Source: Pyrus communis (taxonomy: Eukaryota > Streptophyta > Magnoliopsida > Rosales > Rosaceae). From it: a stretch of 64,000 nucleotides of DNA. The notes beneath the pieces are model-generated. The model worked only from the letters and a program-made list of their open reading frames with translations, did no database searches and had not been told where the DNA came from. This document shows, piece by piece, positions 1 through 64,000 of the stretch (within the stretch, counting starts at the first letter, position 1; every line of letters starts with the position of its first letter). The position numbers were made by a program, and so were the translations under genes. The stretch spans positions 15,936,222 to 16,000,221 of the forward strand of contig NC_084818.1 of NCBI RefSeq assembly GCF_963583255.1. The letters run 5' to 3'.

Positions 1-309
1 TGAGAGGGCAAAATTGTAATTTCACCTAAAACGATTTTAAGTGGGATTATACCCCACTCCGGCTCCTCCTTCATTCCTGCACCCTCACGCTCCCTTTCTC
101 TAACTCTCGAAGCTCTCTCTCTGTAGCTCCATCAAAACTAGCCACCACCACTCGTTCCTTCACAAATTTAACCCCAAATCTTGATATTCAAAACCTATGG
201 GACTTGGGGAAACTAGTTATGTTCTTGCATGCATCATCGGAACACCATGAGTGCAGCTCCATTGAAGCCGTGAGCCTCAAGCTCCATTCTCGAACTCAGG
301 TAAGGTTCA
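1..309. other. Unassigned leader with splice-donor-like end
   Basis: No long ORF is present. The stretch is CT-rich from about 60 to 175, like a plant 5'UTR or an LTR U5 region, and it ends in a good donor-like site (CAG then GTAAGG at 297-304) just before the outer retroelement begins at 310. It could be the 5' exon of a gene lying to the left, or part of an older LTR. I cannot decide between these. Confidence 0.3.
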
Positions 310-766
310 TGTAAGTTCTATATGAGAGCAAACACTTGGTGATTTGATTAAAGACATTTGGAATGATAAGGAGATTAGGATTGAGTGACACTTGTGGTAG
401 ACTTATCAGGAGTTGTATTACTTAAAGTTTCAGATACGTTCTCGATAAAACTAGAACTCTTCTGGCTGATATAATGCATAAGTGTTTCACGGTGATAAGG
501 CTACTCTTTGATAAGGATCACTTAATGGGAGGGATCCTTATTGAATTTCATCGTATGAAGTATAAAACTGAGGTCCCTGTTCTCTCACTAAACACGCAAG
601 TTTACAGTAAACTCAAGCCCTATTGAGAGAGCCTTGCTTTCAGTTGTGTAGAGTTGCAAAAGAACATCAGTTTTTAATCCTAGTTCTTTGAGAAGATGTC
701 TTCCACAGGTAAGCGGTTAAAGTTGATAACTGTGAATAAGTTTTTCCGTTGCACAATTAACTTACA
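310..766 (+). repeat. 5' LTR of element A
   Basis: Starts TGTAAGTTCTATATG and ends AACTTACA, about 457 bp, two bases before the primer binding site. A TATA-like motif (TATAAAA) lies near 560. The same first 16 bases recur at 15732 after a purine tract, which fixes the left boundary. Confidence 0.75.
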
Positions 767-768
767 TT

Positions 769-780
769 TGGTATCAGAGC
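769..780 (+). other. Primer binding site of element A (tRNA-Met type)
   Basis: TGGTATCAGAGC, complementary to the 3' end of initiator tRNA-Met as in most plant copia elements, two bases after the LTR end. Confidence 0.85.
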
Positions 781-1228
781 CCTTCACATATTAACCCTAT
801 GTTGAAGGCATCATGAAAATATTCCTTGTCTCGCAGGTTACAGAACTGGTAGTTTATCATTAGGGAAATATATATGAACACGATCAAGTGATGGCTAAAG
901 CTATCCTTGACCATAAAGACATATATTTTCATTCAAATATACATATCAGTGATGGTGTTTAATTTCAAGTCATGATCACTGGTCATCTAAAGAAGATCAT
1001 TCTTTCATGCTTAGAATTTAAGTAATATATCACTTTATGTACGAATGTTTGAATCGAATTACTATTGTCAAACCACAAAGGTTTATAATTTTGATTACAG
1101 AATTCTTCGAATGTTGGTTATAAAGGTGATATGATTAAAGAAAGTCTTCACATGTTCATCAATCCAAAGATGTTGAAAAGGTGATTTATAATATGGGGAT
1201 TTAAAGATTAATACTTGAACTATGTCCT

Positions 1229-2780
1229 TTGACAGTTATGAATCCAAGCTCCATGCACCTTAATATAGTTGAACCACTCACTGGTGTCAACTACAAGAAA
1301 TGGAAGCAAGTTCTTGAGATCGTACTAATCTCTCAAACTTTCTTGGTACATGTGACATTGAATTCTCTGCCTGATAGTTATACACATCTCAAATTGTCCT
1401 ACAATGCATTGCGTGAAAAGTGGGATGTGAATGAGTTAATTTCAATATGTGTGAGTGAAAAGGAAAGGATGAAAAAGTCTGAAAATGAGAAGATCGAGTC
1501 TTTGAACTATGTACGAAGTACCACCAAGGCACATATACCCTAAACCACCAATGCTACTAGAAAGAATTCTACCAAAAGGGTTCCCTCTCCTAAAAGAAAC
1601 ACCAAACCTAACAAGCCATCGATTCTCAAACCTTACTTTTGTATAAGGCTTGGCTTGCCACATGAAGAAAGGTAAAAACTCTTTTGCTTGTTTTGAGTCT
1701 AATTTAATTGATATACCAAGCACTGAATGGTGGCTTGACTTTAGCTTTTCTATTCATGTTATGAATTCATTGTAGAACTTCATAACAAGGAGAACACCAA
1801 ATAAGGATGAAGTCAAATTTTCAGTTGGCAATGGAAGAAGAGTTGAAGTCAAAGCTTTAGGAAGTGTTAGGCTAAAGATGGATTTTTATTTAGAATTATA
1901 AAACATTGTCTATGTGCCTTCCATGAGAAGGAAGCTGATTCCGTTTCAAAGTTAGTTTTGTTGAGTTTTTATTTTACTATAAATAATATTGGCTTCAACA
2001 TATTTTACAAATCTTCTCAAGTTGGTACTATTTTTTATTTTATTTTTATGATGGCATGTTTCATATAAAAACTCAACAAAGTCGAATTTATTTTTAACAT
2101 TCAAAATGAACATACTAAGACTCAACAATAATCAAACTTAAAGCAAAGGAGGCTGTCATATTTCAAAACAAAGGATAAAGTTACTTGTCAAAAATAATAT
2201 TTTGCCTCCATTAAATTTTTAATGGTTTTGAGTTCTGTGCGGATTATGCTAAAGGAAAAATGACAAGTAGTAGAAAGAAAGTCTCAACAAGAAGCAAAGA
2301 AACTTCATAAATCGTCCACACGTATTTCTGTGGTCTTTTTCCCATGCAAACTACAGAGGAACATAAATATTTCATAACCTAATTTCAGAAAAATCAAATG
2401 CACTTGAAACTTTTAAGATTTACAAAAGTGAGGTTGAAAAACAATTGGAAAAGAAAATTAAAGTGGTTAGGTTTGATAAGGAAGGTGAATACCATGGTAG
2501 ATACACACAAACTGGCAGACACCTTAGTCATTTTGCCATTTTTTCTACAAGAAAATGGAATGGTAGCTCAATACCCTACACTTCGAAATCCCAAGCCAAA
2601 CGAAGTGGCTGAGAGAAGAAATAGACCTCTAAGGAACATGGTAAGGAGTGTGATTTGTAGGACAAATCTACCAAGTTGTTGATGGAGTTAGAGATGGACG
2701 ATTATGCAAACACAAGAACTGACAATTTTATATTTGAGGAAGATAGTGAAATGGGGTAATGTAGAAAAACAATCGGAATG
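1229..2780 (+). pseudogene. Element A gag-protease-integrase remnant
   Basis: The 104-codon frame at 1229-1543 carries the gag start seen in element C (LTGVNYKKWKQ, then LPDSYTHLKLSYNAL and KWDVNELISI). Downstream, in broken frames, are a zinc-knuckle region near 1640, a protease/linker region at 1790-1950 (RRVEVKALGSVRLK, then YVPSMRRKLI) and an integrase piece at 2398-2682 containing AERRNRPL, which keeps the catalytic glutamate. Frameshifts, stops and deletions separate all segments, so no working polyprotein is possible. The sequence then runs directly into the 5' LTR of element B at 2781. Confidence 0.8.
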
Positions 2781-2992
2781 TGTTTAAGGAAATAAAATAT
2801 TCAATTATCTGATATGATTTGGAGTGATTGTAGGACACAATAATCCATCTTGGAGTGATTGTAGGAGAGGATTGTAATGGCATAGAATTAGTTCCAGTTT
2901 ACCTAGAATAACATCTCAATTCTTGTATAAATTCATACCTCTGTACAACTTCAGTTATGCAATACAAAAGACATTCACATAACAATTTGATA
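2781..2992 (+). repeat. 5' LTR of element B
   Basis: Begins TGTTTAAGGAAATAAAAT and ends AACAATTTGATA immediately before the primer site. It aligns along its length with 13293-13505. An internal 20-bp motif, TTGGAGTGATTGTAGGA, occurs twice. Confidence 0.85.
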
Positions 2993-3004
2993 TGGCATCA
3001 GAGC
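2993..3004 (+). other. Primer binding site of element B
   Basis: TGGCATCAGAGC, one substitution from the usual plant tRNA-Met site, directly after the LTR. Confidence 0.8.
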
Positions 3005-3200
3005 ACCGATTTTGGTGACTCTCGAAGCCCATTCCACTTTCGCTACAAACACAACCCAAATTCTTTCCATTAAACACATCTAACATAAGTGATGAAAAAC
3101 CAACAGAGGTGATGCCACACGCATTCGATCCTCTCATCTTACACCACTCAGATTCACCAAGTTTTGTTTTAGTCTCATAGCTTCTTGACGGACACAACTA

Positions 3201-4164
3201 TGGACAGCGGAGCTGCTCTCAGCGCCAAGAACAAACTTGGGTTTATTGATGGATCAATCAAGAGCCCTGCAATCACTGATGCCAAGTATTCAATTTGGTA
3301 GAGATGCAACGACATGGTCTTGTCATGGATTTGGCAGTCGTGCTAGGCAATATAACTCGCAGTATACTCTACTACAAATCTGCATTAGTAGCATGGAAGG
3401 ATTTTGAGGATTGATTCTAGCAAGGAAACGATTCAAGGATCTATCAAATTCGACAAGGACAACTATCCGTTTCAGATTATTACACAAAGTTGAAGGCTCT
3501 TTGGGATGAATTGGCATCATACCATAAGCCAATTGCTTGTGAATGCGAGGGATCTAAGATATGTGTAGAAAGGGAGGAAAAGGAGAAGGTCATGCAGTTT
3601 TTAATGGGGTTGAACGAGAGTTACTCAACCATACGAGGCTCTATCTTGATGATGAGTCCACTTTCAGATACACGACGAGTCCATGGGTTGATTCTACAAC
3701 ACGAACACCAAATACACGTGGCACATTGTCGTGAACCTGCTGCCCAAGCAATGCAAATAAGTTGTTTGACAACGCCAAAAACATGCTCTGGTGGTAGCAA
3801 TTCCAATTCAAGCAAGACATTCAAATGCAGCTACTGTGAAGGAGGACATCCAGTAGAACATTGCTTTTTCCTTATTGGATTTCCTGAAGGTCACAAATGG
3901 CATGGGAATAATGAGCAGCCCAGGAATAAACATACAAATCTAGCATCCCACAATGTTGATGCACCTCAGTCACAAGCCACTAACATTGATACAACCAAGG
4001 CATCTACCTCTAACAACCCAACGTTCACAACTGAGGAGTACAATCAACTCATGGCTCTACTTTTCAATAAGAACGATAAAGATCAATCATTCGCACATGC
4101 AACATGTATATATACACCCACCTACAATATTGCACAACATGATCCGCATTCAACATTATATTAG
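3201..4164 (+). pseudogene. Element B gag (UBN2/copia type) with zinc knuckle
   Basis: The N-terminal part near 3201-3300 reads SAKNKLGFIDGSIKSP, typical of copia gag, and is then broken by stops. The longest intact piece is 3490-4164 (224 codons) with the UBN2-like core (KEKVMQFLMGLNESYSTIRG) and a CCHC knuckle of spacing C-x2-C-x4-H-x4-C (CSYCEGGHPVEHC) around 3826-3866. The stops in the N-terminal third make it a pseudogene. Confidence 0.85.
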
Positions 4165-4167
4165 ATT

Positions 4168-5501
4168 ATGGATAACGGGGCAACAGATTGCATTTCTCAT
4201 TTATCACCCAGTCATAATAAAACTAAAACACAACATGATTTTGTTGGTTTACCAAATGGAGGACAAGCTACAATTGAAAGCACTGGGTCTATTAAATTTT
4301 CACTAGAGATATCTCTTGATGGAGTTTTACAGGTGCCAAAATTTTGTGTGAACTTGTTGTATGTGAGTAAATTAACTCGGGCGTTGAGATGTATCGTGAT
4401 ATTTTATCCGAATTTTTGTGTTGTGCAGGACATGGATGCGAAGAGGACGATTGGCTTGAACAAGCATTTTAATGGGCTCTACTACCTCACACCAAGCCCA
4501 AAACCTCACCTAGCTAATCATGTTAACCGCACCTCGGGACTTTGGCACCAACGTCTTGGACACCCATCATCAGCCCCTCTTCACTTTTTATCCTAGGCCA
4601 TCCTAGAAATCATATTTGATTCTATGCATGTTTGTCATGTTTGTCCTTTAGCAAAGCAAACTCCCTTATCTTTTGTTTCAAGTTCAATAAAATTGATTGC
4701 ACCTTTTGATTTGATTCATTGTGATATTTAAGGACCACACAAAATTCATATACACTCCGGAGCACGTTATTTCCTAACTATTGTAGATGATTTTACTCGC
4801 TTCACATTTTTAAACCCGATAAACAAGCCTTGTTGAAATCATTTTTTTCTTAGGTCAAAACACAATTTAATCGTGAAATTAAAGTTCTAGTGCCGACAAT
4901 GGGGGTGAATTTGTATCGATGCGTGCGTTTTTAGATGCTTATGGCACCATTTTCCAACATACTTGTGCTCACACTCCTCAACAAAACAGGGTGGTTGAGC
5001 GCAAACATCGGCATCTTTTGAATGTTAGTCATGCATTACGTTTTCAAGCCAATTTACCTTTAAAGTTTTGGGGGGAAAGTATCCAAACCGCTTGTTATCT
5101 AATAAATCGCCTTCCTACACCCTTACTTTCACATAAATCTCCCTATGAACCCTTGCACGGCACATCACCTCAATATTCTCATCTCTGGGTTTTTGGGTGT
5201 TTATGCTATGCCACCAATCTTACTCCTTCGCACAAGTTTGACGCACATGCACATCACTGTTTTTTTTATGGGATATCCCCTTGGCCAAAAGGGCTATCGA
5301 GTCTATGACCTTGATAGCAAGCAAATCTTCACAACTCGTGACGTCGTTTTTAACGAGCACATTTTTTCGCTTGCTACCTCACCACCAAAAAATCAACTAA
5401 ATTCCCCAATATTACCCATTCCTTATGATGACACAAATTCTCCTTTAGTCTCAGCCAAAACACCTACACCATCAAATCTAAGCCCACCTACACACCCATA
5501 A
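4168..5501 (+). pseudogene. Element B protease and integrase
   Basis: 4168-4596 starts MDNGATDCI; the protease active site is D-N-G where D-S-G or D-T-G is usual. It then runs into the GAG-pre-integrase motif GLWHQRLGHPS. The zinc-finger cysteines CHVCPLAKQ follow near 4630. The integrase core has the first Asp region with a stop next to it near 4728, DNGGEF near 4895, and the catalytic-Glu motif RVVERKHR near 4987. The C-terminal GKxFxF-type region follows (FGCLCYATN, then a frameshift near 5270). Two or more stops or frameshifts break the frame. Confidence 0.85.
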
Positions 5502-5880
5502 ATTCAAACTCTATTACAGACACCTCGTTATTATCATCTTCCTATTCCCCATCTACAAACCTTACAAGTTCAAACTCTCACACACACAACACAGAGAACC
5601 TCTCACCTCTCACACCAGACACCTAATTACCACCACTAGAACTCGCTCCTCCACCCCAGCCCGTTCTTCCTCTACTTCATTGATCCGACTGAATTACAAA
5701 TCCACCTGCTCGTTTCAGTGACTATCAGACTCATCATGTTGCTTTGCTTATGCCCAGCGCCATCCCTTCCTCCATGTCCGGTATGTGATATCCACTTCAA
5801 CGGTACGTCTCCTACTCTCGTTTATCTATGCTCACCAATCATTTGTACACAACATATCTCACCTGGTCAAACCAACTTCT

Positions 5881-6005
5881 TATAAGTAGGCCCGTCATGA
5901 CCCCAAATGGATTACATCCATGAATTCTGAGATTCAAGCTCTTGAAGACAACCACACCAAACTATGGTTCCTTTGCCTAGCCAATGACCCATTGGATGCA
6001 AATGA
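5881..6005 (+). pseudogene. Element B reverse transcriptase, N-terminal piece up to the C insertion
   Basis: Frame-corrected codons read the copia RT start and stop at PIGC-K just where element C enters. The other half resumes at 11899 as KWVFKIKYHFDG. The split falls inside the conserved GCKWVFKIKY motif. Confidence 0.8.
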
Positions 6006-6451
6006 TGTTAGATTATATATAGTGAAAACAAAAGTACTCAACATATCCAATTAACCACTAACCTTGTGAAGACATTTTAGCAGAAAATAAAGGTTCTTCT
6101 CCTCTTAACACTATTTGTATGCACTGTCAATCAATGGGGCTTGATGTTTCTGTTTTCGTGTGTTGTGCGAGTGTAGGGACCCTTTGCTTATAATGTAAAC
6201 AATGGTCTTTGATAAGGATACTTCCCATCATGTAATCCTTATCAAAGTCATCAGTTTGATAACCCTTATCACTAATATCCAAAGCATCCACATCAAAATG
6301 GTTAACACCAATTGCACCGGGACTTCTTTAGGTTATATTTCAGTCTTTATACATTCCTTAATAACCAACAAGTATTGTCATACACAAACTTTTATGATCT
6401 CAATCCCTCATGCACGTGCTAAACAAGTGTGCAGCTCTTATTAGACTTACA
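6006..6451 (-). repeat. 3' LTR of element C
   Basis: 446 bp, ends TGTTAGATTATATATAG and GACTTACA on the plus strand. The adjoining internal bases 6452-6466 are, on the minus strand, the purine-rich tract CTAGTGGGAGGA used to prime plus-strand synthesis. Confidence 0.9.
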
Positions 6452-6982
6452 TCCTCCCACTAGAGCCAACACTTGTTTAATACAAATGCTTACTGATATG
6501 GGAACATACTTGAAAGGCCATGAGTTTAGTATTAACAAAATCCATGATTACAAGTTTCAGTCAAAAGATAATATCCATGAAGAACTAAAGGGAATCATAT
6601 CTTAATACACAAATATTATCCCCAGAATTACAATCATGAAATTAGTAATCATAAGAAACTCCAACAAGATATGAAAATAATGAAAGATATATAAAATGTA
6701 ATGTTTCTGCAGTACATCTTCCATTAAGGTCCTCTTTAAGACTAGTATACTAGTCCTTCTTTATTGCTTCGAATTGAAGCCTTTAAGTTGCTTTCTTTCA
6801 TAACAATTTAATGTACTACATCATACCCAAAAACTGCACTTTTATGGGAAAACCTTTGCAACTAAGCAGCACAATACTTTATTAACTAAGATAATTGAAC
6901 TACAAAGTCTTTATGCATGTAATATGAAAAACCAAAATACTACAATCAAAGAACAAAATATTAAAGCATTCACCTCCACTCC

Positions 6983-7401
6983 ACTATTCTTCGATATCAA
7001 AAGCAGCCAATACTCTCATCTTCTTCACATGTTTCTTGAACACCACAGCAGGGACAACCTTGTTCAATGGGTCTGCAATCATCAAACTTGTCTCCAAATA
7101 ATCAACTTTCACCAAACCTTTCCATCACCTTTTCACGAGCAACCAGAAATTTAATATCCAAGTTTCTTGTTGCATTGGACATTTCGTTATTCTTTGTGAA
7201 AAAGATTGCAGCGTTGTTGTCACAATAAAGCTGCGTAGGTCTTGAAATTGAGTCCACTACACGAAGGCCAATGATGAAATTCTTTAACCAAACTGCTTGA
7301 TTTACAGCTTCACAACAGGAAAGATATTCAGCAACCATCGTGGAGGATGTCACTGTGTCCTGCTTGACACTCCCCCATGAAACAACTCTTGTAGCCATCA
7401 T
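6983..7401 (-). pseudogene. Element C RNase H domain and pol C-terminus
   Basis: Contains STMVAEYLSCCEAVNQAVWL, YCDNNAAIFF and the C-terminal ADPLNKVVPAVVFKKHV block in two overlapping frames, with a stop near 6983. The copia RNase H core (A-E-Y and D-N) is recognisable. About 500 bp of untranslated sequence separates it from the purine tract and 3' LTR. Confidence 0.82.
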
Positions 7402-7632
7402 AAAAACTTATCTAGAGGTTGATTTTAAGTCATTCGAACACCCTGCAAAATCTGAATCACTATACCCTTCAAGCACCAAATGATCAGTCTTCCTACAAAT
7501 TAACATATGTGACTTTGTCCTCTGTAAATATCTTAAAACCCTCTTCCCGACATTCCAAAGTGCTTCTCCAGCATCGGACTAAAATCTTCCCAAAACACTT
7601 ATTGTAAATGCAAGGTCTGGTCTTATACAAAC

Positions 7633-8438
7633 CTATGCATACATCAGACTTCCTACCAATGATGCATATGGTTTATCTTTCATTGCATCTCTTTCTAAAT
7701 AATTCTTTGGACACTGCTCCTTACTTAATGTGTCACCCCTTGAAATAGGTAACTCAGTAATGCCGCAAGTCAACATATTAAATCTCTTTAAAACCTTCTC
7801 TATATATCTTCTTTGTGACAATCTAAGCAAGCCCCTTTGTCTATCTCTCTTGATTTCAATTCCCAACACATACCTTGCTTCACCTAAATCCTTCATCTCA
7901 AAGCTCTTTTTCATGAAACACTTTGTGTCATCCAACTGGTCTTTAAATAAATACAAGCATTAAATGGATTTTCCATAAAACCATATTCTTTAACTACATG
8001 GTGAAACTTCAAATACCATTGTCGTGATGTTTGTTTTAATCCATATATGGATTTCTTAAGTTTACATACCAAGTGCTATTTCCCTTTTTCTTGAAACCCT
8101 TTTGGTTGTTTCATACATATGTCCTCCTCCAAATCACCATTTAAGAAAGCCGTTTTAACATCCATTTGATGTAAAAACAAATCAAAGTGTGCTACCATAG
8201 CCATTATCACTCTAAAAGCATCTTTAGTTGATATTGGACTAAAAGTCTCTTTATAATCCACACCCTCTTTTTGAGTAAATCCTTTCGCCACTAATCTTGC
8301 TTTGTGCCTTTCGATATTACCATTGGAGTCTCTCTTCATCTTGAACACCCATTTTGAACCTTTTGGTTTGACACCCTTAAAAGGTTCCACCAATTCCCAT
8401 ACACCATTGTCGTACATCGAATTGAGTTCATTTTTCAT
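7633..8438 (-). pseudogene. Element C reverse transcriptase, YVDD block deleted
   Basis: The upper part (8076-8438) has VWELVEPF, KWVFKMKRDSNG, ARLVAKGFTQKEGVDY and QMDVKTAFLNGDLEEDI. After a stop, the frame continues KLKKSIYGLKQTSRQWYLKFH at about 8060-7990. The text then jumps directly to DDTKCFMKKSFEMKDLGEA, so the segment with the catalytic Y-V-D-D is absent. The lower frame (7633-7956) has YVLGIEIKRDR, LSQRRYIEKVLKRFNM and the start of the RNase H connection. Confidence 0.85.
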
Positions 8439-8749
8439 GGCTTCAATCCACTTTTCTGAGTTGTCTTCGAGATTGCATCGTTGAAGTTAGTAGGGTTTTC
8501 AAACTCTAATAAATTTTCTTCATAATTAGCCAAGTATACAAAATCACTTAGAATAGTAGGCTTTCATACCCTAGTAGACTTTCTTAAAAGAATGTCAACA
8601 TGCTACACTAGGTTTAAGGGTTGAATGGGCTGCTGCTCATTCTCATTCACGACTCCACCATAATTATTTGTTGCAACATCATCTTGAACATGCTCATTTT
8701 AAAATTCTTCCACTTCACTTGTAATTACTGCTTCATGATCGTCAATGCC

Positions 8750-9816
8750 TCATTCTTCTTCTGCACACCCAATGATGTCGATCATTATTGTTTGTGGTGC
8801 AAGTTTCTTAACATTAGTTTTATCAGTGGCTATCTCCTTGAGAATAGAACCCTTCAAATTTATTCCAGGATCTTCTTCTTGTAAATGCTTGAAGAAAATG
8901 GCCCTTCGAGTTTCAACAATCTTGCTACTGTTATTAGGACAATAAAAGCGATACCCCTTTGATCTATCTGCATACCCCACAAAATAACAACTTATGGTTT
9001 TGGCATCTAGCTTCTTAGCATTTGGGTTGTAAATCTTCGCCTCTACCTTGCATCCCCAAACGTGGAGATGGTTCAAATTGGGCTTCATCCCTGCCCACAA
9101 TTCAAACGGTGTTCCTTCCACTGATTTTGTAGGAACTCTGTTGAGGATATAGCTTGCAGTTTTCAACGCCTCACCCCATAGAAATTCTAGCAAGTTTACC
9201 TTACATATCATACTTCTTACCATATCAAGTAATGTCCTGTTTCTTCTTTTTGCCACCCTATTTTGCTTAGGGGTTCTTGGGGTAGTATATTGGGCAACAA
9301 TCCCATTATTTTGTAGAAAAATGGCTTGATCATATTTACCATAGTATTCCCCTCCGCTATCGGACCTTACAATCTTTATTTTTCTTTCCAATTGGTTTTC
9401 AACTTCATTTTTATAAATTTTAAAAACCTCAAGTGCCATAGATTTTTCATAATTAAGTATACATAACAAAACCTAGAAAATTTGTCAATGAAGGTGATAA
9501 AATACTTGTTTCCTTAAATGGTTTTTGTTGGAAAGGGACCACAAATATCCGTATGAATAATTTCCAAAATTTGATTACTACGATTTGATCCCTCCTTTCT
9601 AGACTTAGTTAATTTTCCTTTGACACACTCCACACAAAAATCAAAATCTTCAAAGTTTAACGATGGCAAGATTTCATTTTTAACCAAAATTTCCATTCTT
9701 CCTTTTGAAATTTGACAAAGCCTTTTGTGCCAAGGATTTGAAGATTGTTGTGGCTTAAGTTTTTGGTCTTCCATGTTTAAAACAATTTGATCAAGTTTTA
9801 ATTTGAACGTAAACAT
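8750..9816 (-). pseudogene. Element C integrase
   Basis: The upper frame (9514-9816) holds the GAG-pre-integrase zinc motif (WHKRLCQ, then CVECVKGKLTKS) and the first catalytic Asp in HTDICGP. The lower frame (8750-9469, 239 codons) holds the second Asp (VRSDSGGEY) and the region of the catalytic Glu, which here reads RVAKRRNR: Lys replaces Glu. The remainder shows the usual LLDMVRSM and [16 protein letters not shown] blocks. A frame break near 9490 separates the two parts. Confidence 0.85.
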
Positions 9817-9883
9817 CCCATCAACTATAAAACCAGTGCAAACATGAGAAGAATTATAAAAAAAAGGTTGAAGTCAATCTTAT

Positions 9884-10222
9884 TTATAGTAAAATAAAAC
9901 CCAACAATACCAGCCTTGAAACTAAAACTAACTTCCTTCTCATAGAAGGTACATAAACAACATTGTCTAAATCTAAATAAAAATCAAAACCAAACTTAAG
10001 CCTAACGGTGCCTATAGCCTTGACTTCAACTCTTCTTCTATTGACTTCATCTTTATTTGGTGTTTTCTTTGTGATGAAGTCCTGCAATGAATTTGTAATG
10101 TGAATAGAAGAGCCAAAGTCAAGCCACAAAGCATTGCTAGGTATATCAATCAAATTGGACTCAAAACAAGCAAAAACATTTGAAAAAAATATTTTTACCT
10201 TTCTTTGCCTCTTGTTTGGCAA
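9884..10222 (-). pseudogene. Element C aspartic protease region
   Basis: 112 codons. The expected catalytic triplet D-S/T-G is replaced by D-F-G within WLDFGSSIHITN, followed by the conserved flap and C-terminal motif (VRLKFG, NVVYVPSMRRKLVLVSRL). The loss of the Ser/Thr probably inactivates it. Confidence 0.8.
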
Positions 10223-11005
10223 GCCATGACTTGTATTTAGGACAGTTTCTCTTCATATGGCCTGCCTTTTTGCAAAAATAACACTTAAAAATTGTTGAGT
10301 TATTAACCTTGAAGGTCTTTTTAGAGGGAGGAATGTTTCTGGCAAAATTCTTTTTGGTAGTATCCAAGTTATTGATATTGGCATTCTTTGCATAACCCTG
10401 AACAAAATTCACCGACTCACCCTTTTCCTTTTCAGCCCTTTCCTTATTAATCCTCACTTCCCCACCCACAGATATAGATATTAATTCATTGACATCCCAC
10501 TTTGCTTGCAGTGCATTATAGGATACTTTCAACTGAGTATAAGAATCATGCAAGGAATTCATGATGACATGGACCTAAAATGTTTCAGAAATGGGTACCT
10601 CGAGTGTTCTAAGTTTCCTAGCAATGTCGGTAACCTTGAGAATGTACTAACGGAGACTACCTTCACCATATCTAATGGTTGTCAGCGAGTTCATCAAGTT
10701 TCCAGTTTCTATCTTTCCTTTGCATTAGTTGCATCTGGGAAACCTCCATGAACTACATCAATCATAGACCTTTTGTTTATCATGAGACATATTTTGTTCG
10801 ATTTCTCCCATTTTTCATGCTTGGATCTCTGGCTGGAATTGCATCCTTCATTTGGCATTGGTGGTTCCTTGGTTCTCAGCACTAGATCCATATCCATGAC
10901 ACCCAAAAGTATCTCCAAATCTTGTTTCCACTTCTTATTGTTGACACCGGTGAGGTGTTCAACTGTGTTGAGGTTTATGGAACTTAGGTTCAATGCTGTA
11001 TTCAT
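10161..11005 (-). pseudogene. Element C gag with zinc knuckle
   Basis: Two overlapping frames cover it. The N-terminal frame (10709-11005) has LTGVNNKKWKQDLEILLG, and the C-terminal frame (10161-10562) has SYNALQAKWDVNELISI and the knuckle CYFCKKAGHMKRNC (C-x2-C-x4-H-x4-C) near 10255. At least one frameshift or stop between them makes it non-functional. Confidence 0.85.
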
Positions 11006-11437
11006 ATAGAATGAAAATATTAATCTTTAATCCCCAATCTTTATATCACAGACCCATAAATCTTTGGATTAACGAGTTATATGAAAATTTTCTTTAATCA
11101 TGTCACCTTTATAACCAACATTCGAATTTCTGTAATCAAAATTATAAATGTTTGTGGCTTGACAATAGTAATTCGATTCAAACATTTGTATGTAAAGTGA
11201 TATACCGCTTAAATTCTAAGCATGAAAGAATGATCTTCTTTAGATGACCAGTGATCACGTCTTGAATTTAAGCACCATCACTGGTATGTACAACTGAATG
11301 AAAATATATGTCTTTATGATCAAGGATAGCTTTGTGTTCATATATATTTCCCTAATGATATACTACCAGTTCTGTAACCTGCGAGACAAGAAAAATTTCT
11401 TGATGCCTTCAACATAAGGTTAAATGATATGTGAAGT

Positions 11438-11449
11438 GCTCTGATACCA
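11438..11449 (-). other. Primer binding site of element C
   Basis: TGGTATCAGAGC on the minus strand, two bases from the 5' LTR: the standard tRNA-Met site. Confidence 0.88.
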
Positions 11450-11451
11450 AA

Positions 11452-11898
11452 TGTTAAATTATATATAGCGGAAACAAAAAAAACTCAACATATCCAATTA
11501 ACCACTAACCTTGCAAAGACATTTTAGCAGAAAATAAAGGTTCTTCTCCTCTCAACACTAACTGTATGCACTGTCAATTAATGGGGCTTGACGTTTCTGT
11601 TTTCATGTGTTATTTGAAAGTATGGACCCTTTACTTATATTGTAAATAGTGGTCTTTGATAAGGATATTTCCCATCATGTAATCCTTATCAAAGTCATCA
11701 GTTTGATAACCCTTATCACTAATATCCAAAGCATCCACATCAGAATGGTTAACACCAATTGCATCGGGACTTCTTTAGGTTATATTTTAGTCTTTATACA
11801 TTCCTTAATAACCAACAAGTATTGTCATATACAAACTATTATGATCTCAATCCCTCATGCATGTGCTAAACAAGTGTGCAACTCTTATTAGACTTACA
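11452..11898 (-). repeat. 5' LTR of element C
   Basis: 447 bp, plus-strand ends TGTTAAATTATATATAG and GACTTACA. It lies two bases from the primer site on the internal side. It is a near-identical partner of 6006-6451. Confidence 0.9.
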
Positions 11899-13290
11899 AA
11901 TGGGTCTTCAAGATCAAGTACCATTTTGATGGTACAAAGCCCGCCTTGTCGCAAAGGGGTTCACTCAACATGATAGCATCAATTACAAAGAAACGTTCAC
12001 TCTGGTTGCTAAACTAATTACTGTCCGTTGTCTTTTAACTATTATCGTTGTTCAGAATAGGCATTTGCACCAGATGGATGTGCAAAATGCATTTCTTCAT
12101 GGTGCACTACATGAGGAAGTATATATATTACCGCCTCCTGGTTATCATCGACAAGGGGAGACCATGGTTTGTCGACTCCACAAGTCTTTATACAAACTCA
12201 AACAGGCTTCTCGCAACTGGTTCCAACGATTCTCATCTGCCATTCAAGAAATTGGTTTCCAATAGTCACGTGCTGATTGCTCGTTGTTTACTCAGGTTCA
12301 TGAAAATTCTATTACTGTGGTGTTGCTTTATGTTGATGACATGATCATTACAGGGAATGATGATGAAGCAATTAGTAACCTCAAGAAGTTTCTTAGTGGT
12401 TGTTTCCGAATTAAAGATCTCAGACCATTAAAATACTTCCTTGGTGTAGAAGTTGCACGTTCAAAAGCAGGGATTTCCATTTGTCAATGTAAATATACCC
12501 TGGATATATTGGAAAAAGCCGGTTTACTTAGAGTAAAACCTGCCAAGTACCTATGGAACTTGATTTGGTATTGACAACAACAGGAAGTGATGCTCTCAAG
12601 GACCCAACTCGATATTGATGTTTGATTGGGAAATTGATCTATCTTACAATCACAAGGCCAGAGATTACGTATGCAGTGAACACTTTCAGCCAGTTCATGC
12701 GAGAACCCAAGCTTCATCATCTTAAGGCAGCACACCGTCTTCTCCAATACCTAAAGGAAGCACCAGGACAAGATTTATTGTTTTCTTCAGGAAACCAACT
12801 CAATTTGATTGGCTATTGTGATGCGAATTGGGCTAGATGTCTAATCACACACCGATCAATGACAGTCTTTTGCATTTTTCTTGGTAAGTCACTTGTATCA
12901 TGGAAAAGTAAAAAAGCGAGTCACGACCGCAAGATCTTCAGCAAAAGCTTAATATCGCTCCATGGCTGCAACCACTTGTGAGCTTACTTGGCTAAGGTAC
13001 TTATTGAAAGATTTACGTGTACATCCCCCTGAGCCAACGAGATTGTTTTGCGACAAACAAGATGCCTTACATATTGCAGCAAATCCCATGTATCATGAGC
13101 GGACTAAACACATAAAATTGGATTGTCACATAATCCGTTAAAGTATTCGACGGGGAGAAGTCAAGACCACTCATGTGCAAATAGGGAATCAGATAGCTGA
13201 CATATTTATGAAGCCGCTAAGAGCACATGCCTTCCACTCGCATCTTAGCAAGTTGGGTGCCATTGACATCCACACTCCAACTTGATTGGG
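11899..13290 (+). pseudogene. Element B RT (C-terminal part) and RNase H
   Basis: It resumes with KWVFKIKYHFDG and continues with HLHQMDVQNAFLHGALHEEV (12065 onward). The catalytic block VVLLYVDDMIITGND (about 12310-12355) keeps all four YVDD residues. RNase H at 12622-12981 has RPEITYAVNTFSQFM and YCDANWA, and the tail at 13040-13290 has KHIKLDCHIIR and QIADIFMKPL. Several frameshifts (near 12265, 12574 and 12960) break the frame. Confidence 0.88.
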
Positions 13291-13292
13291 AG

Positions 13293-13505
13293 TGTTAAAG
13301 GAAATAAAATAGTTAACTATCTGATATGATTTGGAGTGTTTGTAGGATACATTAATCCATCTTGGAGTGATTGTAGGAGATGATTGTAATAGCATAGAAT
13401 TAGTTCCAGTTTACCTAGAATAGCAATCACAATTCTTATTTAAATTCATACCTCTGTACAGCTTCAGTTATGTAATACAAAATACATTCACATAACAATT
13501 TGATA
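13293..13505 (+). repeat. 3' LTR of element B
   Basis: Begins TGTTAAAGGAAATAAAAT after the tract TTGATTGGGAG and ends AACAATTTGATA. It is the partner of 2781-2992. Confidence 0.85.
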
Positions 13506-15170
13506 AAATGCAACATCAATAATTGAATTTCCAAACCAAGTGGAAGAAAGTGAGGGTAATTATAATGATGATTTTGTCGTTCAACATGGCAATTGTAATA
13601 TTGATGTGTTGTTGCATGGTAAGCATCAAAGTGATGATAATGTAGGGTGCATGGAGGTGACAACTCCAAGTGGCAATGACCGCCGACTAGAGCATGGCAC
13701 TGAAATTGGAGTATTATTTAATGGTGAGAAACATGCAGAAAATCAGGAAGGTCACGTGGAGGAAGCAGCTGCAAAAGGTAGCAACCACTGACTGGACTCA
13801 CCAGTTTTGGCAGTTGGTGATGTTCCACCATTTTGAGGAAATCAAATAGGGTGAGAAAGTCAACATTCTCATCATATTTTATGTATTTGGCAAAGTCTGA
13901 TTTCAATTTATCAAAGTTCGATGATCCTGGACTTTCAAACAAGCCATCTTGAATCCAAAAGCAGACAAATGGATTAAAACATGCACCAAGACAATGGTAC
14001 CTAAAATTTCATCGAGTTGTAAAAAGGAATGTTTTCATAGAGAACCCCTCAGACAATTGTGTTTATTTGAGAGTTAGTGGAAGCACTTTTATCATTCTAG
14101 TTTTTATATGGATGAAATATTTGCTTGCCACAAACAGTCATAGCTTGTTGGATGAAACCAAAGTTTTGTTGCAAAGACACTTCAAGATGAAAGACCTGGG
14201 AAAGATCACTTATGTCCTAGGGATTGAGATCAAAAGAGAGAGAAGAATAGGCTTACTGGGATTGTCACAGAGGGTGTACATTGAAAAGGTAATGGAAAGA
14301 TTTAATGTCTTCATTTGGAAATAAAAAATGCCTATATCAAAAGGGAGATAAAATGAGTAAGCTGCAATGCCCAAATACTGACTTGGAGAGAGATTATGGA
14401 AAACAAGCCATATGCATTTTTGGTTAGTAGTTTGATGTATGCACAAGTGTGCACAAGGCCTGACTTAGCCTTCACCATTTCGGTGCTTGGTAGGTTCCAA
14501 TCCAATGCTGGAGAGACTTACTAGAACACAACACCAAGAGTGCTGAGATATCTTCAGAGAACTAAAGATCATACGTTAGTGTACAGAAGAACATAGGACC
14601 AAAGATCATATGTTAGTCTATAGAAGGACATAAAACATAGTTTTAGAAGGTTATAGTGACTTAGATTTCACGGGTTGTCCAAATGATATGAAATAAACGT
14701 GGGGCTATGTTTTCTTAATGTCATATGGAGCAATTTCTTGGAAGAGAGTAAAACAACAGACTCTGGCTACTTCAACTATGGTTGCAGAATACTTGTCTTA
14801 TTGTGAAACATTGAATCTAGCCATTTGGTTGAAGAATTTCATAACACAACTACAAGTGGTGGACTCAATCTCGAGACTTATATAGATTTATTATGATAAC
14901 AATGCCGCTATATTTTTCACTTAGAATGATAAAAGGTCAAATGCAACAAGGAACTTTGATATCAAGTATCCCATTACTCAAGAAAAAGTGGTAGCTAGTT
15001 TGGTCAAGATTGATTACTTGGAGACGAATTCAATGATTGATGATCCATTGAATAAGGTTGTTCCCATGGCAGTTTTCAAGAAGCATGTCACGAGCATGGG
15101 GGTATTGGGTGATTGTGATGCAACAAACTCATGCAAGAAACCAGTGGGAGCAAATTGATGTAGGAAATTA
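13506..15170 (+). pseudogene. Element A RT, RNase H and pol C-terminus (right half)
   Basis: 13506-14050 is an RT-upstream linker that I can only partly read. At 14067-14324 the frame gives the RT piece in which the YVDD position has decayed (VFIWMKYLLATN), followed by HFKMKDLGKITYVLGIEIKRE. RNase H is recognisable around 14755-14960 (STMVAEYLSYCE, YYDNNAAIFFT) and the tail DDPLNKVVPMAVFKKHV at about 15040-15090, ending near 15158. It is the continuation of the left half, displaced by the B insertion. Confidence 0.85.
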
Positions 15171-15731
15171 GTGGGAGCTGCATATCAGATTTATTTTAAA
15201 TGTTAGTTTTCTTTAGTTGCAATTCATGTTTTGGAAGTTGTATTTAAGTATTAGCAATAAAGGCTTCTTAGCTAATAAAGAAAATGATGTAAGGTTGTTA
15301 AAGCTCCCAAAAAGTATACAACATATAGATATGATAATGCATGAATGTTTTTATGCATGATGATTAATGATCTTGAAATATTATGAAGGAAAAACAACCT
15401 AAGGGCTTCGTTCAGAAGCATTGGGATTGTTTTCAATCCTTAAGGGGACCAGATGTTTGACATATTACAAATACATATCCAACCATGTCTTACATTGTTT
15501 TTATATCTTGTTGGAGTCTCATGCGTTGGTTAGTTTCATTGTAAGTAATTATGGGGACGATACTCTTTGAAAGGTTAAGTGTGTTGCCCGATAATTCTCA
15601 TGAATACTTGTTAATGACAGAGACTGGTAAATCGAGGAAATGTCAAATACTAATCTCATGGCCAATTCAAATTCATTCCATATTAAATATAAACTATACA
15701 AGTTGACAAAGTATTTGCTCTAGTGGGAGAA

Positions 15732-15747
15732 TGTAAGTTCTATATGG
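15732..15747 (+). repeat. Stub of element A 3' LTR
   Basis: TGTAAGTTCTATATGG after the purine tract AGTGGGAGAA repeats the first bases of the LTR at 310. The similarity then stops, so the 3' LTR is truncated or rearranged. Shuffled short duplicates (ACAAGTTGACAAAGTATTT twice, GAAATTTTTGTAA twice) lie at 15695-15860. Confidence 0.7.
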
Positions 15748-16585
15748 AAATTTTTGTAAGTTGAAAGTGTACAAGTTGACAAAGTATTTCCATGTACTTA
15801 TATTTTTCTCATCACTTTGCTACTTTCCACTACTATATTGAAATTTTTGTAACATTGAAAGTGTGATACATCAGTATTTGAAATCATCCTTAATATCATA
15901 TTGCGTATAACCATACTATAATAAGGTTTTCTTAGTTGTTTTCGGTTGGCCCCATTAGAAGAAATTTCTGGCTCCGTTTCTAGGCACGGACAACGGCGAG
16001 TGTGATGCTTACTAGCCAAACTGCGGGGGCGAGTACAACGGTGATGAGGAGAAAGCTTTCAAAGAGTTTGGAGAAAAGAAGAAAAGTTTCTGGTTTTTCT
16101 AGAAACTTGAAGCTTGAATTCAAAATGGCAGAGCTTCTAGGAGTTTTAAGAGTGTAAGGGAGGAATGAGAAAGCTTTGGGCTTTTTATAGACAAAAAGGG
16201 GGAAAACCTAGAGTTTAATTTTTCAAAAAATCAAGAGAATATCGGGAAGAAATCCCCTAATCATCATGATTTTAGATTTTTTTGGTGATTACTTCACCCC
16301 TAGTTCGCATGATGATGACGTGTTCCAATTTCCAAGGCACGCCCATCAATGATGGACGTCTTGACGATTTACGTGCTTAAAGCCGATGGCGCGTGGAACA
16401 ACGAAAGACAGATACATGCCACAAGAATTCAACACGTGGCTATTTTGTGGCAATCGAGGGTAGTGACATAGATACAGGAATCAAGTGCATTAAATACTGG
16501 TGAAGTTGGTGGTTGAGTAGTTTTCACTTCTTCAAAACCTTCTGGTTAGGTGTCTTTGGCCGAAGGTTTCAAAGACGAGGGGCAA
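15748..16585. other. Scrambled junction and 3' internal part of another retroelement
   Basis: 15748-16019 shows short duplications and no coding capacity. 16020-16585 is non-coding and ends with the purine tract GACGAGGGGCAA right before a TG-initiated LTR, as expected for the 3' untranslated region of an LTR element on the plus strand. No pol domain is visible. Confidence 0.45.
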
Positions 16586-17831
16586 TGTATGGACCCAAAA
16601 TATTAGGTTTAGGCCAAAGATAGTCGTACGCTCAACTTAGAGTAGAGATCTTCGACCCATGTTTCTAAACTTGGAATAAGTCAAGCCCAAGGTAGGATGG
16701 CTAAATCTTAATAGGTGAAAGACTCTGGGGAAGTCATGTTGAAATGATTCAGTTGAGTCCGAGTATGAGTGAAATTGTTTTAAGGATCAGGATGAATGTT
16801 GATATGATTCGTAATATTCCAAGAATCAAGGTTCATGGCTGATCAAGTTTAGGAGTGAATTGAATACGAAAAATGGACTGGATTCAAAGTCCTAGTTACA
16901 GTGGGAGTGGCCGAGCTCTACACGGAGATCAAGTTTATCTGATAAGAGTTTGGGTCTAGGAATGTCGAGGAGGTATAGTCTAGGTAGGACTTTACTTCGG
17001 CATAAAGTGATCAGCACAAAAATCACCCCTATAAATAGAAGTGGTTTTGCAACATTCAAGGGACCTTTAACTTCACACACAAAACTGACCGACGCAAATT
17101 CTCGCTCTACACGAAACCCTCTAAAACCTTTGAGAAAATACGAACCTTCCTAACTTCGTCAACATGCCTTTAGTTTGGAGTAACAGCATTGTGTTGGCAA
17201 CTAGCGACATCTTCAATTTGGATTAACAGCACTAGAGCCACACAATCAGGCGATCGAGGAGCACCTTCAGTTTGAAATAACGGCACTGCTTCGAGCTTGT
17301 TCGACTATCTATCCAAGTCTCTGTCAACAAGGAGTCTTTGAGTCCTTGTTTGAAAAGGTGTTACCAGGTTACCTAGTGTTCAACACATTGAAAGTCGAGC
17401 CCTTTTTATGATTTGATATTCTCAAGTACACTTCATAGTTCGCATTCCAACGGTTGAACCACATTCAAAGTCAAGACACTTATATCTTTTGAGTATTTAT
17501 GTCCTTATAGTTTAATTCCAACTTGGTGCACTTATATTTTCATGAATATAAAGCAGTCAAACCCAATGTAGATGATCCTGAACTTTGCAATTAACAGCCT
17601 TGTCTTTAGGCTCTAAAACCGAGAGGCCAAGACGAGTTCCTTCCTTAGCCAAAATTGCTCAAATACATAAGTGGGCAACACATTTAACACCACCACCACA
17701 TTCATTCTACTCATCGACCGAGCTCAGTCGTCGAGTTGTCAAGTCCGTATTTCACCAAATGACGTATTTAGCTCATTAGCTTTCAGTCTGCGCGCACCGT
17801 AGGCTTAGTAATTTTAGGATCAACGGTAACA
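16586..17831 (+). repeat. Large LTR (about 1.25 kb), probably Ty3/gypsy
   Basis: It starts TGTATGGACCC after a purine tract and can be ended at ACGGTAACA, giving TG...CA termini. A TATA box (TATAAATA at 17030-17037) lies about 70% along, followed by a CT-rich leader-like stretch, as in an LTR promoter. No matching second LTR or target duplication is seen in the window, so it is probably the 3' LTR of a truncated element. The right boundary is a guess. Confidence 0.5.
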
Positions 17832-18487
17832 TACTACTAACGTAGAGGTTAGAGTTTAAGAGTAAAACACCGTTGAGACATAGAATGAGCTGCTAGTGTT
17901 TCTTCATTAGTAGAAAATGATTTCCATGTTTTCTCCTCCACTCATTCCATGATTTATCCTTTGATTCTCCTTTAATTTATTCAATTCAAATGCCAAAATA
18001 AAAAGGGGTACATTGAATAGGGACAAAATAAGAGCGAAGATCATTTCTCTACCGAAAACAGTGATCCCCTAATAACGAAGAAACAGAAAACAAACTCGTC
18101 TCCATAACCCATACAACATGGTCCGCATTCGGCTAAACTCGTCTCCATAACCAATAACAAAAAAGAAGTCAGTGCAAGTTGTTGGCATTGATCTAGACGT
18201 AGACAGGTTAAATATAATCCACAGAATAGAACTCGCATGCACAAGTAACTTTAGTAGATCTGTTGATTCACCGAACCATCTGTTGGTTGCTTCCATGTTT
18301 ACATGGCACCCGTCAGTCAGAGGTTGCAAACTCACATTCTCCCTCCATCTCTTTCAACAACATAACATTCAGAAATTTATTAGAGAGCATTACCCAACCA
18401 ACCCCCTTAAGGGCTACATTGTTCACAACCACAGACTCACTTCTCATTCATTCATTCTTTTAGATCACATCCCCACTCTCTTATATC
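17832..18487. other. Upstream region of the NPH3 gene
   Basis: No coding signal. CT-rich sequence at about 18330-18480 is consistent with a 5'UTR. A direct duplication (AAACTCGTCTCCATAACC at 18090 and 18134) is the only structure noticed. Confidence 0.4.
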
Positions 18488-18541
18488 ATGTTATTCCATC
18501 CAAGTCTCTCATCTTTCACTCCCTACACATCCGGCCAAAAG

Positions 18542-21500
18542 ATGAACAAGTCCCTGAATCCACCGCAAATTCCAGAGGCCGACTACGAGGGCACTGAGCG
18601 CATCCTAGTTCCTCCAAAACACATCACTTTAGCTGGTGCCTTCGAAAAGAAACAACACTCCTGGTATAAACAGATAAAGTCTGGCCTAAACTACTCAATT
18701 AGTTCGCCTCCATTCCCTCTTCGACTGTTTATCTTCCCTCTCACTCTTTCCTTTCCTTTGGTGGATTCATGCAGGTTTATCGATTCTCATGTACCAACGG
18801 ACCTAACCATTCAAGTTGAAGGCGTCGCCTTTAACGTTCACAAGGTAACTACAGAGCAATACAAACATGCATGGTTCAAGATATAACTTGATACCTAACA
18901 CACATCTACAGAGTAGTCAATAATTTCATGGTCCATGCTCTTTATTTTTGCAGTGTCCCTTGCTGTCAAAATGTGGCTACATAGGTCGACTGGAATTTCA
19001 TCCTTCACATTCAAACTTCGGTTATGAACTCGAGCTTGAAAACTTCCCCGGCGGATCAGAAACCTTTGAACTCATTTTAAAATTCTGTTACGGTCTTCCA
19101 GTGGGCTTAAACCCTAACAATATAGCTCCGCTGAGATGCGCCTCGGAATTTCTTGAAATGACTGAAGAAATTCAAGATGGAAATCTCATTTCTAAGACCG
19201 AATCTTTTCTCACGCTTGTGGTCCTTTCTTCATGGAAAGACACCGTTTCTGTGCTCAAATCTTGTGAAACTCTATCTCCATGGGCTGAAAATCTTCAAAT
19301 TGTCAGACGCTGCTGCGACACAATCGCTTGGAAGGCTTCCAGAGAGAAGGTAATTCGGGATGCAGATGGTCAAGAAGGCTGGTGGCTTAACGAAGTGGCT
19401 ACCTTTCGAATAGATCATTTCATGAGGACTATAACAGCAATAAAGGCAAGGAGTACCAGACCAGAGTTTGTAGGTAAATGTATTATGCACTATGCAGAAA
19501 GATGGTTGACAGGCATGGATGTGGAGTTTGAAGGACTAAGAGGATACGGGCTTGGAAAGAATGAGCTGCGGTTCAGTATATTGAATAGGAGCAAGGAAGA
19601 CGGGGGTTACGAATACAGCAAGGAGCAAAAAGCAATTATTGAAAGCCTAGTAAGCATCCTACCTCCTCAAAACGAGGCTCTTCCATGTAAGTTCTTATTG
19701 CGGATGTTAAGGTTGGCCATGCTGTACTCTGCATCGCCAGCGTTGATTTCAGAGCTTGAAAAAAGAGCAGGGATGATGTTGAAAGATGCCAATGTGAACG
19801 ATCTGCTGATTCCTAGTTACTATGATGCAGATCAAGGGAAACTGGCTAAGTGAGTATTCTACATTCTTTATTTATTACGAATTGGAGAGATACTTACAGT
19901 ATAATCTTTCCGGCGTAACCAACCTTCATGTTCTTGTTAATTATAGTACAGTTCACCTGAAGAATGCATGATGCACGACATTGAAGTTGTGCAACGGATT
20001 GTGGAATATTTCTTGATGCATGAGCAGCAAGAACAGCAACAGAAGACTGCTAAAATCGCTGTTAGTAAGCTGTTAGACAACTACCTAGCAGAGATTGCAG
20101 GAGACCCAAACCTCTCCATAACAAAGTTTCATGTATTGGCAGAATTACTGCCAGAAAATGCTCGAACATGTGATGATGGCCTTTACAGAGCCATTGATAC
20201 CTATCTAAAGGTTGCCTTCTCACCTGTTTCCCTAGTTTTTCCTTTTTCATAACCTAAAACCTAACCCTTTTTCTTTCAGACTCATCCTACGCTGCCTGAG
20301 CATGACCGGAGAAGGCTATGCAGAATAATGAACTGTGATAAACTATCGCTTGATGCATGCATGCACGCTGCACTAAATGATCGACTGCCTATGAGAACCA
20401 TTGTCCAGGTAACATTTTTCAAGTTCGAGTTATGAGAATACTGAATTGGCCCATGCTGAAACTTAGTTTTAAAATGTTAAGATATCACTTATATCCTTAA
20501 GGAATCTAGACCTTTTACCATGACAGATTTACATGCTTGCATTCCAATTAAAACCAACATATATATATATATATATATATAATTTTATCATGTAATAACA
20601 GGAAACGAAATGCAACCCAATAACCTCCACCAACCACAGACTAAGGTATTTATGGTTTTATAAGCAGCACGATAATGAAACTAACTAGAGACTGCATGAC
20701 AAGAAGATACCCAAAAAAAAAAAAAAAAATTAACCTGTGACTTAAATAAGCGCCCCAATTTATTTTGCTTCGCACTATTTTTATGCACATTGAATTCAAA
20801 GTACAAACATACAGGCATCCGGCTAAGTGATGAAAACATGAGATGGAATTCCAGCAGTCTCAGGAATATATAATTTAGCAATTGGAAGGAAAAAACTTCG
20901 ATCTCACACAAAACATGCTAGAACCTCAGTATTGTATAACAAAGTAACTGAACAAATTTCAAATTCAAATTCAAATTTAAGAGTTCTCTAGTGAAAGTTG
21001 AATTACACAGCATGATAAAAGAAAAATATTGCAGCAAAAACGATCCAAATATAAAACCAATCTGAATATCAAAATAAGAACCCTAAATGGACACTTATAT
21101 CTTGTATGGACTAAATTGACTGATGTATGTCAAATTAAAATCACTCAATTGAAATGTACGAAAAAATTACATTAACTGAATAGAAATCCTAAAACCCTCA
21201 AATAAACAGAAAATTTTCAGAAACCATAATTCTAAAAAATGGGTTTTACAAAGGCATTCCTATAAAAAAGGAAAGATTAGAATCTAATACCCTTATATAA
21301 TCTAGGTGTAAAATCCTCACAAAGGCGTAGACAACTATCTGAGAATTCGATGACCATTGCATTTATGACACATGGAGACACCTCTAACTGTAGAAAGCAA
21401 TTATGAAACACGTGCAGGTGCTGTTCTCAGAGCAAGTAAAGATGAGGACAGTGATGCAAGAGAAGGAATCACCAAGCGGCGATAGCTCTGAACAGCACGG

Positions 21501-21786
21501 GAACTACTCATCAACAGATGCAGAGATTAAAAATCTTAAAGCAGAACTTGAGAATGTAAAGATGAAGATGGCAGAGCTGCAGAGTGACTACTCCGAACTG
21601 CAACACGAGTATGAAAGGATAATAAGCAACAAGCAAAAGAATGTATCGGGTTGGAGTTTGGGATGGAGAAAAATCAAGAACTCTTTCCATACAAAAGTTG
21701 AGGAAAATGAAACTGGAGACAACCAACAAAGAACCAACCCAGCTAGGCGCAGAACCACCTCCATACGAAGGTCGTCAATTACCTAA
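18542..21786 (+). CDS. NPH3-family BTB/POZ protein (six exons)
   Basis: Substrate adaptor of CUL3 ubiquitin ligases, family of NPH3/RPT2 that works with phototropins at the plasma membrane. Exons: 18542-18663, 18775-18844, 18954-19849, 19952-20210, 20280-20408, 21418-21786; all junctions are GT-AG, total 1845 nt, 614 residues, normal for the family. The BTB domain is in exons 1-3 (SHVPTDLTIQVEGVAFNVHK joined to CPLLSKCGYIGRL). The NPH3 domain covers exons 3-5 with DGLYRAIDTYLK THP and LCRIMNCDKLS. A C-terminal coiled coil (AEIKNLKAELENVKMKMAEL) and a basic Arg/Ser tail are in exon 6. An in-frame upstream ATG at 18488 would add 18 residues; 18542 has the better context (A at -3). The exact subfamily is not assigned. 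Intron 1 is 111 nt, in frame and free of stops. Confidence 0.93.
20560..20582. repeat. (AT)n microsatellite in NPH3 intron 5
   Basis: About eleven uninterrupted AT units within the 1009-nt intron 5. A poly-A run follows at about 20714-20730. Confidence 0.95.
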
Positions 21787-22387
21787 ATTGCATCAGCCCA
21801 TGAGGCAGAGACATCCCGCAACATATGAGAGTTACGCCTTTCAAGAGCATCATCCATATCAACTGGTTTGTTCACAAACACTTGGAATGGTTGATAGTTT
21901 GTAATTGCACATCTATACGTAATGTATCCATTATACATTAAAAGAAATAAAGAGTAAACTGTGTTTGAAGCTTTGCTATTATTCCTTTGCTACCACTAGA
22001 AGCCTGCAAATTTTCAGAATTGGAACGCACGGGATGATGAAACATATTTATGGATGGGTATAAATAATCTTGCGGAGGGGGGAGTCGTCATGTTTTGACA
22101 CCGATTATCAACGAAACAAAAGACATTTCTTTCATATCATATGTCATAATAAGCCTATTAAAGTTCCGTCCTCGACAATTTCGAACTTTATAAGCAGCTA
22201 CTGGGTCAAGTAAAGCACATAACCGCACAATGCATCATCAGGCAAGATTAAGCATAAACATTACACCCATATGCTCTACTAATCGAAAGCATAACAGCCA
22301 CCACACGGCCATATAATTTATCAAACCCTCAAATATCATAAAATTCAAAGTCTCCAAATAAAAACCTTAAAATCTCGTCAAACCTGC
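21787..22387. other. NPH3 3' flank and uL23m 3' flank (convergent)
   Basis: Contains AATAAA-like signals near 21945 for the plus-strand gene. The minus-strand gene ends at 22388, so the two genes converge here. I see no other feature. Confidence 0.5.
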
Positions 22388-22906
22388 CTAGCGGAACCTC
22401 ATGCTGCTCCAGGGGAACTTGGCCGGGCCGTCGCCGAAAACAGCCGAACCCTTATCGGTGTTCTTAACCCTGTGAGTGCTTGGCGGCTGCTGCTGCCGCT
22501 CCTTGTTCCCGTAAAGCCAATGCTTCTCGGTCTCGCCCTCTTCGACGACGGCGGACTTGGTCTGGTTGGCTGTCTGCTGCTTGCGGTCCTGCTGGACGAT
22601 TCCGATGGGGTAGAGGTCCTGGGAGAGGGAGAGGGGAGCCTTGAGGGTGACGTAGGCCTTCTTGTAGTCGGGTTTTGCGATGAGAAGACCGCCACGCTTC
22701 TTCTTCTTGCCCTCCATGTTGAGGGTGCGGACCTTGTCGACCTGGAATCCGTAGAGGGACTCCATGACGCGCTTGATTTCGATCTTGGAGGCCGATGGGA
22801 TGGTTTTGAGAGCGATTTCTGTGATGTTGGTGAAGTTGTTGGGCATCAGAAGCTTGATGGGTAGGTTTGCGAAGTGGACTACCCTCCTTCCCAATCTGCT
22901 TCCCAT
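22388..22906 (-). CDS. Mitochondrial large-subunit ribosomal protein uL23m
   Basis: 172 residues, no intron. Component of the mitochondrial 50S-type subunit near the peptide exit tunnel, encoded in the nucleus. It matches the plant uL23m family from the first residue (MGSRLGRRVVHFANLPIKLL), with the L23 core TEIALKTIPSASKIEIKRVMESLYG and VDKVRTLNMEGKKKKRGG in the first 95 residues and a plant-specific hydrophilic tail ending PAKFPWSSMRFR. The frame stays open upstream to 23071, but the family start and the MGSRLG match select 22906. The N-terminus looks basic and amphipathic, which suits import without a long cleaved presequence (inference). Codon use is strongly GC-rich compared with its surroundings. 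Confidence 0.92.
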   Translation of the reverse strand: MGSRLGRRVVHFANLPIKLLMPNNFTNITEIALKTIPSASKIEIKRVMESLYGFQVDKVRTLNMEGKKKKRGGLLIAKPDYKKAYVTLKAPLSLSQDLYPIGIVQQDRKQQTANQTKSAVVEEGETEKHWLYGNKERQQQPPSTHRVKNTDKGSAVFGDGPAKFPWSSMRFR

Positions 22907-25450
22907 GGTGAATGATTTTCTCTGCTTCTTTGTGAATTTGGTATGACTGGCACTGGAGCAGCTCTGCGTGCAGCTTTGGGTGCGGGAGAGAGACTCCTCC
23001 ACTTCTCGTTTCTCAGCGGGAGTGGGCCTATGTTGGTGATGAACCCAAAAACTAAGGTTGAAACGGCCCAATAACTGTTCTATAATTGCCTAGCAAACGG
23101 CTCGTGTTTGTCGTGTTCGTGTTATATCCTAGACTTATTATCTTCATGGATAACCCGATAACGACCCAATCCGTTAACTGGATGACCCAAAATCTGTTAT
23201 TTTCGTGTCCTTCCGTGTCATGTTAACGAGTTGTGTAATAAGTTGACAATCTTAATATTTTTCTTTCCAAACGTAGAAGGTTTGGAACAAATAATGAGAC
23301 TTTTGATTACCAATAGCGACACCCTAAGAAATTATTTACAGTACAATTGACACAAATCATATGTGCATGAATCTTGTCGGGACCGGTTAGGGTGCATCAA
23401 GGTTACGTATTGACAATCAGATATGGTCGTTACATGGCATTATAGCATGTCTGGCCATTGAATGGGCAATTGCCAAATACATGGATGTATAGCCAAGTTC
23501 CGATATTGTATTAATAGTAAAAAATTAGGATTTACTACCTGCGCATTGCTGCAGGGTGAGAAAGCATATAGATAAATATGGATAAAAAATTATAAAAAAT
23601 AAATTGAGTATAATTAGTAAGTTTAAAACTTTGTAGTAGCAAGAGTGAGTGGAATTGAGTACTTACTTGGGTTGAAAATCTGAACAATCTTTGTTCATTG
23701 TCCAAATTTGATTAACACCAGAAAAGTTGAGTTTGTTGTAATTTAATATAGCTAAGATGAAAATTGGTGTGTTATTTAATAAACTGTGTTTAGCAACAAT
23801 AGTTACATAAGAGTTAAAAAAAAAGTTATGGAAACGATAATACCATTGAAGAACAGTTATTTTCTTAATATTATAACTTTAAAAATGAAATGAAATTGCA
23901 TTCTGATACGAATCAAATTTATGAGAAGTGATAATCTTAGCCTTGATTATTTAGAGCAATAGTCATCATTTCCGTTTTTCCTCTTCAGAGGAATTAACTA
24001 TTACCAATTTATACACACACTCTCTTACTCTAATCAATTGTGAATACATAGTTAATTTTTTTTTTTCACCGATAGATTTAAGATAAACATTAAAAAGCAT
24101 AAATGGAGATACTTCTACTAAAGATATACTATGTCCATGATCTTTAAACTAATGAAAGAATATATTAGATTAAAATACATGAAGAGGGTATAATTCTAGT
24201 GGTAATGTCTAGGTTCATACTTTTGAATGTTTGACCTAATCTTTCAATGCGCAAGCAAGTAATCAGTCATGTATTTAGAGTATATGAAAAGAAGATAGTT
24301 TGTATATGTATTAGTAATAACTAATTTCCCCAAAGAGAAAGCTCAGTAAAAATTGTAATTAAATATAATATTTGAATAAAGGAAGTTAATAAAATGCTAA
24401 TTTATTTAATATGCCTTTGAATCTCTGTGTCCTTGTGTTCTTGATACCTATTTGTTGAAATTGTAATTTGGTTGGTTACTCAGACATGTATTTTTTGTTT
24501 TCCTAAAATTGGAAAACAAAATGTTAGAGAAGAGTTTTAAAGGCATTAATAAAAAAATATTTAACAAATAATTCATATGGATGATAAAAAATGGTGAAAG
24601 TTAGAGAGAAAGAGTAAAATTCAGATTTCGACACAACAAATATAAAAGGATGTGTAATGTTGTTTCACAACCAAATGACATGCATTGTACAAACACTAAT
24701 TGTTTGTTCATTATTAGGGAATAGGAAGTGACATGAATATTTAAAGGAGGGAAGTTAATTGGCTTTAATTTAGAGATGTATGCACAGGTTTAAAGCTAAT
24801 GTATAGAATGGTATATTCTGACTAGTGAAGTTTGTAAACACAGAAAATGGGACAAAAATAAGTGGTTTGAAACTAATTTTCATGTAATAGATGTGCAATC
24901 ACTGTCAATATTTATGTTTTCATATTATGAGAGCATTCCAAGATAATCTTCAGCTAAACTATCTTTCAAAGAGATAATTGTAAAATTGGATAAAAAAAAT
25001 ATAAACACAAGATGGATTAATTGGGATTACATAGAAAATTGAGTAAATTATTCATATTGGTTTTTTGACACACGGTGTGTTGAGTGATAAGCAAGGCAAT
25101 CAATTTTGACTAATCTATGTTCTCGTGTTTCATAAACATATCCACCACTATCCATCATCATCTATTCTGGCAAACACATAAGACAAAGTGTTTTACAATT
25201 ACTAAACCTCATCATATTTATATGGCTGGACTAAAGCTTAAACAACTGAGAAAAAAAAAAAAAAAAACCAGATTAACATCAATTTGGATAAAGGAATTGA
25301 GAATTAACGTAAGTTTTAAGAATATTGTCTCTTGTGTTTTGGGTTTTAAATTGAGATAACAAAGAGAATGATAGTTTATAAAAATGTTTGGATAAATACA
25401 CAATAGTTATAGAACAATTCAAATGACACAATTATTAACAATTAGCATGC
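22907..25450. other. Gene-free AT-rich region
   Basis: No ORF resembling a protein. 23090-23240 resembles a common plant dispersed repeat (GTGTTCGTGTTATATCC and CGTGTCATGTTAACG motifs). The rest is AT-rich with poly-A/T runs and no inverted or direct repeats obvious by eye. Confidence 0.5.
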
Positions 25451-25817
25451 TGTTGTAAAATCGACGATGTGTGTACAGTGGAATAAATAAAACAAGACAC
25501 AAAATTTACGAGGTTCCTCTACAGTCAGTGTGACTGGAGTACGTCCTCGGGCAGTAATGGTGCTTTCATTATAATTGGAATAATGGGAGTACAAAGATAA
25601 CTCTATTTATTCTCTCCTCTCCTCTTCCTCTCCTTCTTTTTCTGCTCTCTGCATTCAAAGCATATGGAGTGCTCTATTTATAGAGCAACTCCAAGCACAC
25701 AATATAATCTCCACATATCAATATTCTGCCAAGGTTTTCAACACTTTGGCAATGTTTTCAATGTTGTGGCAGGTATTCAATACTGTGGGCATTCATTACC
25801 CACTAGTATTTTCAACA
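25451..25817 (-). repeat. Copia LTR (3' LTR of a minus-strand remnant)
   Basis: On the plus strand it runs from TGTTGTAAAATCG to TTTTCAACA (TG...CA). It shares a ~150-bp block (AAATTTACGAGGTT, CTACAGTCAGT, GGAGTACGTCCTCGG, GCTTTCATTATAATT) with 54267-54625. On the minus strand it begins after the purine tract AAGGGGGAG at 25818-25826, and a TATAAATAG box lies at about 25673-25682, so the element reads leftward. The LTR end and purine tract are intact, but no pol domain remains to the right. Confidence 0.7.
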
Positions 25818-27199
25818 CTCCCCCTTGGATGCCCACATATCAACATTAGTTGCCTCGTTAAAATCTTGATCTATTTTTGGATGCTCCCTCTTGATGAGTA
25901 TCTCCCCCTGATTTCAAATTCTTTAGGCTGATCATTGATCCTGCTACTTTAGTCTCTTAGCGGTGATAGTTGCCGAATGAGGTGTTTCACTTGTTATTAA
26001 CTTTCCACAGACTTGTTCTTGAACTGGGTTGGAGGGCCTTCTGCTAGACTTCCTCCAAAGGTCTGAATTTACCTATTTTATCTGGAGCTGAATTTGATTC
26101 AAGGGTGGTGGACACTTGATTTTGAATCGGACTTGTGATTTCTTCAAAGACCGTCTAGGCTTGATCTTGAATGAAATTAGACCATGAGGAGCTTCATGTG
26201 ACAAGTGATCTTAGACTTTGTCGGGGATGAACTGACATGTGTTTGTTGTGGTTGTCTCCACAGGCTTCAATGTATCATTTTCACTTGCCTTACTTGCTCC
26301 TTTGCAGAAGTGGTATTTTCCTTATGCAGGTTTGGCATCTTCTCGTGTAGTATTTTTCCTCTGATACAGGAGTGGGATGCAAACCTTGCATTTGAATGGA
26401 CCATCACTTCTTGGTGGCAGCGAAAGTTTGAGTGGAGGTTCCGACATATTGTTTTCTTTGTCCTTGTCTTGGCAGGTAAGAACAAGGACAAAGGAAATAA
26501 CAGGGAGATTGCATGATATGAGATACTCTTGCTCTCGTCCCTGATGATATGAGATACTCTTACTCTGGTGTGACTTGTTTGTAGAGGTATTCTCAGAGAG
26601 GAAGAAAACTGAGTATTTCGAGATACTTTGTGAAAGATGCATTCTCGGAGATGAGGAAGAGTTAGATATTTTTCAGTTCTGCCTTGCCATGGAGGACAGA
26701 GGTTGACATATATATGGATTTCCCAATAGCAGGTAGTAGTGTTGTGCCTTTACTCTTGTCAGCAACTGTGGTGTAATTAGAACAGTAAGATTCACGCGTT
26801 TTCAACTTTATCAGAGATCTTTGACAAAGTTGCACGTGATATCCAAGAGCTGAGATTGCGTCTGAGAAAAGTTGATAGACGTCATGCAGGGAAATCCGGC
26901 TTTTGAAATTCGAAAATCGGTGTCTCTTCGATTTTTGAATAAGTGGTCCTGTTGCCCCTCCTTTTATAAAGATATCAATTTTGTTCAGAAACACTCAGAA
27001 AATTGTTACCTGCAGAAATTTCCCTTTCTTGCACTTCTGAGATTTTATCTGACTTCCTTCATCATTTCTGAAAATGTCTTGCCCATCTAACATTTACTTA
27101 GATTTGAGTCTCAGGATTGATACAGACGAGCAGCGTCAGGATAACATATGACGCCCGTCCTTCTCATCTTCTAATGGTCCTCTTACGGTTGGGGACTCT
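25818..27199. other. Retroelement-derived non-coding tract
   Basis: 25818-25930 is the purine-tract side of the copia remnant. The rest has no convincing domain. A duplicated phrase GATGATATGAGATACTCTT occurs near 26515 and 26545. It is probably a mosaic of old element pieces. Confidence 0.4.
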
Positions 27200-27415
27200 G
27201 TGATGAAGAATAACATAACTGCTACAGTGGTAGCCAGGAATCTTCTCACTCCAAAGGACAACAGAATCCTTTCAAACCGGTCTGATGAGGCGGCCGTTCA
27301 AGACTCATTGGCTCTCAGTGTTCAATGTGCGGGCTCTGTATCCAATATGGGCCAGCGCTTACTTGCTCGAACTCACCAAGTTGAATCATTAATGGCTGAG
27401 GTAGAGACTGCATAA
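27200..27415 (+). pseudogene. Gag-like fragment of a plant retroelement
   Basis: 71 codons containing SDEAAVQDSLALSVQCAGSV then SNMGQRLLARTHQVESLMAE, a conserved coiled-coil segment I recognise from widespread plant retrotransposon gag-like proteins. It ends at a stop after VETA where the usual coiled coil would continue. No adjacent polyprotein is visible on the same strand. Confidence 0.6.
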
Positions 27416-27656
27416 CAACTAGATAGTTCTCGGCTTGTGAGGTAGTGTCTGTCAAGCTTCTTGAGTTAGAACTGCTGGATCTTAGCCCTAGATCGTTAGG
27501 TTAGAACTGCTGGAGCCTTCTCTACGGGCAGCGATGAAGGCTTTTCTCAGGACTAGATCGTTAGGTTAGAACTGCTGGATCTTAGCCCTTTTGTTGCAAC
27601 TGGAGAATAGCTACTGCTAGGAGGCTGCGATCCGGTGATGACCTTCTTACGTTTCT

Positions 27657-27804
27657 CCTCTGCCAGATCTAAGTTTATGGCCATCGCATTTCTGTTATGC
27701 TCAATGCTTGGTAATAGAGTGCTAATACTTCCTCTGCCAGATCTAAGTTTATGGCCATCTCATTTCTGTTATGCTTGATGTTTGGCAGTAGAGTGCTAAT
27801 ACTT
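27657..27804. repeat. 74-bp tandem duplication
   Basis: Two consecutive units starting CCTCTGCCAGATCTAAG and ending GCTAATACTT, 27657-27730 and 27731-27804, with few differences. Upstream, TTAGAACTGCTGGA occurs three times between 27466 and 27585. Confidence 0.9.
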
Positions 27805-27973
27805 GGCACGATGACATTGGGATGAATGATTACTTTTGCACCAAATGCCAAAGAGCAAGGAATTTCACCGGTTACTCATCATTTAATTGTGTGATACGCT
27901 CATAGACATCCGGGAAGTTCATCTGGCCATTTTCCTTTCTTGTCGGAGATGGATCTTTTGAGGCAATCGAGAA

Positions 27974-28623
27974 TCATCTTGTTAGATACTTCGACCTGCC
28001 TATTGCCTTGGGGATACCTCGGTGTGGACATGCACTACCTGATATCATATTTTTGGAAGATCTTCTTACGAATTGCAGGTTGTTGCCTGTAACGATAGAT
28101 TGAGGGATGCTAAATTGGCAAATAAAGTTCCTCCATATGAAGTGTTTTATGTCCGTCTGAGTTGTGGTTGTCATAGGCTCTGCTTCCACCCACTTGGTGA
28201 CGTAGTTAATTACCACGATCATCATGCATATGCCCCCAGTAGCCGACAACATTGGCCCTACCAAGTCGATTACCTATTGTATGAACGGCCAAGGACTCAT
28301 CTGCGGGTGTAGTTCGCTGGCAGGCAGTGCTGGTACTAGCTTGTAGTGTTGGCAACGGTCACATTTTTGTACTAACTCCTTAGCGTCTAAATGCATAATA
28401 AGCCAGTAGTAGTCTACGTTTAGAGCCTTTTTTGTGCTAAGGATCGGCCTCTAGAGTGATTTCCATAAATGCCTTCATGGATTGAGCTTAGAACCTTTAG
28501 GTCATCAAGAGGCATTAGACAGCAGAGATAAGGTCCAGTGTAGGATCTTCGGACGAGAATGTCGTTCCATATGTAGTAGCATGAGCTTTCTAAACTCCAA
28601 CCTTTTAGCAGGGAGTGTGCCAT
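27974..28623 (-). pseudogene. Gypsy integrase: zinc finger and catalytic core
   Basis: 28420-28623 carries the H2C2 finger (YIWNDILVRRSYTGPYL, IHEGIYGNHSRGRSLA). A frame-shifted continuation has KCDRCQ. 27974-28264 carries DLVGPM, then MIVVINYVTKWVEAEPM with the first catalytic region, and IPQSIVTGNNLQF, where the second catalytic Asp (usually TDNG) reads TGNN. Stops and this substitution show decay. Confidence 0.82.
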
Positions 28624-28813
28624 TGACTAGGTAGTCTATAATGGAATTTTGATAGTTTGGATTTGTACTAACCTGTGACACCTCGGCTGTTGGCTCTACC
28701 TCTATGTTTGGGTTGTCTAGATACTCTATCGGAATAGAGCATTTAAGTTGGTGGTCAAAGGCAGAGCTTAGGCTTGCTAGTGCGTCTGTGTGGGCGTTGT
28801 CTGCCTGCGGAAC

Positions 28814-29236
28814 TTAAGTGAGGGTGTAAGTCTGAAACACCTCAAGTTGATTTTGTACCTTCTCTAGGTATTGCGCCATCTTCGGATGTTTTGCCATGTA
28901 CTCCCTAGTAGTTTGGCAGTGATTCTGGGAATCAGAATGAATTGGAAGCTTTTTCACCGCCAAGTCTTTTGCCATTCGGAGGCCTTCCAATAGGGCCTTG
29001 TACTCTGCTTCGTTATTGGATGTTTTGAAGCCTAGAGTGATCGCCTTCTTGAGCATGAACATTGAACCGTCTGGGGTGACAAGGACCACGCCTGCTCCTA
29101 AGCCTTTGCAGTTAGATGCGTCGTCGACATGCAAATAACAGAAGTCTCCATCGGGTGGAGCAAGCACGGCTAGGGCATGCTTGGCTACTTCCAAGGCGTC
29201 GTTGGGTCGCTCTGTTGCATTGCCTAGGCTAGGCAT
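28814..29236 (-). pseudogene. Gypsy RNase H domain
   Basis: 140 codons in one frame: HVDDASNCKGLGAGVVLVTP (catalytic Asp), TSNNEAEYKALLEGLRMAKD (catalytic Glu) and LPIHSDSQNH (catalytic Asp). All three recognisable acidic residues are kept although the rest of the element is broken. Confidence 0.88.
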
Positions 29237-29254
29237 GAAAGCGCGGTAGAGAGC

Positions 29255-31062
29255 TTATAGGAGCATATTTATGTGACTTTGTTATCTTATTTCTTTGCAT
29301 TTACTTAGTTAATTTCCATTTATTATAGTGATTTAAGTTATTTTCGTATTATTGTAGGTCCAATTGGTAGAGATGACAATAAATGGTCAAATTGAGCAAT
29401 TTGGAGCAGTTTTGGACTTGGATTGGATAGCATGCGTGGAGAACAAGTGGGTTGGATGTTTTTGTTGATTAGAAGGTGTTTAACATGTCTAAGACATGTG
29501 CCAAGATTTAGAGCAATCAGAATTGAAGCTTAGAAGACAAGGAAAAATATTATCCTTATCCAGTCTTATCCTATCTTATCCAGTTCATCTTATCTTTATC
29601 CAACCTTATCCAAACTAATTTTATCTTATCTTATCATATCCTAATCCTACCTTACCTTATCTATATTATCCTTATCCAATCTTATCGTATCTTATCCAGT
29701 TCATCTTATCTTTATCCAACCTTATCCAAACTAATTTTATCTTATCTTATCCTATCCTAATCCTACCTTACCTTATCTCCAGCTGCAAGGGGGATTCCTT
29801 ATAATTTTAAACCCCCTTTTATCTTATTTCTAAGAGTCCTAAAACAACACTAAGAACTAATCATTTTCCTCCACAAACAATGTCGTGTGTCTGCCCTATA
29901 AATGCACACCCTTGCCGCAGAACTCAGGGGGAATTTTCAGAGAGAGTTTTAGAGAAAAAAATCAGAAAAACAACTTTGTGCCATGCTTGCAAGGAAGGAA
30001 TGAGAGAAGGAGTTTTGAGTCGTGCTGCATCCAAAGATTGTGCAATTTGCCATTGGATTGCTGGAGCATCTTGGGTTCTTTCTATCCTTAGTTTTAGTTT
30101 TGATGTTTATTTTAGATTGATTTTCAACTATGACAAACATGTGGAACTAATTTCTTTTTAGCTAGAGGTGAGTTCGAAGCCATGGACATATGTTTTATAT
30201 GAATTGATTTCCTCCAATTATTGTTTCGTAAAACATGAATACAATTTACTTATCTGTTTGATTGATAACTTATTCTTGTATGTTGATTAAAAAGGCCTAC
30301 TTAGTATGCATGCATGAATTTGATGCTAAAATATAAGGGAATTTCACCTAATAGTTATGAATTTATATTTATAAGTAGTGGAGGTTGCTAGTCACAATCG
30401 CGTTAAGTAAATTCCTGGCAGGAGTATCATGCAGTTCATAGTTACGAATGTCATTGTCAATGCTTATGATTTTCATAGAACTTAATGATCTTTGATATGT
30501 ATCTCTATTATGCAGTTCATATAGGGAACTTGATAAGAATAATTTGATTCCGTCGCTGAGTCCAATTCAATGAAATTAGGAAAATCTGAGAGTTAATTTG
30601 TGCAGTTCACAATTAATTTGGGGCATTGTCATTCATGGTTTATTGGAATAATAATTGGAAATCGATTTGTATGCATATGGTTCATGTGTGGAGAAGAATC
30701 ATCTAGCTAGCCTTTCACCCTTTAATTCACCCAAATTCGTGCAACCTTTAGTTTGTTTCTGCAATTTACTTATTTTTAGTTAAATTCGTCAAAACAACCC
30801 CCCATTTAGTATCTTGAGTCTTTTTAGTTTAATTTTCGTCCAAACTTCTCTCTAGTTCCTGTTTTGAGTCTATTTAACTTAGTTTAGTGTTATTTGAGTC
30901 AATTTAGCTTGTTTTGAGTTGTTTGAGTCTAGTTTTCTGCTTTTGAGTCTAATTAGTGTAGATTAGCATCCCTTCTAATCCCCGGCCTAGAACAATCCCT
31001 ACTTTCACATACTACAACTATCAAAACGAGGGTTTAATTTGTGTGTTAGTTATATCACATCA
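29255..31062 (+). repeat. 1.8-kb solo LTR-like insertion flanked by AGAGC
   Basis: Sits between the RNase H (29236) and RT (31430) pieces of the gypsy element and is bordered by the 5-bp direct repeat AGAGC at 29250-29254 and 31063-31067. It carries an LTR-like promoter (CCCTATAAATGCACACC near 29895) and a purine-rich leader. The right end reads GTTATATCACATCA. Its left end, TTATAGGAGC, does not begin with TG, so one border base pair may have mutated. No coding domain is present; the 93-codon ORF at 29880 is inside the LTR and is not credible. Confidence 0.7.
29551..29778. repeat. 116-bp tandem repeat rich in TTATC
   Basis: Two units, 29551-29666 and 29667-29778, each built from short TTATCC/CTTATC motifs, differing at only a few positions. 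It lies within the U3 part of the inserted LTR. Confidence 0.9.
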
Positions 31063-31429
31063 AGAGCCATAGAGCTGGGCCTATGTTACATGTAGCAGGA
31101 GATGCTCAACTGCTAATATTGGGCCATTCTAGAGCTGAATTATGGAGCAGAGGTCGGCTGGGGCCATGTGACGCATAACAGAAGGTGGTGCTCAACTGCC
31201 GGTACATGTTGCTCATATGTAGAATCTTTTGGGGCGACGAGGACAAAACTTGCTTCCAAGTGTGTCCTTCTAATGTTCGTCTGAAAACTTTGCATCCGTC
31301 AATGTCTGCGCTTTTATTATCGCACGTTTGGATTGGGCGGAATAGTGCGTCATAAGGATGACTGCGTGCGTCAGAAGGTATAATTTGAGCTTTCGAGTTG
31401 CAACAACTGTTGCCAAAGTTAGCTTTTGA

Positions 31430-31780
31430 ATTTTTGGTAGCTGGCTTCCGCTTCGAGAAGAGCTTTTGAACTGTGGAATATAGTTAGTCGGCCCCTTAAC
31501 TCTTCTCGTATGAGAGTAAAGCTTATTACTGCTTCAGATACTGTCAAGCATGTAAATAAGTCCTTCGTTGCTTCCGGTTTGGATAATAGGGAGGTGATGT
31601 CAGGTACTTCTTCAAGTATTTGAATGTTTTCTCACATTCGTCGTTTTATTCATCTTGTTGCTCTTTTTCGATTAAGTCGAAAAAAGGGCTCCCGTTGATC
31701 GATAGACCATAAAGGTAAACAATTGAGTGCAGTTGTTCGTCTAGTTAAACCTTGGATCTCTTTCAAAGTAGTGAGGGACT
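31430..31780 (-). pseudogene. Gypsy RT C-terminal / RNase-H-like fragment
   Basis: Frame-corrected minus-strand translation gives LYGLSINGSPFFDLI, then CEKTFKYLKKYLTSPP, and after a 1-nt shift LLSKPEATKDLF and LLEAEASYQK. These are the conserved end of gypsy RT. The palm with YxDD is not present because of a deletion. Confidence 0.75.
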
Positions 31781-31786
31781 TCATAT

Positions 31787-32240
31787 TCAAGATCGCTCAG
31801 ATTTGCCTTGAATGTACATCAACGAACCTCGTCCCAAAGTGCATACCTTTCTGCCATAGTGAAAAGAGTTTCCCAAAGTTAGATCTTCTTTCATGATCAA
31901 TTCTCCAAACAGCGGGCGGTCTACTGGGAGTCCTTTTTGGAAGGCTGCACGAGTTATCGAGTCAATGCATCCAACTATCTTTGCCTTCCTTGCTTTGAAC
32001 CTCTTCACATAGTCGGGAAACGATTCTTTTGGGTTCTTTTTGACGTTGAACAAGTGATCAGACTTCTTCTTGATCGAGCAATATGATGAATATTCTTTGG
32101 TGAAAACCAAAGAAAGTTCGTCGAAACTCCGGATAGATTATGGCGGCAGGGTGTAGAACCAATCTTGCGCCTCACCTTGTAAAGTGGTGGCGAATATCTT
32201 GCATATGAGATCGTCTTGTGTCGATAGAGGATCATTTCAC
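31787..32240 (-). pseudogene. Gypsy gag core
   Basis: Retrotrans_gag domain: LQGEAQDWFYTLPP, stop, SIRSFDELSLVFTKEYSSYC, then HLFNVKKNPKESFPDYVKRF and AFQKGLPVDRPLF. One premature stop lies in the LPP-SI region near 32138. Confidence 0.82.
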
Positions 32241-33016
32241 TTCGATAGTGCTTTAGGTGTCTCTTCGGGTCTTCATCCCTTTTGAAGATGTGAAATGTGG
32301 CATGCTGAACTTGGATAGAGGTTATGCCTGCTCGATTTCGTCCGTGAAAGATGATCTGCTTATGTTGGTCATGTCCCGTCGTAGTGCCTCGTCAGTGACC
32401 CCGTTGCATTGGAAATCGTACAATCGTTTAATCATGAGCCTCTCTACTTTTTCCTGAATTTGTTTTTGTTGGGGTAGCGGAGCTTTCGGCTGTCCCTAGT
32501 CATGACCTACTAGTCTAGGTTGCTTTTCCATGTGTTCGGCTCGTCTATGCCATGGCTACAGTGAATGTGGTACATTCCTAGTAGGTGAGGAGTTATTCGC
32601 AAACTGCCAGTTGAACTTAAGCCGGATTGAGTGACTGTTTCTCTCCATCCATCGTGTTGCCTACTCCGATGTGAGGTGGAAAATGCTCTTTGTGGGCCTA
32701 GCCACAAATGAACAGTTCACCTAAAAGGTTGCTCATGTTGATTATCAGAATGTGGCCCCAACCGTGAATGTATGCTCGTCCATAGGCCTAATTGAGAGTG
32801 CACGCTCATTCGCGCATTGAGACGAGAGGATAAGCTATCTCGGGGGCCCAGTCGGAAGTGTACACTACCAGAACGCTTGGTTCGTGACTGGTCGAGCAGC
32901 TGCTTGCTGGGACGCTGCTGGAGAGGTTCGTCATCTACCCTTGTCCTACTTCAGGACACCTCATCTTGGGCACATTGCATCTCGGTGCCCTGCAAAAGCT
33001 GATTCACCAAGGTCAT

Positions 33017-33540
33017 CTAATGTGCGAGTGCGCTTGTCAACTCTATGACTTGTCGAGACAAATGTTGTTCACCATTTAAGTTGGAAGAGCTTGGAAGAAA
33101 TGCATCTCCTTGAGTAGTGGAAGTGTGGTAGACTCCAGGCCCAAGATTTGAGTTAGGAAATGTCAAATCTGCAAAGAAATATAGTGAAAATGCCCCCGGT
33201 TCAATTGTCGGCCTAGATATTTGGAGCCAGGATGGTTGAACCGGTCTTGGATAGGTTTGGGCTGCTTGAGACACCACGGGAGTAGGCTGCAATGCACGTG
33301 GGTGCTGGCCTTAGACTTGACTCAGGAGCACACTAGGCTCGAGTCGGGTCACGGCTTGGGCCGGCTCTCCTTGGGCTTGGGCCCGTGTAGGTTGGAATGG
33401 CACAGCTTAGGCTTACGGGCCTTAGGCCGTTGTCTTGGCACCGTGGGTTTAGGCTTTGCCGAGGGTGGCCATGGCGGCTGCTGCCATGGTAGCTGCTACG
33501 GTGGAGCCCCGTGGTGGTGGTGACACTCCACTTGTCGTTA
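33017..33540 (-). pseudogene. Gypsy gag N-terminal region
   Basis: The 91-codon frame (33017-33292) ends LSRQVIELTSALAH, a coiled-coil-like segment typical of gag N-termini. The upstream part is unusually GC-rich and Ala-rich (MAAAA-like), contrasting with the AT-rich surroundings. Confidence 0.55.
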
Positions 33541-33776
33541 CGTTAAGCCTTGTGGATCGTCGTGGTCCCAATTCTTGAAAGTTGAAATTTTCGTTTTGGT
33601 TTTCAAGTTTCTAATCATTGTACTTTCTTTTACGTTTTATCAAAGAATTTTTATAAATAAAAATTCCAAGAATAAGAATGTACCAAAAATCTACAAATGA
33701 ACAAGAAAACAAAAACCTTGAATGTGAGAGTCTTTTACAAGCGTTTGAATCAAGGCTCTCAATGAAAGCACCAATT

Positions 33777-34340
33777 TGTGGATGCAAATTTCTGCCTTCT
33801 TCTTCTTGGACGAAAATGCACCTGCAAAACAATAATCACCTTAGGTCAAAGCCAAGAGCCTCACGCACTCACAATGAATGAGGGGGCTTTGGTTGAAGAA
33901 CCTCTTATACTAAAGTTAGAATTTGAGAGAGAGTGTTTGGAGAAATTTGGAGAATTTTAGAAGAGAATTGGACATCGATTCTGGAGAAAATGAGGGGCTA
34001 TATATAGGGGTGTGGCCGACCCTATTATGAGAATTAGGACTGGCCACATTTGGTTGATTTGTGGGATTTATTGCAAGATATTATTAGGCAATTAATCAAT
34101 TAATTAGATAATTAACCAATTAATTTAGGTAATTAATCCCAATTTGAAAAGAATAATTAGGAGTTGCCTTGTGGGTAAAGATTTGATGAGGAGTGATGAG
34201 AGGGTTTAAAAGAATACCATTTTGATCACATATGACCTCGATTGAGCCATTATTATCCGTTGTATGTGCGTGGGAGTCCCGGTATGCCTCAAGAGTAATT
34301 ATATTTTTTTACCCAAAAGTTCACGTGTCGTCTCCATATT
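33777..34340 (-). repeat. Gypsy 5' LTR-like region with primer site
   Basis: The minus strand reads TATATATAG near 34000-34010 (TATA), then a leader, then GCATCCACAAAT followed by TTGGTGCTTTCATTGAGAGC (33753-33775), a primer-site-like motif known in plant gypsy elements. A similar block (GCAAATTT, CTCACGCTCCCACA region) recurs at 42861 onward. The right boundary is approximate. Confidence 0.55.
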
Positions 34341-35125
34341 CAGATAAAAGATTGGATTAATCACCAACAAACTCTTTTTCCAGATCCATACCATCGCTTG
34401 TCAAAGCATTTGCAGACCTTTTTGACATAATGAAAACAAATTGAAATACTAATTCTAAAAGAATTCAGTGGAAACTACGTTGGACAAAAACCGAAGAATG
34501 AGAAAAAAAAAAGTGTCAACAAACATATAATACAAATGCAAAAACAAATATACATCACACATAATGATTAAAAGCAATGAATCACATATATTCTTAAGAT
34601 ATGTCAAAAAAAAAGAGAAAAAAAACAAAAGAAAACAAAAAAAAAAAAAATAGCCAAAAACTTAAAACCAAAGAATTCAGAAGTTTAAATCGCTTACCTT
34701 AAGCAGCTGGAACTTTGAAAAATAGGACCGTCAATCTGCGCAAAAAGGCAAACAATCACTGATTATTACATTGGAAAATCCGACTCAATTTATTAAGTAC
34801 AATCTGAACAAAAGTAGATCATGGATACAACCTTTTTAAATAACTAATCGGAATTGAAAACCATATGTGATAAATTTAAACAAAAGTAGATCATGGACGC
34901 AATTTTTATATTTCGACAAATAGAATAAAAAACAGACAATTATTAAGACAATAGCAAAAGAAGCAAATATTATCTAGAAATGAGATTTAAGACCAAAAGA
35001 AATATTATATTGTGAGATTGTGAGCAATAGTGAAAATAAGAGTGAGAGAAACACACAGAAATTCTACAAAGAACACAAAAAACAACGAAATCACACACAC
35101 ACTAAGAAAAAAACATTATATTGTG

Positions 35126-35215
35126 AGATTGGGAGTGTGAGAGTGAGAGTAAGAGTGAGAAAAATTATAGTCACATTGTTAGTGAGAGTGATAGTGAGAG
35201 TAACAGAGAGAGAAA
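35126..35215. repeat. GTGAGA minisatellite
   Basis: Irregular repeats of GTGAGA/GTGAGAGT between 35126 and 35215, with a related partial copy near 35015. Confidence 0.8.
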
Positions 35216-35416
35216 GCCGCGAATAAAATCTCTGTTATGAAAGAGTAGGCATACTACGCCCATTCCTTTATTAGTGGCTTTAGGAGATTAGGGTCTCCCC
35301 TTGTATTCTCCCTCCAGAAGGTTGTTGACAATTGGTAAAATTGATAGCCTACAAAACTCAAAAATAACTATTTTTTAAGATACAGGATTAATGATAACTC
35401 AAAAATAAACAACAAA

Positions 35417-35494
35417 AAACGTTAAGTCATCCAATATTAAAATAGCTTCTTTCTATGTTGTATGTACGTTGTAGTATTGGATGACTTAATGTTT
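35417..35494. repeat. 20-bp inverted repeat with 38-nt loop
   Basis: AAACGTTAAGTCATCCAATA (35417-35436) pairs with TATTGGATGACTTAATGTTT (35475-35494) with one mismatch. It could be a small MITE or a fold-back RNA. Confidence 0.85.
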
Positions 35495-35992
35495 CCTATG
35501 TGAGATCCTCGAACAGCCAAGAAATAAAATTAATACAGACGCAAGTGTAATTAGATGCTTTAAATGAATTACTTGTCAAATCTGAATGCTGAAAATCTCA
35601 AAGAATATCAAATATTCAACATCACAATCACATGCACCACAAAAGTAGATGTACACTGTCTCTAAAGTATAGACCAGTAGGATAAGTTAGCCTAAACCCT
35701 AAACCCTAAACCATAACCATATCCATTCCTCAGCAAAACAACTAAATCACACACTAAAAAGCCAAACAAAGACAGGAAACCCCTACTTTTTGTTGACTAA
35801 GTATGATATCCATGCATCGTTGATCGCGTATCGACACTGCGTTTCTGTTGACAAGAAAACGGTTTTGGTGACGCGCTCTCCCAGTCTCACTACACCTCAG
35901 AAGACGCTGTTCTTATATTCATATAGAGAGGTAATTTCACATCTTAACCGAACACGCGCGGAGGCATATCGAGAGGAGAAGGGGTGGGGGGA

Positions 35993-36090
35993 ACCAGATG
36001 ACCTCAAGTTATCCTTTGTTGCACTAGGGTTCAAGGCCATAACCAGATGACCTCAAGTTATCCTTTGTTGCACTAGGGTTCAAGGCCATA
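35993..36090. repeat. Perfect 49-bp tandem duplication
   Basis: Two identical copies, 35993-36041 and 36042-36090, beginning ACCAGATGACCTCAAG and ending AAGGCCATA. The absence of differences points to a recent event. Confidence 0.95.
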
Positions 36091-36431
36091 AGCTCAAATT
36101 TTCTTTCGCTTCTGGTGTCTAGCCAAATACTGACAATCTTCTATATTCCACAGTAGCAGAATTTTTATCATCTAAAAGATCTTCATTTATCTGTTGCACT
36201 ATTACAACAAGAAAATATTACAATTACCGTCGTATCGGTTCCGACACGGGCCAAAGAGGTCATGCTCAAGCCAAATACAATGCGTGATTGAATTCCCTTA
36301 ACTAGAAGGTAAAATCGAATAAATTCCAATAGCTCTCTACCATTCTGGCATCTATAAATTACAATATGTCCAACCATTTAAAGCCGTTTGTGATCAGGGT
36401 TAAAGTAACTCCACCGATGTTGCAATAGGAT

Positions 36432-39383
36432 TTAAGCTTCCTTCTTTTTAACCCGGTATGGATACTTCTGGTATATTGAAATGCTGCTAGCCACGAGAGG
36501 AAGAGCCAGGAGACAATATAGTGAAGGTGGTTTCCCTTCAAAAATGAACTGCAGCATAGCGGTAACAAGAAGAGCAGAAACAATAACAAACCCCTGCAAT
36601 CATGTTAGAGCTTCCGCGGTAAGTACTTTTAAAACTTAATAGGCCTTGCAAGAATATAACCGTATAAGAAGTTTGTGTAAATCTAGAGGGAGTTATCTTC
36701 CCAGCCGCTCTCACCAAAATGATCACTCAGAAACTATAAGTGTATCCCAAAGGATTAGATTAACTTACCAAACAATTCCGTATATTTTGTCAGATTTTCA
36801 AAGATATGTGAATGAAGATCAGTATAAAACTTAAGAACTAGAGAGCTATGATTGAGATATCCCGTGAATAAAGCAGATCAAGGTAACCTAGCTATTATTT
36901 TCTTAAAGTAGGTAGCATGTTGATTCTAGTGATCAAGCATAACAGTGAATTTATAAACAATGTCAGGGTTTTATTTCTCTTTGCTTTCAGCCTAAGTTTG
37001 CAACGAAATTTCAAATAAAGCTAGTAGTGAGTGAGGTTGAGAGCATCGGATAACTGCTATTGTTATCCTTGTTTTGTTAAACTTGCCTTTTTCACGCCAC
37101 CAGCATAACTTGTGACTAGGCCAACAAGAATTCCACCAAGGGCATTGGACATGACTGGGATCTGGAAATAAAAACAGAACAAAAATATTATTTGGAAAGG
37201 TACACGATAACACGTGCAACGCATAGTTAACAGAGAAAACATTACATTTATTTTCTTTGCCAAGTACTATTTATTGAAAAAGTATATCTTCTAAATAATA
37301 TTTGGGATGGGCGGTACTTCCTTTATTTATTTATTTTCCTTGGTGATGCAAGATGTTTCAAATACAACAAAAAAGAAGACCCAAGTATGCACCGTTTTGC
37401 TTAACGTAAGATAATTACTTCCCACAGATACAGTCCAATAATTAAAATAAGACAAAGTTTTGCACAGAAATAGAATTAGAGCCCACTAAGAGAGCAACTT
37501 AAACTTAGCAACAAATGGGAAAAAATAGACCGACTGTATAATTGTGTTTACAAAAGGGACTATATAGTTTCTATGGTTACAAATCAGACTTGAGAACACC
37601 AGGAAAGAAAAAAAGAAAAAAAGAGGAAAACAGACAACGTGCGGATGGATATCTACAGGAACAGCAAACCATAGAGAAGCAGCATGACCATCCAAAATGT
37701 TTCCCTTTGAATTGAATCCAGAGCTGATGACAAACAATAATTTCTTTCATATGACTATTATTTTTCAGTCTGCCTTCCAAACAAAACCAATGGTTTGTGG
37801 TGGTTTTGATTATTGCATGGGTGTTACTAAGCAATTAAAGAAACTCCAAGTATGTTTCGACAAGGGAATTGCAAGTTCCAAGGGATTTAGGCTAAATTAG
37901 TTAGGGAGACAGCACAAATGATTTCGAGGAGGGTTTGAAATGACTTAGATACAACGACTTTTAAGGGGCGCTCTAAATGACTACTTGAAAGCAGTCACTT
38001 GTGAATCCTTTCTATGGTATTTGTAATGATTATAGTGCAAGTAAAATCCCTCAATCTATTGTTTTTTGGTTCATTTGTAACTAACTTATCCTAATTTTCT
38101 TTGGTACTTTCAAATCCCTCATCCGAATATAGCCCCAAAGGAATCAAACAAAGATCCAAAAACTGAAGGAAAATGTTAAATACAGTGATGATCATTACCC
38201 AAGTCATCAAAGTCCATCCATAAAAAAATCCATGTATTCTGATGGCTTCTCCATCTGGAGATTTAGAGGTACTGGCCAACAGGCACAAACTTCCCACAAT
38301 GGACATCTCTACTGTCATCAAATACGATGAGTGTTTCTTAACCTGGAATATAAGAGCAACAAAGTTAAATTGACGAGACTAGGAAACAGCGCCTTCAAAC
38401 TACAGGATCCGAAACTTTTTGCTCACCTGGGAAGCCCATTGACACAAAGAGGATGCCAAACCTGAGAGTACAGAGGCCACCAGGACAGGAATTATCCCAC
38501 TAAACAATATTTGGTCAGAACTGCCACTACCAGTCCCTTTTTTGGAGCCTTCCCCAAAACTTAAAAGAACAGCAGCCATAATCAATAAAACGAGCGCCCC
38601 AATTTGCTGAATCGATTGCTTCTGCCTACACATAACAGATTGCACTCAAATATCAATCTAATGGGTGATCTCATACACTCGGAACTCTCTGAATCAACTA
38701 ACATTCAGCAAATTCATAAACTAGAAACCGAATAGCGACATATCTTAGGCTCAAACGACGACAAATTCAGTCTAATGAGTACTATATCATCAATATTCAA
38801 ATGCCTTAGAGCTCTTTAAAAACTACCATAGCTACTTAACCCGGCACAAATATTCGGAGTTTACAATGCATCCATTCCACATACCTCAAAATCAAATAGG
38901 TAAAGAGAGCAGTGAAAATGATTTTAGTCTGGTTAAGCATTGAAAAGGTGAGCGAATCAAGGTTCTTGTAAGAAATCTGCAGCAAACTATTCTGCAATGC
39001 GTAAATGGAGGCGGGAAGCCCCGAGGCGGTCAGTGCACCAACCAACGTCCACTCTCTGTACACCTTCTTCAAGCTGCCGTCTCTAGCCATGAAAATTAGG
39101 GCACAGATAATCTTGGCTATCTCGCACGTCAGGACCGATGACGTCACGATCACTTCTCTACTGCGAGAAGAAATTACAGACAAAATGTACAAGTTTTAGA
39201 TAATCAATCGGTGATTGGGGGATGTTAGGGATCGAGGAAGGGGTGGGAGTACCTGGTGAAGCGTTTGGAGATGAGGGGCTGAGCTCCGTACTGGAGTGTG
39301 AGTAGAAGGGAGTAGAACCAGACCCTTGAGTTTATTTTCTCTGCGCTCGGCGGTGCCGGAGCTTTTTGCTTTCCGGCCGCCAT
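36432..39383 (-). CDS. ROCK1: UDP-GlcNAc/GalNAc-type nucleotide-sugar transporter, ROCK1 orthologue
   Basis: ER/Golgi nucleotide-sugar antiporter of the DMT superfamily; in Arabidopsis ROCK1 imports UDP-GlcNAc/UDP-GalNAc into the ER and affects cytokinin response through quality control of CKX proteins. Exons on the minus strand: 39253-39383, 38885-39160, 38427-38625, 38199-38342, 37087-37161, 36432-36593; 987 nt, 328 residues. Family blocks seen: LLTLQYGAQPLISKRF, VLTCEIAKIICALIFMARDG, ASGLPASIYALQNSLLQISY, GIIPVLVASVLSGLASSLCQ, VKKHSSYLMTVEMSIVGSL. About ten hydrophobic helices. It ends with a dilysine-like KKKEA tail, suggesting ER retrieval (inference). Intron 5 has a GC donor (AAG then GCAAGT); all others are GT-AG. 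The start at 39383 follows the GC-rich leader; the upstream open frame is not needed. Confidence 0.94.
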
Positions 39384-41372
39384 TTTTGGCGGCGACCTTG
39401 GGAGGGTGAGAGAGAGAGAAAGCGTCGGAGATTTTTCCTGTGATTTGGAATCGTCTTTTGCTGCTACTTTGGGGAAGACACGGGGGGCCGGGCAGTCCCG
39501 ACTCACAGTCAAATGACGTCGTTTTGAGTACAGGTTATTTTGAAATATGAATCCTAATTATGCTTTTTTATCCTTTTTCTTTTTCTTTTTTTTCTTTTTT
39601 TTTCTTTCTTAAGGGACCAGTTTTTGTTAAAAAAAAGATCAATTGGATTTCATAGGATTAAGAAACTTAGGATTTTAATAGATTTTGTTAAGTGATGGAT
39701 TATGAGACTTCTACAAAATCTATATGAATTTTGGAAGATTTGAGAAGATTCATATAACAGATTTCTGTGAATTTTGATAAATTTTACAATGTTGAATCTT
39801 GACCGCCAAATAAATCAAATGATAATAAATCTAACTAGGTTATGAATCCACCAATCAATATTTTCACACAAACCCAACTACTTCAAAGTCTCCAGCTGCA
39901 CCCCCTTTCAATCTTAGTTTCTCCCCCACTTTATTCTTCACTCTTTTCCGTTCCAGCTAACCTCCCTCCTCCAAACCCCTCTATTTTCTTTTTTTTCTTT
40001 TTTTTTTTTCTTTTTTTGTCAATACTCCTCTATTCTTGTTTTCCTCGACTCTCTCTTACTCATCTTCCTTCACAACCCAATTCAAATTCCCCTTCTCTAC
40101 CATGAAGAAAAAAAATTGCACAAAATTGCAAAAAGAATTGTAGAAAAATAACAGAGATAAAAGAAAAAATTGCAGAGATGAAAGAAGAAGATAAAGTGTG
40201 AGAGGAAGAGGGAGATGATCTTGGATTTGAAATCCTAAGGTGTGAGGTAGGATTCTATTTGGTCTTGGATGTATATACTTCTTGCTCTCAAATCCCACAA
40301 AATCCACAACTTAATAAAATCTTACAAAATCTTTAATTTTTCAATACACAGAGATTTGGATGGACTTTAAAAATGATTATTGAAATCTTGATTGACTACA
40401 CCTAGATTTGCATGGATTCTAAAAATCCTTTAAAATCATTTGGTTGACTACAGTAGGATTTTAAAGTCTTTTAAAATCCTTCTAAATCTAAGTTTGAGTG
40501 CACCCCCCATGAATACTAATTATGTTTTTTTACTTTTTTTTTTAAAGGGACCATTTTAAAAAAAAAAAAAACAAAGAAAAAAAAAATCAATTGGTGTTTC
40601 GTTACAATAGTTCACATTTTGATACTAAAATCCTAAAAAATATTTATAACCCTTCTTTGCAAAACCCTAAATATTCATTAGCAAAACCCTGGAAAAATGT
40701 TTTTAACCCTTCTTCGCCAACTAGGGACGAAGACAGAGATCTATATATGAATGTGGTCATCCTCAAACAACAAAATTATAAATTAAAAAGCTAAATAATT
40801 TACTAAAACAATACTAATATATTAATCTATATTTCATACAACATATTACGACATCTCTCCACGCTTTTTCATTTTCTAAAAGCATTGCATGACAATTTCA
40901 TTACCAATACAATCAATTATCTCTCTCTATAAAAATAGTTATCATCCATCCATAAATCTCCCAACCAATTGTTCAAAAATTTCATGGCCTAAAATGCTCT
41001 TTCAATGTTGACAGTAGCAATTGAAAGCGTTAATGCTAATATTACATGATTTTTTTTCTACCAAAAAACTGTGTGGGGTCATCTGCCCCTGCAGGGCCCA
41101 AGGTGGCTTTGTCAATGTCGCGAGCAAACATTTATTTGCCAAAAAAAATTCTTTTTTAGACAACAATATATTTACACTAAAGTAATGGAGAAATAAATTT
41201 GTATTAAACTCGTCATACACGAGATTAAAACCTAAAATCTCTTATTTACAAATGAACAAGAATTTCAATAAACTATAATATTAAGTGACACATATGCGTC
41301 AACCATTTCTTCTAAAAAAAACGGTGGCACATGCATTTTAATATTAGTTTTATTCATTAATTGGAGTCAAAC
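39384..41372. other. ROCK1 upstream region and repeat-rich spacer
   Basis: No gene seen. 39550-40600 holds a fold-back segment (separate entry), pyrimidine-rich runs lie at 39570-39610 and 39980-40020, and AT-rich filler runs to 41372. Confidence 0.5.
39546..40593. repeat. Inverted-arm segment between ~90-bp direct repeats
   Basis: Direct repeats: 39546-39643 (CTAATTATG, poly-T, AAGGGACCA, ATCAATTGG) and 40511-40593 (same order). Between them the ends are inverted copies: GATTTTAATAGATTTTGTTA near 39670 versus, reversed, AACTTAATAAAATCTTACAA near 40310. It may be a non-autonomous fold-back/MULE-like element beside an ancient duplication. Confidence 0.55.
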
Positions 41373-41907
41373 TGTGACATCCCACATTGTCCAGGGGAGT
41401 GGATCTTGTAAGCCTTATATGTATATTCTCATCTTTACCTAGCACGAGGCCTTTTGGGAACTCACTAGCTTCGAAGTTCATCAGGCGAGAGCAATTCGGG
41501 CGAGAGCAATCCCAGGATGGGTGACCCACTGGGAAGTTCTCGTGTGAATTACCAGAAACAAAACCGTGAAGGTGTGGTCGAGGCCCAAAACAGACAATAT
41601 CGTGCTACGGTGGAGTTGAGCTCGGGATGTGGTGGGGGAGTGAATCCTGTAAGCCTTATATGTATATTCTCATCTCTACCTAGCACAAGGCCTTTTGGGA
41701 GCTTACTAGCTTCGAGTTCCATCGGAACTTCGAAGTTAAGCGAGTTCGGGCGAGAGCATTCCCAGGATAAGTGACCCATTGGGAAGTTCTCGTGTGAGTT
41801 CCAAGAAACAAAACTGTGAGGGTGTGGTAGGGGCCCAAAGCGGACAATATCGCGCTACGGTGAAGTTGAGCCTGGGATGTGATGGGGGCTTGAGCGGGGA
41901 TGTGACA
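41373..41907 (+). mobile_element. Cassandra TRIM: two LTR copies in tandem with 5S rRNA-like domains
   Basis: Starts TGTGACATCCC and ends GGGATGTGACA, the inverted ends typical of Cassandra LTRs. Two LTR copies abut near 41636 with no internal region. Each carries a 5S rRNA-derived block (41469-41553 degraded; 41711-41802 better, with AAGTTAAGCGAGTTCGGGCG, GATAAGTGACCCA and GGGAAGTTCTCGTGT). Flanking 5-mers CAAAC and GAAAC agree at four of five positions. The fused LTR-LTR form suggests unequal recombination. Confidence 0.88.
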
Positions 41908-42291
41908 GAAACAATATATGGAGTACCCAATAATATAATCATTAATTTTTATTAAACCGATATTATACTGTAATTTACAATAAGAAGGTGAAGCTAAGCT
42001 ACTTGCACCGTACTTAAATTTGTGCAAATTTTTTGTAAGAAGGTGAAGTTAAGCTGTATTACTCAAAAGAAAAGAAATGCTAATAAGACTCGCTCAAAAG
42101 TATGACTCTCTACACCTCATGTTATTGTGCAAAAAATATGAGGTGACGGAGAAACCATAAAAAGTTTCACTTTTAAGAAAGTCTCCTTTATTTTATTTTT
42201 TTTAAGGAAAGGAATTCATTAAATAGAGCCCTCTACCAATTCCAGAAGCATCAAACAATAGAGCATTCAAAGCTTCAACCGGGATACAGGC
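41908..42291. other. Spacer, no gene
   Basis: AT-rich. A short direct repeat (GTAAGAAGGTGAAG.TAAGCT) occurs near 41980 and 42036. Nothing else seen. Confidence 0.5.
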
Positions 42292-42720
42292 ATCCTAAAT
42301 ATGAAGATTTACAGACTTGATACCAATAGAAGTTAAAGCATCAACCACAAAGTTAGCTTTCCTAAAGATATGACACCACCTAACTTTCTGAAACACAATG
42401 GGGCACCACTTGACATCTTCAAGGATGGACCTCAAGTTCCAAGGCGTCTTGCACTTCCCTTGAACAACATTGATGATAAGTTTGGAGTCTCCCTCAACGA
42501 TAATATGGGAAAAATTCTTTCTTTTCATCCAACATATATCTTCTCGGAGCGCTAAGGCCTCTGCCACATTAATGGAATTAGACCCCAAGTTCAAAGCTCT
42601 CGCAATTAGAGGGTTCCCCGTATCATTCTTGATGATAAATCCTCCAGCTGTAACCGAGTTAATGACAGACCCTCAAAATTGATTTTAACAAAAAGAAGGG
42701 TCGGCTTACAACATTTAATG
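42292..42720 (-). pseudogene. Non-LTR retroelement RNase H (RVT_3) fragment
   Basis: Frame 42295-42594 plus the adjoining frame up to about 42720: KINFEGSV (start of the fold, Asp replaced), GGFIIKNDTGNPL, VAEALALREDICWM (Glu), HIIVEGDSKLII (Asp), and HIFRKANFVVDALTSIG. This is the plant LINE-derived RNase H-like domain. One frame break lies near 42595-42640. Confidence 0.75.
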
Positions 42721-42860
42721 ATATCAATCGAGCTCAAGGTTCTAGCTCAATCACTACACTGCACATTTTCCTTAAGAGAACTCATTAGCAACTGAAATTG
42801 TCCTAATGTAAGTTTGGTTACAATTAGGATTTTCGCTTCTAAATATGATACCATTCATGT

Positions 42861-43440
42861 TGTCAATGCAAATTTTCGCCGTCTCTTGCTTTGACGAAAC
42901 GAAAATGCATCTGTAAAATAATCAACACCTTTGATCAAAGACCTAAGCCTCACGCTCCCACAAGTGTAGGGGAAGGGGGGGGTTAGGCCAATGGATATCC
43001 GATGCCTAAATTAGTTTCTCTGAAAATAGTAAGTGTTTAGGGTTTTTTGGGATAGCAAAAGCTTACCGAAATTTGATAGAGATAAAGATATTTATAGGAG
43101 GAGTGGCTGGCTATGGTGTTCGGGTTTTACCCTACACAAGACGACATCCTATTGGTCAAGGTTTATGAAAAGAATATTTTCAAGATATTAAATAGGAAAT
43201 AATATATTGCGATAATGGTGTAAATATCCTTAATTGATTTAAATAGAGATTACTTACTTGAATCGAGTCAATATTCAATTGAGAATGTATTAAAGATAGG
43301 ATTTGGGTAATTAATTTATATCTTTAATGCCTTAACTCTTCCTTGTCATAGACAGGTGAGCTGTGGGCAATCGTATTCAACTGCATGGACCTTCATGGGT
43401 GTTGAGCTGCTCGATCTGAGAAGCTTGCCCATTTAATGAG
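42861..43440 (-). repeat. LTR-like insertion within the LINE remnant
   Basis: TGTCAATGCAAATTTTCGCC and the following ~100 bp (GAAAATGCATCTGTAAAATAATCA, CCTCACGCTCCCACA) resemble the gypsy LTR at 33777. A TATAAATATC box on the minus strand is near 43095. The right boundary is uncertain. Confidence 0.5.
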
Positions 43441-43499
43441 GGCAATCATGTCTTTATTGGGCAAAAATTCATGCATAACCTCTATAATTTTTTGAATTA

Positions 43500-43760
43500 C
43501 TTTAGGCTCCACACCTGTTGTTCCAGATTTGCCAGCAAACCATTAAAGCTTTGCTAAAAAATACTTAACTCCTTCTCATCCTTATGAGGAAGATTGTTCA
43601 ACCAATCCACCACATTTTTAGAGCATATCTAAGCGAGTCAACATTAGCAAGTTCCACACTTGCCCAACAAAATTGCAATGTAAAAAGATATGATCCTGAA
43701 TAATCACCCACGTACCATGTCAAATTACTCTTTTACACATCTCTGGCACACAGAATGCCT
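43500..43760 (-). pseudogene. LINE zf-RVT (zinc-binding) fragment
   Basis: The minus-strand text reads FVCQRCVKE, then CSK-like positions and WLNNLPHKDE, ALMVCWQIWNNRC, in the order of the zf-RVT domain that precedes RNase H in plant LINE proteins. Stops are frequent. It lies upstream of 42292-42720 on the same strand, with the LTR-like block between. Confidence 0.6.
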
Positions 43761-44013
43761 TTCCAAGCTATGGAATGATTTAAAGTCTACTTTAATATCT
43801 CTCTCAAAAGAAAACAAAACTGGAAGGCGGCCGTCAAAAAAGTTGTACCCACGTGTTAAAGTAAAAAAGAGTCGCCTGGCCCAAACCAGAATCTAGAATC
43901 TCAGACACCACACTAGTATCAAGTGTCAATTAAAACCCTAAATTTAAATGTGGAATCTCATCACACGGTAGTCAGCTCGTCAAAATCTACGGCCGCGATC
44001 AAAGCGAACAGAT

Positions 44014-44020
44014 TATAAAA
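44014..44020 (+). promoter_or_regulatory. TATA box of ASN2
   Basis: TATAAAA, 106 nt before the ATG at 44126, followed by a CT-rich leader. It implies transcription starting around 44045. Confidence 0.7.
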
Positions 44021-44125
44021 GCACCCGATTCCTCTGATTCCGCAGTCACAACTTTCACACTGCCATTTTCCTTCACCGTTCCGCTCCCCTCCGCTGCTAT
44101 TCGCCTCGCCACCGCCACCGCCACC

Positions 44126-47100
44126 ATGTGTGGGATTCTGGCAGTGTTCGGCTGCATCGACAACTCCCAGGCCAAGCGCTCCCGCATCATTGAACTCTCG
44201 CGCAGGTACGCATTTCCATTTCTTGCTTTTTTCCCCCACCTGAATTTTGTTTGATTTCGCCTGGATGGATGAGAGAAGAAGAAACGTTTGGGTGCGGATG
44301 AATGGATTGTAGGTTGAAGCATCGAGGTCCTGATTGGAGCGGATTGCACTGCCATGGAAATTGTTATCTTGCTCATCAACGGTTGGCGATTGTCGACCCT
44401 GCTTCTGGAGATCAGCCTCTTTACAACGAAGACAAGACCGTTGTTGTCACTGTACTCTTTCTCTCTCTCTTCTCTCTCTCTAGCGTTGTGTTGTTGGTAA
44501 TTTGTAAGCATTGCATGTTCTAGTCACAACCCTGTGATTACGAACTTCGATTGATCTTGAATTGGCTGCAACATTATCCAGTTCAGATTTTTTGTAGTTT
44601 TTTTTTATTTTTTTTATGTTGGATTGATTGTTGGAGCTGTGCGTTTAGGTCAATGGTGAGATATATAACCACAAGCAATTGAGAGAAAATCTGAAGTCGC
44701 ATCAGTTCCGAACCGGCAGTGACTGTGAAGTGATTGCACATCTTGTAAGTAAATGAGCAATGCTATGAATCTGGTAATGAAATTACTTTATTTAAATTGG
44801 AATAACAAAAATGGTTCCCTCTTGCATTAATTTATGTAAATTGTTTTCATATTTAACTACTACCGTTTATCTTTGGCAGTATGAAGAACACGGAGAAGAG
44901 TTTGTAGACATGTTGGACGGCATGTTTTCCTTTGTCCTCCTTGACACGAGAGACCAAAGTTTTATTGCAGCTCGAGATGCAATTGGTATCACCCCACTTT
45001 ACATGGGCTGGGGTCTTGATGGTATGTACTGTGTCAGTTTCTTAAAGGCTTATTTTTATTTACGCTCTTGTAACTCCATTTTGATCTCACTTTGCCCCTT
45101 GTAACTCAAAAGTCACCACTTTACTCCTTGAAACTCGAAATTCACTCCACTTTGACTCGTGGACTCTCTCTTCTTTCTCCCTGAAACTTATAGGTCGCCT
45201 CCTAAATGAGTTTAAAATCAAGTTTCAGGGGGTATAACTAAAAATAAGCCTTTCTTAAACTCTTCTGACCAAAACAAGAAAATTACATATTATTTCCTAG
45301 ACTGTTGCTTTATTATCATTATCTTTTCGCAGGATCAATTTGGTTTGCTTCAGAAATGAAAGCTTTAAGTGATGATTGCGAAAGATTCATATCTTTTCCT
45401 CCTGGGCATATTTACTCTAGCAAGCAAGGTATGTACATGCCGAGCTCTTGTTAGTAGCAATGACTTGTATTGGTGAATCATATGAGATCTGCATACAGCC
45501 CTCTTATAATGTCCTTGTCCAATTTAAGAAAAAGGTAGAAGAAATGATTCTATTTATTTAAGGAAACTAAGACATTTTGCACATACTTGGAGGGGTAGGA
45601 CATGTTTTTTATCTTATTACCTTAAAAAGGTTAAATACTTGTGTACTGAGTGTTGTCCTTTTAGATTCGTATAACATGCATGTAAAATGTTGTCCCAAAC
45701 AAAATATGCATGTATAATTCTCAAGTTGTGGGCCTATTAGATTTTGCATGCACTACTAATTTTATTTATCCATTTTATTTTTGCAGGAGAACTTAGAAGG
45801 TGGTACAATCCACCCTGGTTTTTGGAACAGACACCATCGGCTTCTTATGATCCCATAGTTTTACGTAAGGCTTTTGAGAAGGTATGCAATGAAGAACTTT
45901 ACATTTCTGTTTTCTTTACTATAGTTTATGAGTTAGTGGCAATATTTGTAAAGAATCAAATTCCATTTTTGCATTTTTTGTTTTGAGAAGCGTGTTACTT
46001 GGACAAATATACCTATCATATAAATTATTTCTTTCATTTACTCATAACCTTGTTCGTGCATTTGGTTATGCTATGCTGGGTGAATTAAGATGGATCGAAA
46101 AAAAAAAGTTGTATCAATTTTGTGTTATCCCTTCTCCCTAGTGGGGCCTCATGTCATAATATCAGTGTATTAGTTTATTTTAACTCAAGGCTAGGAATGG
46201 TCTTCAGATAAGTGGTTTGTACAGATGAATTTGAATCTATTTAAGACCAGGTAGTAGGTCAAATTGTCCTGCGCATCTCACTCTTATACCACGTTTATTG
46301 TATATAATTTCTAATTTGTCTTCTACTTCGGTACTGAAATCTTGTAGGCTGTGGTGAAGAGACTTATGACAGATGTACCATTCGGTGTTCTTTTGTCTGG
46401 AGGACTGGACTCATCACTTGTTGCTGCTGTGGCCTGTCGCTATTTGGCTGATTCAGAAGCTGCATGTCAGTGGGGATCACAGTTACACACTTTTTGCATT
46501 GGCTTGGAGGTAATCTTTTTAGATTGCCAAAATTGGTGCTTACTCAATGTAGTGCTATCTTGTTTAGATAGCCAAATGTGATGCCCTCTCAAGGTCCCCA
46601 CCCCTTCCCCTTTTTTCCCAGTTCTCTTGACAGCGTGGCTTGGTCAATTGGAGTACCACATCTGTTCACTTTGCGTACAAAAGATGTGTGTTTAGATAAT
46701 GTTATATCTTCATGCTGCGAATCTGTTTTTTATCCTTTTAAAAACTTGTACAGAACTTGATTTCCAGTTTGAAATAAGTATGTATTACACTTTGTAGTAA
46801 AAAAAATCAGAAAAGGGTGGGCTTCGTCCGTTTGTTATGCCTAATGACATCAAAATCTCACTGATAAATAGTTGTACTCTGACACATTTATGTCTATAAT
46901 GAGCAGTTGAGCTGTTAATACGTTTATGATATCTCTATACTTGTATGGTTCATTAAAGTGGCAAGTTCAAAGAAATAAAAGGTCCTTGTTGTAGATGCTT
47001 AATCGTCTTTCACATGTAAATTCTGGCACCGGAGAGATTTAGACACTTTATTGCAATCAATATTTTACGAGGCTTTATCTAGTGATGGTTTTTCTCTACA

Positions 47101-49816
47101 TTTAAATGCTACATTTTCAATCTTCAGAAATCACCAGATTTGAAAGCAGCGAGAGAAGTTGCAGAGTATCTTGGGACTCGTCATCATGAGTTTCACTTTA
47201 CTGTCCAGGTAATTGATGAAAGATGCTAGAGGAACATTTCTACTAAGGCTTAAGTTTATGTCTGAAATTTAGGAATCAGTTGATCTGTTTAGGGATTGAA
47301 TTTTAAGGTAAATTTGCGATTCCAAAACTTTGTTATCCTTTGTATTTAATGATTTTGAATTGCTTATGATAGCCTTCACAGTATTGGTATATTGATTAAA
47401 AATACAAAATTGTGTTTATACCGATTTTGTTTCTCCATAAAATTTTCTGTCTTTGTCTTTCTTTTCTTGTATTCATTTCTATACTTTTTTCTATTTTCTA
47501 CATTAATTGTTTCTTGAGGAAACTTTGTCCTGCATCCGTAATCTGAGGACAAAAACACGGATCTACATTCCTAAGATTCACACAAATAATTCATCTTTTT
47601 ACTTTGATGTTTCAGGAAGGCATAGATGCACTTGAGGAAGTTATTTACCATACTGAAACATATGATGTAACGACTATCAGAGCTAGCACTCCCATGTTTC
47701 TTATGTCTCGAAAAATTAAATCTTTGGGAGTAAAGATGGTTCTTTCTGGGGAAGGTTCAGATGAAATTTTTGGAGGTTACTTGTATTTCCATAAGGCACC
47801 AAACAAGGAGGAGTTTCACCAAGAAACATGTCAGAAGGTACCCCACGAAACCATCTCTTCCCCTAGTTGTTTCTTTTCTGTTTCATTTGAGGCAAATGGT
47901 TATGTACTTTCAACATTTGTGAAAGAAAATTTCCTACTTATTTGATGGCCATTTTGACATTTTTTTCCCCTTCTTGAACTGTTGTAACTACTGGACAGAT
48001 TAAAGCTCTTCATCTGTATGACTGTCTGAGGGCCAATAAATCAACTTCAGCTTGGGGTGTTGAGGCCCGTGTGCCCTTTTTAGATAAAGCTTTCATCAAT
48101 ATTGCCATGAACATTGATCCAGAATGGAAAATGGTATAGCACATATATCGCTGGTATTTCCCTTTATTTCCAAGTTTTTATGTAGCAGCTCATGTATCAT
48201 ATACCAAGTCTACTACTATTATTTGGCATAGCGGCTTCCATCCATAAAACAAAGTTAAAGAATGCCTCGGTCTCGTTGTATTCTTTAATTTTACACCCAT
48301 TTTATTCATTCCTAGGCGCGAGACCTGTCATATTGGTTTGTTTCATTGTATGTAACAGAGAGTTTTGGTGGTCTCTGCTCACTCTTTTAGATTTATGTTC
48401 CTATAGTTGCGCTTTTGAAATTTTTGGGATTATATTGATTATTATTTTTTCCTTCCCCTTACAAAATCAAACTAAAAGTTATCATTGGCTTCCTACATCT
48501 AAATATTTGCACATTTAATTGCAGATCAGGCCTGGGAGAATTGAGAAGTGGGTCTTACGCAATGCATTTGACGATGATCAAAAGCCATATTTGCCAAAGG
48601 TCTGTAACTTTTGGCTTTTGTGTCAGTAATCGTGTTCTGCATGATACAAAATGTTCAATATGTAATATACATACACACAATTTTCAAGTATGGATGGTGA
48701 GAGGCGGGCTCTCAGCAGTGCATGGTTGGTTGACCAGCCACTCACACTCTGCAGTGTGGCGGTGCCCTATTTGTGCAATATATAGCTAACTTGTTTGTAC
48801 CTTGTGTTTTTTGTTATAGCACATATTGTACCGGCAGAAGGAACAGTTCAGTGATGGCGTTGGCTACAGTTGGATTGACGGCTTGAAAGATCATGCAAAC
48901 TGTCAAGTAAGCATGACCTTAAGTTAGAGTTATCTTTTTGAATGGAAATCCGTTGTCGTCTGTGTATTCTGCCACTTGCCAGGTTATTAATTTGGACTGT
49001 TGATTAGGCATGTCCTTTCTGAATTTGTGCTCCAAATCGAGAGTTTAATGACAGAACATGTCATTGCATTTCAATTTAGAGTTCTGTCTGTACTTTGTTC
49101 CAAACCAGAGTCAGAAAACATTATAGATGCTTCTTCTTTATCTGCATATAATTAATTAATCGTCTTTTGTTTCTTGTAACTGGACAGGTAACAGATTCAA
49201 TGCTGAGCAATGCTAGCTTCGTTTACCCTGAAAACACTCCTACGACAAAAGAAGCATACTATTACCGGACAATATTTGAGAAATTCTTTCCAAAGGTGAG
49301 ATACAAATTCTAAGAATAGCCAAGGAGGCTTGGCTACATGAAAGAGATTTATTCACTCGCTTTATCATTATATCTCGCTTCATTTTTGTTTTTTCGTTTT
49401 TTTGTTTATCATGATGGAGTTGGTGAAAGATTTCTCTGCACGCTATATTCTAGTACCAAGCATGCCAATAGTATCTAATGAGAGTAGGACGGGCATGCCA
49501 TTTCTTTGCTCTCATCTTTAATCGTGCACCTTGATGAAAAATGGATAATGGTTGATTGAATTGACTATTTGCCATTTGTGAACAGAATGCTGCCAGATCA
49601 ACAGTTCCGGGTGGTCCAAGTGTGGCGTGCAGTACAGCAAAAGCTGTGGAATGGGATGCAGAATGGTCAAAAAATCCTGATCCATCTGGCCGTGCTGCAC
49701 TTGGTATTCATACAGCTGCATACGAGGAAGCAGGGGATGCAGAAAACGGAAATGTTGTAAGTGGCTCTAAAAAAGTAGGAGAAGGGGTTGTAGAGAAAGC
49801 TGCGGCGGTTGTTTGA
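44126..49816 (+). CDS. ASN2: Glutamine-dependent asparagine synthetase, ASN2-type
   Basis: Cytosolic enzyme: aspartate + glutamine + ATP to asparagine + glutamate + AMP + PPi, central to nitrogen storage and transport. Exons: 44126-44205, 44313-44451, 44649-44744, 44880-45021, 45333-45428, 45787-45881, 46348-46509, 47128-47208, 47616-47837, 47999-48133, 48525-48599, 48820-48906, 49188-49295, 49586-49816; total 1749 nt, 582 residues, all GT-AG. Cys2 (MCGIL) is the glutaminase nucleophile. The synthetase PP-loop [11 protein letters not shown] is in exon 7 and the conserved [19 protein letters not shown] in exon 9. Sequence details ([41 protein letters not shown] tail) fit the ASN2/ASN3 clade, not ASN1. 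The start has a good CCACC context. No broken residues seen. Confidence 0.95.
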
Positions 49817-51055
49817 GTTCAACTCAATTTCAAAATTACGGGTTCAGGTCTTAGCTGTAGTTAATTTGTTCATGTCTTGGTATTGGTTTCTATTCTTACA
49901 CGTTTAAAAGATTGTCTTAGTTGGTATTTGTTTTGCGTATAAGAAACACATTGTGAACCAGTATGGTATTTACAATGATTACTATCTAATCAAAATCCTA
50001 AGGTGGTGTTTATGTACATCGAGTGACTTTTATGTACAAATACCAATATGGTATTCTTACACGTTTAATTACGCTGCCCAGATAGCGTAATTAACCTTTT
50101 GGTAAGGTGATGGTACAACCACCATCACCCTCACCACCAGAGAAGAAGAATGCCATTGAACCCATGCTAATGCCAATCAAGATGGCCACCTGCATCGACG
50201 TCATTAATAATGAAGTAATAAATTAATAAGAAATTAACCTCCAAAGTTCCATATCTCAAGGAATAGTTACTGAGGCAAGATGAATCTCACAATATTAAGA
50301 ACCTAAAATGCATATATGTTCACCCAATACCAATGGAGATTCAAGATGAATCCACTTCCACCGATTCCAGCCACCGCACGGCTCCGGCACTGTACTTACT
50401 CCACGGTTTAGATTAGATTAGAAAATCACTAGAGAAGAAACAGGACGGGATGGGGGCGGGTTTAAAACTTAGAAAGCATGGCCCCCCGAACCCCGTCCGT
50501 TTATAATATAAGTTATAACTAGTCTTTTGTTATACGCGTACGACTGTGATAATTGACTATTTTGATTTTTTTTATTTGCAAAAACAAAAAAGCAAAATAA
50601 TAATATATCTAAGCAGGGGTTTTTTTTTTGTGAATTTTTTTTATTTTATCTGAAAATTGGGAGAAGGCAATTTTAAAATTACTAATGTTTCACCAACTGT
50701 TGGTTTCTCCCTATGAATGGATTGGATTGAATAAGGCAGGCGACTTAGGGGAGATCATGATAATTCAACTTCCCAGTTCAGAGGCTTCTCGTGCACACTC
50801 GACTCTCCCTTTCCCTGACTGGTCCTCTCCTTTCTCAGAGCCAGCTCCGTCCACCGTTCATCCTTCGTCGTCCTGACTGGCTGATGCCTCTCGTCCATCT
50901 CTCAGACTCCCTGAACTCCGCTTCTCCGACCACCAGGCACAACCATCATCTCCTCTCAAGTTTCAACTCCCGACTCCGACTCCGACCACCATCATCTCAA
51001 GGTATGGAACTATGGATGGGTGGACGTGAGTGATGAGTTTTGGGAGGGTTAAGGG
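49817..51055. other. ASN2 3' flank and PDRG1-like 5' leader
   Basis: Holds the ASN2 3'UTR and a possible small ORF at 50091-50195. 50770-51000 is a CT-rich leader ending in an AAG-GTATGG donor at about 51001, with the matching acceptor TTTCAG at 51418, so it is the untranslated first exon of the PDRG1-like gene. Confidence 0.55.
50091..50195 (-). CDS. Candidate small ORF (34 residues), hydrophobic N-terminus
   Basis: Reads MQVAILIGISMG, SMAFFFSGGEGDGG, CTITLPKG and a stop. Residues 2-16 form a plausible membrane segment followed by a Gly/acidic tail. A good acceptor (GATGCAG) lies at its start and a donor-like GTGGA-GTAAGT further upstream near 50390, so a spliced transcript with the ORF at the 5' end of exon 2 is possible. 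I do not recognise a family. It is convergent with ASN2. Confidence 0.35.
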   Translation of the reverse strand: MQVAILIGISMGSMAFFFSGGEGDGGCTITLPKG

Positions 51056-51373
51056 CTGGTTTGGTATTGTTGTGCTTTGAAAAAAAAATTGATTCTGCTG
51101 ATTTATGAGAATAAGCGACTGTGAAATAAAGCAGCAGAGTGTTTGGTAAACTTTTTTGTAAAAATGCTTTTGAAAAAAAAAAACAGTATTATAGTGTTTG
51201 GTAAACTTTTATGTAAAACAGATGTGAAAAAAAGCCGATTTTTCAAAGCTGGGTTTTGCAGCTTCTTGTTTTTGGCTTTTTTTCACCCAAAACTGTGAAA
51301 AAAAGCTGAAGCTAAATGTTTACCAAACACAAAAACAGCATCCATTTTTTTTGATACCACATCACCAAACCAG
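51056..51373. mobile_element. hAT-like MITE in the 5'UTR intron of the PDRG1-like gene
   Basis: Ends CTGGTTTGGTATTG and, on the other strand, CTGGTTTGGTGATG: terminal inverted repeats of about 11 bp. The interior has mirrored motifs (GTGTTTGGTAAACTTTT twice; AAATGTTTACCAAACAC near the right end). About 318 bp, no coding capacity. The 8-mers outside the ends do not match, so the target duplication is lost or the ends are slightly off. Confidence 0.72.
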
Positions 51374-51436
51374 GTCTAAGTAGTACTAGGCATAGCCATA
51401 TAATTGCTTAAGTTTCAGAATACAATTAGGTGGAGA

Positions 51437-53259
51437 ATGGATGAGACCATGAAGCAATTCCAGAAAAGCTTAATTGAACTCGAGACTGAAGCTGAGCATC
51501 TCCTCCTAGCTCGAAACCAGGTAATTTATACCTCTAGCTTCTTCTTTACAGACTTGTATGTTTTACCGTTAACAAAGATAAATTTTGAGAAGTTGCTGTG
51601 AAGTTGGAAAGTCTGAATTCAAGCACGATGTCAACTGTACATTTCATAAGTTTCAGTAATGAATGATTAGATTAAAGGATTGGAAAGTTTCAATAACAAA
51701 TGGTTTGATTAAATGATTGGAACCATAAGATTATTATTTTAGATATTGCAGCCCATATGAAACTGTCTGGAAAAATTAATCTATTACAATTTAGTTACTT
51801 GTCAACATTAAAAAAAACCCTTGTTACCCAGCTTAATTTTTCAAAATTCCCTTGGTCGGTTGGTCCCTTTCTAACTGATATATTTATGTTGGGTTTTGTT
51901 AAACCGTCATTCCCAGTAGTGTTTATTTTTTTCGGTCAACAATCCCAGTGCAGTTGAGTGGCTTTATTATGTGAACTAATTCAGTTTTGTTAAAGTTAGT
52001 ATTCTATTGTGTCGTGTTAGTAACACAATGGATATTTGGTGTTTGTTATGATGGAAACGCAGATGATTGAAAATGACAGGGTGAGGAATGGGAACAGAGA
52101 AGCACTTACATCTCTGAGGAAGATAGCTCGGACAACCAAAACTAGTGTTCCATCTCCTTTTGAGTCAATAATGAAGGAGATTGGGGGGCCTCAATCAAGA
52201 CCTCTGGTGAAGGAGGTATGCCCTACCTGTGGCAACCATGATTCAAATGAGCGCACTTGGATGATGTTCCCGGGAACTGATGTCTTTGCAAGGATTCCAT
52301 TTCATGCTGCCCATACCATCTTGGAGACAGGTTTTCTCTCAAGCTGCTTTTTATTTTTCTTTTTATGCAACTAATTGGGACATATACCCAACTGTATTAT
52401 TAAGAAGTGCAACTCTTTCACATATCAATATATTCATATAACCATGTATCACGAAGGATTAATGAATAATCTCGAGTGTCCACTGTAGTAGCCCTTGTGA
52501 GCAAAACGGGTTAAATAAACTATGTAGCATCTTTAAACAAATTGGTTGAGCTATTTATGAATTCTTAAACCTTTGAAGCTCTAGTGTTTTGTTTAAAAGG
52601 CCTATAGATGTTCGTGAAGATGCCATCTTCCCTGATGCAACTTCTATTTATCTTACAAAAGGAAGCTATGCTTCAGATTACATTGGCAAATTTGAAATAA
52701 GATCAGAGGGATTTTTTCAGCATTAAGTTTTTGTTATTAACTCAGTTTCTCCTACTGAAAAGTTTCAAACTTTTAATGTGTCAGACTGGATAGTGTTCTT
52801 GCTTGTCAATCATAATTTCTCAAACTTAACCATTGACGCTTCTTAGAGGAATTCATTCGAGTTTCTAGACGCTTCTTAGATGTTCGTGTTTTGCTGCGTT
52901 GCTGTCCTGTCTCTTATTGCTGCCAAAGTTGGGAAGTATGGCTCATGAACTCTCAGAATTCATGAGTTGTCATCTGTGCCTTCTTATAAAAAATATATGT
53001 TTTTATAGATTTAAATAATTTTATAAGTCGAATGCTTTGTAGCTTCATTATTTACTTTTCAGAAAGAAAAAAAAGATTCTGAACTTTTTGCTATTACCTT
53101 TGGGATGCAGAACAAGAGCAACTTGATTTAGACTCTAGAAGGTTGCAAGGCATTGTGAAGGAAAAATCCCTTGTGATTTCGGACAAAGGTGCCCTTGCTG
53201 ACAAGATCTGTCCGGGTGTGCTGAAGTCCTTGGTAACCCTGACAGACAAACCAAAGTGA
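51437..53259 (+). CDS. PDRG1-like prefoldin-family protein (plant type)
   Basis: Exons 51437-51520, 52063-52330, 53111-53259, total 501 nt, 166 residues. The layout matches p53 and DNA-damage-regulated protein 1, a beta-prefoldin-like subunit of the R2TP/URI co-chaperone complex in animals. An N-terminal coiled coil (FQKSLIELETEAEHLLLARNQ then MIENDRVRNGNREALTSLRK) is followed by a central hydrophobic part (WMMFPGTDVFARIPFHAAHT) and a C-terminal coiled coil (EQEQLDLDSRRLQGIVKEK). Plants add a segment with CPTCGNH between the helices. The ATG at 51437 sits in exon 2 of the transcript, after a 5'UTR intron. The function in plants is inferred from the family. Confidence 0.82.
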
Positions 53260-54266
53260 GTTGTGCTTGATGCATTAATATTCAATTCTGTTATAACCTC
53301 ACATCCACCCCCAAGTAAGGAGAAAACGAATGAACGTTAATCACTCTGGCTATCATCACAGACAGAGCTCTGTGTGGGCTAGTGTTTATAATTTTTCCAG
53401 TGTAGCTCTAGTGCTGTTAACATCAGAATTTTCTTCGAAACAGGGATTGATTGGAATGGAAAAGCTAGCAATTGTCACTACTTGTGGAATAGGAAAAGTG
53501 TGATGTATCTTATTTAGATTTCACCTCCCCCTTACTTGTGTTACAAAAAGTTGTGATATGATGTGTGGTGTAAGCAAACTGTGTTTCTTTCGCTGCGGCG
53601 GAGGACAAGCGTGCTTGTCTTGGGAAGGAGAGGAACTGAACCATGGATCACTTTGCAGGCAGAGTGGCACAAGAAATGGTGGGTTTTTTTTTCTGCACTT
53701 GTATTGTTGTTGAGTTGATTTCTCGTAGTTTTGTGGGCACTCTAGTATAACGCAATACAAGCGTGATAGGTTATTAGCCGTCAATCCAGATGGATATAAC
53801 TATGAATCAACATCTGTTGAAAGTCTAAATTTGGTTGACATAGGATACCGTAGCAGTGGCATTTTGTTTACGGAAGTCGTCATTGACACATCTTTCCTTA
53901 GCCGCTCGCTCTATTTGAGAGTTTGTCAAGTACGGACCGGCTCATACCATGAACATGATCGTTGGAATATTCGTTGGATTTTTGGCGTATTAGTCATTGA
54001 CTTGTTAACGAAGAATTCAACAACGATGAATCTTAGTCATAGTTTGAGCTTGAGATCCATAATCGTTAAAATAGTTATTAGATTTTTGGCTTGTTAGTCA
54101 TTGACTTTTTTGCTAATAATCTAATTGACTTTTTTGCTAATAATCTAACGGCCATGATCCATTTATTAAACTTTGCACTAAGAAAGTGGAACATAGCTGA
54201 CAAGGCATTTGTGGGAACACTCTTTGAATATTTTTTGCAAGCATAGGTAAGCAAAAAGTATTGAAG
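53260..54266. other. 3' flank, no gene
   Basis: 3'UTR of the PDRG1-like gene followed by unassigned sequence. A 24-bp tandem duplication lies at 54101-54148. No other structure seen. Confidence 0.5.
54101..54148. repeat. 24-bp perfect tandem duplication
   Basis: TTGACTTTTTTGCTAATAAT plus CTAA, twice in a row (54101-54124, 54125-54148). Confidence 0.93.
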
Positions 54267-54625
54267 TGTTGTCAAACTGATGGTGTGTGCAGTGGAATAA
54301 ATAAAATAAGACACAAAATTTACGAGGTTTCTCTACAGTCAGTATGATTGGAGTACGTCCTCGGAGCAGCAGTGATGCTTTCATTATAATTTAGAATAAT
54401 AAGAGTACAAAATAACTCCCTCTATTATCTCTTCTCCGCTCCCTCTCTTTTCTCTCTTCCTCTTCCGTGAGCCTTGTGGCTTCTATCTGTTTGCTCTCAT
54501 CCTCAACATTTCTTTTTATAGGCACAGATGATAGTGCTTGCTGCCAGCTAAGCTACAGTGTTCTAAAGTGGTTGATATAGTCATTCATTACGTCATTTAG
54601 TGGTCAGCCACCAATGTTTACAACA
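54267..54625 (-). repeat. Solo copia LTR
   Basis: TGTTGTCAAACTGATGG to TTTACAACA, 359 bp, partner of 25451-25817 by shared blocks. It is flanked by TGAAG (54262-54266) and TAAAG (54626-54630), four of five matching, and has no adjacent internal sequence: a solo LTR left by LTR-LTR recombination. Orientation is assigned by similarity to the 25.4-kb copy. Confidence 0.75.
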
Positions 54626-54983
54626 TAAAGGATTTTTTTTTTTTAATTTTATTTATTAACTTGAGAAGGCATTCCACTAGAGCAATTCACCGTGGGTTAA
54701 TCCCCTAGGGAATTGGCTCTTTAATCCCCAAAGGTAACAATTCAATACTCATGCCATTTAATGTAAAGTATAATTAATCAGATATGATTCAAGATGATAA
54801 TCAAGAAGGATTATACAGTTGTTAACTGATTGAATTTCTTTTGTTACTTGATTTTATGGCTTTAGGTAACCATTTATGTAGGAGAAGAAAATTAATATCA
54901 TTCTTTTCTTTTTGTTTTTTTGCCTTTTATTTGGGAAACTCTGTTTGTGTTGCTTTGTTATTGTCTTTGAAAGGAAGAGAGGT

Positions 54984-55014
<31 letters not shown>

Positions 55015-55272
55015 AATTTAAATTTGTACTTTGTAGTTCGATATGGATGGATATTTGAATCTGTACTAGCAACCATTCGGAAAGAATTGAAAACTTATTA
55101 TAATTGTATCAATGTATATTTTCAAGAAACCATGCTCAGGTTGTTGTCTTAGTGGACTTTGCAGATTATGGTCTTTTGTTTCAATTGATTTTATATTTTT
55201 TCTTTTCTTTTTGGGTTTGTATTGATTGAACTTACTAGCATTTGACCTTGTATATATTATTGGAAATCCTAG

Positions 55273-55451
55273 GGTACTTGTGACTTCCGAAAGAACAAAT
55301 GGCAGCAAGAAAGAAAGCATTTTCAACAGTCCAAGAGGTTTTTGAGACGCATGGTGCCATAACCCTTGAAACTCCACTTTTGGAATTGAGAGAAACCTTT
55401 ACGGCAAAATATGGGAAAGATTGGGAATCGATTGATGATCTTCCCGAAGAG
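55273..55451 (+). pseudogene. HisRS-like exon 2, copy a (+)
   Basis: 179 nt between an AG acceptor (CCTAG at 55268-55272) and a GT donor at 55452. It encodes the class II HisRS start motif: KEQMAARKKAFSTVQEVFE, then HGAITLETPLLELRET and KYGKDWESIDDL. One base is missing just after the GTCDF codons relative to copy c, so the frame from exon 1 would shift. An internal ATG at 55299 remains open to the donor. Confidence 0.85.
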
Positions 55452-56040
55452 GTATTTCTCAGTTTCAACTGTTGTCAACTTGAGGGAAGTTTTGTTTTTA
55501 TTTCTAGTAGCTAATTTCAATGTTTTTCTTGTTGTGACTCGTACAAATGTAGTGTGAAGAGAGACGCGGGTTAAAGGCTTAACTCAGTTTGATTCTTAGC
55601 ACACACTCTATTTTATCCAAAGATTACTCTTTTTTATACTTGGAGGTCTTTGATGATCTTTAGTATTTCCAAAGATGGTACATTATTCCAACCAAGAACA
55701 ACATTCCTGAGAATAATAAATTTCAACTAACAAACGAAATTCAATTAGTTAACAACAGTACAATCCTTCTTGATTATCATCCTGAATCACATCTGATCAA
55801 TTATACTTTACATTAAATAACACAAACACAGTTCCCCAAATAAAGAGGTAAAAAATAATAATAATAAAGAAAGCTGGAAATTTTCTCCTACATGATGAAT
55901 AAATGGTTACCTAAAGCCACAAAATCAAGTAACAAACAAAATTCAATCAGTTAACAATAGTATAATTCTTCTTGATTATCATCTTGAATCATACGTGATC
56001 ATTATACTTTACATTAAATGGCATGAGCATTAGATCTTGC

Positions 56041-56088
56041 CATTGGAAGTCTTCCACTCTCATTGCTTTCTATTGTTATCTCCGCCAT
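56041..56088 (-). pseudogene. HisRS-like exon 1, copy a (-)
   Basis: 48 nt: MAEITIESNESGRLPM. The exon end and donor are altered (ATG-GCAAG instead of AAG-GTAAG as in the other copies). About 170 bp of CT/GA-rich 5' flank follows to the right, then the 24-nt inverted half of the same exon at 56259-56282. Confidence 0.78.
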
Positions 56089-56656
56089 TGTCGAAGCTCA
56101 GAGGAGGAGAGAGAGAAAGACTGTGAGGGGTAATAGCCGGGTTTTGAGGTAGGGATTTTCTTTATGTGCGCTAGGGTTCCACTTTCACAGTGTCGAGAAA
56201 ATAGGGCTTAGGGCACAAGGTAATTGGCCTGATATAATAAAACTGCAAGAGAGCTGGTAATGAGAGTGGAAGACTTCCAAAGGTAAGATTGTAGTGCCAT
56301 TTATGTAAAGTATAATTGATTAGATGTGATTGAAGATGATACTCAAGAAGGATTATACTATTGTAATTGATTGGGTTTCGTTTGTTACTTGAAATTTCTT
56401 TATTATTCTCAGAAATGTTGTTCTTGGTTAAAATAATCTATCATCTTTCGAAATACTAAAAGATAACTGAAGACATCCAAGTACAAAAAGAGTGATCTTT
56501 GGCTAAAATAGAGTGTGTGCTAAAAATCAAACCGAGTTAGGCTTTTATCCCCACCCCCTCGTCACACTGCATTTGTATGAGTCACCACAAGAAAAACATC
56601 GAAATTATAAAAACAAAAATCCACTTAAGTTGACAACAATTGAAACTGGGAAATAC

Positions 56657-56833
56657 CTTTTTAGGAAGATCATAAATCGATTCCCAAGTTTCCACATAGT
56701 TTCCCATGAGGGTTTCTCTCAAATCCAATAGTGGAGTTCAAGGGTTGTGGCACCATGCATCTCAAAGACCTCTTGGAGTGTTGAAAATGTTTTCATTCTT
56801 ACTGCCATTTGTTTTCCGGAAGTCATAAGTACC
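56657..56833 (-). pseudogene. HisRS-like exon 2, copy b (-)
   Basis: 177 nt, the inverse of copy a at high identity by eye but with several small deletions (the KEQ codons and the VFE region differ). The acceptor CTAG and GT donor are both kept. Exon 1 for the same direction lies at 57326-57372. Confidence 0.82.
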
Positions 56834-57325
56834 CTAGGATTTCTAATAATATAAACAGGGTCAGAATGCTAGTAAGTCTACTCATCACAAACCCAAAAAG
56901 AGAAAAAAAATCATAAAATTGGTTGAAACAAAAGATCATATTCTGCCAAGGCAACAGAGACAGCAACCATAGTATGGTTTCTTGGAAATATACATTAACA
57001 ATTATAATAAGTTTTCAATTCTTTCCATATGATTACTTTTATAGATTCAAACATCTATCTGTATTGAACTACAAAGGACAAAGTTAAATTATCTTAAAAA
57101 AAAAAACTCCCTTCCTCTCAAAGACAATAACAAAGTAACACAGTTTCCCAAATAAAAAGGTTAAAAAAAATGACATCCATTTTCTTCTACATGTCGAATA
57201 AATGGTTACTTAAAGCCACAAAATCAAGTAACAACAAAATTCAATCAATTAACAATAATATAATCCTTCTTGATTATCATCTTAAATCATATCTGATCAT
57301 TACAGTATGAGTACCAGAATCTTAC

Positions 57326-57372
57326 CTTTGGAAGTCTTCTACTCTCATTGCTTCTATTGCTATATCCGCCAT
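57326..57372 (-). pseudogene. HisRS-like exon 1, copy b (-)
   Basis: 47 nt. It starts ATGGCGGATATAGCAATAG and has lost one A of GAAAGC, so the frame shifts before the donor (AAG-GTAAG kept). Confidence 0.75.
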
Positions 57373-57953
57373 TTTCGGAGCTTAGAGAGAGACTGTGTGA
57401 AGGGTTGTAGTTGGGTTTTGAGGTAAGGTTTTTCTATATGAGTGTAATGGTTCCACTAACGTCGAGAAAATTGGGCTTAGGGCACACAGTAATTGGCCTG
57501 ATATAATGAAACTGCAAGAGATCCATTTAATGTAATGAGAGTGGAAGACTTCCAAAGCTAAGATTCCAGTGTTCATGTCATTTAATGTAAAGTCTAATTG
57601 ATCGGATGTGATTCAAGATCATAATCGAGGAGGATTATACTGTTGTTAGTTGGTTGAATTTCGTTTGTTACTTGAAATTTATTATTCTCAGGAATATTGT
57701 TCTTGGTTACAATAATCTATCATCTTTGGAAATACTAAAAGATTATCAAAGATATTTAAGTACAAAAAGAGTGATCTTTGGCTAAAATAAAGTTTGTACT
57801 AATAATCAAACCAAGTTAAGCTTTTATCCCCACTACCTTTTCACACTGCATTTGTATGAGTCACGACCTGAAAAACATTGAAATTTACTTAAAAAAAATA
57901 AAAACAAAAACAAAACTCCACTTGAGTTGACAACGGTTGAAACTGAGAAATAC

Positions 57954-58133
57954 CTCGTCAAGAGGATCATAAATCTATTCCCAATCTTTCCCATATTTTG
58001 CCGTGAGGGTTTCTCTCAGTTCCAAAGGTGGAGTTTCAAGGGATGTGGCACCATGCATCTCAAAGAACTCTTGAACTATTGAAAATGCTTTCTTTCTTGC
58101 TGCCATTTGTTCTTTTAGGAAGTCACAAGTACC
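57954..58133 (-). pseudogene. HisRS-like exon 2, copy c (-), best preserved
   Basis: 180 nt, 60 codons in phase with exon 1 copy c. Reads GTCDFLKEQMAARKKAFSI, then FFEMHGATSLETPPLELRE, TLTAKYGKDWE, one stop (TAG), IYDPLDE. LPK-GT-DF-KEQMA--KAF and HGA-LETP-ELRETL--KYG-D match cytosolic histidyl-tRNA synthetases, including motif 1. The single stop and lack of the remaining exons make it a pseudogene fragment. Confidence 0.85.
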
Positions 58134-58485
58134 CTAGGATGTCCAATAATATATACTAGGTCATAATGCTAGCAAGTCCACTCAGAACAAAAGCCAAACA
58201 AACAAAAAACAAAAAAAAAAAAATCATAAAATCAGTTGAAAAAAAAAAAACCACAGTTTCCCAAATAAAAAGGTAACCAAAAAAAAACAAAAAAAAAAAA
58301 ACAAAATGGAATGACCTTAATTTTCTTCTCTTACATATCGAATAAACAGTTACCTAAAGCAACAAAATCAAGTAACAAATGAAATTCAATCAATTAATGA
58401 CAATATAATCCTTCTTGATTATCATCTTGAATCATATTTGATCAATTATACTTACATGAAATGGCATGAGTACCGGAATCTTACC

Positions 58486-58533
58486 TTTGGAAGTCTTCCA
58501 CTCTCATTGCTTTCTACTATTATCTCCACCATT
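58486..58533 (-). pseudogene. HisRS-like exon 1, copy c (-)
   Basis: 48 nt, MVEIIVESNESGRLPK, open and ending in AAG-GTAAG. Joined to copy c of exon 2 it gives the conserved LPKGT junction in frame. Confidence 0.78.
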
Positions 58534-59115
58534 GTCATAGGTTAGAGGGAGGGAGAGAGATTGTGTGAGGAGTTGTAGCCGGATTATGAGGTAGGTTTTT
58601 CTATACGAGCGCTAGGGTTCCGCTTTCACAGTGTCGAGAAAAGTGGGCTTCTGGCATAAGGTAATTGGCTTGATATAATAAAACTGCAAGAGAGCCATTT
58701 AATGTAATGAGAGTGGAAGACTTCCAAAGGTAACATTCCAGTACTTATGCCATTTAAAGTAAAGTATAATTAATCATATGTGATTCAAGATGATAATCAA
58801 GAAGGATTATACTATTGTTAAGTGATTGAATTTCGTTTGTTACTTTAAATTTATTATTCTCAGGAGTGGTGTTCTTGGTTAGAATAATCTATCATCCTTG
58901 AAATACTTAAAGATCACCAAAGACATCCGAGTACAAAAAAAGTGATATTTGGCTAAAATAAAGTGTGCGCTAAGAATCAAACTTTTTTATCTTTTATCCC
59001 CACCCCCTCTTCACACTGCATTTGTATGAGTCCTGACAAGAAAAACATTGAAATTAACTACGAAATATAAAAATAAAACTCCACTTAAGTTAACAACAGT
59101 TCAAACTGAGAAATC

Positions 59116-59770
59116 CCTCCCCTACAGGCCACTTGCTCACTTAGGATGTTTCTTTGTGCTCTTTGTTGTTGTCTACATCTAGTGCGCCTCACAAGACATA
59201 TTGAGTAGTGCACAACACACAACACATTTGGATAAGTCACTTACTTGAGCTCTACATATACCTCAATTATATGGATATGGGTCTTTCTAAACATAATGAT
59301 TACAATTATACACCAATAAGAGGTATTGCCTTGGGTCCATTTATCGCCTTGTAGATCAACTTGAATTTTTGGTTGCATGCTTGAACTTGCGATTCATGCT
59401 TATGAAATTCCGGTGTCAACACACACGCAAAGGACAAAATTGTCCAAGAAAATGAATAAATTTGAATGGAACCAAGCCAATGCATTTGAGGTTTCTGAGT
59501 GCATCACATACTGATAGACGAGAGAAATAGAGGGAAGCAAAAAGATATAAAATTAAAGACATAACAGAAGATCGACAAGGATGAACTTTGACACGTGAAG
59601 TTGTTTATTTATAATGAAGGGCTATAAAAACTAGAGAAACTGAGATCCAAATTACCAAACATAAACATTAAAAGGCAATACTAAATGAAAATAAGATAAA
59701 TCCCTGGTAAATAAAAGCATATATGATAGTTCAGGAAAAGGGACCAAACTTGTTCCTGACCCATAGCAAG
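59116..59770. other. Array end and UGT 3' flank
   Basis: The array breaks off at about 59115, right at the position where exon 2 should start (GAGAAATCCC). The rest is unassigned, with UGT 3'UTR toward 59770. No gene seen. Confidence 0.5.
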
Positions 59771-61923
59771 TCATTCACCAAGTTGGAGTGCCTCCTTAAG
59801 CAATCTCTCAAAATTATTGTATGATGATCCTCCAATATCAGTAGCTTCAACAGCTTTTTTCTTCCATTCCTTTGCCTTTTCCCTCATCTTCATCCCTCCT
59901 TCTCCTTCCAGCATTTCCTTAACCAGTGCTTCAATTTCATGGCGCTTCACATCAGGGCTCACCTCCATTCCAATCTCCCAAGTTGTGCATGAGTACCGAC
60001 AATTCGTTTGTTGCTCCGCAAAGAAAGGCCAACAAATTACTGGCACACCATGAGATATAGTTTCAATGGTAGAATTCCAACCACTGTGTGTTAGGAAAGC
60101 CCCAACAGATGGATGCGCCAACACTTGGTCCTGTGCACACCAACCTGTAATATAACCCCTATCCTTAATCTCCTCCAAAAATTCCTTTGGCAAAATTGGT
60201 GAGTCGCCCTTTACCACGTCAGGCCTAACTATCCATAAAAATGGGTGCTTGCTATTTGCCAGCCCCCATGCAAACTCAATCAAATGCTGGCCTGTCATCA
60301 TCGTTACGCTGCCATAATTGACGTACACAACTGAATTGGGTTTCTTTTTATCAAGCCATTCCAAACATTTTGTGTCTTCTTTCCATAAGTTTGAGTTAAG
60401 TGACTTGCTTTCAGGGAAATGCCTGCCAAGCAAATTAAGGGGGCCGATGGTGTATATGTTGGGGAACATTGTCGATATTACCTTTAACACTTCGTGTTCG
60501 AATTCGTCAAATGTGTTGAAGATGATTGCAGAAGAGTTCAAACAGTTAAGTGATTCGGATCCCAAGTAATTAAACATTATGTCGTTGAGATCAGTAACTC
60601 TAATGAAACTTGGGATGTCCTTGAGCCGAACATTTTTCATACCTGGGATCCAATCAGTTGGTGTATCGAGTGTGCCATCATGCATGAAATTCTCATCTGA
60701 AATGCATGGAAGGTGAAGCATGTGTGATGATAGATAATTATGTTGACGGTTAGTTGATAAAAAAAAAAAAAATGAGATCTCATAGTTTTATTGGTGATTG
60801 GTACAAAATCCCATAATTTAATCCGACAATCATTTCAACTCGGTCAGGACCGACTCTTACAAAGTTAAGATTGATTTTATTAAACCAAGTGATCACTACA
60901 AATTGATTGATCTTCCCCAATAACGTGGCAGAAAAGATTTCTGAATAAAATTAACGCATTGATGTACTAAATTTGGCAACCTGTTTATTAGACTGGTCCA
61001 CTTCTATTAGTAGTGTGATGTGATGCTGGACTAGACCCAATCACACACTAGAAAACAGGACCAGAATCTATGAGCCCCATAATTAATAATAAATCAAAAT
61101 GAACACAAGAATATAAAAGGTACACAGGAAAGAACAAAGTGTCAAGTCTAGGTTATCTTATCCTTTGGACATGCTGGATTGCAGAGAAGATAAGAGTGCT
61201 GGAGTGCATAGAAGGTACGAGGGAACACTGGAAAGACTAAAGAATCATCTTCCTGGATAAACAAAGGAATATGCCCTTGGAAGGGAAGGATGTGGATGAT
61301 TTAACTCAAGTGTGTCATGATAATTTATGTATACAAAAATGTTCATATACATAAATAAACTGATTAACGACAAAAGCGTAAAAAAAACAAATGGAAATTA
61401 AAGAAGTACCTTTGAACGGAATAATGCCACGTTTGACAAGTTCGCTGTATTGCAAGTACCCCATGAAGCCACAAGCAGAGGCCGTCCATAACGTAACCTC
61501 CGGAATGCCTAATTCTCTAGCAGCTTTGCTCCCGAAGGTCATGGTACCATCTGCAACTATGCAAGTAACTTGTGGCACTTGAGATGAGGAATTGATCTTA
61601 GTCACTAGCTCTTTAAACGGACCAAGACAAGTTTTCTTAATGGAGTCAGATAAAGTTGGAACATCTTGGGTTCCATCCTTATCCGAAGGAGGCAACCCGT
61701 CCGGTATGGTCTCGAACACAAAGTCCGGTAGACCCTTAACGGAGTCGGGACCTTTTGACCGGATTAAACGGTTGTGGTTGAACTCGGTGTTGACAAAGGT
61801 TATGTGGAAGTCCCTTGAGTGAATAAACTTGGCCAATTGCATCATGGGGTTAACATGGCCTTGTGCTGGGTATGGGACAAAAACCGCATGCCCTTTTTTG
61901 GTTGCTCGTTCTAATGGACTCAT
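59771..61923 (-). CDS. UDP-glycosyltransferase, UGT85 family
   Basis: Transfers a sugar, usually glucose, from UDP-sugar to small acceptors in the cytosol. Exons 61410-61923 and 59771-60696 (intron 713 nt, GT-AG at the position typical of UGT85): 1440 nt, 479 residues, standard length. The N-terminal acceptor half has [20 protein letters not shown] with the catalytic-type His (residue 13 of the predicted protein). The PSPG box is in exon 2 ([40 protein letters not shown], then FAEQQTN); its last residue position is N after the expected Q. UGT85A members include cyanohydrin glucosyltransferases in Rosaceae and 7-deoxyloganetin-type enzymes; the acceptor here cannot be told from sequence. The in-frame upstream ATG at 62004 overlaps the region next to the TATA box, so 61923 is preferred. 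Confidence 0.93.
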
Positions 61924-62012
61924 CTTCTCTCTTTGGTCTTTACCGAAAACTCGGAAAGTGCTCAGCTTCGAGGTCTTACTCGTGTGGTGAAAGCTTAACT
62001 TCAATCCTGTGC

Positions 62013-62020
62013 TATTTATA
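62013..62020 (-). promoter_or_regulatory. TATA box of the UGT85-like gene
   Basis: TATAAATA on the minus strand, about 90 nt upstream of the chosen ATG. Confidence 0.7.
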
Positions 62021-62803
62021 GAAAATCTGGGTCAACTTTTCTTTGGCACGTGAAACTGACTCTGGCTAATGCTTTTCACTTTATAGATAGTCTCATAAGC
62101 AATTCAGTTTTTTTTATTTTTTTATATTTTTTAAATATACTTTTGAGATGAAAAATAATAAATAATACATTTTTCTCCACTTACACACCATTGGTCATAA
62201 ATAAAAAAAAAGTAGGTAAAAATAACTCCCTTTTCAAAGTTTATAACAAGAAACTTTTGCCACACGTCTAATTTTTGTCACACCTTCTAATTATCCTAAA
62301 AGAGCCTAGTAGTCTATTATCATTTTTTTTTATTTTAAATCTTAGCAGACTCTATAGAACATAATTCACATTTAAGTGGGATTCGGGTCTCATCATCAGG
62401 TTTACAACTTGTCCAGGTGACATTTTCACAATGAGTATTTACACGTGTATTTACAGACCAATTGGACTAGAAAGTCAAAGTCAGCTCTATAAATGGTACA
62501 TCATGTGTTATTATGTAAGTGGTGAGAAATTTTATTTTTTATGTTATTAATTTTTTTAAGACAAGAATCTCACCACTTGTATAAAAACACGTGATGTACC
62601 ACTCTGTATTCCGGACACATTGAAATTTTCATCTATTCATCTCAACTTCTTTTCTTCCCTTTCGCAGAAGCTAAGATCTGGATCAGATCAATATTCATAC
62701 CGCTACTCTCTAAGACGTATTACAGTATTGGTGTGGTCCTTTCCTCTTTTTTTTTTTTTTTTTTTTTATATCCAACAAATCACTGAATACAGCCAATGAA
62801 AAA
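62021..62803. other. UGT upstream region
   Basis: AT-rich. Contains ACGTG-type motifs (CACGTG at about 62046, ACACGTG near 62444 and 62587) that could bind bZIP/bHLH factors. A short inverted pair, GGTACATCA with surrounding ACGTG, occurs near 62497 and 62590. No gene. Confidence 0.45.
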
Positions 62804-63323
62804 AATCTAATCGATTGGCGTGTCCCTTTCCTTTTTTTATTTTTATTTATTTTTATTTTTTTAATATCCAACAAATTATTGAATACAGTCAATGAAAAAT
62901 TGTAATTGACTTACGTGGTTCTCATTGAAGGGTAAACTACGAAAAGCATTAGTCAAATTATCCAACAAATTATCGTATTCCTACCAAGACTTTACGTACC
63001 AAACTACGAAAAGAATGAGAGGTTGTTAGATTATCCTTAATTGATCCAGGATCCTCTGCGTATAGAATTGTTAATCTAATCGATTGGCGTTTCCTTTTCC
63101 TTTTTTTTTTTTTAATATCCAACAAATTATTGAATACAATCAATGAAAAATTCTAATTGACTTACGTGGTTCTCATTGAAGGGTAAACTACGAAAAGCAT
63201 TAGTCAAATTATCCAACAAATTATCATATTCCTACCAAGACTTTACGTACCAAACTACGAAAAGAATGAGAGGTTGTTAGATTATCCTTAATTGATCCAG
63301 AATCCTCTTCGTATAGAATTTTT
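62804..63323. repeat. 269-bp tandem duplication
   Basis: Unit 1 62804-63072 and unit 2 63073-63323 both begin AATCTAATCGATTGGCG and run through AAACTACGAAAAGCATTAGT to GATCCTCT-CGTATAGAATT. A partial third copy (ATATCCAACAAAT, AATGAAAAAAATCTAATCG) precedes at 62768-62803. Differences are few, mostly in poly-T length. Confidence 0.92.
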
Positions 63324-63431
63324 ATTTTCAATTATATTTAGGGTAGGATTCCTATTTTAAGAGGGATTAATATTACTTCATATATATTGTAATATTTTAT
63401 ACACATCAATACAAGAAGTCACAATTCTACA
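63275..63431 (+). repeat. Possible small LTR
   Basis: TGTTAGATTATCCTTAATTG to CACAATTCTACA has TG...CA ends and a promoter-like AT-rich middle (ATATATATTGTAATATTTTA). A truncated copy of its first 48 bases ends unit 1 of the tandem duplication (63026-63072). No clear target duplication. Confidence 0.35.
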
Positions 63432-63894
63432 TAATACCACTCATCTAGGTTTTCTATTTAGTTCATCTGCTTCTCCTTCTCTTTCTTCTCTCATCCACCA
63501 TATTAGGCTTAGGGGTAATTGGGCCTTGTCTTGTCTTTTAGTGTTGGAAAAAAAAGGGTGTAATTGCTATATTAAATCATATAAAAAAATAAAAAAAATA
63601 GTACATGCAATTATATATCAAAGTAATGCATACACATAAGTAACCATTGTTAAATGAAAATGACATAATGGATTAGAAAAAACTTAAAAATACGGTCTAG
63701 GCCAATGTTAGGCATTCTGGCCTTGAGACAAGTTTACATCCACTACGGTGCTCATGGTTGATCGGCAGTTGTCTCCCAGAATACAACGACAACATTCTTG
63801 TAATAGTAGCACTCCAAATCACAAGACTCTAATGAATCACGATTGTGTTGAAAACTCTCTCATATAGACTCAATGAGACTCTCTAATGTTTGGT
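63432..63894. other. Spacer, no gene
   Basis: No ORF of interest and no repeat noticed. Confidence 0.4.
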
Positions 63895-64000
63895 GCACTA
63901 TTTCTATTGTTATCTCTGCGATTGTCGAAGCACAACCGGAGAGAGAGACTGTGTGAGGGGTTGTAGTCAGGTTCTGAGGTATGGTTTTTCTATATGAGCG
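63895..64000 (-). pseudogene. HisRS-like 5' flank and exon 1 piece at the window edge
   Basis: Same sequence as the promoter-side of the 55-59 kb array (GATTGTCGAAGC, GAGAGAGACTGTGTGAGGGG, TTTTTCTATATGAGCG). The start codon position reads ATC instead of ATG and exon 1 is cut at its left end near 63895. It continues past 64000. Confidence 0.7.

Follow-up and report, generated by a model that had tools for sequence, protein, structure and literature searches.

At the soybean chalcone synthase I locus, inverted gene copies lie near one another and silencing is established. The pear (Pyrus communis) locus described here, an array of fragments of the gene for cytosolic histidyl-tRNA synthetase (HARS), likewise has inverted gene copies close together, but unlike those of soybean its copies are truncated and decayed. 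A rice survey considered inverted paralogous pseudogenes within 2 kb of each other that could form a stem of >100 bp, and found two such pairs (PMC2708354). The facing pair in pear shares that geometry (within 2 kb, stem >100 bp, loop <2 kb); the likeness is one of geometry alone, the rice work having also used small-RNA density, and unlike the rice pairs the pear pair sits in a 10-copy array together with the 5′ region of the parent gene. In Arabidopsis, according to an account of microRNA genes that arose by inverted duplication, one microRNA overlaps a pair of neighboring inverted pseudogenes derived from the gene that it targets (PMC3237417). The pear locus resembles those genes in carrying fragments of a potential target gene in opposed orientation, but differs from them in that its arms are about 1 kb long and have drifted like the other units.

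The HARS array spans C16:15990949 to approximately 16030360 and hence continues beyond the end of the window, that is, the whole 64,000-nt stretch that was analyzed (C16:15936222-16000221), whose numbering is used below unless a contig is named. A search of the genome (487 Mb, 29 contigs) with 55273-55816 gave at least 21 matches, 18 on C16 (one being the query itself; range 15990979-16030360), plus two on C2 and a single one on C3. From this search, whose counts are lower bounds, and local blast of the array and HARS-locus stretches, we list at least ten exon-2/intron-2 copies, eight complete and two partial. The array is real and was correctly spotted in the original prediction, but it is more extensive and differently built than was described there. 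The fragments are inverted as stated, but the arrangement is mainly a direct, head-to-tail tandem on the minus strand, with a single flipped (+) unit at 54728-55818, and it runs past the window. The window holds U1 (+), a truncated unit, U2, U3 and a partial U4; beyond it lie V1-V3, W1-W3 (W3 partial) and a remnant consisting of a stub and a P segment (the 5′ part of a unit, see below). The U block recurs as the W block (15992231-15999931 vs. 16016263-16023907, 97.1% over 7725 columns), and these 7.7-kb blocks, which include a UGT gene, may represent either genuine duplication or a second haplotype kept in the assembly.

The plus copy (55273-55816) and the nearest minus copy (56298-56833, E 5.5e-160 against the plus copy) are where they had been placed, as is the additional minus copy, a match to the plus copy at 57582-58133 (E 1.2e-175); both matches are well outside what chance would give. 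The predicted loop of about 480 bp also holds, but the arms are longer than the 540 bp or so first proposed: the facing inverted repeat pairs 54777-55818 with 56299-57297 over 1051 columns at 81.8% identity (blastn), so that each arm is about 1.05 kb. The flip has its breakpoint at 55818/55819, where U1 is joined to the truncated unit. Over window positions 1-53000, a scan seeded on exact 14-base matches yielded no inverted pairs that were ≥80 bp long and lay within 6 kb, which makes the array locally conspicuous.

Two intact-looking HARS genes, judged so from their reading frames rather than from full transcript models, lie on C3 (minus strand) and C2 (plus strand). Their exon-1 frames comprise 443 codons (C3, ending RRLPKIAK) and 449 codons (C2, ending RRLPKLPK), and both genes also carry exon 2 (GTRDF...DLADQ, 180 nt), exon 3 and further HARS-like frames. 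Exon 2 of the units and parts of their introns 1 and 2 match the C2 and C3 genes.

Read in gene direction, a unit consists of P (~150-190 bp), the end of exon 1, intron 1, exon 2, intron 2 and an inverted stub; in HARS terms, it runs from 5′ flank, 5′UTR and start region to the exon-1 end, a shortened intron 1 and exon 2. Each unit is a truncated, internally deleted HARS minigene. Most of exon 1 (~1.3 kb) is gone, leaving the start and a few dozen bases at its end, with an exact joint that is ambiguous because it falls in short similar sequence. Intron 1 is without ~0.79 kb, and in U1 this gap joins C2 locus position 4051 directly to 4837, at window position 54877. Intron 2 of the units matches C3 up to position 4841, ~260 nt beyond exon 2, while C2 HARS is without most of this piece. 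The inverted stub corresponds to C2 locus ~3900-4028 and precedes the next P, leaving P between two opposed stubs in seven of ten cases; aligned lengths of the 19 exon-1/intron-1 stubs are 100-135 bp. The short exon-1/intron-1 inversion that had been ascribed to every unit is therefore present with both stubs at these seven P segments, but at the other three (the left edges of blocks V and W, and the remnant at 16030026) only the inverted stub is whole.

The P segment, on which the original prediction was silent, holds the HARS 5′UTR and start region. A search with 58510-58702 found ten copies in a 53.8-kb stretch; six match a HARS 5′ end unaided (four C2, two C3, E 7e-5 to 1e-8) and all ten align with HARS around the start codon, although how much HARS promoter P contains is uncertain because C2/C3 likeness fades further upstream. 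The ATG is kept in 8/10 P segments, one of which has a stop two codons later (frame read by eye). Since the HARS 5′ region is carried and its ATG largely kept, some units could still be transcribed.

Within the window, the flipped U1 (54728-55818, +) comprises an exon-1/intron-1 stub, shortened intron 1, exon 2, part of intron 2 and the inverted stub, and was delimited by blastn against the nine other unit copies (81.8-86.5%) and against C2/C3 HARS. Its exon-2 copy (55273-55452, +) has a 1-nt deletion near the 5′ end, as seen by alignment and translation, and its closing inverted stub (55723-55822, -) is 88% identical to C2 HARS locus 3927-4026. The truncated unit (55819-56049, -), which is joined to U1, contains the exon-1 end and the start of intron 1, where it is broken. 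It is followed by a P segment at 56066-56254 (-; C3 HARS 5′ end, E 7e-5, and alignment) and the inverted stub of U2 (56274-56392, +). U2, the arm facing U1 (56298-57297, -), contains an exon-2 copy with frameshifts and stops (56657-56833, -); a forward exon-1/intron-1 stub occupies 57222-57334 (-), beyond which lies P at 57385-57530 (-; C2 HARS 5′ end, E 4e-8, and alignment). Next come the inverted stub of U3 (57549-57675, +), U3 itself (57569-58226, -; 84.5% to U1) with its exon-2 copy (57954-58133, -), which has an in-frame stop, and a forward stub (58366-58493, -). The P segment at 58510-58702 (-) is without a match of its own and shows its HARS likeness via the alignment. The inverted stub of U4 (58721-58845, +) is followed by the partial U4 (58846-59119, -), consisting of part of intron 2 and the last exon-2 bases (82.9% to C3 HARS over 258 columns). 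The next array block starts at 63901-64000 (-) with P and continues as V1-V3 past the window.

Every one of the eight complete exon-2 copies carries a frameshift or a stop, based on alignment and translation (the V3 stop was read from the alignment). Among six independent units, the 82 exon-2 changes relative to the array consensus are spread evenly over codon positions 1:2:3 (29:27:26), as compared with 3:5:11 between C2 and C3 HARS. Relative to C2 and C3, the consensus itself has changes of 9:11:11 and 11:10:11, respectively, an even spread from which coding constraint appears probably to have been lost before or during amplification. With parts of parental introns 1 and 2 retained and the frame broken under no coding constraint, the units have the features of duplicated, non-processed pseudogenes. 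As in tandem clusters of such pseudogenes, introns are kept, frames are broken, coding constraint is gone and a neighboring gene has been copied along; unlike in those clusters, the pear unit includes an inverted stub and one unit is flipped.

We therefore consider it highly probable that the array is a relic, built from duplicated, non-processed pseudogene fragments of HARS, and not a regulator of that gene; a decayed relic is the most likely description of the array. The original prediction had offered a by-product of a capture event as one of its two possibilities, and a by-product, of duplication, fits best; HARS regulation is unsupported by the coding, arm and target-match tests. We suggest that a truncated copy of HARS, ending in a foldback, was multiplied in tandem at roughly the time when C2 and C3 HARS diverged, that one unit would have flipped after this amplification, and that the units would since have drifted without function. 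The strong predicted fold, the HARS 5′ region and the residual exact 21-mers (all below) are observations that run against a relic. As a relic, the array clearly illustrates from nature how part of an essential gene, together with its 5′ region, can multiply into tandem and inverted copies that later decay.

Excluding the W units (recent copies) and the partial U4, the six independent units have a mean intron distance of 0.177 over 15 pairs (range 0.134-0.207), so that they differ mutually about as much as the C2 and C3 HARS genes do in their introns (0.179 over 295 sites); exon 1 of these two genes has a dS of 0.173 or 0.195, by method. The ten copies are at intron distances of 0.19-0.24 from C3 and 0.17-0.28 from C2, the top value being that of the partial U4 at 86 sites. 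In trees, C2 and C3 HARS cluster together (support 0.996 and 100), and relations among units are mostly weakly supported, except for the recent U-W pairs, which suggests a star-like burst. The age of the array may be tied to the apple-tribe genome duplication.

A relic is compatible with a second reading, whose probability overlaps with it and which we regard as possible though rather unlikely: that 24-nt siRNAs from the array methylate the array, and perhaps the neighboring UGT genes, leaving HARS unaffected. In the rice report, 53.4% of pseudogene antisense siRNAs are 24 nt long and this length also predominates in Arabidopsis (PMC2708354), and U4 ends only 655 bp from the coding end of a UGT gene. 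If the array is transcribed at all, its small RNAs would likely silence the array itself and not HARS.

The capacity for a long hairpin, which had been predicted along with the HARS origin and the inverted geometry, is also upheld. The minus strand over 57560-54728 has a predicted fold of -1361.7 kcal/mol vs. -596.9 ± 16.5 kcal/mol for four shuffles, in which 478/544 bases of 55273-55816 pair with 56298-56833 and the longest helix is 41 bp, so the inverted arms are predicted to form long dsRNA. The facing arms alone fold at -788.8 vs. -344.3 ± 5.4 kcal/mol (12 shuffles), and two stub junctions at -206.0 and -217.9 vs. -88.3 and -87.2 kcal/mol (12 shuffles each). In the folding model this capacity is real, yet it is expected for any inverted repeat this long. 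Since a read-through transcript is predicted to fold very strongly, hairpin siRNA from the array is possible. Arm mismatches are reported to keep hpRNA transgenes from self-silencing (PMC9263138); if transcribed, arms that differ by 18% might likewise remain active.

An active hairpin would go further, in that a transcript from the captured HARS promoter (P, 57385-57530) would pass through U2 and antisense U1, fold, be diced and lower HARS mRNA. The fold, a correctly oriented HARS 5′ region upstream, and exact and near 21-mers to HARS speak for this, but the facing arms have not been homogenized. The U1-U2 distance is 0.172 in introns, as compared with the unit mean of 0.177, and 0.145 in exon 2 vs. 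a mean of 0.159; over the whole aligned stretch U1-U2 is at 0.146 and U1 is at 0.135-0.170 from the other eight unit copies. Facing arms are thus no more alike than other copies in introns or exon 2, and the opposed stubs in cis are without a trend at their seven junctions. Distances between cis stubs (0.188, 0.217, 0.137, 0.149, 0.143, 0.233, and 0.157; the last two junctions are recent copies of earlier ones) are smaller than the mean distances to the other ten inverted stubs (in the same order 0.176, 0.201, 0.165, 0.150, 0.168, 0.202, and 0.163) at four junctions, at one by only 0.001, and larger at three. At junctions 58366/58721 and 66437/66793 the cis stubs are among the closest, with two and one, respectively, of the ten other stubs being closer. 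This is the result most favorable to a kept hairpin and is not repeated at the other junctions.

Matches of siRNA length to the presumed target are likewise not in excess. Exact 21-mers to the exon-1 end and exon 2 occur at 9/220 positions for C2 and 1/220 for C3, and 21-mers within two mismatches at 73/220 and 49/220. The HARS 5′UTR and start region have no exact 21-mer match in the array (60 and 70 positions), and the middle of exon 1, which is absent from the array, has none below four mismatches (216 positions, every fifth base). When exon-2 columns were shuffled, none of 12 tests gave a clear excess, each count being reached by at least 172 of 1000 shuffles; this minimum belongs to the strongest test, C2 exact matches (8/160 vs. 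a shuffle mean of 3.4). C3 exon 2 tended to have fewer matches than the shuffles and no exact 21-mer match at its 160 positions. The arm, stub and target-match tests are insensitive to recent or weak selection. We tried a hairpin kept by selection as an explanation and rejected it, as facing arms, opposed stubs and target matches give it no support. The claim that the array tunes HARS lacks support on the same grounds, together with the unconstrained exon 2: an effect on HARS is possible, but nothing in these tests speaks for it, and we consider the active hairpin improbable. Were RNA activity true, it would amount to siRNA control of an aminoacyl-tRNA synthetase; our limited literature search, judged by titles and abstract beginnings and with subscription journals mostly outside its scope, returned no report of this, of a HARS array or of HARS siRNA. 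Tests of this kind (arm homogenization, target-match retention and codon-position spread), which use sequence only, help to separate selected hairpins from merely geometric ones.

More doubtful still is a dosage device arising from the HARS duplication, in which captured HARS promoters would drive a self-complementary U2-U1 RNA whose siRNAs still trim C2 HARS more than C3. We also hold it very improbable that the inverted copies are an assembly artifact: the two blocks 97% alike over 7.7 kb could indeed be a retained second haplotype, but pairwise intron distances among the six independent units are 0.13-0.21, which is too large for haplotypes, and the flip has its own breakpoint. The least credible proposal, with next to no chance of being correct, makes every unit a small gene for a HARS-derived peptide. 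In its favor, the consensus of the array has an open frame through exon 2 and the start region joins the exon-1 end and exon 2 in frame (by eye), but for the eight complete copies the proposal is refuted by the broken frames and even codon positions, and a protein search with the U1 frame gave no candidate among proteins 0.55-1.75 times its 71 residues.

The array adjoins duplicated UGT85-like genes. Three UGT copies are present in the 53.8-kb stretch, their aligned pieces being without stops, and the neighboring glycosyltransferase is 99% identical, over 91% of the query, to a Pyrus communis linamarin synthase 2-like protein.

The array stretch also carries three near-identical UGT85/linamarin-synthase-like genes (C16:15995995-16026111, on contig NC_084818.1). 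The first of these, at window 59774-61923, lies inside the 7.7-kb piece shared by the U and W blocks of array units and, as part of that piece, appears to have been copied along with the units. Outside the array units there are two lone pieces of HARS intron 1, each of ~137 bp (C16:16014777-16014916 and C16:16032009-16032146) and separated by ~17 kb.

To the left of the array, no inverted repeats of at least 80 bp with copies no more than 6 kb apart were found in window 1-53000 using an exact seed of 14. By eye, frames on both strands of window 3421-13953 resemble pieces of Ty1-copia retrotransposon gag and pol.

Comparison of the two intact-looking pear HARS copies, on contigs C2 and C3, gave a dN of 0.10-0.11 and a dS of 0.17-0.19 for exon 1, values which indicate that constraint on this exon is weak, as synthetases go. 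The N-terminal region encoded by exon 1 of the C3 copy (7062-8393 of L013, the C3 HARS stretch) matches the aromatic amino acid lyase family of Pfam (PF00221) with an E value of 7.7e-8. This label is common to many of the 120 database relatives listed, a few of which bear the names phenylalanine ammonia-lyase or aromatic amino acid lyase.
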